From positions 1 through 41,870 of the forward strand of contig JAUHXA010000060.1 of the NCBI GenBank assembly GCA_030427245.1: 41,870 nt of DNA, given 5' to 3'. A program made the position numbers and the translations under genes. Each line of letters begins with the position of its first letter. Positions within the stretch are counted from its first letter, which is position 1. The notes beneath the pieces are model-generated. The model worked only from the letters and a program-made list of their open reading frames with translations. It made no database searches and was not told the origin of the DNA. Positions 1 to 41,870 of the stretch are shown here, piece after piece. Source of the DNA: Bacteroidia bacterium. Lineage in GTDB: Bacteria; Bacteroidota; Bacteroidia; Chitinophagales; UBA2359.

Positions 1-377
1 ACACTCAATTTATTTGGACTTTGGACGAAAGTAAACTTTGTCCTACGCTATTGCTATTGCCCTTTCAGGGTAGCTTACTAACGACTGATTCGTGACACAC
101 TCAATTTATTTGGACTTTGGACGAAAGAAGTGAGAAGCGGGAGATGAGATGTAAAAAACTGAAAATCAAATATTTATTTGTCGTACAGTGGTATAGTATT
201 GGACATAGTGAAACCGTAGTCTGTCTGTGAAAGATGCGGTCATGATAGAGAGAGAATAAGCAATTTTTGAAATGGAGATATTGGATATTTGTGAAAAACA
301 CAAATAAATATATTTATGCCCTGTTGTAACATTTTACTTGTTGAGATCGTCACCCAAACGAACCATAAGACAATAAA
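1..377. repeat. Intergenic region with 31-bp direct repeat and heptamer tract
   Basis: I see no convincing gene here. A 31-bp sequence occurs twice as a perfect direct repeat, at 1-31 and 97-127. It contains the word GGACTTTGGACGAAAG, which also occurs on both strands near 9.1-9.26 kb. After the second copy (about 112-150) the sequence continues as degenerate 7-base units beginning with GA (GACTTTG, GACGAAA, GAAGTGA, GAAGCGG, GAGATGA). This matches other heptamer tracts in the window. The rest of the stretch is AT-rich and would contain the promoter of the downstream membrane-protein gene, but I cannot place it. Confidence 0.7.
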
Positions 378-1052
378 ATGAATTCAAACAAAGAAACAGG
401 AAGAATTGTAGGAATATTGCTATTGCTTACTTTTATCATGGGTGTGTCTATTTACCAATTTTTACGAGGTCCCATAGTTTTTGCAGAGGATTATCTTACT
501 ATCACCTCTTTGAACTCCAATCAGATTATCACCTCCATACTTCTTGGATTTTTGAGTGGCACGATATCAATTGTTATTGCGGTGATTCTATTGCCTGTAT
601 TTAAGGCATATAGCGATAGGTTAGCGTATTTGTATGTGGCATTTTGCATATTGAATTTTATGGCCCTTACGCTTGAAAACTACGGCGCTTTGTCGTTAAT
701 GGAATTGAGTAATGAGTTTGTTATAAATGGAGCTGGCAACAATGATTTTTTTCAGCATATGGGAGCTGTATTTTACGAAAACCACAAATGGACACATTAC
801 ATATATCTGCTAATCTCTTGTCTTCCAGTTTTTGTTTTGTACTACACCCTATTTTACTCTAAGCTAATCCCAAGAGTTATCTCAATCTTTGGACTTATAG
901 CAGTTCTGTTAATGTTTATTGAAGTTGTAATTTCGATATATGGAGTAAGTACTAACATGAATTTGATGATTCCTATGGGATTGATTCAATTGTTTCTTCC
1001 CTTTTGGTTAATAATTAAAGGATTGAAGAACAACACCATCAATCATGTTTGA
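378..1052 (+). CDS. DUF4386-like integral membrane protein
   Basis: This is a 224-residue, very hydrophobic protein with about six predicted membrane helices: near residues 10-30, 50-75, 80-105, 140-162, 165-188 and 195-216. The N-terminus (a short polar start followed by GRIVGILLLLTFIMG) and the helix spacing resemble the DUF4386 family, whose biochemical role is unknown. No catalytic motif is visible. It stands alone on the plus strand after a repeat-rich region and before the damaged esterase gene, so context gives no function. The family call rests on overall pattern and is moderate. Confidence 0.6.
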   Translation: MNSNKETGRIVGILLLLTFIMGVSIYQFLRGPIVFAEDYLTITSLNSNQIITSILLGFLSGTISIVIAVILLPVFKAYSDRLAYLYVAFCILNFMALTLENYGALSLMELSNEFVINGAGNNDFFQHMGAVFYENHKWTHYIYLLISCLPVFVLYYTLFYSKLIPRVISIFGLIAVLLMFIEVVISIYGVSTNMNLMIPMGLIQLFLPFWLIIKGLKNNTINHV

Positions 1053-1290
1053 GACCGATTCCTCAAAATATTTCAGAGAAACTCTCGCATTAGTGGTCGA
1101 AATTCTTTATTGGAGAACCAGGGCTTCATTTTGGCTTTAGCTTTTGAAATGTACGACCATCATATAATTGTCCAATATTATAGCCTATATGAATTTACAG
1201 ATATGGTCAGAAAAAAGCGTTTAAAATTAACTTCAAAAGCCTAATTTCGTCCTATTTACCTTTCGAGGTGCATATAAAATACTAGGAAGA

Positions 1291-1987
1291 ATGAAGATAA
1301 CGTACATCATATTTTTGGTCGTACTACTATACATTTTTAATTCAACCACAAAAGGCACAAAGAAAACAAAAGTAAAGAACTGAAATTCAACCATCTCTTT
1401 TGTGCCCTTTTGATACTTTTGTGGTTCAAAAATCATTTTGTACAGTAGTATGATTTTTGGTATTAATCCAGAGTGCGACATGCAGTGGACAAGGCATAGC
1501 ATCATTTGAAGATTTCAAAAAGGAGGTGAGAACGCATTGGACAAAAGGCGACCATTCCAAATCAATTGAACTTCTGCTCGAAGGAAGAAATATCTATGAG
1601 GAGGATATAGAGCAGCATTTAATCACCTATTATTTGGGACTTCTCTACCTTGAAGTGGATGATTATGAAAAATGTTTCGAGGCATTTAATAGTGGTTTTG
1701 ACCGACTTTTTTTCTTTTCATTTTGGCCAAGTCACCTTTCAAAAATGGAACAAGACTCTATCGGAAAGCAAGTTATAGAAAGAAACAATGCGAATAAATC
1801 TATTTACCAAAAAAACGCCTCTGCCAAATATGAGGTGATTCTTCCTAAAAACTACAACCCAGAAACGACCTATCCATTGTTGTACTTTTTTCATGGAAAC
1901 AATAGCAATCTTGAATACTTACAAAGCAAGTTTCAAAATATCGAATTATTGGAGGAGGTAGTGATAGTGTTGGCTCAATCGTGTTAA
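1291..1987 (+). pseudogene. Secreted TPR/esterase gene disrupted by a small element and 3' truncated
   Basis: An ATG at 1291 opens a frame reading MKITYIIFLV. The frame then runs into a 133-bp inverted-repeat element and stops. Beyond the element the frame resumes as FLVLIQSATCSGQ. Removing the element and one copy of its 9-bp flanking repeat restores a continuous signal peptide, MKITYIIFLVLIQSATCSGQ. The following region has helical, TPR-like sequence (about residues 30-80 of the restored protein) and then the start of an alpha/beta-hydrolase esterase domain (ILPKNYNPETTYPLLYFFHG). The frame ends at 1987, before any nucleophile, Asp or His of the catalytic triad could occur, so the 3' end is lost as well. 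A TTG at 1457 could start a 176-residue product, but it would lack a usable secretion signal. The family assignment is inferred from the short hydrolase segment. Confidence 0.75.
1311..1461. mobile_element. MITE-like inverted-repeat element with 9-bp target duplication
   Basis: The element proper spans 1320-1452. Its ends are imperfect terminal inverted repeats: the left end reads CGTACTACTATACA and the complement of the right end reads CATACTACTGTACA. The similarity continues inward with gaps (AACCACAAAAG and GGCACAAA on both arms). The 9-mer ATTTTTGGT occurs directly outside both ends, at 1311-1319 and 1453-1461, as expected for a target-site duplication. The inside has no ORF, so the element would depend on a transposase made elsewhere. 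The insertion lies in the signal-peptide codons of the esterase pseudogene and shifts its frame. I saw no second copy in this window. Confidence 0.75.
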
Positions 1988-2156
1988 AAAAAAGTCATTA
2001 TGAAATTAACTTTTTTTCAGCATACTACAAAATTTTGTCCTGCAAAAAATTGCTTCTCCAATCGCATAAAAATATTTTCTCGTAATTTTACCGCATAGTT
2101 TACGTAGAAGACATAAGCATTTGAAACGCAATTATTAACACAAACACGACCAAACA

Positions 2157-3128
2157 ATGCCTTACATCAAAAATTCTTCTTACAACAAAATTCCTCGTTG
2201 GCAGTTCAATCGTCACCTTCAAACCATGATGCCCAGCATGTTTCGCAAAGTAGAAGGAATAGATTATGAACGAGAGCGATTGGAAATAGACGATGGGGAT
2301 TTTTTGGATTTGGATTGGGTCAAAAAAGGTAGCTCACAGTTGGTAATTGTTTCACATGGTTTGGAAGGACATTCTGATCGCCACTATGTCAAGGGAATGG
2401 TTAAATCTTTTGCGGGAAATGGTTGGGATGCATTGGCTTGGAATTGTAGGACTTGCAGTGGTGAAATGAACCGATTGCCGAGAATGTATCATCATGGAGC
2501 GACCGAAGATTTGAAGGCCGTGGTTGACCATATTTTACAAAAACACAAGCAATACGAAAACATTGCATTGGTCGGATTCAGTATGGGAGGAAGTTTGACA
2601 TTGAAGTATTTAGGAGAGCAAGCAAAGAATGTTTCACCACGCATCAAAGGAGCAGTCGCAATCTCTGTTCCCTTCAATTTAGTAGCAAGTTTACCCACCA
2701 TTCACGCACCCTCCAATTGGATTTACAAAAAACGTTTTTTGCGAAAACTGGCTCGAAAAGTACGTGCCAAAGCCGAACTGTTTCCCGAATTGATTCAGCT
2801 TGAAGGCTTAGACAAAATCACCACCTTCAATGAATTTGACAGCCGCTACACTGCCCCATTACATGGCTTCAAAGATGCTCCTGATTTCTACCAAAAAGTC
2901 AGCGCACATCAATACGCAGTTCACATTGAAGTGCCGACTTTGATTCTCAATGCTGCCAACGATCCTTTATTGCCGAAAGAATGTTACCCGATCGAATTGG
3001 CAAACACCCACCCATACATTCACCTCGAAATCCCCAAAAAAGGAGGACACGTAGGATTTATGTTGCCCAATAGTGAATTGACATGGGCCGACAAACGAGC
3101 ATTGGAATTTGTGGAGGAAATGCTGTGA
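2157..3128 (+). CDS. yheT: YheT-family alpha/beta-fold hydrolase
   Basis: This 323-residue protein is the usual length for the YheT/UPF0017 (ABHD1/3-like) family of cytoplasmic alpha/beta hydrolases, thought to be esterases acting on lipid-like esters. Family hallmarks are visible: an N-terminal RHLQTMMPS segment (about 19-27), an oxyanion-loop SHGLEGHSD (66-74), the nucleophile elbow GFSMGG (140-145, Ser142), the acid in NAANDPLLP (Asp269) and the catalytic His in GGHVGF (His298). The ATG at 2157 gives the conserved N-terminus. No signal peptide is present. Neighbours are co-directional but 230 bp away from the next gene, so no operon is implied. The substrate is unknown. Confidence 0.88.
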   Translation: MPYIKNSSYNKIPRWQFNRHLQTMMPSMFRKVEGIDYERERLEIDDGDFLDLDWVKKGSSQLVIVSHGLEGHSDRHYVKGMVKSFAGNGWDALAWNCRTCSGEMNRLPRMYHHGATEDLKAVVDHILQKHKQYENIALVGFSMGGSLTLKYLGEQAKNVSPRIKGAVAISVPFNLVASLPTIHAPSNWIYKKRFLRKLARKVRAKAELFPELIQLEGLDKITTFNEFDSRYTAPLHGFKDAPDFYQKVSAHQYAVHIEVPTLILNAANDPLLPKECYPIELANTHPYIHLEIPKKGGHVGFMLPNSELTWADKRALEFVEEML

Positions 3129-3358
3129 ATAGGCAAATAGAGTTCAAATCATACCTCAACCATCGTCTATCATAAATCTTACATCCAGTGCAGAAAAAAC
3201 CTCTGCATCACCGTACCTCTGTGTTCCTTCAAAAAAATTAGTATTTTTGGACAAAGAAATTTTGTTCGGAAACATGCTTACAGTGACTTGGCTCTCTCCA
3301 TACGTCAAAATAAGCAAGCATCCATAGCAACAATAGCAAATAAAGTATCATTAGAAAC

Positions 3359-4909
3359 ATGACCGATAAACAAACACAGTTCAAGCAATACATTGAAGAA
3401 GGTTATAAATTTGAAGGCGAGCATATTATTTTAGGCACAGCCATTTTGGACGAAGAAGCCCTACAGGAAACGCTCATCAAAGCACCTTTAAAATCCTTCA
3501 ATCGGCATGGACTCATTGCAGGAGCAACAGGAACAGGAAAAACCAAAACGATTCAATTGATTACCGAAGCCTTGTCTTCTGAAAGTGTATCGGTATTGGT
3601 GATGGACATCAAGGGCGACTTGAGTGGCTTGGCAGCAGAGGGTAATTTCCACCGTAAAATATTGGAGCGACACGACAAAATCGGAATTCCTTTTGAACCC
3701 ACCGCTTTTCCAGTAGAATTACTCAGTTTGTCGGGCGAAAAAGGCGCAAAATTGCGGGCTACGGTCTCGGAGTTTGGCCCTATCTTGTTCTCTAAAATAT
3801 TGGGTTTGAATGAAACTCAATCGGGCATCGTGTCCATTATCTTCAAATACTGCGACGACAATCAACTACCTCTTTTAGACCTCAAAGACTTCAAAAAAGT
3901 ATTGCATTTTGCGACCAACGATGGAAAGGATGAACTACAAGAAATGTATGGTAGTATTTCACCCGCTTCGGCTGGGGCGATTTTGCGGCGAATAGTCGAA
4001 TTGGAGCAACAAGGCGGTGACAACTTTTTTGGAGAGCCTTCTTTTGAAGTAGAGGATTTACTGCGAGTGGGTGATGATGGCAAAGGCATGATTTCCATTT
4101 TGCGCTTGACCGATTTGCAGGACAAGCCCAAGTTGTTTTCGACCTTTATGCTTTGTTTGTTGGCCGAAATTTACGCCAAATTTCCCGAAGAAGGAGATGT
4201 CGGACGACCCAAATTGGTGGTATTCATTGACGAAGCCCACCTAATTTTCAACGAAGCCTCCAAAGCCCTGTTGAACCAAATCGAAAGCATAGTCAAGTTG
4301 ATTCGCTCCAAAGGCGTAGGCTTGTTTTTCTGTACCCAAAATCCAACCGATGTGCCAGATGCCGTTTTGAGTCAGTTAGGAATGAAAGTACAACACGCCC
4401 TTCGTGCCTTCACCGCCAAAGACCGCAAAAACATCAAACTCACCGCCGAAAACTACCCACTTTCGGACTATTACGAAACCGATGAAATGTTGACTTCTCT
4501 TGGAATTGGTGAAGCGGCCATTACCGTTTTGGATGAAAAAGGACGACCTACACCTCTGGCTGCAACGCTCTTGCGTGCGCCTCGTTCTCGTATGGATGTG
4601 CTGACCGAAGAAGAAATAGATGCTTTGGTAGGGAAATCTCGCATTGCCCGATTATACAATCGAGAAGTCGACCGTGAAAGTGCCTACGAAATTTTGACCG
4701 CCAAACTGAAAGCCGCAGAAGAAATGGCCGCAAAAGAAGCCGAAGAAGAAAAGTCGAGCAGTAGTTCAAGTCGCCGTAGCACAAAAGAAGAAGAGGGATT
4801 TATAGAATCCATGTCTAAAAATACAATGGTGCGTCAATTGGGACGTACGATTACAAGAGAATTAACCAGAAGTCTTTTAGGAGTTTTTGGTATCAAAAGC
4901 AGAAGGTAA
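3359..4909 (+). CDS. yjgR: HerA/YjgR-like ATPase (DUF853)
   Basis: This 516-residue soluble ATPase matches the DUF853/YjgR family of HerA-FtsK-type P-loop proteins. The Walker A motif is GATGTGKT (55-62) and Walker B is VVFIDEAHLIF (about 288-298). The segment FFCTQNPTDVPDAVLSQLG, with the downstream Arg-rich HALRAFTAKDRK, corresponds to the sensor and arginine-finger part of the hexameric fold. The C-terminus has an acidic/serine linker (EEEKSSSSSS) followed by the conserved QLGRTITRELTRSLLGVFG tail seen in this family. The biological role is undefined; DNA or protein translocation is assumed from the fold. It is monocistronic and followed by a heptamer microsatellite. Confidence 0.9.
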   Translation: MTDKQTQFKQYIEEGYKFEGEHIILGTAILDEEALQETLIKAPLKSFNRHGLIAGATGTGKTKTIQLITEALSSESVSVLVMDIKGDLSGLAAEGNFHRKILERHDKIGIPFEPTAFPVELLSLSGEKGAKLRATVSEFGPILFSKILGLNETQSGIVSIIFKYCDDNQLPLLDLKDFKKVLHFATNDGKDELQEMYGSISPASAGAILRRIVELEQQGGDNFFGEPSFEVEDLLRVGDDGKGMISILRLTDLQDKPKLFSTFMLCLLAEIYAKFPEEGDVGRPKLVVFIDEAHLIFNEASKALLNQIESIVKLIRSKGVGLFFCTQNPTDVPDAVLSQLGMKVQHALRAFTAKDRKNIKLTAENYPLSDYYETDEMLTSLGIGEAAITVLDEKGRPTPLAATLLRAPRSRMDVLTEEEIDALVGKSRIARLYNREVDRESAYEILTAKLKAAEEMAAKEAEEEKSSSSSSRRSTKEEEGFIESMSKNTMVRQLGRTITRELTRSLLGVFGIKSRR

Positions 4910-4924
4910 AAATCTTAGGTCAAA

Positions 4925-4994
4925 CTTCCTGCTTCCTGCTTCCTGCTTCCTGCTTCCTGCTTCCTGCTTCCTGCTTCCTGCTTCCTGCTTCCTA
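4925..4994. repeat. Heptanucleotide microsatellite (CTTCCTG)n
   Basis: Nine perfect tandem copies of CTTCCTG run from 4925 to 4987, followed by one imperfect copy CTTCCTA. The array fills the gap between the convergent yjgR-like gene and the secreted hydrolase gene, and ends 2 bp before the latter's stop codon. On the other strand the unit reads CAGGAAG, related to the GGATGTA/GGATGCA units between etfB and etfA. Confidence 0.95.
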
Positions 4995-4996
4995 CA

Positions 4997-5731
4997 TCAT
5001 AGATAAGTTTCAACCACTTTGCCTTGCAACCACTTCAACAGCATTTTATCCGGCAAGGCTTTGCCGACAATTCGGTATTTGGATTTCTTTAAAACCTTTG
5101 ACTTCAATGGGTTTTCTGCTTGAATTCCACTGCGTAATGATTTTGCAGAGTGAATAAACTGTGCCTTACCATTTTTGACCAGCATCAGCCCAACATGCGT
5201 ATCCAAACCCACGATGTATAAACCATCCCCCATACCGATGACCGATTTTACAAAACTTTTAATCGGTTTGTGACGAAAGCGCTGGATGTCCTTTTCATCG
5301 GCAAAAGTTTTGACTATCTTCTCCGAAGCCTGTTGCGCCAATTTCACACGTTCTACTTCAAAACCTGCGTCTCTCAAAATGGTACTCACAAAATACCCAC
5401 AGGCAATTTTTCCTTGACGAGGCATTTCAGTCGTTCCACTGTATGCCCAACGAGTGCCCTTCCAATAAGGATAGAGTTGATTTTCGATGTTCTCCAAAAT
5501 GTGCTGTCGAGTCGCTTCCAGCACTTCGTTTTTTGCAGTTTGGCTATAGGCTTTACTATAAGCAAGCTGAAAATCTTCTTGCTGCAATTTGAGTTCCCAC
5601 AAAGTTTTTTGATATTGATTGGAAGGAGGAGCTATCGCTACTGCAATAGAGTCCATAGGTGTTTGAAGGAGGTAAAAAAAGAAGAGGATGGAAAACATCA
5701 TCCCCAAACGCCACGATAAACGAAGAATCAT
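4997..5731 (-). CDS. Secreted NlpC/P60-like (Cys/His) hydrolase candidate
   Basis: The 244-residue product starts with a hydrophobic export segment (residues 8-24, MMFSILFFFYLLQ). Its mature part has a Cys followed by a His in the order and surroundings of papain-like NlpC/P60 or CHAP amidases: ACGYFVSTILRDAGF (Cys111) and LDTHVGLMLV (His179), followed by FIHSA. The sequence MPRQGKIACGYFVS looks like the start of the catalytic helix carrying the nucleophile. The most likely role is a peptidoglycan or peptide amidase in the periplasm or at the surface, but it is not a textbook NlpC/P60 sequence. It converges with the yjgR-like gene. A TACCTTTG -7 element lies at 5782-5789, about 50 bp upstream of the start. 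Confidence 0.6.
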   Translation of the reverse strand: MILRLSWRLGMMFSILFFFYLLQTPMDSIAVAIAPPSNQYQKTLWELKLQQEDFQLAYSKAYSQTAKNEVLEATRQHILENIENQLYPYWKGTRWAYSGTTEMPRQGKIACGYFVSTILRDAGFEVERVKLAQQASEKIVKTFADEKDIQRFRHKPIKSFVKSVIGMGDGLYIVGLDTHVGLMLVKNGKAQFIHSAKSLRSGIQAENPLKSKVLKKSKYRIVGKALPDKMLLKWLQGKVVETYL

Positions 5732-5781
5732 AAAAGAAAACAGCTAAATAAATAAGTAAAATGAATCAAAAAGTATGCCTG

Positions 5782-5789
5782 CAAAGGTA
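5782..5789 (-). promoter_or_regulatory. Candidate -7 promoter element (TACCTTTG)
   Basis: On the minus strand the octamer TACCTTTG fits the Bacteroidota -7 consensus TAnnTTTG and is followed by GCA, a common continuation. It would start transcription about 43 bp before the ATG of the secreted hydrolase gene. No TTTG is found at the expected -33 distance, so support is only from the -7 box. Confidence 0.4.
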
Positions 5790-5872
5790 AGAATAAAGAA
5801 TTGGAGTAAGGTTAAATGTAGCAGATAGAGAAAAGTAATTAATTCATCAAATAGCGTTTCTAAAGGCATTAA

Positions 5873-6064
5873 CTAAACATCCACAGCACCCTTCAAAGCC
5901 TCAAAATTCATTACCAATTCCACAACAGATTCTTCCTCAATAGAATGTGGGCATTTATCTTGTGAACAACAAACAGCATCTGTACAAGAAACAATCCCTA
6001 CAAAAATTATCATTACCATTGCTATACTTAGCAGCCATCTTACTTGAGTTCGGATTCGTAGCAT
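5873..6064 (-). CDS. Small Cys-rich lipoprotein, unknown function
   Basis: The open frame extends upstream to 6172, but the ATG at 6064 is preferred because it gives a normal lipoprotein signal: MLRIRTQVRWLLSIAMVM followed by a lipobox-like VGIVSC. The mature part would be only about 37 residues and contains several Cys (VCCSQDKC) and an acidic C-terminus. I do not recognise a family. Possible roles such as metal binding or a redox-active surface peptide are speculation from the clustered Cys residues. It is followed by about 140 bp before the next minus-strand gene. Confidence 0.5.
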   Translation of the reverse strand: MLRIRTQVRWLLSIAMVMIIFVGIVSCTDAVCCSQDKCPHSIEEESVVELVMNFEALKGAVDV

Positions 6065-6455
6065 AAGGGCTTTATATTTAGGATTTGAAAACTGAATTGA
6101 ATTGAAGTCTAAAAGTACCACTTGCCTTTCCTTTTTACAACTACATAAATGTGTGCATTTTCTTTTTGTCATGAATTTGTAAATTAATTTTTGATACCTT
6201 AAAAAAAATGCTTAATTTTATGGGTCAAAATCGCCCCTCTATTTTTTAATCTCACCCTTCTCACTTTTTTTACCAATTTCTCCCGTCCATTTACATTTTT
6301 TAAGGCAAACTAAAATATTAGATTAACCACTCGGCAAATCCGAATGATTCGCTTACATAGTATTATTTGAATCCGATTAAAAGCGGGTCACGTTTGAATT
6401 TGTCTAACCTATTTTATCAACCTCTACCCACGATAGAAAACTAAAATCACAAGCC
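6065..6455. other. Divergent intergenic region
   Basis: About 390 bp separate the small lipoprotein gene (minus) from the large T9SS cargo gene (plus). The minus frame continues open to 6172, but its extra N-terminus is basic and Cys-rich, not protein-like in the family sense. The only structure I can support is a promoter candidate for the plus-strand gene at 6366-6396. Confidence 0.5.
6366..6396 (+). promoter_or_regulatory. Candidate promoter of the T9SS cargo gene
   Basis: TTTG at 6366-6369 is followed after 19 bp by CACGTTTG (6389-6396), which matches the Bacteroidota -33/-7 pair TTTG / TAnnTTTG except for the first T. Transcription would start near 6403 and give a leader of about 53 nt before the ATG at 6456. 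Confidence 0.4.
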
Positions 6456-9089
6456 ATGAAAAAGTTGTATGTTTTTGTAATTGGAGTTCTATTCACACCC
6501 TTTTGCTTTGGACAAGTATGGACAGGTACAATTGACAACAATTGGAGCAATCCCCAAAATTGGAATCCTAACGGAATCCCAACTGCCCGTATAGAAATTC
6601 CACTCACCAACAATCCACCTCAAATAGTCGAAGTAATTCCCGCTGTTCAATCCCTCACCCTCAAAGAAGGCGCAACTCTCAGCATTGCAGAAAATGGTGT
6701 TTTGACCATCCTAAACGAAAGCACCTCTATTGCACTAAACAACGAAGGCACAATTCACAATCACGGGAGCATTTTGATTGAAGAAGCCTCTTCTTTTGGC
6801 ATCAGCAACGATGGCACGCTCATAAACGATGGCATTATCGAATCAAACAATATGGGTATGCATGGGCTATTCAATTTCAAAACTCTAACCAACAATGGAC
6901 AAATAAAAATCCTAAATGCTCATCAAACGGGCATCGAAAACACAGGCACTTTTGAAAATAGTATTACTGCGACTATTCACATTGAAGCAAGTGATAGTAT
7001 TGGTTTGAGAAACTACGGCAGTTTCAACAATCTCGGCAACATCGAAATTTTGGAATCCAGCGTTTTTGCCCTTCAAAATGTGAGTACCTTCAATAATTAC
7101 GGTAGCTTGTCTATCCATACAACTCTTAGAGAAGGCATGACCAACCACAGCGTATTCAACAATTTTGGAACAGTCAGCATTGAAGCATCGAATCGAGCAG
7201 CTTTTATCAATTATTCAGATGTGACGAATGATGGACAATGGAATATCATAAATCCTCGATTGCAGGGAATGATGAACTATCGAAACATCACCAATAATGG
7301 TGCAATTAACATTCAAAACAGCGATAAAAACGGCATCGAAAATCTGACCTTTTTTGAAAATAACGGCACAATTGAGATATACAATTCCAAAAATGTGGGC
7401 ATCTTCAATGCCGCAACTTTTATCAATCACCATGTATTGAATATTGATAAATCTACTACAGCAGGCGTATGGTCACAGGTCAAATTTGAAAATCATGGAG
7501 AAATGAACGTCAGCAATACCACTTGGTCGGGAATTGCTAATTTGGGAATTTTCACCAATTTTCAAACCCTTCAAATCACCAACACCTTCAATAGAGGAAT
7601 CGAAAACCAATCTACTTTCACCAATGAAAAGTGCGCCGTAATTCGCATGGACGATTCGATTGTCAATGGACAAAACAGCGACATTGTCAATTGGGGATTT
7701 ATCTCCATCAGTTTTGAAGGAGACAATTGGAATCAAAGTAATATTACCAATCACGGCATCATTGAAGATTTAAACGATAGCTTTGGTACACAGCCTATCA
7801 ATAATTTAGGAATGATTGTCAGTCCGATTCAAATATGTCAAAATCAAATATTAGGCCTTGCCATCAAAAGAGGAGATGCTCCCAATCTATCCGCAACAGA
7901 AATTTGGTATCAAAATGTAGAACATACACTTTCTGCGGGTTTCTACAATTCTACCGAAAATGAATATTCAACAAACCTCCCAATGGGCGATCATCATCTC
8001 TATTTTGAAATCACCGACTTAGCAAACGGTTGTACCTTCCCTATCGAAGCCAAACTGAATATAGCTGAAGACCCTTCCATTGAAGTAGTCGCAGAGCATC
8101 TTAATTGTTTTGGAGACAACAGCGGTAGCATTTCGATTACTGCAAGCGGCGGCTCAAACGAGTACGATTTTTTATGGGCAAACGAAAATCTAACAGGTAA
8201 TTTACTGGTGGATTTGCCTGCTGATGAATATGAAATTACGGTCATAGATGTAAAAAGTCAATGTAGCATCACCGAAAACATCATTCTTTCTGAACCTCCG
8301 ATTATTTCGACCAACTTTGAACAACTGGAATGGGCAAGCGCCCCTCCAATGGACAAACACAAATTCAGCCTTGAAATTGAAGGAGGAACAGCACCTTACC
8401 AATTCGATTTAAGCACCGAAACCGAAGAGGTAGATGTGAACATTTCTGAATCAGCCAATCACCAACTCGAAATTCAAGCTTCACCTTTTGACCCTTGGAA
8501 CTTAGAAATCACCGATGCCAATGGATGTGCCTATCATTTCCATTTGGGAGCAGACGGGGATGATGATATCAACTTGCCCATTATCCAAACAGCAGTCATC
8601 ATCAATGAAAGCGACTTGGGGGAAGGAGATGGAGAAATCCAAATAACTGTGGAAGGAGGGGATACTTCGTGTGGAGGTTATACCTACACTTGGTCAAATG
8701 GAGACATTGATTCGGAGTTAGATTATTTATTTTCAGGAGGCTATGAAGTAGTGATTACCGACTGTGATGGCAATACGACCAGCGCTTATATAAATTTGGA
8801 GCGAGAGGGTGAAGTAGGCAATAACCGAAAGGTGATGAAAATATTTCCCAACCCTGCGGTAGATTGGACAAAATTGAGGATCATTTCGGAAAATGTGGAT
8901 GAAGTACTGGTTCGACTTTTCGACACCAACAATCAACTGATTCGCAATATTTATGAGGGGGAAATAGAAGGAGAAATCGTATATGAAATGGATTTGGATC
9001 TTCGAGGTTTGCCGAATGGAGTCTATTATGTTCATTTGACAACTCCTTCGGGCATCAGTATTTCGGAGCGAATAATGACGATAAAGTGA
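6456..9089 (+). CDS. Secreted T9SS cargo protein with 22-residue solenoid and SprB-like repeat
   Basis: This 877-residue secreted protein has a signal peptide MKKLYVFVIGVLFTPFCFGQ. Residues about 95-450 are a tandem array of 22-residue units with the pattern NxxxFxNxGxIxIxNSxxxGI, strongly suggesting a right-handed beta-solenoid. A following segment (about 545-615, starting CFGDNSGSISITASGG) resembles the SprB repeat found in gliding adhesins, and a related domain occurs near residue 720. The last 85 residues (IFPNPAVDWTKLRI through SGISISERIMTIK) form a type A T9SS sorting domain, so the protein should cross the outer membrane and be attached to the surface or released. The likely role is adhesion or matrix binding. 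No enzyme motif is visible. Confidence 0.88.
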   Translation: MKKLYVFVIGVLFTPFCFGQVWTGTIDNNWSNPQNWNPNGIPTARIEIPLTNNPPQIVEVIPAVQSLTLKEGATLSIAENGVLTILNESTSIALNNEGTIHNHGSILIEEASSFGISNDGTLINDGIIESNNMGMHGLFNFKTLTNNGQIKILNAHQTGIENTGTFENSITATIHIEASDSIGLRNYGSFNNLGNIEILESSVFALQNVSTFNNYGSLSIHTTLREGMTNHSVFNNFGTVSIEASNRAAFINYSDVTNDGQWNIINPRLQGMMNYRNITNNGAINIQNSDKNGIENLTFFENNGTIEIYNSKNVGIFNAATFINHHVLNIDKSTTAGVWSQVKFENHGEMNVSNTTWSGIANLGIFTNFQTLQITNTFNRGIENQSTFTNEKCAVIRMDDSIVNGQNSDIVNWGFISISFEGDNWNQSNITNHGIIEDLNDSFGTQPINNLGMIVSPIQICQNQILGLAIKRGDAPNLSATEIWYQNVEHTLSAGFYNSTENEYSTNLPMGDHHLYFEITDLANGCTFPIEAKLNIAEDPSIEVVAEHLNCFGDNSGSISITASGGSNEYDFLWANENLTGNLLVDLPADEYEITVIDVKSQCSITENIILSEPPIISTNFEQLEWASAPPMDKHKFSLEIEGGTAPYQFDLSTETEEVDVNISESANHQLEIQASPFDPWNLEITDANGCAYHFHLGADGDDDINLPIIQTAVIINESDLGEGDGEIQITVEGGDTSCGGYTYTWSNGDIDSELDYLFSGGYEVVITDCDGNTTSAYINLEREGEVGNNRKVMKIFPNPAVDWTKLRIISENVDEVLVRLFDTNNQLIRNIYEGEIEGEIVYEMDLDLRGLPNGVYYVHLTTPSGISISERIMTIK

Positions 9090-9093
9090 TTTT

Positions 9094-9264
9094 AGACTTT
9101 GGACGAAGGAGCAAAGAAGCAAGAGGTAAGATTTTAAACACTTGACAATGAATAACTTGCATTGAAACATTGGTTAATGGCAAATATTTGATTATCAGTG
9201 CTTTATGTCTTGCTTCTTACATCCTACTTCTTTCGTCCAAAGTCCAAAGTCCAAAGTCCAAAGT
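9094..9264. repeat. Inverted pair of heptamer repeat tracts
   Basis: The left tract (9094-9135) reads as 7-base units starting GA: GACTTTG, GACGAAG, GAGCAAA, GAAGCAA, GAGGTAA. The right tract (about 9208-9264) is the complementary type and ends with four perfect CCAAAGT units (9237-9264). Together they form an imperfect inverted repeat around about 70 bp of AT-rich sequence. The word GACTTTGGACGAA is shared with the repeat at the left end of the window. It lies between the convergent T9SS cargo gene and the AlbA_2 gene. Confidence 0.75.
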
Positions 9265-9309
9265 GATTGTGGAATGATTATTAAAATCTGTTCCGTCCTG
9301 AATTCACAA

Positions 9310-9945
9310 CTATTTCAACAAAAACTCCTCTTTATCATTCATTTGAAGCGTACCTTCAAACATTAGGTCAAGTAAAGTCCGCTTAGCTCTCCGTTCCGTA
9401 CAGTTTTTAAATTTCATATAAGCGGGAATAGAAATAGACTTGTTTTTTTGAAGGTAGGTAATCAAATCATTTTTGAAAACGGTATAATAATGATTGTTGC
9501 GCTTCAAATTGTTCATATCCCCACTAAGTAGCACTTCTTCAATCATAGGAGTCGGCACTATACATTCGTCTTCAACACGCACATAAATTCGCTCCCGACC
9601 TTTTTTGTCAATACAGTAATGTGGCTTTTGCGTACTTTCGGGCACATGAGCTATCAAAAGCATTTTTTGACTATACGTTTCATATTCTTCAAATTCGAGA
9701 TTGATGGTAGGCTTACAAAACAATTGAGCAGCCTTTTCGAGTTCATATTCCTCTCCCCCAATATCTGCTCCCAACACTCTCCCATTATCTTCCACACCCA
9801 CTATAATTCTCCCTCCTCTACTATTGGCAAATGCCACAATAGAACGTGCAATCTTAGGTCGGGAGGTAATACTCACCTTAAAATCTAAATTTGGGCCTTC
9901 TCCTTCCTTCAACCAAAGGCTTAAAGGGGTTCTTTGATAGTACAT
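9310..9945 (-). CDS. AlbA_2-domain (Schlafen-like) DNA-binding protein
   Basis: The N-terminal 130 residues match the AlbA_2 / Schlafen AAA_4-type putative DNA-binding domain (PF04326): LKEGEGPNLDFK near residue 12, then KIARSIVAFANSRGGRIIVGVEDNG, and the conserved IYVRVEDECIVPTP near 116-130. The C-terminal 80 residues are basic and helical, with a possible winged-helix feel (YMKFKNCTERRAKRTLLDLMFEGTLQ). At 211 residues it lacks the long ATPase or helicase extension of larger relatives, so it may act as a small regulator. The target is unknown, and it is not in an obvious operon. Confidence 0.8.
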   Translation of the reverse strand: MYYQRTPLSLWLKEGEGPNLDFKVSITSRPKIARSIVAFANSRGGRIIVGVEDNGRVLGADIGGEEYELEKAAQLFCKPTINLEFEEYETYSQKMLLIAHVPESTQKPHYCIDKKGRERIYVRVEDECIVPTPMIEEVLLSGDMNNLKRNNHYYTVFKNDLITYLQKNKSISIPAYMKFKNCTERRAKRTLLDLMFEGTLQMNDKEEFLLK

Positions 9946-10040
9946 ATTATTCAGATGTTTTTGAATGGCCTATTTCCTAAATTCAATTACAAATATCAAC
10001 TTCAAACTCCATTTTGAAGTTAACCTTTGTACATTCTCAC

Positions 10041-10367
10041 CTACCAATCCTCCAATTCATCACGAAGCATATTATAAGCTCCCTGCAATTCTTGGTGAGC
10101 ATGTCGATCTTTTTCTTCAAGGGCAACTTTCATCCCTTTTTGATAAGTCTCCAAGGCAGCATCGTACTCTTCCAACTCCTCTTCTAACTTCCCTAAGTGG
10201 TAATAAGTTCCCACATATTGTGGATGTTCTTGAGTAAGTTTCACAAAAATCGCTTGTGCCTGTTTTGGGTCTTTCAACTTGAGGTATTCCAATGCCAAAG
10301 CATATTGCAGAAATGGATCATTGGGATTCTCTTCCAAAAATGTTTTGAGTTGTGACAATCGTTTCAT
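10041..10367 (-). CDS. Small TPR-repeat protein
   Basis: This 108-residue soluble protein is made almost entirely of tetratricopeptide repeats: DPFLQYALALEYLKLKDPKQAQAIFVKLTQEHP and then YVGTYYHLGKLEEELEEYDAALETYQKGM, with a helical acidic C-terminus. It should be a protein-interaction module in the cytoplasm. It is transcribed divergently from etfB with 74 bp between the starts, so both promoters must lie in that short stretch. No specific partner can be named. Confidence 0.8.
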   Translation of the reverse strand: MKRLSQLKTFLEENPNDPFLQYALALEYLKLKDPKQAQAIFVKLTQEHPQYVGTYYHLGKLEEELEEYDAALETYQKGMKVALEEKDRHAHQELQGAYNMLRDELEDW

Positions 10368-10441
10368 AGATGAAAAATTGGTAAGTTTTTAGTATCTTCG
10401 CACCGTTTTTTGAACATAGTATTAAAAAAAATCAAATATTT

Positions 10442-11182
10442 ATGAATATTCTCGTTTGTATCTGTAAAACGCCAGATACTACTGCAAAGATTACTTTCTC
10501 CGACAATAATACAAAATTTGACACAACTAACGTACAGTGGATCATGAATCCTACGGATGAGTGGTATGCTTTGGTACGTGGAATCGAGTTGAAAAATCAA
10601 TTGGGAGGAAAAGTAACTGTAGTAAATGTGGGTCAGAGCGACAGTGACCAAATTATCAGAAAAGCTTTGGCGATTGGCGCAGACAATGCAGTACGCATTG
10701 ATGCAGAACCTGTTGATTCTTACTTTGTAGCAAGCCAAATTGCAGCCTATGCAAAGGCACAAAACTTTGATGTGATTTTTACAGGAAAGGAATCCATTGA
10801 TTACAATAGTTTTGCAGTTGGTGGTATGTTGGCAGAAATGTTGGACATACCTTACATCTCTTTGGCAACCAAGTTGGAAATGGAAGGAAATACAGCCACA
10901 ATTGACAGAGAAATTGAAGGCGGAATTGAAAAAGTACAAGTTGATACACCCTTTGTTGCAAGCGGACAAAAAGGATTGGCAGAACAATTGATTCCCAATA
11001 TGCGTGGAATTATGATGGCTCGCCGCAAACCCCTTAATGTAGTTCCTGCCGTTGATGTAGAAACTCTTAGCAGCATCACAGAATACGAACTTCCTCCAGC
11101 ACGTTCTTCGGTAAAATTAGTGGATGCAGACAATCCTGCAGAATTGGTAAGATTGCTTCACGAAGAAGCGAAAGTGATTTAG
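10442..11182 (+). CDS. etfB: Electron transfer flavoprotein beta subunit
   Basis: This 246-residue protein is the typical length of EtfB. The N-terminus MNILVCICKTPDTTAKITF, the AMP-binding region (VNVGQSDSDQIIRKALAIGADNAVRID) and the segment FTGKESIDYNSFAVGGMLAEML are characteristic. With EtfA it forms the FAD- and AMP-containing heterodimer that accepts electrons from acyl-CoA dehydrogenases and passes them to ETF:quinone oxidoreductase. It is followed by etfA after 112 bp. The gap includes a heptamer repeat, an unusual place for one within a presumed operon. Confidence 0.95.
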   Translation: MNILVCICKTPDTTAKITFSDNNTKFDTTNVQWIMNPTDEWYALVRGIELKNQLGGKVTVVNVGQSDSDQIIRKALAIGADNAVRIDAEPVDSYFVASQIAAYAKAQNFDVIFTGKESIDYNSFAVGGMLAEMLDIPYISLATKLEMEGNTATIDREIEGGIEKVQVDTPFVASGQKGLAEQLIPNMRGIMMARRKPLNVVPAVDVETLSSITEYELPPARSSVKLVDADNPAELVRLLHEEAKVI

Positions 11183-11183
11183 A

Positions 11184-11227
11184 GATGCAGGATGCAGGAT
11201 GTAGGATGTAGGATGTAGGATGTAGGA
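11184..11227. repeat. Heptamer tandem repeat between etfB and etfA
   Basis: Six tandem 7-base units start 2 bp after the etfB stop: two GATGCAG followed by four GATGTAG (11184-11225), then GA. The variation is confined to one position (C or T). It belongs to the same GGAWGYA-type heptamer group as the array at 4925-4994 read on the minus strand. Confidence 0.95.
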
Positions 11228-11294
11228 ATTTAGTTTAATAATGACCGATTCTTTACATCTAAATTAAAAGATAAAAATAATTAAAATAAATAAA

Positions 11295-12269
11295 ATGTCC
11301 GTTTTAGTATATATAGACCAATCTAATGATGGTAAGCTGAAAAAAGCTTCTTTTGAAGCAGTGAGCTATGCTGCAAAAACTGCCGAACTGATGGGTGGTC
11401 AAGAAGTAATAGCTCTTGCTATTGGAGCAGCTGATGCTGCTGAATTGTCACAATTGGGTGCTTATGGCGCCACTAAAGTATTAAAAGTAAACGATGCTGC
11501 ATTTCATAGTTTTGATGCAGGTGCTTTTGCCAAAATCGTTTCGGAAGCAGCAGAATCTGTTGGTGCCGACGTTCTTGTTATTTCTTACAACAGCACTGGA
11601 AAAGCTTTGGCTCCTCGTGTAGCGGTGCGATTGAAGGCAGGTATTGTAGCAGGTGCGATTGATGTGCCTAGTGTCAATGACAAATTTACTGTTCGTAAGT
11701 CCGTTTTTTCTGGCAAAGCTTTTGCAGATTATACCCTCCATAGCAGCAAAAAAGTCATTGCTTTGAATCCCAATTCGTATGGCAGCAAAAAAAGTGAAGG
11801 CAGTGCTGCAGTTGAAGATTTTGCGACAAGTGTGGGGGCAGATGCAGTGAAAGTAAAGGTATTAGAAGTTAGTAAAGCTTCGGATAGTATTCCATTGCCC
11901 GAAGCAGAATTGGTGGTTTCCGCAGGTAGAGGGTTGAAAGGTCCCGAAAACTGGGGAATGATAGAAGAATTAGCCGATTTGTTGGGAGCAGCAACAGCCT
12001 GTTCTCGTCCTGTAGCAGATGTGGACTGGAGACCTCACCACGAACACGTTGGACAAACAGGATTGACTATCCGTCCAAATCTGTATATTGCAATAGGAAT
12101 TTCGGGAGCCATCCAGCACTTGGCAGGAGTGAACAATAGTAAAGTTATAGTCGTTATCAACACAGACCCAGAAGCTCCTTTTTTCAAGGCGGCTGACTAT
12201 GGAATAGTGGGCGATGCTTTTGAGGTAGTCCCAAAAATCATCGAAGCTGTTAAAGAATTGAAGAAGTAA
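11295..12269 (+). CDS. etfA: Electron transfer flavoprotein alpha subunit
   Basis: This 324-residue EtfA partners the etfB product. The C-terminal FAD domain is clear: SAGRGLKGPENWGMIEELADLLGAATACSRPVAD (about 207-240), the QTGLTIRPNLYIAIGISGAIQH stretch that wraps the FAD, and VVINTDPEAPFFKAADYGIVGD. The N-terminal half (MSVLVYIDQSNDGKLKKASFEAV) is the usual alpha-subunit domain. Function: electron relay from flavin dehydrogenases of beta-oxidation and amino-acid breakdown to the respiratory chain. A strong intrinsic terminator follows at 12291-12352, closing the etf operon. Confidence 0.96.
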   Translation: MSVLVYIDQSNDGKLKKASFEAVSYAAKTAELMGGQEVIALAIGAADAAELSQLGAYGATKVLKVNDAAFHSFDAGAFAKIVSEAAESVGADVLVISYNSTGKALAPRVAVRLKAGIVAGAIDVPSVNDKFTVRKSVFSGKAFADYTLHSSKKVIALNPNSYGSKKSEGSAAVEDFATSVGADAVKVKVLEVSKASDSIPLPEAELVVSAGRGLKGPENWGMIEELADLLGAATACSRPVADVDWRPHHEHVGQTGLTIRPNLYIAIGISGAIQHLAGVNNSKVIVVINTDPEAPFFKAADYGIVGDAFEVVPKIIEAVKELKK

Positions 12270-12290
12270 ACCAGACTCTTAACTAAGACG

Positions 12291-12352
12291 AATTTCCACT
12301 TCAAAAATTTGTTATCCTGCAATAGTAATTGTATTTTGAAGTGGAAATTTTT
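12291..12352 (+). terminator. Intrinsic terminator after etfA
   Basis: A perfect 16-bp stem (AATTTCCACTTCAAAA at 12291-12306 with its complement at 12334-12349) encloses a 27-nt loop and is followed directly by a short T run. It starts 22 bp after the etfA stop. Confidence 0.85.
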
Positions 12353-12379
12353 ACGAAAGGTAATTAGCATTGTTTACCC

Positions 12380-12955
12380 ATGAGAAAAATTGAATTAGAA
12401 ATAGTTGTTCTTTCGCACAATATCAGTCAATCCCAGTCTTATGCTGTTGTTTTGGGTGAAAAAGAGGGGTTGCGTAGGCTTCCTATTGTCATTGGTGCTT
12501 ATGAGGCGCAAGCGATTGCAGTAGTGTTAAACGACTTGATGCCTGCTCGCCCGCTTACCCACGATTTGATGAAGAATTTGTGCATTGAATTTGACATTGA
12601 TTTGCGGGAGGTAATTATCAACGATTTGAAAGATGGCATTTTTTATGCTACCTTGGTCTGCCAAATGGGCGAAAACATTCTCGAAATTGATTCCCGTACA
12701 TCTGATGCTCTTGCGTTGGCTGTTCGGTATGGGTGTCCAATTTACACCTATGAGTTTATTCTAGAACAAGCAGGAATCATATTGGAGGAGAGTGTGAAAG
12801 AGCAAAAACGAGGAAAGGAAGTTTCGGGTGGTACAGAACTCAAACACCATACGATTGATAAACTGAATACCTTATTGGCAGAAGCGATTGCAAAAGAAGA
12901 CTATGAGAAAGCCGCTAAATTGCGTGATGAAATCAACAAGAAAATGAGTCAATAG
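12380..12955 (+). CDS. Bifunctional nuclease (DUF151/BFN) family protein with UVR motif
   Basis: Residues 1-135 match the DUF151/bifunctional nuclease domain (IVIGAYEAQAIAVVLNDLMPARPLTHDLM, and the conserved DSRTSDALALAVRYGCPIY). The last 35 residues (LNTLLAEAIAKEDYEKAAKLRDEINKKM) are a UvrB/UvrC-type UVR helical hairpin. This DUF151-plus-UVR pairing is common in Bacteroidota. The family is linked to nuclease activity or stress responses in some organisms, but the role in bacteria is not settled. At 191 residues the length is normal. It is separated from etfA by the terminator, so it has its own promoter. Confidence 0.88.
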   Translation: MRKIELEIVVLSHNISQSQSYAVVLGEKEGLRRLPIVIGAYEAQAIAVVLNDLMPARPLTHDLMKNLCIEFDIDLREVIINDLKDGIFYATLVCQMGENILEIDSRTSDALALAVRYGCPIYTYEFILEQAGIILEESVKEQKRGKEVSGGTELKHHTIDKLNTLLAEAIAKEDYEKAAKLRDEINKKMSQ

Positions 12956-12998
12956 TATAGAAAAACTCTTTTTTTTTGGAGGGAACTTTTTTATATCA

Positions 12999-13028
12999 TT
13001 TGGGGTTAATACTCTACATTAGCATTTG
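12999..13028 (+). promoter_or_regulatory. Candidate promoter of tmRNA
   Basis: TTTG at 12999-13002 and a second TTTG at 13025-13028 stand at the spacing of the -33 and -7 boxes of Bacteroidota promoters. The -7 box reads AGCATTTG, so its TA is shifted by one base. The predicted start near 13035 would leave a short 5' leader to be removed by RNase P before the mature tmRNA end at 13067. Confidence 0.35.
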
Positions 13029-13066
13029 TAATGTAATTTTTTCTTTTTTACAAAAAAAAAACACTT

Positions 13067-13443
13067 GGGGCTGTACTGGCATTGACAGTAAAGCAATAGG
13101 TGAGTAAGCATGTCGAGCTTTGTTTGTTGGCTCGCAAATCTCAACATTCAAACTTTGCAAGTGGCAACACTTCTTATGCGATGGCAGCCTAAGTTCTAGG
13201 TTAATTTAGATGCCTCAACCTCCCGCAACCGCACGTTTGTTTGGCTCGTGTAGCGGTCGAGGTTTCGAACCCATGTCGAACTAGTGTAAGTGATTCTTCC
13301 GACACTTATGCGAAACTCAGGAAGTAAGGAAGTTTTTAGGTTGGTGTTATTCCTTGTTCTTCCCGACAATCAATAGAACACTAAACATGTAGAAAGCTCA
13401 TGGATTCTTTATCTGGACGAGGGTTCGAATCCCTTCAGCTCCA
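13067..13443 (+). ncRNA. ssrA: Transfer-messenger RNA (tmRNA)
   Basis: The 5' end GGGGCTG (13067-13073) pairs with CAGCTCC (13436-13442) to form the tRNA-like acceptor stem, with discriminator A at 13443 and no encoded CCA. The 3' part contains the T arm (GGGTTCGAATCCC). The tag reading frame is visible as GGC AAC ACT TCT TAT GCG ATG GCA GCC TAA at 13163-13192, giving GNTSYAMAA; if translation resumes earlier at GCA (13157) the tag is ASGNTSYAMAA. The YAMAA end is the expected degradation tag for tail-specific proteases. The role is rescue of stalled ribosomes with SmpB. Length is about 377 nt. An intrinsic terminator follows. Confidence 0.95.
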
Positions 13444-13453
13444 CTTTTTTCTT

Positions 13454-13491
13454 AAAAGCTATCTTATTTTTCAATAAGATAGCTTTTTATT
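13454..13491 (+). terminator. Intrinsic terminator of tmRNA
   Basis: A perfect 14-bp stem, AAAAGCTATCTTAT (13454-13467) paired with 13474-13487, has a 6-nt loop and is followed by a T-rich run. It lies 11 bp after the tmRNA 3' end. Confidence 0.9.
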
Positions 13492-13585
13492 TTTCTACTC
13501 ATACTCAATTTTACCCCCATTTCATCTCACCAACAGAAAATAAATACAGTCCAATTTATTTCTGAATTTTCAAAAAAAACATTGT

Positions 13586-13705
13586 ATTTTTGTTATACCT
13601 TATACAATAGGTGTAATTGTAGATTATAGGTAGTTGTACACACAATCACACTTCCCTCTCCACCCGTTCAAATACGTGCGTTCTACGTGGAGAGGGTTTT
13701 ATTTT
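13586..13705 (+). ncRNA. Possible small RNA with own terminator
   Basis: No ORF of note lies between the tmRNA terminator and hemB. On the plus strand a -7-like octamer TATTTTTG occurs near 13586. About 100 bp later comes a 10-bp GC-rich stem (CCCTCTCCAC at 13654-13663 with GTGGAGAGGG at 13687-13696) followed by TTTTATTTT. That polarity suits a plus-strand transcript, not the minus-strand hemB, whose 3' end it touches. I see no -33 TTTG and recognise no RNA family, so this is a candidate only. Confidence 0.3.
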
Positions 13706-14667
13706 CCCAGCCTCGCATAATCCTTTGCAAAATAAGTCAATATTACATCCGCTCCTGCCCTTTTAATACTCAATAACATTTCGCTCATTGCAGCCTCATA
13801 ATCAAGCCACCCCTTCAATGCTGCCGCTTTGACCATGCTGTATTCCCCACTGATATTGTAGGCGGCAATTGGTACTTGATAATTTTCTTTCAGCAGATGA
13901 ATCACATCCAAATATAAACTTGCAGGTTTAACCATGAGGTAGTCTGCCCCTTCTGTGTAGTCCAACTCTGCTTCAATGAGTGACTCGTATTTGTTGGCAG
14001 GGTCCATTTGATAGGTTTTTTTATCGCCCGATTTGGGGGCAGAATCCAAGGCATCACGGAAAGGGCCGTAAAAAGCACTCGCATATTTGGCGGTATAAGA
14101 CATAATCGCTACGTTCTCAAACCCGTTGGCATCCAATCCATTCCGAATCGCTCCTACCCTGCCGTCCATCATATCCGAAGGACCGATGATGTCTGCCCCT
14201 GCTTCTGCTTGTGCCACCGACATTTTGACCAATATCGGCAAAGTCTCATCGTTCAGTATTTGCCCGTTTTCGACCAATCCATCGTGTCCATCCGAACTAT
14301 AAGGATCCATCGCAACATCGGTCATGATGCAGGCTTCGGGAAAATGTTTTTTGATGGAACTAATAGCCGCACAATAGAAGTTTCCTTTTTGGTAACTATA
14401 CGTTGCCGTTTTATCTTTGAGAGATTCTTCGACAGCAGGAAACAGCACAAAGGTTCGGATGCCCAATTGAAGGCAGCTTTCTACTTCTTTGAGTATATTG
14501 TCGAGTGACAATCGAAAAATATCGGGCATAGATTCGATTTCAATTTTTTTGTTGTTGCCGTCCAACAAAAACAAAGGGTATATCAAATGGTCTGTGCTGA
14601 GGTGCGTTTCTCGAATGTGGCTGCGGACTACGCTGTTTTTTCGATTTCGTCTGGGTCGTTTGGTCAT
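13699..14667 (-). CDS. hemB: Delta-aminolevulinic acid dehydratase (porphobilinogen synthase)
   Basis: HemB condenses two 5-aminolevulinate molecules to porphobilinogen in haem biosynthesis. The frame is open upstream to 14934, but the ATG at 14667 (MTKRPRRNRKNSVVR) gives the conserved start and a normal 322-residue length; the extra upstream sequence is not HemB-like and overlaps the divergent gene. The two Schiff-base lysines are present: Lys194 in SYTAKYASAFYG and Lys247 in LMVKPASLYLD. The metal loop is DVAMDPYSSDGHDG (117-130), with Asp in place of the Cys triad of zinc enzymes, so a magnesium-type enzyme is expected. It is divergent from the SanA-like gene with only 34 bp between starts. 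Confidence 0.95.
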   Translation of the reverse strand: MTKRPRRNRKNSVVRSHIRETHLSTDHLIYPLFLLDGNNKKIEIESMPDIFRLSLDNILKEVESCLQLGIRTFVLFPAVEESLKDKTATYSYQKGNFYCAAISSIKKHFPEACIMTDVAMDPYSSDGHDGLVENGQILNDETLPILVKMSVAQAEAGADIIGPSDMMDGRVGAIRNGLDANGFENVAIMSYTAKYASAFYGPFRDALDSAPKSGDKKTYQMDPANKYESLIEAELDYTEGADYLMVKPASLYLDVIHLLKENYQVPIAAYNISGEYSMVKAAALKGWLDYEAAMSEMLLSIKRAGADVILTYFAKDYARLGK

Positions 14668-14701
14668 ATATAAAATAGTAAGAAATTTATGTTCCAATAT
14701 A

Positions 14702-15385
14702 ATGAATGAAAATACAAAATTAGAAAACAATCCAACCTTCATGAAAAAATACAAAAAAATGTTTACTTGGTTCATCATTCTTTGCCTTTCGATTATAGTC
14801 CTCATTTTTTTCTGCAATTGGGGTATAGAACATACAACACGCAATAAAGTTTTCGATAAAGTTTCGGAAATTCCGACCAACAAAGTCGGTTTGCTGTTGG
14901 GAACGGTGGAGATACTACCCAATGGACGACGCAATTTGTATTTTGACTACCGAATTCAAGCTGCTGTGAATCTCTACAAAGCCAACAAAATTCAATACAT
15001 CGTGGCAAGTGGCGACAATCACACCAAAAGTTACGATGAAGCAACGGCCATGAAAGAAGCTTTGATGCGAAAAGGAATTCCTGAATCTGCCATATACCTG
15101 GACTATGCAGGTTTTCGTACGTTGGACTCGGTGGTTCGGTGCCACAAAATTTTTGGTCAAGAACGCTTCACCATTATTTCCCAACTCTTTCACAATCAAA
15201 GGGCTGTTTTTATTGCTTCTTCTAAAGGTTTGGAGGCGGTGGGCTTCAATGCTCGCAATGTTTCGACACGATATGGATTGAAGGTCATGATGCGTGAATA
15301 TTTGGCAAGGGTCAAAGCAGTGTTGGATGTCTATGTCCTGAGAAAAAAGCCTAAATTTTTAGGCCCTGTTGTCGAAATCGGGTGA
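14702..15385 (+). CDS. SanA/YdcF-like (ElyC, DUF218) membrane protein
   Basis: From the ATG at 14702 the product has 227 residues, with one membrane helix (about residues 19-42, MFTWFIILCLSIIVLIFFCNWG) and a periplasmic DUF218 domain. Recognisable family segments are LLLGTVEILPNGRRNLYFDYRIQAAVNLY, IVASGDNHTKSYDEATAMKEAL and the late FHNQRAVFIASSKGLEAVGFNA. The family includes SanA, linked to vancomycin exclusion and envelope integrity. A second Met at residue 14 could also start the protein. Its promoter must lie inside or beside hemB. Confidence 0.85.
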   Translation: MNENTKLENNPTFMKKYKKMFTWFIILCLSIIVLIFFCNWGIEHTTRNKVFDKVSEIPTNKVGLLLGTVEILPNGRRNLYFDYRIQAAVNLYKANKIQYIVASGDNHTKSYDEATAMKEALMRKGIPESAIYLDYAGFRTLDSVVRCHKIFGQERFTIISQLFHNQRAVFIASSKGLEAVGFNARNVSTRYGLKVMMREYLARVKAVLDVYVLRKKPKFLGPVVEIG

Positions 15386-15415
15386 ATGGCTATAAACTTA
15401 CAATTCAATAATCAT

Positions 15416-15460
15416 AAAAAAATCCCATTGACTCAACTTCGAATCAATGGGATTTTGCAT
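15416..15460. terminator. Bidirectional intrinsic terminator
   Basis: A perfect 13-bp stem (AAAATCCCATTGA at 15419-15431 with 15444-15456) and a 12-nt loop lie between the convergent SanA-like and T9SS cargo genes. On the minus strand it is followed by seven T residues, on the plus strand by a weaker T-rich run, so it can serve both genes. Confidence 0.85.
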
Positions 15461-15488
15461 TTTTATTACAAACAAAGTCATTCAAAAA

Positions 15489-17390
15489 TTACTTTGTCAC
15501 CACAATGCGCTGGTGTGCAACGACACCTGATTCGGTGGTCAATCGAAGAATGTAAACTCCAGATGTAAGATGTGTAGCATCCAATGAGATATTATAGTTT
15601 TGTCCACCTTCTGCTTCTCCTTCAAAAACAGTTGCCACTTGTTTACCATCTAAAGAAAAGACGCTAATAGTAGCTTCGCTTGTTTCGGGAAGATTAAAAC
15701 GAACGATTGTTTGATTGGCAAATGGGTTGGGTTGTGCGATGAAAGTATCAATATCTTCTATGGAGGCTTTTCGTCCACGTCGCCCACGTCGTCCAGTTAC
15801 CTGAACTCTGCCTACATGTGCACATGCAATGGCTGTTCCACCTTCTGCATCTGTCACTACTACTTCATAGTTCCCCAAGCCCAAACCTGTATTGGTGTGA
15901 GAACCACCAGAAGCAGCAATGCTTCCTTCTACATCATTAGACCACTCTACCGTATAAGGAGGTGTTCCACCAATTGCTTCTACAGTAGCTGTACCGTTTT
16001 GAGTAGTACCTGTTTCTTTCGTTGTCCCTACAATAGTAGCAGCTACAAAATCTTCTGAATCTACAATGTTTGAGCAGCCACTTACATCAGAAGCTTCAAT
16101 ACTCCAAGGCTGATTTCCTACTACCTGATAAATGCCTATTGCTGGCTGTGAAATGTAAACTCCTATTTCAGAAGTAACCTCAAAATTGACGGGGGTGATA
16201 CCTCCAGTAAATGTTACCATAACGACTCTTTCCTGTGTAAGACCGATACAACCGCTCTCGTGAGTCACAATTTCAGCAGTTGATAATATATCACAAGGAC
16301 ATGAATCACACAATGTCCCTCCACAATCTACATCCAACTCATCGCCATTCAGGATACCATCGTCGCAGGTTTCACAAGAATCATCATCGTTACAAGCTGC
16401 TTCATTGTAGTTGTGAGCAGTTGGGTCGGTACAACCTTCTGCTATCACTTCAATGTCTTCTGAGCAAGTTAAGGTGATGTCAAAGTCTCCTTCTCCACCA
16501 CTAAATCCATGTACCAAAATGTAGTAGTTAGTACATTTAACACTCGTAAAGTCAACAGAAGGATCATTCCCTCCACAATTCGTATAATCATCGTCCTCAC
16601 CAACCACACAGGTCAAATTATCACAATCATCTCCTGAATAAACACTCATCTTAGAGTCATGAGTTGCCCCACAAATATCTACTGTCACATCCGCACCTGT
16701 ACCTATAAAGTGATACCAAACCCCTGGAGAAGTAATACTTGTTCCGCAATAGGGCTCACCATTCGATTCAGTTGTTGCTCCTATCGTAGTTCCAGATAAG
16801 ACATCGCCACATTCGATGGATTCGGCACCTTCACACAAATCATTGTCAGGTGGATAAGTGCAAGAACCATCATCTGAGGTAGCACAAGGATTGAAGTTTG
16901 AAGCGTCAGGATCCGTACATCCATCTGCCACAACTGTAGAACTACATGCAGGAGAACCAGGATCAAATGTTATTTGTTCTTCTATTTGTTCCCCACAATC
17001 AACCCCGTCACCCAGTCCACTAGAGTCTGTTGGTGACCCTGAGGCAATTTCACAACCTGCATTAGGACCACTAATAGCAAAAACACTATAAGTATTTCCA
17101 TTCCATCCATCTCCAAATGAATCTATAAGATTCATTGTATAAGTTGTTCCTTCCATCAAACAAACTTGTGTACATGCTCCAGCAGTTGGATCACAATCGG
17201 ATGCTACTACATTCCCTAAACCATCTAATAATTCCCACTCTACTTCACTAAAGAAACTTCCTGTATTATTAATCTGTATCCCTACACTAACTTCCCCTGA
17301 CTCACATTGAGCAGTCGCATTTTGTAGTGAAAAACAACAAAGAACTGCCAAACTCAACAGTCCCAAACATTTTGTAAAAAATTTTGTCAT
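15489..17390 (-). CDS. Secreted T9SS cargo protein, Cys- and Asp-rich
   Basis: This 633-residue exported protein starts with the signal peptide MTKFFTKCLGLLSLAVLCCF...ATAQ. The mature region has a fibre-like N-terminal domain (LIDSFGDGWNGNTYSV, a motif seen in many bacteroidetal secreted proteins). Two GCTDPxAxNxN...DDxSC modules follow near residues 157-180 and 318-345. They flank a PPC-like beta-sandwich (GVWYHFIGTGADVTVDICGATHDSKMSVYSGDDC, ending YYILVHGFSGGEGDFDITLTC). A GxPPYTVEWS segment of SprB type comes next. The C-terminus (FIAQPNPFANQTIVRFNLPE to HQRIVVTK) is a T9SS type A sorting domain. It is probably a surface or released adhesin; no catalytic residues are evident. Confidence 0.87.
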   Translation of the reverse strand: MTKFFTKCLGLLSLAVLCCFSLQNATAQCESGEVSVGIQINNTGSFFSEVEWELLDGLGNVVASDCDPTAGACTQVCLMEGTTYTMNLIDSFGDGWNGNTYSVFAISGPNAGCEIASGSPTDSSGLGDGVDCGEQIEEQITFDPGSPACSSTVVADGCTDPDASNFNPCATSDDGSCTYPPDNDLCEGAESIECGDVLSGTTIGATTESNGEPYCGTSITSPGVWYHFIGTGADVTVDICGATHDSKMSVYSGDDCDNLTCVVGEDDDYTNCGGNDPSVDFTSVKCTNYYILVHGFSGGEGDFDITLTCSEDIEVIAEGCTDPTAHNYNEAACNDDDSCETCDDGILNGDELDVDCGGTLCDSCPCDILSTAEIVTHESGCIGLTQERVVMVTFTGGITPVNFEVTSEIGVYISQPAIGIYQVVGNQPWSIEASDVSGCSNIVDSEDFVAATIVGTTKETGTTQNGTATVEAIGGTPPYTVEWSNDVEGSIAASGGSHTNTGLGLGNYEVVVTDAEGGTAIACAHVGRVQVTGRRGRRGRKASIEDIDTFIAQPNPFANQTIVRFNLPETSEATISVFSLDGKQVATVFEGEAEGGQNYNISLDATHLTSGVYILRLTTESGVVAHQRIVVTK

Positions 17391-17523
17391 AATCTTAAAA
17401 TTTTAGTAAATGATTTAAAAAAAATACGTATTAGGTAATTAAGGTAGATTACCAACATTAGGTTTGAAGCGTTAAATTTAAGTTAAATATTGGTAATCTC
17501 TATATCAAAATGTCACTTTCCTG

Positions 17524-20500
17524 TCAAAAATCTGCTGATAACTTGGTTTTTCCAGATTTCACTTCAAAACATCCCAATTTTTCGCTATTACGAGCCACAA
17601 CAACTAACCGATTTTGACCATTCCCTCTTTGCAGCAAGGCAATAGACCTTGATTCTCCCTCTACTAGGAAACCGCTATTGCTTGCTTCTACTACTTCAAA
17701 ATCCCCTTTCCCATTTCCTCGAAGATACAAACCTATAGAAGCATCATAACGCCCCGTTTCCACCTCTACGGGATATTGATTACCAACCAAAAGCACATCT
17801 ATAAGTCCATCGCCATTGAAGTCTCGTAGTAGCAGATCGTTGGTTGGAGCAATTTGAGCTCGCATCGGGAGGCGTTTCCATTGAAGAGATTTGCCATTTT
17901 GATTTTCCAAATACACACTTCCCATTTCGTAGGCTTCATAGTGTAGTGCTTTTTGCAGGGCTTCTCGGCCATATACTTGCTCCAAATTAGAAGAACCAAA
18001 AGCCTCATAAGTCGGAAATTTTTGGGCAATGCTCGGCATTTGTTCTGAAGAACATTGACGACCACGTACAGGATAACACACACCAGAATTGTAATAACCC
18101 AGTACAATGTCGTTTTTGCCATTGCCATCAAAATCATCACTATAAACGTGAAAAGGTTGATGTTCACTTGCCTTATTTTTGGAATTCAAACCCAAGTTAC
18201 CCAACACATAATCCATATCTCCGTCGCCGTCCATATCGGCTGCTTCAATACAATTCCACCATCCATTTGACTTCTCCAAACCCAAAGTTTTGGTATCGAG
18301 GTTGAAAGTACCACCATTGTTTTGCAGCACTTCAATCGGCATCCACTCCCCTACCACAATCAAATCAGGGTCTTCATCTCCATCATAATCCGTCCAAATC
18401 GCATCCGTTACCATCCCTATTTTTTGAAGGTCGGGTGCGAGTTCTGCCGTTACATCTTTGAATGTACCTCCTTCGTTTTGGAGCAAATAACTGTCGGGTG
18501 CATACGGGTATTTACCAGGTAACACACGTCCTCCAACCACCAAATCCAAGTCTCCATCAGCGTCAAAATCCGCTGCTTTGACACAACTTCCGCTTGTAGG
18601 CATTTTGGGTAAAGCAGCTGCATTTTTGGAGAAATTCCCCTGACCATCGTTGATATACAAACGATCTTGCATTGCCGCATCCTGCAATGCCAATTCGTTG
18701 CTGCCACTTACTACATACAAATCTTGGTCGCCATCTCCATCCGCATCGAAAAACAATGCGCCCATATCTTCGCATTTTTTGTCTGCTTGAAACACAGTTG
18801 TTTTGGCTTTGGAAAATTGTCCATTGGATTGTTGTAAAAACAGAGCCCCTGCAAAACCACTTGCTCCACCTACAAATACATCTTCTAATCCATCACTGTT
18901 CACATCGCCTACTGTCAAACTCGGTCCATTTTGAGAGAGTTTGTGGGGCAACAATACTTCTCTGTCGTAATCATTGAAGGTAGTTTCTTGATGTTGAAAA
19001 TCCAAGCCCGTTTCCTGTGCAGTCACTTCCTCAAAAATGCTTTCTTCAAATTTTGAAGGACTCCATTTTTGGTTGGCATTTTTGTAGTCTAAGGTCAGGA
19101 TTTGATTTGATTTTACATTCTGCAATTTCTGCATTTGGTTGTCGGACCAAATCACGATTAATTCATCAATTTGTTCGTATTTGCCCAAGCCAAAATGTAA
19201 AAAAGGCTCGCAGGAAGACTGAAAGCCTCTTGTTAGAGTATGTTCTGCAAATTGTTTTTGGTTGCCGTACTTCAATTCAACCTTTGTTCCCAATCCAAGT
19301 GGGTTATGAGCAGTACCTTTTAGCTCAATTCGTAGATAGTGGTTTCCATTGCTCCTTTTTCCAATTGCTTCGTTTCTATAGAGTTGCATTTCACTATCCA
19401 AACTGTTGACCACCAAATCCAAATCTCCATCATTGTCCAAATCTGCATACGCTGCCCCATTAGAGTGTTCGCTATTGCCCAAGCCCCATGGAATAGATTG
19501 TTTCTTGAAGGTCAGGTTTCCATTGTTTTGATACACATAATTGGGCGTTTTGGTGGCGGACATTTGGCTTTGAATTTCAGTGAACTTCACAGTTTTGTTG
19601 ATGTTTTTCGCAATTGGATTGAGCTTTTTTTGTTCATCCTTGTTGAGTACATCTCGCTTGTAGCCATTGGTGATGTAGAGGTCCTTGAAGCCATCGTTGT
19701 CCAAGTCTGCGAACAAGGCTGCCCAACTCCAATCGGTCGTTGCAACATCTGCCATTTGAGCGATTTCACTAAAGGTCAGTTTGCCATTGACCAAGCCATT
19801 ATTCAATTGAAGGGCATTCCGCATGTATTGATATTGAAATCCATTATTCACAAAAGTCCAAAAGAGCTTGGGATTCATGGGAGCCATGTTCACCTTTTGG
19901 CGTTTGTTGTCTTCTGCCATCATGTCCAAACTAAAAATATCAAGGTTTCCGTCATTGTTGAAGTCCGCAGCATCTACACCCATTGAAGTATTAGAGGTGT
20001 GTTTGATGGCTGTGTCTATGATGTCGGTGAAAGTACCATTGCCATTGTTTCGATATAGGTAGTCGTGTTCTTCATAGTCGTTGGCGACATAAATGTCTGT
20101 CCAACCATCTTTGTCGAAGTCACTCGCCACGACTCCCAGACCAAAAGCATGATTGTTGATGCCTGCTTTTTTGCCAACTTCGGTGAATTTTCCACCATCG
20201 TTTCGGTAGAGTTTGTCTCGGTAATCTTCGGGTGGATTTGCCATTCGTTCTTTGACCTTTCCTAAGAAGTCATTGAAGACAATGGGATGATTGGCCAAAT
20301 AAAAGTCCAAGTCTCCATCTTTATCATAATCAAAAAAAGTAGCTTGTGTGCTGTGTCCTTCATCTGCAATGCCATATTCGGCAGCACTTTCAGTGAAAGT
20401 GACATCACTGGAGTTGCTCGATGTGCCGTTGTTGATAAACAATTGGTTTCGGCGAATTTTAGGATCTGCAAACCACCCAGAACAGCTTTGATAGATGTCC

Positions 20501-20955
20501 AACCATCCATCGTTGTTGATGTCCACAAGGGTTACACCTGTACTCCAATTCATACCTGTGTTGATGGCTGCGGATTGTGTAATTTCCCTAAATTTCCAAT
20601 TGCCTTCATTGAGGTACAAACGATTTTGTCCAAAGTTGACGGAGAAATAAAGATCGGGAAGCTGGTCGTTGTTGAAATCTCCTATCGCTACACCTCCTCC
20701 ATTGTAGAGGTATTGGTATTGGAAATAGTTGATTTCATCGTTTTCGATTACCTTATTCGCAAACTTTACGCCCGTTTGTTCGGCAGGCATTGGGGTGAAA
20801 AGAGGTATATTGGAAGCTGGTTTTGCAGCCGTTTGGGTGTTTTCTGTTGGAGTATTTGAAACAGATTTTTCATCTTCTCCACAACTTATCAATAAGAAGA
20901 AAACACTGACTACAAGTATTTTCAGGAAAAAAGAATGGTAAGTCATATTAATCAA
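17524..20955 (-). CDS. VCBS/FG-GAP repeat lipoprotein with ASPIC/UnbV domain
   Basis: This 1143-residue lipoprotein has a signal and lipobox near the start (VFFLLISC then GEDEKS). It contains many FG-GAP/VCBS calcium-binding repeats (DFNNDQLPDLYFSVNFG, DINNDGWLDIYQS, DYDKDGDLDFYLANH and others), typical of an integrin-like beta-propeller. The ASPIC/UnbV domain lies in the middle (about 535-630: LKGTAHNPLGLGTKVEL...FGLGKYEQIDELIVIWSDN), and a second set of repeats follows. Relatives (CRTAC1-like) are abundant in Bacteroidota and are assumed to work in surface attachment or polymer binding. The start could also be the Met at residue 4. It lies 40 bp upstream, in the minus-strand direction, of nothing obviously linked; the T9SS cargo gene follows 133 bp downstream. 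Confidence 0.9.
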   Translation of the reverse strand: MINMTYHSFFLKILVVSVFFLLISCGEDEKSVSNTPTENTQTAAKPASNIPLFTPMPAEQTGVKFANKVIENDEINYFQYQYLYNGGGVAIGDFNNDQLPDLYFSVNFGQNRLYLNEGNWKFREITQSAAINTGMNWSTGVTLVDINNDGWLDIYQSCSGWFADPKIRRNQLFINNGTSSNSSDVTFTESAAEYGIADEGHSTQATFFDYDKDGDLDFYLANHPIVFNDFLGKVKERMANPPEDYRDKLYRNDGGKFTEVGKKAGINNHAFGLGVVASDFDKDGWTDIYVANDYEEHDYLYRNNGNGTFTDIIDTAIKHTSNTSMGVDAADFNNDGNLDIFSLDMMAEDNKRQKVNMAPMNPKLFWTFVNNGFQYQYMRNALQLNNGLVNGKLTFSEIAQMADVATTDWSWAALFADLDNDGFKDLYITNGYKRDVLNKDEQKKLNPIAKNINKTVKFTEIQSQMSATKTPNYVYQNNGNLTFKKQSIPWGLGNSEHSNGAAYADLDNDGDLDLVVNSLDSEMQLYRNEAIGKRSNGNHYLRIELKGTAHNPLGLGTKVELKYGNQKQFAEHTLTRGFQSSCEPFLHFGLGKYEQIDELIVIWSDNQMQKLQNVKSNQILTLDYKNANQKWSPSKFEESIFEEVTAQETGLDFQHQETTFNDYDREVLLPHKLSQNGPSLTVGDVNSDGLEDVFVGGASGFAGALFLQQSNGQFSKAKTTVFQADKKCEDMGALFFDADGDGDQDLYVVSGSNELALQDAAMQDRLYINDGQGNFSKNAAALPKMPTSGSCVKAADFDADGDLDLVVGGRVLPGKYPYAPDSYLLQNEGGTFKDVTAELAPDLQKIGMVTDAIWTDYDGDEDPDLIVVGEWMPIEVLQNNGGTFNLDTKTLGLEKSNGWWNCIEAADMDGDGDMDYVLGNLGLNSKNKASEHQPFHVYSDDFDGNGKNDIVLGYYNSGVCYPVRGRQCSSEQMPSIAQKFPTYEAFGSSNLEQVYGREALQKALHYEAYEMGSVYLENQNGKSLQWKRLPMRAQIAPTNDLLLRDFNGDGLIDVLLVGNQYPVEVETGRYDASIGLYLRGNGKGDFEVVEASNSGFLVEGESRSIALLQRGNGQNRLVVVARNSEKLGCFEVKSGKTKLSADF

Positions 20956-20995
20956 TCTTTGGTTTGGTCATTGAAGATAGAATGAATATTTGATT

Positions 20996-22576
20996 TTACT
21001 TCTGCAAATAATCAATGATTGCTCTTCTCACATCTCCTCTCAAATCGTCCATATCTCCTTTTTCGGCTTCATAAATCTTGAAAATCTCGGGATTGTCACG
21101 AGTCAAAAAATCCAGGTCTTTTTCCAATCCTGTAAGTAGAAAATCGGTCAATGCGACTCTGTAGGTGGTGGTGGGATTGAGGGTTTTGCCGTTGACCTTC
21201 CAAATATCGTCTGCTTCAATGTACTCGATTTTCTGTAATTGAAGGTAACCTCCTGTGCCTGCATTTTCTCTCCCAACGACCAGAATTTCGTGCAAGAGTT
21301 CGCCCGACATTTCGACTTCTACAATACTCCCGCCAAAAGGTAAGGTTCGAATGATGTCAACTTGGGTGATAGCTCCTTTCAAGAAATCGTCCAAGCGTAC
21401 AGACCCCGAATTGAAGAACGCTGCTACGGATTTTGGAGCTGCTTTGAGCATGGCATTCGTAATCATTTCTCCCATATTGGTAGGTCCATTTCGCATGGTT
21501 TTTTCTCGTCCATCCAAAGGTTCTTTGAGGGTTGTAATGGTCTCATTGGGGTCAAATCCCGCGTCCCTCATACTTTTGTCGGCTATGCTGTTCCACTTGT
21601 TTACCACCTCAGCTACTTCTTCGTCTTCCTCTATTTGGTCATTGATGGCTACCAATTCAGAATTGACTTTGACTGTGCCCGTTTTTTTATTGAAAGACAA
21701 ACGATGCACATAGACGGTTTTGGCATTGGCATCTGCTTTGGCAACTTTTGAAGTTCCAACTTCGTGATACATGTTGTCGTGATCGTGACCGCCCATGATC
21801 AAGGGCAAAGGCAGTTTTTTGGCCAGCTCTAAATCGTCTTCTACATTGAGATGGGTCAATCCTACGATGAAATCCGTTTCGGGCTTCATCTGACCATAGG
21901 CTTGAATAGCGGACTCAAATACTTCGTCGTAATGCACATAGTCTCTTTTGTTGGCATCCAAACAAACCGACAATATACCAATGCTGACATTCGTACCGTC
22001 TTCATCGGTGAGATTGAGTTGATAGGTTTCGGGGAAATTCTGTGGCTCGCTCCCTTCTATTCTTTTTGCAAAAGGACTCAAATTTCCTGCGGTGTCTTTT
22101 TGGAGTACATTCGCTACAACCCATTCAAAATTAGATTCGTTGATACGGGCTTGTAGTTCGTCTTCGTCGAGGTCAAACTCATGATTCCCAACCGTTACTA
22201 AGTCTACTTTCATGGCGTTCATGGTTTCGACAATGTGCTTGCCCTTGATTCGTTCACCTTCGTACTTCAATGTACCTATAAGCGAGGGGTTCAGAAAATC
22301 TCCTGCTAAAACGGTGATTACGTGTGGGTTTTCTTCTAATAATTGTTCTCGAATCGTGGCAACTCTTGCCAAACCTCCTACTTTTCCGCCTTCTAAGGGT
22401 GCAATTTCATAGACATCGTTCATTTGTAGAAAGATGACTTCAATCATTCCGTCGTCTATTTCCATTTCGGGCATATCCGTTGTCGGAGTCTTGACGGTTT
22501 TTTTGGAGGGGTCACAGGCATTGAAGGTGAAAAGGAAAGTGGCTAATACTAGGAGAAAAATGGTAGATTTATTCAT
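20996..22576 (-). CDS. 5'-nucleotidase/UshA-like metallophosphoesterase lipoprotein
   Basis: This 526-residue protein has a lipoprotein signal (LATFLFTFNAC). The N-terminal calcineurin-like phosphoesterase domain shows GGLARVATI, LAGDFLNPS, TVGNHEFDLDEDEL, and MGGHDHDN. The C-terminal 5'-nucleotidase domain shows GPTNMGEMITNAML, FFNSGSVRLDD and TLPFGGSIVEVEMSG. It probably hydrolyses nucleoside mono- or diphosphates in the periplasm. The first metal motif, usually NDxHG, reads MNDVYE, with Tyr in place of His. This recurs in a known sub-branch but could alter metal binding. The gene follows the AAA-ATPase-like gene on the same strand at a 238-bp distance, and precedes the VCBS gene by 40 bp, so the last two may be co-transcribed. 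Confidence 0.88.
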   Translation of the reverse strand: MNKSTIFLLVLATFLFTFNACDPSKKTVKTPTTDMPEMEIDDGMIEVIFLQMNDVYEIAPLEGGKVGGLARVATIREQLLEENPHVITVLAGDFLNPSLIGTLKYEGERIKGKHIVETMNAMKVDLVTVGNHEFDLDEDELQARINESNFEWVVANVLQKDTAGNLSPFAKRIEGSEPQNFPETYQLNLTDEDGTNVSIGILSVCLDANKRDYVHYDEVFESAIQAYGQMKPETDFIVGLTHLNVEDDLELAKKLPLPLIMGGHDHDNMYHEVGTSKVAKADANAKTVYVHRLSFNKKTGTVKVNSELVAINDQIEEDEEVAEVVNKWNSIADKSMRDAGFDPNETITTLKEPLDGREKTMRNGPTNMGEMITNAMLKAAPKSVAAFFNSGSVRLDDFLKGAITQVDIIRTLPFGGSIVEVEMSGELLHEILVVGRENAGTGGYLQLQKIEYIEADDIWKVNGKTLNPTTTYRVALTDFLLTGLEKDLDFLTRDNPEIFKIYEAEKGDMDDLRGDVRRAIIDYLQK

Positions 22577-22726
22577 GTTTATTTTTTTAATTATAATTTT
22601 TTTAGTTAAAATATTAGGTCATTTCACACTGAGCATTGAACAGGAACAATTAGTAGAAAAGAAGCTCACTTAATGAAATGGAAAATTCCTTTTAATTATA
22701 CCTTCTCTAAGAATCGGGACAAGCTA

Positions 22727-22742
22727 TGTGCAAAACTGCACA
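22727..22742. promoter_or_regulatory. Perfect palindrome, possible operator
   Basis: TGTGCA-AAAC-TGCACA is a perfect 6-bp inverted repeat with a 4-bp spacer, located 150 bp upstream of the 5'-nucleotidase start and 73 bp past the end of the AAA-ATPase-like gene. It could be a regulator site. I cannot connect it to any regulator in the window. Confidence 0.25.
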
Positions 22743-22814
22743 AAAAGTAGAATCATGCCACTGCATAGTCCAAAACTTCTCTTGAGAGAATGGGTAAAAA
22801 GCCCAAGACAATTT

Positions 22815-24548
22815 TCAATTCACCGCAATTATCCTCGCCTTGTTCACCACAAAAATCACCACATACGCCTTCAAGTCTTTCAAATTCTTAACCTTATCAT
22901 CCTTCAAATAGCCCTTCAATTGGGTAATCGCTGCCTTCTCTACATCCTCCAACAAGCCCACTTGCGACTGTTTGAGGTACTTCAATTCAAAGATAAATTG
23001 ATAGGGTACTTTTTCGCCATAGGGTTCTCGGCGGGTCAAAAGCAAATCTATTCTGCCCTTCTGTTTGTTTTTCTGATTTTTGACCACTTCCAATTCGCTG
23101 AAAATGTGATAAACACCTGCGGTATAAAACCACGAAGTAAAAATGGCTTTGACGTGGGTTTCATTGAAGTAAGCTCGGTCGTGGTGGGCAGAGAGTTGGG
23201 TCAAAACCGATTCGGTGAGTTCAATGACAGGTTTCATATCATTGTACTTTGCCAACTCCAATACCTTCCCTTGCACATCAATTTGGTGAGTATTTAGTTG
23301 AGATTCCTCCAAAGTAATTTGCACGAAATATTGAAAATACAATTCTCGAATTACATAGTTGGGAATCGTAAAAATCAATTGGCTCAAATCGCTGTCTTTG
23401 ATGGTCAAGAAACCCAAATAATACAACAAACTGACAAAATGATGTTCCTGCCAATCTTCTTCAAAGTTAAACATCTGCGTCAAAGAGGCTGTAATTTCAT
23501 TGTCTGCCAATATTTTCCGCATGGTTTTAATGTTTTCCTTTTCTTTGTGTCCCACCCGAAACATAGAACGAATTTTATGATAGTCTGTAGCGACACTTTT
23601 TGCTAGTAACTGCTCTGGGTATTTATTTTCTACTAAATAGGCATCTAAAAAGTACAAAACCATTTCGGAATTGTAAACTGCATTTTTGGCATTTTTATGA
23701 AATAAATAACCATTGTACCATGATTTTAAATCTGTAATTGTATCCTCTATCCTAACATTGGGAACTTCAATGTATTGTAGCAATTGGTGAACTTCTTCAT
23801 GAGTAAAACCCATCATTTCCACAAATCGAATATCGGTGCTAATATCGGTCGCATTGCTAAAACCACTTGTCAGACTATCCAAAGTAATCGGAGTCACACC
23901 TGTTATGAAAGTTCGGTCAACGATGCCCGTATCTGCTCCAATTTTCAAAGTCTCATAAAATTTTCGCACCCATCCATTTCGACCTACAATTTTCTTGAAA
24001 TCCTCAAAATGATACGCCACCAATTCATTCGTAAAGTGGTCGTATTCATCAATCATGACATATACTTGCTTATCATTTTTGTGGTACTCCATCCATAGCC
24101 ACAACTCTTTTATAATACCTTCGGGAGAAGAAAGAGCGTTTACTTGGTCAATATATTCTTTTGGAAAATTATAAGTAATTAAAAAATTCTTCACGCCCAC
24201 ACGAACGCTCACTAAAAAACCTTGATAAGCTTTTTCCATAGTCATTGTACTGATTCCCGAAAAATTGAACTTCAAGACCAAGTAGCTATTTCTCAATTCG
24301 GTAGGGTGTTTTCCGATATAAAAGTCTCCAAAAAGCTGCTCAAATTTATCTTTGTGGTCTAAGGCATAATAGTGATGCAAAACAGAAATAAACAGGCTCT
24401 TCCCAAATCTGCGAGGGCGCAAAAAAAGCAGGTGTTTTTTGTTCAGTTCCTCCAATTTTTCAATGTATAGCGTTCTATCCACATAGATGTAGTTCTGTGT
24501 GATTAGATTGTAGAAACTGCCAACACTTCCAAAGGGAATTTTTTTCAT
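22815..24548 (-). CDS. AAA-ATPase-like protein with DUF1703 nuclease domain
   Basis: This 577-residue protein matches the widespread pair of an AAA-ATPase-like domain (PF09820) followed by DUF1703, a PD-(D/E)XK nuclease-like domain. The N-terminus IPFGSVGSFYNLITQNYIYVDRTLYIEKLE and the nucleotide loop LRPRRFGKSLFISVL (about 42-56) are typical, as is YVMIDEYDHFTNEL (about 163-176). The C-terminal signature GRIDLLLTRREPYGEKVPYQFIFELKYLK (about 503-531) provides the D...ExK nuclease core. The family is often expanded in Bacteroidota and has been proposed to be mobile or defence related; the true role is unknown. It is divergent from the dipeptidase gene. Confidence 0.9.
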   Translation of the reverse strand: MKKIPFGSVGSFYNLITQNYIYVDRTLYIEKLEELNKKHLLFLRPRRFGKSLFISVLHHYYALDHKDKFEQLFGDFYIGKHPTELRNSYLVLKFNFSGISTMTMEKAYQGFLVSVRVGVKNFLITYNFPKEYIDQVNALSSPEGIIKELWLWMEYHKNDKQVYVMIDEYDHFTNELVAYHFEDFKKIVGRNGWVRKFYETLKIGADTGIVDRTFITGVTPITLDSLTSGFSNATDISTDIRFVEMMGFTHEEVHQLLQYIEVPNVRIEDTITDLKSWYNGYLFHKNAKNAVYNSEMVLYFLDAYLVENKYPEQLLAKSVATDYHKIRSMFRVGHKEKENIKTMRKILADNEITASLTQMFNFEEDWQEHHFVSLLYYLGFLTIKDSDLSQLIFTIPNYVIRELYFQYFVQITLEESQLNTHQIDVQGKVLELAKYNDMKPVIELTESVLTQLSAHHDRAYFNETHVKAIFTSWFYTAGVYHIFSELEVVKNQKNKQKGRIDLLLTRREPYGEKVPYQFIFELKYLKQSQVGLLEDVEKAAITQLKGYLKDDKVKNLKDLKAYVVIFVVNKARIIAVN

Positions 24549-24683
24549 GATGATTTTTTAGCTGATTTTGAAGCAAGGAATAAAGATACATACTTATGGT
24601 TAAAACCACTTGTAAGCCCCATAGTTTTCCAAAAATGCTTATTTTGCCTCCACAAAATATTTATCTACAAAACCAATCACAAA

Positions 24684-25982
24684 ATGAAAAGATTTCTACC
24701 TATTCACAACTTTCTCCTGTATGCATTGCCATTAATGCTTTGTTTTTCCTTTAATGCTTGCCAAAATTCTAACAATGAAGGTGAATCTCCAAACGATACT
24801 TCCGAAGTCAAAGACGAAGAATACCGTCAGATGGCAAACCAACTTGCCCATGAATACATCATTGTGGATGGCCACGTGGATTTGCCTTATCGCTTGACTG
24901 TCCAAAACTTTCAATTGAGTAGGGAATATTTGGGAATTCCTGTCGAAACAAAAGATGGGGACTTTGACTTCAAACGCTCCAAAGAAGGTGGTTTGGATGC
25001 TCCTTTTATGTCGATTTACATTCCTGCAAGCTATCAAAAAACTGGTGGTGCAAAGGAATTTGCAGATGGTTTGATTGATATGGTGACGGCGATTGCGGAT
25101 AGTATTCCCGACAAGTTTACGATAGCAAGTACGCCTTCGGAAGTGGAAGGTATTGTAAAAGCGGGTAAAATCGCTCTGCCGATGGGCATGGAAAATGGAG
25201 CACCGATTGAAGACGACTTGGCGAATGTGCAGTATTTTAGGGATAGAGGCATCAGCTATGTGACTTTGACGCACTCCAAAAACAACCAAATTTGTGATTC
25301 TTCTTACGATACGACTCGCTTGTGGAATGGTCTGAGTGATTTTGGTCGAGATGTGGTGGCTGAAATGAATCGAGTGGGAATCATGGTCGATATTTCACAC
25401 GTCTCGGATAGCACTTTTTATCAGGTAATGAAACTGAGTAAAGCTCCTGTGATTGCATCTCACTCTTCGGCGCGAAAGTTTGTTCCCGATTTTGAGCGAA
25501 ATATGAGCGACGATATGATTGTGAAAATGGGCGAAAACGATGGGGTGATTATGATCAATTTCGGTTCTACCTTTGTGGATGGAGACAGTCGTGATAGCTA
25601 TACGGTATTGGCTGACAGCCTCAAACAAATATTGGCAGACAAGGGATTGGATGCGGATGATTCTTTGGCTTTGGCTATTGAAAAGCAATTTGAAGAGGAC
25701 AATCCTATTTTATTTGCAGATGTGGAAAGAGTTGCTGATCATATTGATTTGGTGGTCAAATTAGCCGGTGTGGAGCATGTCGGTTTTGGTTCGGACTATG
25801 ATGGTGTGGGCAATACATTGCCGACTGGATTGAAGGATGTATCGGATTACCCTAACTTGCTTTATACTTTGTTGAAGCGAGGTTACTCCAAAGAAGATAT
25901 CGAAAAGATTTGTTATGGAAATATTTTTCGAGTGTGGAACAAGGTTTTAGAAGTTTCTAAAGAATTGAAGGAACAGAGCTAA
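24684..25982 (+). CDS. Membrane dipeptidase, peptidase family M19, lipoprotein
   Basis: This 432-residue lipoprotein (signal ending LCFSFNAC, mature Cys26) belongs to the zinc M19 renal-dipeptidase family. Metal and active-site motifs are visible: VDGHVDLPYR (His64, Asp66), GMENGAPIEDD (Glu ligand), LTHSKNNQICDSSYD, DISHVSDSTFYQVMKLSKAPVIASHSSARKF (two His ligands) and VGFGSDYDG. It would cleave dipeptides in the periplasm or at the outer membrane. Its promoter must be within the 135-bp divergent gap with the AAA-ATPase-like gene; I could not identify a good consensus match there. Confidence 0.93.
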   Translation: MKRFLPIHNFLLYALPLMLCFSFNACQNSNNEGESPNDTSEVKDEEYRQMANQLAHEYIIVDGHVDLPYRLTVQNFQLSREYLGIPVETKDGDFDFKRSKEGGLDAPFMSIYIPASYQKTGGAKEFADGLIDMVTAIADSIPDKFTIASTPSEVEGIVKAGKIALPMGMENGAPIEDDLANVQYFRDRGISYVTLTHSKNNQICDSSYDTTRLWNGLSDFGRDVVAEMNRVGIMVDISHVSDSTFYQVMKLSKAPVIASHSSARKFVPDFERNMSDDMIVKMGENDGVIMINFGSTFVDGDSRDSYTVLADSLKQILADKGLDADDSLALAIEKQFEEDNPILFADVERVADHIDLVVKLAGVEHVGFGSDYDGVGNTLPTGLKDVSDYPNLLYTLLKRGYSKEDIEKICYGNIFRVWNKVLEVSKELKEQS

Positions 25983-25992
25983 AAAACGCAAA

Positions 25993-26118
25993 TTCAACAT
26001 ACAAATTCAAGTTCAAACGATTTTTATAAAAATTTGATTTTCAAATTTTAAAAAATAACATTTATTTATTTGTTTAAAATCATGTGTTTTTTAAGCTTGA
26101 ATTTGTATTTTGTTTTGA
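25993..26118. repeat. Imperfect inverted repeat downstream of dipeptidase
   Basis: A 13-bp perfect arm ATACAAATTCAAG (25999-26011) is complementary to 26096-26108, with partial matching outward on both sides. Between the arms there is a smaller hairpin, AAAATTTGA at 26029-26037 with 26041-26049. It may be a terminator structure for the dipeptidase or a decayed small element. It overlaps a spurious upstream start of the MerR frame. Confidence 0.45.
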
Positions 26119-26152
26119 ACTTTTAACTTCAAGCCCGTTTTCTTCAATAGCC

Positions 26153-26587
26153 ATGTCAAAAAAAAAATCCCCTTTGCGAGCGGTTGATAATCAAACGGAA
26201 AATAGGCTGCAAATGCACCTTGATTTTCCGAAAGATGTGGTACATTCAGCAAAAGGTATGAGTATAAAGAAAAGGTATTACAATATTGGTGAAGTCGCTC
26301 AGATGTTTGCGGTCAATGCTTCTTTGCTGCGCTATTGGGAAACGGAATTTTCGATGCTTCGACCTAAAAAGAATCGTCAAGGGAATCGGCTATACACTCA
26401 GAAAGATATTGACAATGTACAACTTATATACAGCTTGGTCAAAGAAAGAGGTTATACGCTGGAGGGTGCGAAAAAGAAATTGAAGGAGAATAGAGATGAA
26501 TTGAGTAATCAACTGAAGGTAATTCAAACATTGAAGGACATTCGGGCATTTTTGGTGGAAATGAGAGAGCAGTTGGATAGTGAATGA
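26153..26587 (+). CDS. MerR-family transcriptional regulator
   Basis: The ATG at 26153 (MSKKKSPLRAVDN) is chosen over the upstream 26084 start because the extra 23 residues are hydrophobic and run through the repeat region. The 144-residue product has a MerR helix-turn-helix (RYYNIGEVAQMFAVNASLLRYWETEF, then RQGNRLYTQKDIDNVQLIYSLVKERGYTLEGAKKKL) and a C-terminal coiled coil that likely dimerises. This short MerR type with a long basic leader is common in Bacteroidota. No effector-binding domain is present, so the signal is unknown. The next gene, a membrane protein, starts 60 bp downstream. Confidence 0.85.
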   Translation: MSKKKSPLRAVDNQTENRLQMHLDFPKDVVHSAKGMSIKKRYYNIGEVAQMFAVNASLLRYWETEFSMLRPKKNRQGNRLYTQKDIDNVQLIYSLVKERGYTLEGAKKKLKENRDELSNQLKVIQTLKDIRAFLVEMREQLDSE

Positions 26588-26647
26588 CCAATGATTACTA
26601 TTTGACCTTCCTAACACCAGATTTCAAACAAACAATAAAATAGCCTT

Positions 26648-27184
26648 ATGCTGGTTCCGCCTCTTTCTGTTATCCGTCAAAAACTGAGTAATCCTCGTTT
26701 AGCGATTCTATTTGGGTGCTTATTTTTGGTTTCGCAATTGGTGATTGTGTACATCACTATTCCTTTGGGAAGTGACAAACTATTGCAGCTTCAAACTACT
26801 TTTTCGGTAGCTACTTTTCAGGAAATCCTTGCCGAATGGCGAGCTTACGATATCTTGTATCTGTATTACCAACATTATTATCTCGACCTTTTTTTGCACC
26901 CTCTTTTTTACAGTGTATTTTTGGGAACAGTTTTGGCATTGAGTATGGATTTTGCCAAAATTGAAGCGAAGTACAATTTCGTTTTGTTTTTTCCTTTTGT
27001 AGCTGGAATGTGTGATGTGTTGGAGAATGGTATGCACCTTTTGCTATTGGCAAATGCTGAATTTATCAATGCTTTTACAGTTGGATTGAGTGCCTGTTTT
27101 GCGAATAGCAAATGGCTTTTGTGTGGTGTTTGTATTGTTTTGGTTGTTTATTTTTCTCTCATCAGAGCTATATGGAAATCGTGA
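26648..27184 (+). CDS. Four-helix integral membrane protein, unknown function
   Basis: This 178-residue hydrophobic protein has about four membrane helices: residues 17-40 (LAILFGCLFLVSQLVIVYI), 76-100, 110-140 (FFPFVAGMCDVLENGMHLLLL) and 152-172. I do not recognise a family. A conserved-looking loop (CDVLENGMH) lies in the third helix. It follows the MerR gene in the same direction, and its last 37 bp overlap the tail of the SRPBCC-YCII gene on the opposite strand. Function cannot be inferred. Confidence 0.6.
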   Translation: MLVPPLSVIRQKLSNPRLAILFGCLFLVSQLVIVYITIPLGSDKLLQLQTTFSVATFQEILAEWRAYDILYLYYQHYYLDLFLHPLFYSVFLGTVLALSMDFAKIEAKYNFVLFFPFVAGMCDVLENGMHLLLLANAEFINAFTVGLSACFANSKWLLCGVCIVLVVYFSLIRAIWKS

Positions 27185-28263
27185 AATTCGGCTGACATCA
27201 ATCCATTTTTTACGGCAGGGTCATTGTTCATAATTTCTTGTGCAACTTCACTTGAAGAAGCTTCCAAAACCACGATTCCAAAACCAGTTTCGGGATCGGG
27301 TGAACGACCTGCCATGATTACAGTTCCTTCTTCGGTCAATTTTTTTAGGTAATTAAAGTGTACCCCAATAACGGCATTTTGTTCGGCAGTCCATGCTTCG
27401 GGATTACGAGCCAGTTCTGGATCTGTCAAGGTGAGTTTGTAGGCAAATTGCTGCATATCAGTTGTATTTTCTGTATTTTGTTGTGATGTATTTTCTTCAA
27501 TAATGGCTGGTGTAGGAGGAGTTTCAGCGGGGCTGGGAGCAGTAACATTAGCTGCTTTTTTGGATGTAGGCGGGGCAATGCCGTCTATATCTGTTGCAGT
27601 AGAAGAATCAAAGGTTTTCTTCGGGGTAGAGGCAGATGGAACCGTTCTTTGCACAGATGCACTTACTTTTTCCTGTTTTTCATCATTCATTGTAGGCAAA
27701 CCTCCACTTTTAGTATTTTCGTTTTTACCATAGGGATTGCTCAAGACAAGGTTGGTCTGCATATCTGCCAATGCCAACAACCAAGTTTGTTGAAAATAAT
27801 CGTAGGCTGCAAGCCATTCACCCTGTTTTTGCCAGCCTACTTGGGTAACTCTCACATCTGTTTGACTATCCGACAAAGAGGTGAACTCTACGACTACTTG
27901 TGTTTTTTCTTTCTGAATGGTAGAAAATTTGTTGGGCATCTCCAACTCAAAGGTAAACATCCTAAAAGGAATAAATGAAAGAATACGATTCTCAGAATGT
28001 GGGAAATTGTCTTTGGTATAGAGTGAGATATTGTAATTGCCATCTACTCGAAAGTCAATTTTGGAATCTACAGCCAAAAAACTTTGTACTCCTTTATCGG
28101 TTGTCCAACCCCACCAAGCTTTATCTACGGGTATGTTCACTGTTGCTTGGCTGATCAGTATTTTTCCGTCAGTTCCATCTATTTTTTGACTATAAGAAGT
28201 GGAAGGAAGTAACAACAATACACTGAAAAAGGAGCAAAGTAGCAATCTAAAGAAATTCATCAT
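27148..28263 (-). CDS. Secreted SRPBCC-YCII fusion protein
   Basis: This 371-residue protein begins with a signal peptide (FFRLLLCSFFSVLLLLPSTSYSQ). Residues about 36-175 resemble the SRPBCC/AHSA1 hydrophobic-ligand fold (ATVNIPVDKAWWGWTTDKGVQSFLAVDSKIDFRVDGNYNIS..., ending GEWLAAYDYFQQTWLLALADMQTNL). A low-complexity Pro/Ser/Thr linker (about 185-270) joins this to a C-terminal YCII domain (about 273-371: VHFNYLKKLTEEGTVIMAGRSPDPETGFGIVVLEA, ending AEFHDFHIALMREK). Both parts are usually cytoplasmic single-domain proteins, so an exported fusion is unusual. The C-terminus overlaps the opposite-strand membrane protein by 37 bp. Role unknown. Confidence 0.78.
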   Translation of the reverse strand: MMNFFRLLLCSFFSVLLLLPSTSYSQKIDGTDGKILISQATVNIPVDKAWWGWTTDKGVQSFLAVDSKIDFRVDGNYNISLYTKDNFPHSENRILSFIPFRMFTFELEMPNKFSTIQKEKTQVVVEFTSLSDSQTDVRVTQVGWQKQGEWLAAYDYFQQTWLLALADMQTNLVLSNPYGKNENTKSGGLPTMNDEKQEKVSASVQRTVPSASTPKKTFDSSTATDIDGIAPPTSKKAANVTAPSPAETPPTPAIIEENTSQQNTENTTDMQQFAYKLTLTDPELARNPEAWTAEQNAVIGVHFNYLKKLTEEGTVIMAGRSPDPETGFGIVVLEASSSEVAQEIMNNDPAVKNGLMSAEFHDFHIALMREK

Positions 28264-28642
28264 GGCTAATCTTGGTTAATTAGGTTAGGTTATTTAGACT
28301 TTGAACGGGAAAAATTGAATTCTACTTGTCCAAAATCTTACTGAAATATACTATTTTTTTAGTCAACGCACAAAAAAGGAGTAGGAACCATTGGTCAAGT
28401 AGAAATTCAAACTCATGTTCAATCAATTACTTTGACCATTCCGTTGAATTCTATCAATGACTACCCTACATACATAACAAACTTTAGAACCTGATAGTTG
28501 CCAATGGTTTAGCAGATACACTAAAATTTGATAATTTGCAGTTTGTGGTTATCTACTCCTTACTTTACGTCCTTATTAACCAATCTATTGTGTTATTCGT
28601 TCAAATACATTCGATTTCAGAAAATCCAATACATCGTCTCAT
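28264..28642. other. Intergenic region with a possible gene remnant
   Basis: This 379-bp gap lies between two minus-strand genes. On the plus strand, 28363-28494 is an open frame of about 43 codons reading VGTIGQVEIQTHVQSITLTIPLNSINDYPTYITNFRT near its end. It has protein-like composition but no start codon, so it may be a degraded gene fragment. A weak heptamer-like word GACTTTGAACGG occurs near 28293. Nothing else is supportable. Confidence 0.35.
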
Positions 28643-31315
28643 TTAGAAAGTCCTGATGTCAATATTTTTACCCGATATATTGATGTTGGTGTGTGTATCA
28701 GTGAATGTCATGGTGAAAGAAGCATCTTCACCCAAGTGTTCTTCAAATACTTCCCTGTATTTGTCTAACTTATCAGCAGGAATCGCCTTGTTATTCACCT
28801 TTGCATTTTTGCCATCGTATTTTATTTTCACTTCTCTGGCTTCTAAATCCAACAATCCATCACCCTCCAACATTTTTCGGAGTTTGGTAGTCACCACTTT
28901 GAGATTGGAGTTCCACATATTTTCCTCATACTCCATCTTCAATTCCATCGCATCTTCGAAGTCTCTCTCAAATAGGTTGAGATCTTTTTCATATTCTTTC
29001 ATACCTTCCTCATAATGTTTCATTTGTTCCTCATAATCTTTGTGCCATTTCTCCATATTCTTTTCGTACTCTTGTTGCTGCTTATCCCAGTTCTTTTGCC
29101 ACTCCTCACCCCACTTTTCGCCCCATTCCTTCTCCCACTTTTCACCCCATTCTTCACCCCATTTTTCCCATTTCTCAGCCCACTCTTTTTGCTTGTCCTC
29201 GTCCCACTCCGAATTCCATTCCTTCTCCCACTTACCTTCCCACTCGTTTTCCCATTTCTCAGCCCATTTATCACCCCAATCTTCCCACTTTTCAGCCCAT
29301 ACTTCCATTTTATCCTCAAAAGCCTGACGTTCCTCCTCATTCCATTCAAAGTGCGTTTCATGTTGTTCCTCCAAATTATCTTGCCACTCCTCCAATTCAT
29401 CTTCGTATTTGTCCAGCACCCTTTCATAGTCATCCATAATACGATCTAATTCCGCATCGTCCAAACTCTCTCGATTCCGAAGACTTTCCTTCAGTTTTTG
29501 TTGTTGAACCGCCAAAGAATCTCTCAAAGGCTTCAATTTTGCACGCAACTCCTGACTCTTGATAGAATCCAACACCATAGGCATTTTCAATTTGAGGACC
29601 TGCTTAGGAAATTTATTTTTAGACTTGAATTTATTTTTATCCTTGTCTTTGATAACTATTCTATGGGGGAAATTCCCTTTTCCATCTAAGTACAAAATAT
29701 TGTTATACCCTTTAGCTATATCTACCCAAACATCAGGTCGATCTACCATCATAGCGATGAGATCTGATTTGCCGTTTAGTATCGAATTCAAATCGTAAAA
29801 GCCACTAAAGTCTGGTGCATTTGGAGTAACAGGGAGCTCAGGCAACTCAGGTAAGGCAGGGGTTTCGGGTAATACTGGAACTGCAGGAACCATTGGTACT
29901 TTGGGCAATACCAAAATATTGGTGTTCGGTGTTACAAACACTTGAGGAGTCGGTGGCGTTGGAGGAGTTGGGATTGAAGGCACTGTAACGATCTTCCCAT
30001 CCTTGGATTTGAAAACCAGTTTTTGTGTGTTTTTTTGAAGTTTATCTACTTGTTTTTCAATTTTCTTTTCTCCTTTTTTGAGGCGTTTTTCAATTCGCTT
30101 GGCTCTCGCTTTTGCCCTTTTGGTAGAATCTGCGGTCAATTCCACAAAAACGTCCCCCACATCTTCTGCCACCCACTTCAAATCCTCTACCATCGAATCA
30201 ATAAATATATTTACCTCCTTTTCAGCCGCTTCAATGCTCGAATGAGAAGTCCAAGAAAGTGCCAAAACTGCAATCAACAACATCAGGGAAGCCACCCAAC
30301 CATCTACAAAATTGAACTGTTTTTCGCTTGGGCTGAATAGCCGCTGAATGCGAGCCATCAAATTATCTTGCTTGCCATTTCCTGCAAACGCTGCCGCCAA
30401 GTAAGGGGTTTCTTGCTGTATTCTCAAATACTCAATTTCGGTCAACGCTTTGGCATATACGACTTTATCCACACAAAGATGAATCGCCAAATCATCACAG
30501 CAATGCTCTCGAGTAGACTGCATTTTGCTAGACAGCCACCATGCAGCAGGATGGTAAAACAATACGATTTCAGCCAAAGATTGAAGGATATTCACCAAAT
30601 AGTCATTGCGGTAAATATGCGCCAATTCGTGTGCCAAAATTGCTTCTACTTCAGATGTTTTCAGTCCTGTCATTGCACCTATCGGAAACAAAATCACAGG
30701 CTTAAAATGACCAATCACCATCGGAGCAGAAACAGCAGCCGACTCTAATAAGCGAATTGTTTTGGTCACACCAATTGTCTTACAAATAGCATCCAACTTC
30801 TTTTGCCAATGCGCTTCAACGGGGTAAACATCTCTCCTACGAAGCCGCTGGACATATACAAACCCTCCAACAAACCGAATACTAAACAACAGACAGCCTA
30901 TCATCCACAAAGCTACAACCCACGCCATGTAATCGTTTGCCATGGCAGATAAATCCTTGAAAAAGGCGGACACAGAAGTCTCCGCCTTTGAAGTTTCGCT
31001 TGCAATGCTTTCGTCTAAGAAAACCAGTTCAACTATATCATTTTTTTCGTTTTGTACTTCCACAGGTACAACCCAATCTACTGCGGGAGCAGCAGTTTGA
31101 TGCAAATAACAGAAGGTAGAAAGACTGCAACCCAACAATACAAATAAAGCCGAAGCATACATATTATACCGCAACTTAGAGCTGGGATTTTTAAAAAGCG
31201 ACAATACAACCGTTGCGATGATGACCACAATTGCGCCTTGCCAAATAGAATGAAGAATCGTCCAGCCAATCGCATTAACCAGAGTTTCATTTAATATATT
31301 TTGAAGATAAGTCAT
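28643..31315 (-). CDS. BlaR1-type M56 peptidase with Trp-rich helical region
   Basis: This 890-residue membrane protein starts with an M56/BlaR1 metallopeptidase module: four hydrophobic segments (about 11-41, 50-70, 130-152 and near 338-356) and the zinc motif HELAH (229-233, in ILAHELAHIYRND), plus MQSTREHCCDDLAI. Family members cleave a BlaI-type repressor after sensing a signal. The usual penicillin-binding sensor domain is absent. Instead there is a Pro-rich linker (about 440-500), a charged helical region and, at about 670-760, a stretch with Trp every fourth residue (EKWEKEW, GEKWGEEW). The C-terminus is a small domain (VKIKYDGKNAKVNNKAIPADKLDKYREVFEEHLG). It lies 55 bp after the blaI-like gene, as an operon. 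Confidence 0.9.
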   Translation of the reverse strand: MTYLQNILNETLVNAIGWTILHSIWQGAIVVIIATVVLSLFKNPSSKLRYNMYASALFVLLGCSLSTFCYLHQTAAPAVDWVVPVEVQNEKNDIVELVFLDESIASETSKAETSVSAFFKDLSAMANDYMAWVVALWMIGCLLFSIRFVGGFVYVQRLRRRDVYPVEAHWQKKLDAICKTIGVTKTIRLLESAAVSAPMVIGHFKPVILFPIGAMTGLKTSEVEAILAHELAHIYRNDYLVNILQSLAEIVLFYHPAAWWLSSKMQSTREHCCDDLAIHLCVDKVVYAKALTEIEYLRIQQETPYLAAAFAGNGKQDNLMARIQRLFSPSEKQFNFVDGWVASLMLLIAVLALSWTSHSSIEAAEKEVNIFIDSMVEDLKWVAEDVGDVFVELTADSTKRAKARAKRIEKRLKKGEKKIEKQVDKLQKNTQKLVFKSKDGKIVTVPSIPTPPTPPTPQVFVTPNTNILVLPKVPMVPAVPVLPETPALPELPELPVTPNAPDFSGFYDLNSILNGKSDLIAMMVDRPDVWVDIAKGYNNILYLDGKGNFPHRIVIKDKDKNKFKSKNKFPKQVLKLKMPMVLDSIKSQELRAKLKPLRDSLAVQQQKLKESLRNRESLDDAELDRIMDDYERVLDKYEDELEEWQDNLEEQHETHFEWNEEERQAFEDKMEVWAEKWEDWGDKWAEKWENEWEGKWEKEWNSEWDEDKQKEWAEKWEKWGEEWGEKWEKEWGEKWGEEWQKNWDKQQQEYEKNMEKWHKDYEEQMKHYEEGMKEYEKDLNLFERDFEDAMELKMEYEENMWNSNLKVVTTKLRKMLEGDGLLDLEAREVKIKYDGKNAKVNNKAIPADKLDKYREVFEEHLGEDASFTMTFTDTHTNINISGKNIDIRTF

Positions 31316-31370
31316 ATTTTTGGAGTTTTGTGTTTGGGAAATTCATAAATGACAGCTTATAACCGACAAT

Positions 31371-31775
31371 CTAATCACTACTTTTATCTTCCAATTCGTC
31401 CAAGTACTCACGTATTTGCTTCAGTTCTTCTTGAGTCGTTTCGCTTCTCCCCAATGCCTGCATCACCAATTTCATAGCAGACCCTTTGAAGGTCGTATCC
31501 AAAAAACGTTCTAAAAGAGAACTTTGAGCCATTTTTTCACTCACATTGGCTTGATACACATGTGTCCGATTCGAATCATCCCGAACAACCAAGTTCTTTT
31601 CGTTCATCAATTGCATGATTTTCAAAGTAGTCGTGTAGCCAATTTTCTTTTTATCGTTGGCTCTTTTGTCGTTCAATAAGTCATTTACCTGTCGCACAGT
31701 GCATTTCTTGTGTTCCCACAAAATCTGTAAAATTTCAAGTTCTGATTCCGTTGGTTTGGATTTCATATCGCACAT
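31371..31775 (-). CDS. blaI: BlaI/MecI/CopY-family repressor
   Basis: This 134-residue winged-helix regulator matches the BlaI/MecI/CopY (penicillinase repressor) family: PTESELEILQILWEHKKCTVRQVNDLLN, then GYTTTLKIMQLMNEKNLVVRDDSNRTHVYQANV, and a C-terminal dimerisation half (LERFLDTTFKGSAMKLVMQALG). The start could be the Met at residue 4 (MKSKPTESE). Such repressors bind palindromes at their own promoter and are cleaved when the M56 partner is activated. The partner gene follows directly. Three palindromes TACGAANNNNTTCGTA overlap its promoter about 135-205 bp upstream, which fits autoregulation. What the pair senses is unknown. Confidence 0.93.
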   Translation of the reverse strand: MCDMKSKPTESELEILQILWEHKKCTVRQVNDLLNDKRANDKKKIGYTTTLKIMQLMNEKNLVVRDDSNRTHVYQANVSEKMAQSSLLERFLDTTFKGSAMKLVMQALGRSETTQEELKQIREYLDELEDKSSD

Positions 31776-31907
31776 TCATTTAAGTTCGTTTCTAAAAAAA
31801 GGGTGTCGGATTCAATCCATCACTTGTACTCCAACACCCAGCCAGTTGAAATTTGAAATACTATTTTTTGGATAATGGTATTTCTTATCAAAGGAGGTCA
31901 ATCCATC

Positions 31908-31981
31908 TACGATTGTTTTCGTACTTCAAAGATATACGAAGTATTTCGTAATAGCAAATCTTTTTTACGAAAACTTTCGTA
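31908..31981 (-). promoter_or_regulatory. Three BlaI-type operators at the blaI promoter
   Basis: Three copies of the palindrome TACGAA-N4-TTCGTA occur at 31908-31923 (one mismatch), 31935-31950 and 31966-31981 (both perfect). Their centres are 27 and 31 bp apart, close to whole helical turns. The middle one fills the spacer between the -33 and -7 boxes, the first covers the predicted transcription start, and the last lies upstream of -33. This geometry is typical for direct repression. Confidence 0.8.
31927..31958 (-). promoter_or_regulatory. Promoter of the blaI-M56 operon
   Basis: On the minus strand TTTG (31955-31958) is separated by 20 bp from TATCTTTG (31927-31934), matching the Bacteroidota pattern TTTG / TAnnTTTG. 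Transcription should start near 31920, leaving a leader of about 145 nt before the blaI start. Confidence 0.7.
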
Positions 31982-32419
31982 CTTACACAGAATCCACATT
32001 TCTATACGCTATTGCAGATAGTTATTCATACTGGTTGTCAATACTTTAATAAGAAAAGCTAAAAAATGTTAAATCACTTTCAACTTTTTAATAAACAATC
32101 TGTTAGTTTTTCATTTAGAATTTTTTCCATTCTAAGATGATTTTAGAACGGTTTTTTTCAAGGAATTTATTTAATTTTCAGAAAATTTTGAAAATTCAAA
32201 TGAACCATTGTATATTGCAGGTGTAAATAGAATAAAAATCATCTGACAAGCAACCTCTATGGTTTGTCAGAATGATGAAATTATTTTTTTTGAAATACTT
32301 GTTTATTTTTGCAGTCTATAATATCCTATCGTTTACTTCATATACTTCTAAAACTTAGCATCACAAAACGCTTACACCACTAAGTAATTTGTATTTCATA
32401 TTAATTTTTAATTGACACT
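31982..32419. other. Intergenic region upstream of HMG-CoA reductase
   Basis: This AT-rich stretch holds no gene. A 10-bp hairpin (TCTGACAAGC at 32242-32251 with 32262-32271, one G-T pair) lies at its middle, with a T8 run beginning at 32284, and could be a terminator or leader structure. A -7-like TATTTTTG at 32304-32311 could drive the HMG-CoA reductase gene, giving a leader of about 100 nt; I see no TTTG at the -33 distance. Confidence 0.4.
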
Positions 32420-33760
32420 ATGAGAAGCAAAGACAAAATGATTTCGGGTTTTTCTAAATTGGGGAAAAGAGAAAAAATTGCTTGGCTATTGAAGCATTTT
32501 TTCACCTCCAATCCCATCGAAGTCACTAGGGAATTTGCCAGTTTCTGGCATACCAATGAAGAAGCCCAAAACATGTTTGATGGCATCAGCGAAAATACCA
32601 TCACCAACTTCTACATGCCTTTTGGTGTAGCTCCCAACTTCCTGATAGATGGGAAGTTGTACTGTGTACCAATGGTCATTGAGGAAAGTTCAGTTGTCGC
32701 TGCTGCTTCAAGTGGTGCAAAATTTTGGTTGAACCGAGGTGGTTTTCACACCGATATTGTTTCGACCATCAAATCGGGTCACGTTCATTTTATGTGGCCT
32801 GGTGAACCTTACAAAATGTTTCAATTTTTTGACAGCATCCGAGCAGATTTGCGTTTTGGGGTCAAGGATATGACTTGCAATATGGAAAAACGAGGAGGTG
32901 GAGTCAAAACGATTGAGTTAGTGCATTGCCCCGAAATTGAAGAAGGATACTATCAAATCAAAGTGGACTTTGAAACCTGTGATGCAATGGGAGCCAACTT
33001 CATCAACTCCGTTTTGGAAGAATTTGGCAGCATCTTAAAGGAGAAAGCGGAAGCCTATTTTGAAGGAGAAGACAAAGTGGTGAATGTCATCATGGCGATT
33101 CTCTCCAACTATACCCCCGAATGTTTGGTGCGGGCTTGGGTAGAATGTCCGATTGAAGAACTGGGCAATTTCCCCAACGATATTTCTGCCAAAGAATTTG
33201 CCTACAAATTCAATCAAGCTATTCACATCGCTCGAAACGATCATTTTAGAGCAACGACTCATAATAAAGGCATCTTCAACGGAATAGATGCCGTAGTGAT
33301 TGCAACAGGCAATGATTTTAGAGCGATTGAAGCCTGTGGTCATGCCTACGCTGCAAGGGATGGACAATACCGTTCTTTGTCACAATGCACGATTGAAGAC
33401 GGGATATTGCGATTCAGTATCGAAATTCCATTGGCCATCGGCACTATTGGTGGTTTGACCAAAATTCACCCACTTGCAAGGCGTTCTTTGGAGTTGCTTG
33501 GAAACCCATCTGCCGAAGAGTTGATGAGCATTGTCGCATCCGCAGGTTTGGCACAAAACTTTGCAGCCGTTCGATCTTTGGTCACGACAGGTATCCAAAA
33601 AGGCCACATGAAAATGCACCTCAACAACATCCTTTCGCACTTTGCAGCTACGCCCAAAGAACGCGAATATGCAGTGGCGCATTTCAGTGATAAGTTGATT
33701 TCGTTTACGGCTGTTCGAGAGTTTTTGACTGAATATCGTTCGCAGCAGATAGCGTGGTAA
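32420..33760 (+). CDS. Hydroxymethylglutaryl-CoA reductase
   Basis: This 446-residue enzyme interconverts HMG-CoA and mevalonate, the committed step of the mevalonate pathway to isoprenoids. Motifs of class II (bacterial) HMG-CoA reductase are present: FYMPFGVAPNFLIDG, catalytic Glu in EESSVVAAAS (88-97), DAMGANFIN (188-196), the catalytic Lys in HNKGI (Lys283), the ATGNDFRA loop (295-302, Asp299), GTIGGLTKIHP (341-351), AGLAQN (375-380) and the late His in KGHMKMH (His396). There is no membrane domain. The GHMP kinase for the same pathway follows after 49 bp, so both are probably one operon, as in other Bacteroidota with a mevalonate pathway. Confidence 0.95.
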   Translation: MRSKDKMISGFSKLGKREKIAWLLKHFFTSNPIEVTREFASFWHTNEEAQNMFDGISENTITNFYMPFGVAPNFLIDGKLYCVPMVIEESSVVAAASSGAKFWLNRGGFHTDIVSTIKSGHVHFMWPGEPYKMFQFFDSIRADLRFGVKDMTCNMEKRGGGVKTIELVHCPEIEEGYYQIKVDFETCDAMGANFINSVLEEFGSILKEKAEAYFEGEDKVVNVIMAILSNYTPECLVRAWVECPIEELGNFPNDISAKEFAYKFNQAIHIARNDHFRATTHNKGIFNGIDAVVIATGNDFRAIEACGHAYAARDGQYRSLSQCTIEDGILRFSIEIPLAIGTIGGLTKIHPLARRSLELLGNPSAEELMSIVASAGLAQNFAAVRSLVTTGIQKGHMKMHLNNILSHFAATPKEREYAVAHFSDKLISFTAVREFLTEYRSQQIAW

Positions 33761-33809
33761 TTTTGGGAATACTTGATAGATAAGTGCTACAATATAAGAC
33801 AAAAAACCA

Positions 33810-34736
33810 ATGCTACAATTCCACTCCAACGGCAAACTCCTTCTTACAGGCGAATACTACGTGTTAGAAGGCGCAAAAGCCCTTGCCATCCCTACCAAAT
33901 TGGGGCAATCTTTGGAGGTGAGCCACTCCCCTATTGAAGGCAACGAAACGCCCATATTGAAGTGGAAAAGCTATGATGTAGAAGGCAATGTGTGGTTAAA
34001 TGCAAACTTCCATGTTTCAGACTTCAATATTCTTTCTTCAACAGGAGATGGGACAGAACGGCTTCAACAAATCCTTCAACAAGTCCGCAAACAAAATCCA
34101 AATTTCCTTCAAAACAGACAGCATACTCACGTCAAAACCCAACTTCAATTTGCACGAAACTGGGGCTTAGGTAGCAGTTCTACGCTAATCTCCAACATTG
34201 CACAATGGGCAGAAATTGACGCTTTTGAGTTATTGGAAAACACCTTTGGAGGGTCGGGTTATGACATTGCTTGTGCCCAAAGTGACCAAGCCATTTTGTA
34301 CCAAAAAAAGCCTCAACTTCAATCTCAAAAAATTGATTTTCACCCACCATTTCACGACCAACTCTACTTTGTTCACCTCAACAAAAAGCAAAATTCGAGA
34401 GATGCCATCCGACATTTTTACGAACAAGAGGCCACTCCTCGCCAAAAAAATATTGAAGTGATGAACGGTATTACCGAAGACATGTTAAAAACAAAACATT
34501 TATTTGATTTTGAAATTTTTCTACAAATGCACGAGCAAATTATTGCCAAAAGCTTGCAGCTCAAAATGGTGAAAGATCTGTATTTTGCAGATTATTGGGG
34601 AGTTGTCAAATCTTTGGGAGCTTGGGGCGGTGATTTTGTTTTGGCAACCTCACGCCTGTCTGAAGAAAAAACATTGACTTATTTCCAACAAAAGGGATTT
34701 GAGACGATATTGAAGTGGGAAGAGATGGTTTTTTAA
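33810..34736 (+). CDS. GYDIA-family GHMP kinase (mevalonate pathway)
   Basis: This 308-residue protein belongs to the GHMP small-molecule kinases. It opens with NGKLLLTGEYYVLEGAKALAIPTK, has the ATP loop GLGSSST (119-125) and carries the family-naming motif GGSGYDIACAQSD (147-159). Such GYDIA kinases replace the ordinary mevalonate or phosphomevalonate kinase in many Bacteroidota. The exact substrate cannot be told from sequence. It directly follows HMG-CoA reductase, which supports a role in mevalonate phosphorylation. A GC-rich stem-loop lies just beyond its stop. Confidence 0.9.
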   Translation: MLQFHSNGKLLLTGEYYVLEGAKALAIPTKLGQSLEVSHSPIEGNETPILKWKSYDVEGNVWLNANFHVSDFNILSSTGDGTERLQQILQQVRKQNPNFLQNRQHTHVKTQLQFARNWGLGSSSTLISNIAQWAEIDAFELLENTFGGSGYDIACAQSDQAILYQKKPQLQSQKIDFHPPFHDQLYFVHLNKKQNSRDAIRHFYEQEATPRQKNIEVMNGITEDMLKTKHLFDFEIFLQMHEQIIAKSLQLKMVKDLYFADYWGVVKSLGAWGGDFVLATSRLSEEKTLTYFQQKGFETILKWEEMVF

Positions 34737-34746
34737 ACAAAACCTG

Positions 34747-34767
34747 CCCCGATGAAATGAATCGGGG
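34747..34767. terminator. Short stem-loop between convergent genes
   Basis: CCCCGAT (34747-34753) pairs with ATCGGGG (34761-34767) around a 7-nt loop, 10 bp past the GHMP kinase stop. The T run is weak on the plus strand and only moderate on the minus strand (TTTTG), so termination is probable but not textbook. Confidence 0.5.
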
Positions 34768-34827
34768 AACTGATAGACAAAAAGAAACTATTAGACTTCA
34801 AATTCAATCATGCACTCATCAGGCATC

Positions 34828-37218
34828 TCAAAACTTGAAATTATAAGTCACCGATGGAATAATTGGAAACAGCGAAGTTTGTTTCGCAACATATTTTACT
34901 CTTTGTGCTTCATTTCCACTGCTATCAATAAAGGTTTCTACCTCATTGTCAAAGTAAATAAAAAATGGATTTCGACGGCTGTAAAGATTGTAGATATTGA
35001 AGACCAACTCAGATTTCCAGCGACCTTTACTCTGGTATTTTTTTATCAAACCCACATCCAAACGGTGATAAGGAGCCATTCGAAAAGCGTTTTTGGCTTC
35101 GTAAATCGGGATGATTTCGGGGTCTTGTCCACGAATGCCATAGTTGAAAAAACGCCCGACAGGTAAATCATAGGTCACACCTGTTTGGTAGGTGAAATTG
35201 GCACTCAATGACCAGTTGTTCTTCAATTGATGTTGGGCAACGACATTGATAACATGTCGGCGGTCATAAGTGAAAGGAAAGGCTTCCCCATTGTTGAGTT
35301 CGTCAAATTGGCGTTTGGACCAAGACAAAGTATAAGCCAACCACCCCGTTGTTTTTCCTTTCGTTTTCTGCAATTGAAATTCTCCACCATAAGTCCACCC
35401 TTTACCGACGGTCAAACGCTCGTGGTAATTTTCGTCAATAAACAGGAAAGGCGCACCGTTCTTATAGTCCAACTGATTGTCGAGCCATTTGTAGTAGTAT
35501 TCATTGGTGAGGCTAAATTTATCATTGAAAACCAAACGATTCCAACCGACTGAAATTTGGTCGGATAGTTGCGGAGCGATGTTTTTATTGGAAGGAAAAA
35601 CGGGGTCTAAAAAACTCAAGTGACTAAATTTGACCTGATGTAAATACTGCGCCATTCGTGCATAACTGCTTTTGATAGCGGTTCGTTCGTCCAATTTGTA
35701 ATTCAAGGCAAGACGAGGCTCAAAGGTGCTATAAGAAGTCCGTTCTTCGGTGATAAAAGTAGAATAACGCAGTCCAATTTTAGCGGTCAACTTGCTGTTC
35801 AGTTTCCATTTGTCGAGTGCATAGACTGCAATTTCTTCTGCATCGTATTTTTGTTCCTTGCTGATACTGCTTGTCGCCAACTCTTCGTCTTCGACCACTG
35901 TTCCCGAACTGAATTCGGTGGGTTGAATGTCGTTGTGCGTCAATTGAAAGCCAAATTGAAGGTGATGCTTATTGCTTACATAATAGTCAAAATCTTGCTT
36001 CAAGCTGTAGGTGTAGGTATTGGCAGCACTGCGAAAGAAAAAGAAATCATTGAAGTTGAAGCGGTCTTTATAGTCGAATTTACTGGCAATTAAAGAGGTA
36101 TTAGAGAACAAACGAGGTCCAAAAATATGGTTCCATCTAAGTGTTCCTGTCAGGTTGCCCCAATCCAAATCATAGGTGCTATTGGCAGACGCGCCACTAT
36201 TTTCGTCAAACACTACATTGAGTTTGTCCCGTCCAAAATAGCCACTCAAATACACTCGGTCTTTGTCGCCAATGATGTAATTGACCTTTGCATTGAGGTC
36301 GTAAAAGAAGTAGTTGGGGATTTGTTGGTCATCGGGCAATTGTTTGTTTACTGCTGGAATGAACAAATCCGCATAGGTTCGACGTGCGCTTATAACAAAA
36401 GAACTTTTGTCTTTTACAATTGCTCCCTCCAAAGACAATCTCGAAGCAATCAACCCAACTCCGCCCTGTCCTTCAAATTTTTTCATGTTGCCCTCTCGCA
36501 TTTGAATGTCTATAACAGAAGACAAACGCCCTCCATAACGTGCGGGAAAGTCGCTCTTATATATTTCCAGATTCTTGACAATATCGGAATTGAAGGTACT
36601 GAAAAAGCCAAAAAAGTGCTCGGGATTGTAAACCGTTGCTTCATCCAACAATATCAAATTTTGGTCGTAACCGCCTCCCCTAACGAAAATCCCACTCGTT
36701 CCTTCCGAGCCGCCCTGTACGCCTGCTGAAAGCTGCACAACCTTCAACAAATCCGTTTCACCCAACACCATGGGAATCGTTTTGATGCTTTTAGAAGTGA
36801 TTTTCTGTTTGCCCATCTGCACTTCATCAATGAGTTGACGATTCGCATCTTCCGTCACCACGATTTCCTGCAATAGTTCGGAGTTGGCATCCAACAAAAG
36901 GGTCAATTCTTGGTCTTTGTTGGGAAGGATGCGTTTTTGAAGGTTTTGGTAGCCAATGTAGCTGATTATCAATGTAAGAGAATCGGTAGAGGAGGCGGGT
37001 ATTTTGAGGGCATAATAGCCATATAAATTGGTAGTTGCTCCTGTTTCCAATTCTTTGATGTAGATGTTTGCACCAATGAGGGTTTCGAGGCTTTGTTGGT
37101 CTTTGATATAGCCGCTTAGGGTGATTGCGTTTGAAGAGTTTTGAGCATTTGTTGAGGGGCTGCAAAATAAGAAAATAATGAATAAGGAAATTATTAGGGT
37201 TATTTGTCGCTGTTGCAT
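34828..37218 (-). CDS. TonB-dependent outer-membrane receptor
   Basis: The ATG at 37218 (MQQRQITLIISLFIIFLFC) gives a clean signal peptide ending near STNAQ; the upstream start at 37254 would add 12 polar residues. The 796-residue product has an N-terminal carboxypeptidase-regulatory-like domain (SGYIKDQQSLETLIGANIYIKELETGATTNLYGYYALKIP), then a plug domain (IPMVLGETDLLKVVQLSAGVQGG...GIFVRGGGYDQNLILLDEATVYNPEHFFGFF) and a 22-strand type beta-barrel ending in an aromatic residue (SVTYNFKF). It should import a ligand with TonB energy. There is no SusD-like neighbour, so a glycan or siderophore cannot be chosen. Confidence 0.9.
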   Translation of the reverse strand: MQQRQITLIISLFIIFLFCSPSTNAQNSSNAITLSGYIKDQQSLETLIGANIYIKELETGATTNLYGYYALKIPASSTDSLTLIISYIGYQNLQKRILPNKDQELTLLLDANSELLQEIVVTEDANRQLIDEVQMGKQKITSKSIKTIPMVLGETDLLKVVQLSAGVQGGSEGTSGIFVRGGGYDQNLILLDEATVYNPEHFFGFFSTFNSDIVKNLEIYKSDFPARYGGRLSSVIDIQMREGNMKKFEGQGGVGLIASRLSLEGAIVKDKSSFVISARRTYADLFIPAVNKQLPDDQQIPNYFFYDLNAKVNYIIGDKDRVYLSGYFGRDKLNVVFDENSGASANSTYDLDWGNLTGTLRWNHIFGPRLFSNTSLIASKFDYKDRFNFNDFFFFRSAANTYTYSLKQDFDYYVSNKHHLQFGFQLTHNDIQPTEFSSGTVVEDEELATSSISKEQKYDAEEIAVYALDKWKLNSKLTAKIGLRYSTFITEERTSYSTFEPRLALNYKLDERTAIKSSYARMAQYLHQVKFSHLSFLDPVFPSNKNIAPQLSDQISVGWNRLVFNDKFSLTNEYYYKWLDNQLDYKNGAPFLFIDENYHERLTVGKGWTYGGEFQLQKTKGKTTGWLAYTLSWSKRQFDELNNGEAFPFTYDRRHVINVVAQHQLKNNWSLSANFTYQTGVTYDLPVGRFFNYGIRGQDPEIIPIYEAKNAFRMAPYHRLDVGLIKKYQSKGRWKSELVFNIYNLYSRRNPFFIYFDNEVETFIDSSGNEAQRVKYVAKQTSLFPIIPSVTYNFKF

Positions 37219-37265
37219 GATTGAAAGTATTGGCTTTGTTCGCTGAAATTTCAAATAGTGAAACT

Positions 37266-37298
37266 AAACTACAAAAGTCTTGAAGACTTTTGTAGTTT
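37266..37298. repeat. Perfect 16-bp palindrome with 1-bp centre
   Basis: The 16-mer AAACTACAAAAGTCTT at 37266-37281 is followed by one G and then its exact reverse complement (37283-37298), with further T bases. It lies in the divergent region between the TonB receptor and the CRISPR-type accessory operon. It may be a dispersed palindromic repeat or a terminator-like hairpin; only one copy is in this window. Confidence 0.85.
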
Positions 37299-37353
37299 TT
37301 GGGTTTATGATGGCTAAAGTTAAGGGAAAAAAGGGATTGTGGGTATAAAGTTT

Positions 37354-37383
37354 TTTGAAGTGTCAGAAAGGGGTTTAAATTTG
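37354..37383 (+). promoter_or_regulatory. Promoter of the DHH-CorA-RAMP operon
   Basis: TTTG (37354-37357) and TAAATTTG (37376-37383) are exactly 18 bp apart and match the Bacteroidota -33/-7 consensus without mismatch. Transcription would start near 37390, about 28 bp before the first ATG. Confidence 0.7.
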
Positions 37384-37417
37384 GGGTGTTCATTCATCTA
37401 AAGACAAAACAAAAAAT

Positions 37418-38155
37418 ATGACCCAACCAAATTATGTATTTTTGATTGGCGGCTATGACCTCGAAATGTTGGAAATTATCAAGATTTTGAAGAAAGAGGG
37501 TTTGAATTTTATAGATAAAAAACTATCTTGGGGCGCAAAGTTAAGTGTGTATAAAGATTTTTTTGATTCAGATGGAACTTTTGTGGGTATAGAATTGATT
37601 GAAGATGTAAAACCTCCCACAAAGTATGTAGCAATAGATCATCACAATGAGCGGTCAAGTGAACCCGCTTCGATAGAACAAGTAGCCGAACTCCTCGGCA
37701 TAGAACTTACTTATTACCAACAGTTAGTAGCAGCCAACGATAAGGGCTATATCCCTGCTATGCGTGCAATTGGCGCAAGTGAAGCAGAGATTCGGTCTAT
37801 TCGTCGGAAAGATAGAGCAGCGCAAGGTGTCACCGAACAGGATGAACTTTGGGGTGAAGAAGCTGTGTCTGCTTTGAAGTGGCTCAAGGATGTGGCGATT
37901 GCTTATACCAAAAGTGACCGTTTTGCGCCTGTGACGGATCGATTGGAGGTGGACAAATTGATTGTTTACAACAACCATGGTTTGAATTATTATGGGGTGA
38001 ATGTGAGCAAGTTGATTGAGAAGTATAAGGATTTGATTAAAGAAGGAAAGGCGTATAGTGGGGGCGGTGATATGGGATTTTTTGGCTTGGTGAGTGGAGA
38101 GTTTGATGGAGAGGAGTTGAAGGAGATTGTGGAAGAGATTGTGGAGGTTGTTTGA
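37418..38155 (+). CDS. DHH-like phosphodiesterase candidate (NrN-like)
   Basis: This 245-residue soluble protein carries a DHH motif in YVAIDHHNERS (Asp74, His75, His76), a downstream AANDKGYIPAM (Asp108) that fits the fourth metal motif of DHH phosphoesterases, and a late YSGGGDMGFFG (about 213-223) resembling the GGGH motif of the DHHA1 substrate domain with Asp for His. The usual N-terminal DxD motif is not clear; GGYDLEM (11-17) is the nearest candidate. DHH/DHHA1 enzymes cleave small nucleotides; in Bacteroides fragilis one of them, NrN, degrades the type III CRISPR messenger SAM-AMP beside CorA. Here it is the first gene of a tight operon with a CorA-like protein (39-bp gap), so an off-switch role is inferred. 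Confidence 0.6.
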   Translation: MTQPNYVFLIGGYDLEMLEIIKILKKEGLNFIDKKLSWGAKLSVYKDFFDSDGTFVGIELIEDVKPPTKYVAIDHHNERSSEPASIEQVAELLGIELTYYQQLVAANDKGYIPAMRAIGASEAEIRSIRRKDRAAQGVTEQDELWGEEAVSALKWLKDVAIAYTKSDRFAPVTDRLEVDKLIVYNNHGLNYYGVNVSKLIEKYKDLIKEGKAYSGGGDMGFFGLVSGEFDGEELKEIVEEIVEVV

Positions 38156-38194
38156 GAAAGTGATTTTTTAACTAAAATAAAATTTTTAAGTGAA

Positions 38195-39985
38195 ATGGTA
38201 GGTGAATTTAGTTATCACATTTTTTTGTTTCCATTTAAATTGTCATGTGTTGAGTCAGAGAGTGAAAGACTTTTTGAAATCATAGATGATAAGTTGAATA
38301 AAGATACTTGGATACGTAAGCCTTTCCAATTATCGCCTTCAAGTAGTTATAATGAATTTGTATATTTTCTTGATTTTACAAGAAATGCTTTATTTGATAC
38401 TCCTGATGCAGAAGGAAACAGGATAATTAAGCAATTTCAATATAAAATAGAAAATACTGAAGACTTTCAAGCAACCTATAGCATTGGCATTCAAAACAAA
38501 AAAGAGCCTTACAAACTAAAGGTAGAAAAAATAACATTGGATATATACAATACCAATGTAGGGGTTTTAGGATTTCATCTTGAAAATAATATTGAAGAAC
38601 AAAATGAACCTAATGATATTTTAAAAATCAACGAGTTTGGTAGGAGAATTTATCCACAATTCTTAGGTAGTGATATACCACATACACAAGCAACAAAGGG
38701 TGCATTTCTTCCCGAGTCTATTAGTATATCAACATCAATTGGACATACACTTACAGATGACTTCAAAAAATTTGATAATTTGATGAAGTCCGGCAAAGAT
38801 TTACTCCCGTCATTTATTATGGGCTTATTCGGTACACCATTTTTAAGTGAAGATTTATTAAATATCAAACGACCTAAAAAATCGGAGATAATCATATCCC
38901 CTGTATTAGATGATAGAATGTTTGTCATGTGTTGGTATAAAAACAATGATTTATCTAAAAAACTATACGATGTAGTTGATTTTGATATAAATGGAGAAAA
39001 AGTAATTTATGGGTACGTAGATGATGACTACTGGTATAAATTTCTTTTTGTAGATAAAAGCGAGCCTTCTTGTGGAAATCAAACATTAAAAAACAAACTT
39101 CTATATGAACATACTTATGCAAGGTGGGTAGCTGACTACAGTGGAGGAACTCCGCCCAAATGTCAACTATTCGGGGTTAGTAGTTATTCCTTTGTACAAC
39201 TTACTAACGTTAACTGGTCAAAAACGCATTTTTGTAGTATGTACTATAGAATGGTCATATTGACTTTAGCGCAGAGAGCATCTATTCTAAAATTTTCAGA
39301 ATGGGTTGGCAATCTATCTGGTTTGAAAGAAAGACACGAATCACAGGTTGCAGAGAAGGCAAAAGCACTATACAAAGAGTATATAAAGTTCGTAAATAAA
39401 CTTTATTTTCGAGATATTTCTGCTCAAGAGCAAGGTAAAGAATTATATGAGCATATAAAAAAAGTGATAAACATAGAGAGGGACGTAAAGGATTTGGATG
39501 GAGAAATTGCAGAATTGGAGAATTATTCAAGTATATTAGTTGATAAAAAAAATAATAACGCTTTAACAGCTTTGACCCTAATAGGCGCTGCATTATTCTT
39601 GCCTACCTTTATCGCAGGATATTATGGAATGAATATTTTTTCATCCGATATAATTGAATATCCAACGACCAAAGAACTTATCGGAACTACAATAGGCTTT
39701 ATTATACTTTCTGTATTATCAGTAGGGATATTTTTAACCTACAAAATTCAAAAGCCTTTAAGGTACTTTTTTTCCATCATTATTTTATTAATTACATTGC
39801 TAATTGCAGGAAGCATGATGTGCTATCCAATATATAAAGGAAAAAATTCTACTGATGAAATTATAACTATTGAAAAATCGCAATTAGATGACATGAGTCA
39901 TAAAATAGATTCACTCGAATGCATTATAAATATTTATAATTTTAATGTTAAAAAAATAATTCAAAATCAACCAAATAATCAATAA
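38195..39985 (+). CDS. corA: CorA-like membrane effector of type III CRISPR
   Basis: This 596-residue protein has a large soluble N-terminal region (about 1-440) with no recognised domain, a long helix (about 380-450: ERHESQVAEKAKALYKEYIKFVN and KVINIERDVKDLDGEIAELEN) and a C-terminal membrane part. The first membrane helix ends in GYYGMN (GMN at 478-480), the selectivity signature of CorA magnesium channels. A second helix (494-518) and a further hydrophobic segment (521-545, RYFFSIIILLITLLIAG) follow. Classic CorA ends after two helices. In type III-B systems of Bacteroidota, CorA proteins are the membrane effectors opened by SAM-AMP. The stop is 1 bp before the first RAMP gene. It is AT-rich, with many ATA, AGA and TTA codons unlike upstream housekeeping genes, suggesting transfer. 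Confidence 0.75.
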   Translation: MVGEFSYHIFLFPFKLSCVESESERLFEIIDDKLNKDTWIRKPFQLSPSSSYNEFVYFLDFTRNALFDTPDAEGNRIIKQFQYKIENTEDFQATYSIGIQNKKEPYKLKVEKITLDIYNTNVGVLGFHLENNIEEQNEPNDILKINEFGRRIYPQFLGSDIPHTQATKGAFLPESISISTSIGHTLTDDFKKFDNLMKSGKDLLPSFIMGLFGTPFLSEDLLNIKRPKKSEIIISPVLDDRMFVMCWYKNNDLSKKLYDVVDFDINGEKVIYGYVDDDYWYKFLFVDKSEPSCGNQTLKNKLLYEHTYARWVADYSGGTPPKCQLFGVSSYSFVQLTNVNWSKTHFCSMYYRMVILTLAQRASILKFSEWVGNLSGLKERHESQVAEKAKALYKEYIKFVNKLYFRDISAQEQGKELYEHIKKVINIERDVKDLDGEIAELENYSSILVDKKNNNALTALTLIGAALFLPTFIAGYYGMNIFSSDIIEYPTTKELIGTTIGFIILSVLSVGIFLTYKIQKPLRYFFSIIILLITLLIAGSMMCYPIYKGKNSTDEIITIEKSQLDDMSHKIDSLECIINIYNFNVKKIIQNQPNNQ

Positions 39986-39986
39986 T

Positions 39987-41144
39987 ATGTCAGAGTTCAT
40001 ATTAACCTTCAAACTCATACAACACACTCCTTTGATACACTTTCAACACAATCAAAAAGGAGCAACGCTTCGAGCTACTGAAATGAAGCCTAAATTGGAT
40101 AGGTTTATTATTGAAACAATAAAGGAAATTCCCAGAGATTGGTTCGTAGGGAAAGGGGACCACCCTGCTTTGGATTATAAGCTAAATATAGAAACAGCAG
40201 GGGTCAAGAGAAGCTATATTATTAATAATCATTTATCCGACACTGATAAAAAAAATATTCAAAAGAATAAAGCCATTCCTCTTGCCCCTAGCCCTTATTT
40301 TGCGGATGCAGAACATATAAAAAATGGAAACTTACATAAAGTTAGAAAGGGGATTATAGGAATAATCTATGATGAAAAGAGAAAAGAATGTGATTATGAA
40401 ATTAGTATTTATTTTTTCAGTTTTAATCCAGAAATACTTAAAGTCATTGATAGTCATTTTAGAATTTTTTTATTCTTAAATAACTTCGGCACTAGGCAAT
40501 CAAAAGGTTTTGGAAGCTTTAGTTTAAAAGACACAAGTAGAAGAGAATATGAAGATCTTTTAAAAAAAGAAACTATTGTTTATTACAAAAAAACAAATGA
40601 GCCTTTAAAAACTATAAACAATGACTACACTAAAATAAAATCTGGCCCACAATTTTCTAAACCACTACTAAGTCAATATTTTACAGAAAAGAAAATTGCT
40701 AATTGGGAGAAAGGAATTATCATCAGAGATTTAGTTCAAAATATAGGTAATCCCGAAAAAAGAGTTTATGATAATAAAGGAGAATATCAATTTATTCGAG
40801 CCTTACTTGGTTTAGCCGATAGCTATCATTATCCAAAAAGACATCATAAATCTGAAGTTGAAACAGTTTATATCGAATGGATTCCAGGTGATAAATATGA
40901 AAATAATAAAGAATATATTGAAAATAATAAAATTGAGCGATTTCAGTCTCCAATTACTTTCAAAGTTTTTGAAAATTTTGTCTATGTTATTTCAAATAAC
41001 AGTTACAAGAGCATGTTAGGTCAAAAGTTCAGATTTTATTCTGATTTGGATAAAAAGGGAATAGTTCTAACCGTTCCAGAAAAATTTGAAATAAATGATT
41101 TTTTGCAAAAATGCCTAATTAACCTAGGATATAAACGACTATAA
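39987..41144 (+). CDS. RAMP-superfamily CRISPR protein, two-part (Cmr1/Cmr6-like)
   Basis: The first 185 residues of this 385-residue protein look like a Cas7/RAMP domain: a beta-strand start (FILTFKLIQHTPLIHF), the conserved segment GATLRATEMKPKLDRF (about 24-39), which sits where RAMPs of the Cmr1/Cmr6 type have LRPPSIKGALRFW, and the glycine-rich loop NFGTRQSKGFGSF (about 168-180). Residues about 260-385 form a second part (EYQFIRALLGLADSYHYP, then IERFQSPITFKVFENFVYVI). Such proteins bind crRNA in type III effector complexes. It is fused in an operon between corA (1-bp gap) and a paralogous RAMP gene (3-bp gap). The exact Cmr subunit cannot be decided by eye. Codon use is AT-rich, like corA. 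Confidence 0.7.
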   Translation: MSEFILTFKLIQHTPLIHFQHNQKGATLRATEMKPKLDRFIIETIKEIPRDWFVGKGDHPALDYKLNIETAGVKRSYIINNHLSDTDKKNIQKNKAIPLAPSPYFADAEHIKNGNLHKVRKGIIGIIYDEKRKECDYEISIYFFSFNPEILKVIDSHFRIFLFLNNFGTRQSKGFGSFSLKDTSRREYEDLLKKETIVYYKKTNEPLKTINNDYTKIKSGPQFSKPLLSQYFTEKKIANWEKGIIIRDLVQNIGNPEKRVYDNKGEYQFIRALLGLADSYHYPKRHHKSEVETVYIEWIPGDKYENNKEYIENNKIERFQSPITFKVFENFVYVISNNSYKSMLGQKFRFYSDLDKKGIVLTVPEKFEINDFLQKCLINLGYKRL

Positions 41145-41147
41145 AAT

Positions 41148-41777
41148 ATGACCAAAAATAATTTCAAAAAAACATTCCACCTCAAACAACACACCCCAAT
41201 CATCCACTTCCAATCCGACCAAAAGGGAGCATCGCTCCGAGCCACGGAATTGAAACCCAAGTTGGATAAATTTCTGTTTGGGCTGTTCAAAGAACAGAAC
41301 CAAAAAATAGATGATAAGTGGTTGGTGGGAAATGGAAAAACGGAACACAAGGCCTTGGATTACAAAGTGAAAATCCAAACAGGTGCAATCAAAGATACCT
41401 ACCTCATTGACAGCTATATGTCGAGGCGAGACAAGGGAACAATTGAGCGAATGGGCTACAAAGCACTTGCTCCAAGCTCCTACTTTGCAGATACCAAAAA
41501 CATCAAAGACAAGAACTGGGATTTGATGAAAAAAGGGCTGTTCTTTGAGGAATTGGAACGAGGATGTGGCTATGAGGTAGAGATTGAGTTTTTCAGCTTT
41601 CAGACCGAATTATTGGAAGAAATAGAAAAACATTTCGATACTTTTTTATTGCTGACCAATTTTGGCACAAGGCAGTCGAAGGGCTTTGGTAGTTTTAGCA
41701 ATGCCAATTTGAGTCTTTCAGCTATAGAAACATTGTACCAAAATTCCAGCAATTCTCAAAGTTCAGGTAATGAATAA
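41148..41777 (+). CDS. RAMP-superfamily CRISPR protein, single-domain paralogue
   Basis: This 209-residue protein is a clear paralogue of the preceding gene's N-terminal half: HLKQHTPIIHFQSDQKG, ASLRATELKPKLDKF, LAPSSYFADTKNIKD and NFGTRQSKGFGSFS align one to one. It stops soon after the glycine-rich loop with a short Ser/Asn tail and lacks the second part of the longer paralogue. It could be naturally short or shortened by mutation. Unlike its neighbour, its codon use is closer to the housekeeping genes (more TTG, CTC, GGA), so the two copies may have different histories. It ends 93 bp before the window edge; the rest of the CRISPR effector genes would lie beyond. Confidence 0.7.
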   Translation: MTKNNFKKTFHLKQHTPIIHFQSDQKGASLRATELKPKLDKFLFGLFKEQNQKIDDKWLVGNGKTEHKALDYKVKIQTGAIKDTYLIDSYMSRRDKGTIERMGYKALAPSSYFADTKNIKDKNWDLMKKGLFFEELERGCGYEVEIEFFSFQTELLEEIEKHFDTFLLLTNFGTRQSKGFGSFSNANLSLSAIETLYQNSSNSQSSGNE

Positions 41778-41870
41778 ATTATCTTCTTTTTTGCTCTAAA
41801 ACACATTAAATAATGTCATTTTCTATATATAATTATTTTCATTTTTAGAAAATGTTTTGTATTTTGATTC
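41778..41870. other. AT-rich end of window
   Basis: The last 93 bp are AT-rich and show no ORF, no CRISPR repeat and no terminator that I can support. Confidence 0.6.

Follow-up and report, generated by a model that had tools for sequence, protein, structure and literature searches.

The window analysed here is a stretch of 41,870 nucleotides from a Bacteroidia bacterium, and it contains on its minus strand a gene for an 890-residue membrane metallopeptidase of the M56 (BlaR1) type (positions 28,643 to 31,315), identified by its open reading frame, Pfam and Foldseek. The protein matches the Peptidase_M56 family (PF05569) with an E-value of 3.1e-26 and a score of 92.7 bits (cut-off 31). A gene for a 134-residue repressor of the BlaI/MecI/CopY type lies 55 bp upstream on the same strand (31,371 to 31,775; PF03965, E 2.3e-22, 79.9 bits, cut-off 22.6). 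An earlier reading made from the letters alone (the sequence-only reading) had called the protein an M56 peptidase, and these two matches bear it out. The M56 core covers residues 26–324 (30,344 to 31,240, minus strand), as given by the Pfam match and the AlphaFold model, in which the block means of pLDDT are 81–96 for residues 11–70 and 121–300. It carries the zinc motif HELAH at residues 229–233 (30,617 to 30,631, minus strand), whose H229, E230, L231 and H233 do not vary among the 25 aligned sequences, and a third-ligand motif, EHCCD (E270-x3-D274; 30,494 to 30,508, minus strand), with E270 and D274 equally invariant (25/25). Both agree with motifs that PMC9834060 describes for BlaR1, HEXXH and EXXXD; the second is E242XXXD there, the counterpart of EHCCD.

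Structure comparison points the same way. With the predicted model as query, the top Foldseek match was BlaR1 (8exq_A, E 2.6e-8; TMt 0.60 for 8exr_A) and matches one to six were all BlaR1; the closest sequence match in the PDB was also BlaR1 (8exs, E 3.1e-8). The locus thus has in common with the BlaR1/MecR1 and BlaI/MecI systems of Staphylococcus aureus the M56 core, the HEXXH and EXXXD motifs, an adjoining BlaI-type repressor and a structural match to 8exq and 8exp. Assignment to the BlaR1 equivalog itself was rejected, as NCBIfam blaR1_generic gave 98.2 bits where 400 are required. Unlike BlaR1 and MecR1, which have a penicillin-binding sensor domain, the 890-residue protein gave no Pfam match to a transpeptidase or penicillin-binding domain at E 1, as the sequence-only reading had said. 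None of the 25 aligned M56 proteins (this one and 24 relatives) matches a transpeptidase domain at E 0.01. As the domain is missing throughout the aligned set, its absence here is not due to the tryptophan-rich stretch described below, and the proposal that this stretch itself replaces the beta-lactam sensor is not supported.

Where BlaR1 has its sensor domain, this protein has a tail made of a linker, a predicted helical stalk and a small module. The proline-rich linker (residues 445–503; 29,807 to 29,983, minus strand; 19 Pro in 59 residues, limits set by eye from composition) was modelled by AlphaFold as low-confidence coil. It is followed by a predicted helical region with a net charge of -35 (residues 581–818; 28,862 to 29,575, minus strand). 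Two AlphaFold models, of the full-length protein and of the tail alone, agree on the plan: helices at about residues 660–700 and 706–818, followed up to the C-terminus by a small alpha/beta module. Both rest on shallow alignments (25 sequences for the full protein, 9 for the tail). The sequence-only reading had expected a helix in the tryptophan-rich stretch, and both models predict one with moderate block pLDDT values for residues 661–760 (47–79 in the full model, 60–89 in the tail model), a call to be read with the fact that charged low-complexity sequence with a shallow alignment is readily modelled as helix.

The C-terminal module, of the form 'DGLI...NGKKQ...KY', spans residues 808–868 (28,712 to 28,894, minus strand) and was delimited by hmmsearch and alignment. 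A profile made without this protein detected it at E 1.5e-7 among 92 tails, namely those longer than 40 residues in a set of 103 M56 proteins. No Pfam match in the tail, module included, passed the cut-off; Foldseek with the tail model returned nothing at E 0.001, and a PDB sequence search with residues 670–760 returned nothing at E 10. In relatives, the module was also found by eye to terminate non-M56 proteins with signal-like or membrane-spanning N-termini, which fits an extracytoplasmic location of the tail. The module's match in its own genome is circular, since the 890-residue protein was part of the alignment, and one further candidate carrier (L187; E 0.005, 22/62 positions) was put down to chance and left out. 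As this conserved module lies beyond the tryptophan-rich stretch, the latter is only part of a longer tail.

Inside the helical region, residues 670–760 (29,036 to 29,308) include 19 Trp along with 25 Glu and 17 Lys. The pattern of a Trp at every fourth residue reported for them stood up to a count: 14 W-x3-W pairs are present where 3.63 are expected, a number that none of 5000 composition-preserving shuffles reached, and pairs at distances of 8 and 12 are likewise enriched (0/5000 shuffles each). The 18 core Trp (29,087 to 29,299) follow the spacing 4,3,4,4,4,4,4,4, then 8, then 4,3,4,4,4,4,4,4. From the sequence, this regularity can be read as a duplication of 39 residues, with copy 1 at residues 668–706 (29,198 to 29,314, minus strand) and copy 2 at residues 707–745 (29,081 to 29,197, minus strand), each with nine Trp and each delimited by spacing and by alignment of the copies. 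The copies are identical at 23/39 amino acids and 81/117 nucleotides, and all nine Trp are aligned. Where the copies share a residue other than Trp, the codons differ in 10 of 14 cases. This silent-site divergence suggests that the duplication is old and that the Trp were retained meanwhile, and a recent expansion of the tract was rejected on the same grounds. Charged pairs show weaker regularities in residues 660–760: Glu-Lys pairs four apart are in mild excess (9 against 5.1 expected; 125/5000 shuffles reach 9), Lys-Glu pairs four apart number 8 against 5.0 (416/5000 shuffles reach 8), and Glu-Lys pairs three apart number 2 against 5.1. An open frame on the plus strand rich in Leu, Phe and Pro (29,015 to 29,449) was set aside as a putative mirror of the Trp repeat.

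Tandem DNA repeats of 12, 24 and 36 bp remain visible in the tract, as they would if a W-G-E-K spacer had grown by replication slippage and then drifted neutrally, its Trp serving no particular function. Against such drift, the Trp were kept at 9/9 positions while 16 of the 30 others changed (14/30 kept) and 10 of the 14 comparable silent positions came to differ. This contrast is itself modest (Fisher p 0.004), and the p-value is optimistic because the register of the copies was picked on the Trp themselves. We regard neutral drift as rather unlikely, and return below to what the relatives say of it.

The geometry of the Trp is less simple than the sequence-only reading proposed. A repeat of four residues drifts by 40 degrees per step, so a stripe of Trp winds round a straight alpha-helix. 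At 100 degrees per residue the Trp of a copy give a resultant of 0.32 (p about 0.30), and the idea that they form a stripe on a single face across a whole copy of a straight helix was rejected. The resultant rises to 0.89 per copy at 93 degrees, an angle that is the optimum of a scan and was chosen after the fact. With a heptad coiled coil the Trp are out of phase (0.20 per copy at 102.9 degrees). In the nearest orthologue found (L005, see below), seven Trp give 0.92 at 98.2 degrees, near an eleven-residue repeat. As the period of 93 degrees matches no standard coiled coil, packing of stalk against stalk through the Trp is not established.

Part of each copy does present a common face, as its first five Trp have a resultant of 0.88, and the hydrophobic moment of the tract reaches 0.53 in 18-residue windows. 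Together with the nine Trp positions held between copies, these values would suit a sensor role for the tract itself, as an amphipathic helix that seeks out surfaces, attaches to that of the membrane, to a lipid or to a hydrophobic ligand, and thereby exerts a pull on the protease. The tract has a net charge of -14, which would be unfavourable at an acidic membrane surface, and its mean hydrophobicity is negative in each window computed. Over a full copy, moreover, the Trp do not stay on one side of the helix but wind about it, and no such tract is present in 29 of 29 relatives that retain both core and module. A sensor made of the Trp array is in our view unlikely.

To place the tract among relatives, we compared the 160 residues before the module. 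This slot holds 21 Trp and 14 W-x3-W pairs in the 890-residue protein; the 29 other M56 proteins with a full module have 0–7 Trp each and not a single W-x3-W pair (0/29). The slot is divergent in sequence, and in 22 of these 29 at least 30% of its residues are Asp, Glu, Lys or Arg. Second in Trp is L081, with seven Trp and three W-x6-W pairs. A tail scan of the named loci gave the same picture, with no W-x3-W pair in 77 of 78 rows and one pair in L113, where the open reading frame runs off the stretch. The 78 rows are the 80 named loci without L074 and L098, which had no usable open reading frame; 77 carry the M56 signature, the L037 row being a neighbouring frame. In the set of 103 M56 proteins, two pairs of entries (L060/L061 and L009/L078) are identical across the 120 residues compared. 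Four Bacteroidota relatives, L106 from Lewinella cohaerens, L081, L036 and L069, illustrate what is shared: the core, the C-terminal module, a divergent helix-like slot between them and two or three operator-like sites upstream.

Repeated units of the form W-[GA]-[EDQ]-[KREN] occur in only two of 103 M56 proteins, eight in the protein studied here and six in L005, and two others have one unit each. L005, from a different genus of this family and with 44% identity over the core, is the nearest orthologue found; it also has the C-terminal module. Its shorter, related W-G-E-[KR] tract has seven Trp and aligns with 33/78 identical residues at E 3e-8, a value obtained from two composition-biased stretches compared alone with low-complexity masking off. 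When 20 genomes of the family were searched with the tract and the module together, the only return was the window itself; this search missed L005 and so under-reports. At the DNA level, the pattern W[GA]E[KE]W[GA]E[KE]W with at most one mismatch was found in one of 248 genomes of the order, the source genome, and this pattern is blind to less strict tracts like the one in L005, the genome of which is included in the 248. A TGG-N9 pattern run on 395 genomes was uninformative, since Gly repeats read in other frames yield TGG as well.

The sequence-only reading had raised two related points, that the same Trp-rich domain might be sought in other M56 proteins and that the tract might be a recent expansion absent from close orthologues. 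Both were answered in part. The W-x3-W array is indeed absent from the 29 relatives with a full module, and the related tract of L005 gives the domain one counterpart; the codon divergence of the copies speaks against recent expansion. The hypervariable slot and the restriction of repeated units to 2/103 proteins are what neutral drift would also produce. In three further relatives scanned (L027, L086 and L013), which have the M56 core in common with the 890-residue protein, the tail holds ankyrin repeats, and no full-module match was found there at E 1e-5. Judged from these sequences, the M56 tail looks like an exchangeable part. The Trp stretch resembles an elaboration, specific to its lineage, of a stalk that changes fast and is shared with related proteins; it does not look like a new receptor domain.

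Upstream of the repressor gene lie three operator-like palindromes found by motif search: TACGA-N6-TCGTA at 31,908 to 31,923 (site 1) and TACGAA-N4-TTCGTA at 31,935 to 31,950 (site 2) and 31,966 to 31,981 (site 3), spaced by 27 and 31 bp. Multiple sites are also reported for BlaI in PMC7253601, where the motif given for BlaI/MecI is TACA/TGTA, compared with TACGA-N6-TCGTA here. The exact TACGA-N6-TCGTA form occurs eight times in the 7.58 Mb genome, fewer than the 16 occurrences of a backward-read control: the three sites here and five singletons inside open frames of at least 182 codons. The 6-4-6 form with one mismatch occurs 14 times against 54 for the control, and among the 11 such sites elsewhere, those placed are the three that are also exact TACGA-N6-TCGTA. 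As the motif is not enriched genome-wide, within this genome its clustering upstream of blaI alone supports the operator reading. Across the 78 named loci, 58 have the exact palindrome in the 1200 bp upstream (missing at 20), and the backward-read control gives 0/78. Of these 58 loci, 13 have one copy, 17 two, 27 three and one five, and 65 of the 75 spacings between copies are 24–31 bp. The two other M56 loci of the source genome showed no palindrome within the stretch covered, and L005, whose promoter is cut off, gave no match.

The gene downstream of the M56 gene (27,148 to 28,263) is on the same strand after a gap of 379 bp and has Pfam matches to AHSA1 and YCII. The two flanking genes examined encode this AHSA1/YCII protein and an HMG-CoA reductase, neither a beta-lactamase nor a penicillin-binding protein. 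Across relatives, no generally conserved gene was found downstream of the M56 gene; the largest group of related neighbours has eight members, all on the opposite strand. When nine same-strand neighbours were run against Pfam, their families were mostly unalike, with PDZ proteins in two, outer membrane barrels in two and no family in one.

The homology of core and repressor would be compatible with a sensor that, like BlaR1, responds to beta-lactams or other cell-wall antibiotics, acting through a partner protein and not through a sensor domain of its own. A BlaR1 homologue of Mycobacterium tuberculosis is likewise without a sensor domain, and PMC9834060 describes its mode of beta-lactam detection as unclear. 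Against such a sensor, the other exact operator-like sites of the genome are all within open frames, so that none seems to place a beta-lactamase gene under this control, and the BlaR1 equivalog score falls well short (98.2 of 400 bits). We consider antibiotic detection of this kind through a partner very improbable. That the inducer is something other than a beta-lactam, as the sequence-only reading supposed, is plausible.

These data establish the anatomy of the protein, its homology, the two-copy structure of its Trp tract and the operator-like array with its near-exclusive place in the genome. The reading that we favour, and hold to be somewhat better than an even chance as a whole, is that of a BlaI-M56 pair that regulates itself and acts as an envelope sensor, its stalk elaborated with Trp, and in which the 890-residue protein is the BlaR1-type anti-repressor of the pair. 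By analogy with BlaR1, the zinc protease core would be embedded in the inner membrane, its active site turned toward the cytoplasm. Past the last membrane helix, the tail would be extracytoplasmic, with the proline-rich linker, the long charged helical stalk and the small conserved module in series. The Trp array would be a lineage-specific elaboration of this stalk through the old 39-residue duplication, its Trp positions probably retained by selection. Most likely, the stalk would stiffen or would associate with a second stalk, with the envelope or with a ligand, and so relay to the protease a change that it or the module has sensed. BlaR1 cleaves BlaI once a beta-lactam is sensed, according to PMC7593790, and the protease may likewise cut its BlaI. 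The repressor would then leave the three palindromes before its own operon, and the pair would raise its own level.

A bolder version would make the circuit closed, the BlaI-M56 pair itself being the sole operator-bearing target and the tail both sensor and effector. The Trp would form a winding ladder in the periplasm (near 93 degrees per residue), giving a new right-handed or multi-helix assembly packed through Trp or binding an envelope ligand, and the state of this ladder would set the protein's own abundance. We think this version improbable.

The protein with the Trp tract is thus unusual in sequence and ordinary in setting. M56 proteins without a penicillin-binding domain are the rule among the relatives scanned (25/25), and in the titles and opening lines of abstracts of the openly licensed literature we found no paper on what such proteins sense. 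Their plan of a fast-changing predicted helical stalk, a conserved module and phased operator-like sites offers a defined promoter that can serve as a reporter, together with a defined module. As a natural sequence the Trp tract is rare: of the genomes searched, one has it, and a shorter relative is present in one other genus. It could reveal whether the stalk of these proteins is a mere spacer or a participant in signalling.

Phased TACGA-N6-TCGTA palindromes are found at positions 31908–31981 of the window, as well as upstream of 58 of the 78 related loci, and they are also present in loci whose titles name Acidobacteria and Planctomycetota. This palindrome is a candidate BlaI operator that differs from the TACA/TGTA form reported for BlaI/MecI (PMC7253601).

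On the plus strand, antisense to the tryptophan tract of the M56 protein, a 144-residue open frame (29015–29449) with a high content of Leu, Phe and Pro is probably the mirror of the tryptophan repeat. The window also encodes a tmRNA (13067–13444) with the predicted tag ASTSRNRTFVWLV, whose ending looks unusual. Close to the contig end (38195–41777), a CorA-like membrane protein gene (PADLOC CorA match, E 4e-121) precedes a tandem pair of Cmr1-like genes (E 1e-70 for the first and 3.6e-44 for the second), the second being much shorter than the first. This region appears to be the margin of a type III CRISPR locus of the CorA-associated kind, in which Cmr1 has been duplicated.

In two Saprospiraceae records (L035 and L036), PDZ-domain proteins that carry a Por secretion tail are encoded after the M56 gene on the same strand, and a further locus, L039, has a related neighbour. 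The C-terminal module of the M56 proteins is also matched by proteins L184, L185, L186, L188, L189 and L190, which lack the M56 core. By eye, they look exported or membrane-anchored, and a Pfam scan of L184, L186 and L190 gave no match (0/3). Three M56 proteases (L027, L086 and L013) carry C-terminal ankyrin-repeat tails, which, going by the BlaR1 layout, would lie outside the cytoplasm.
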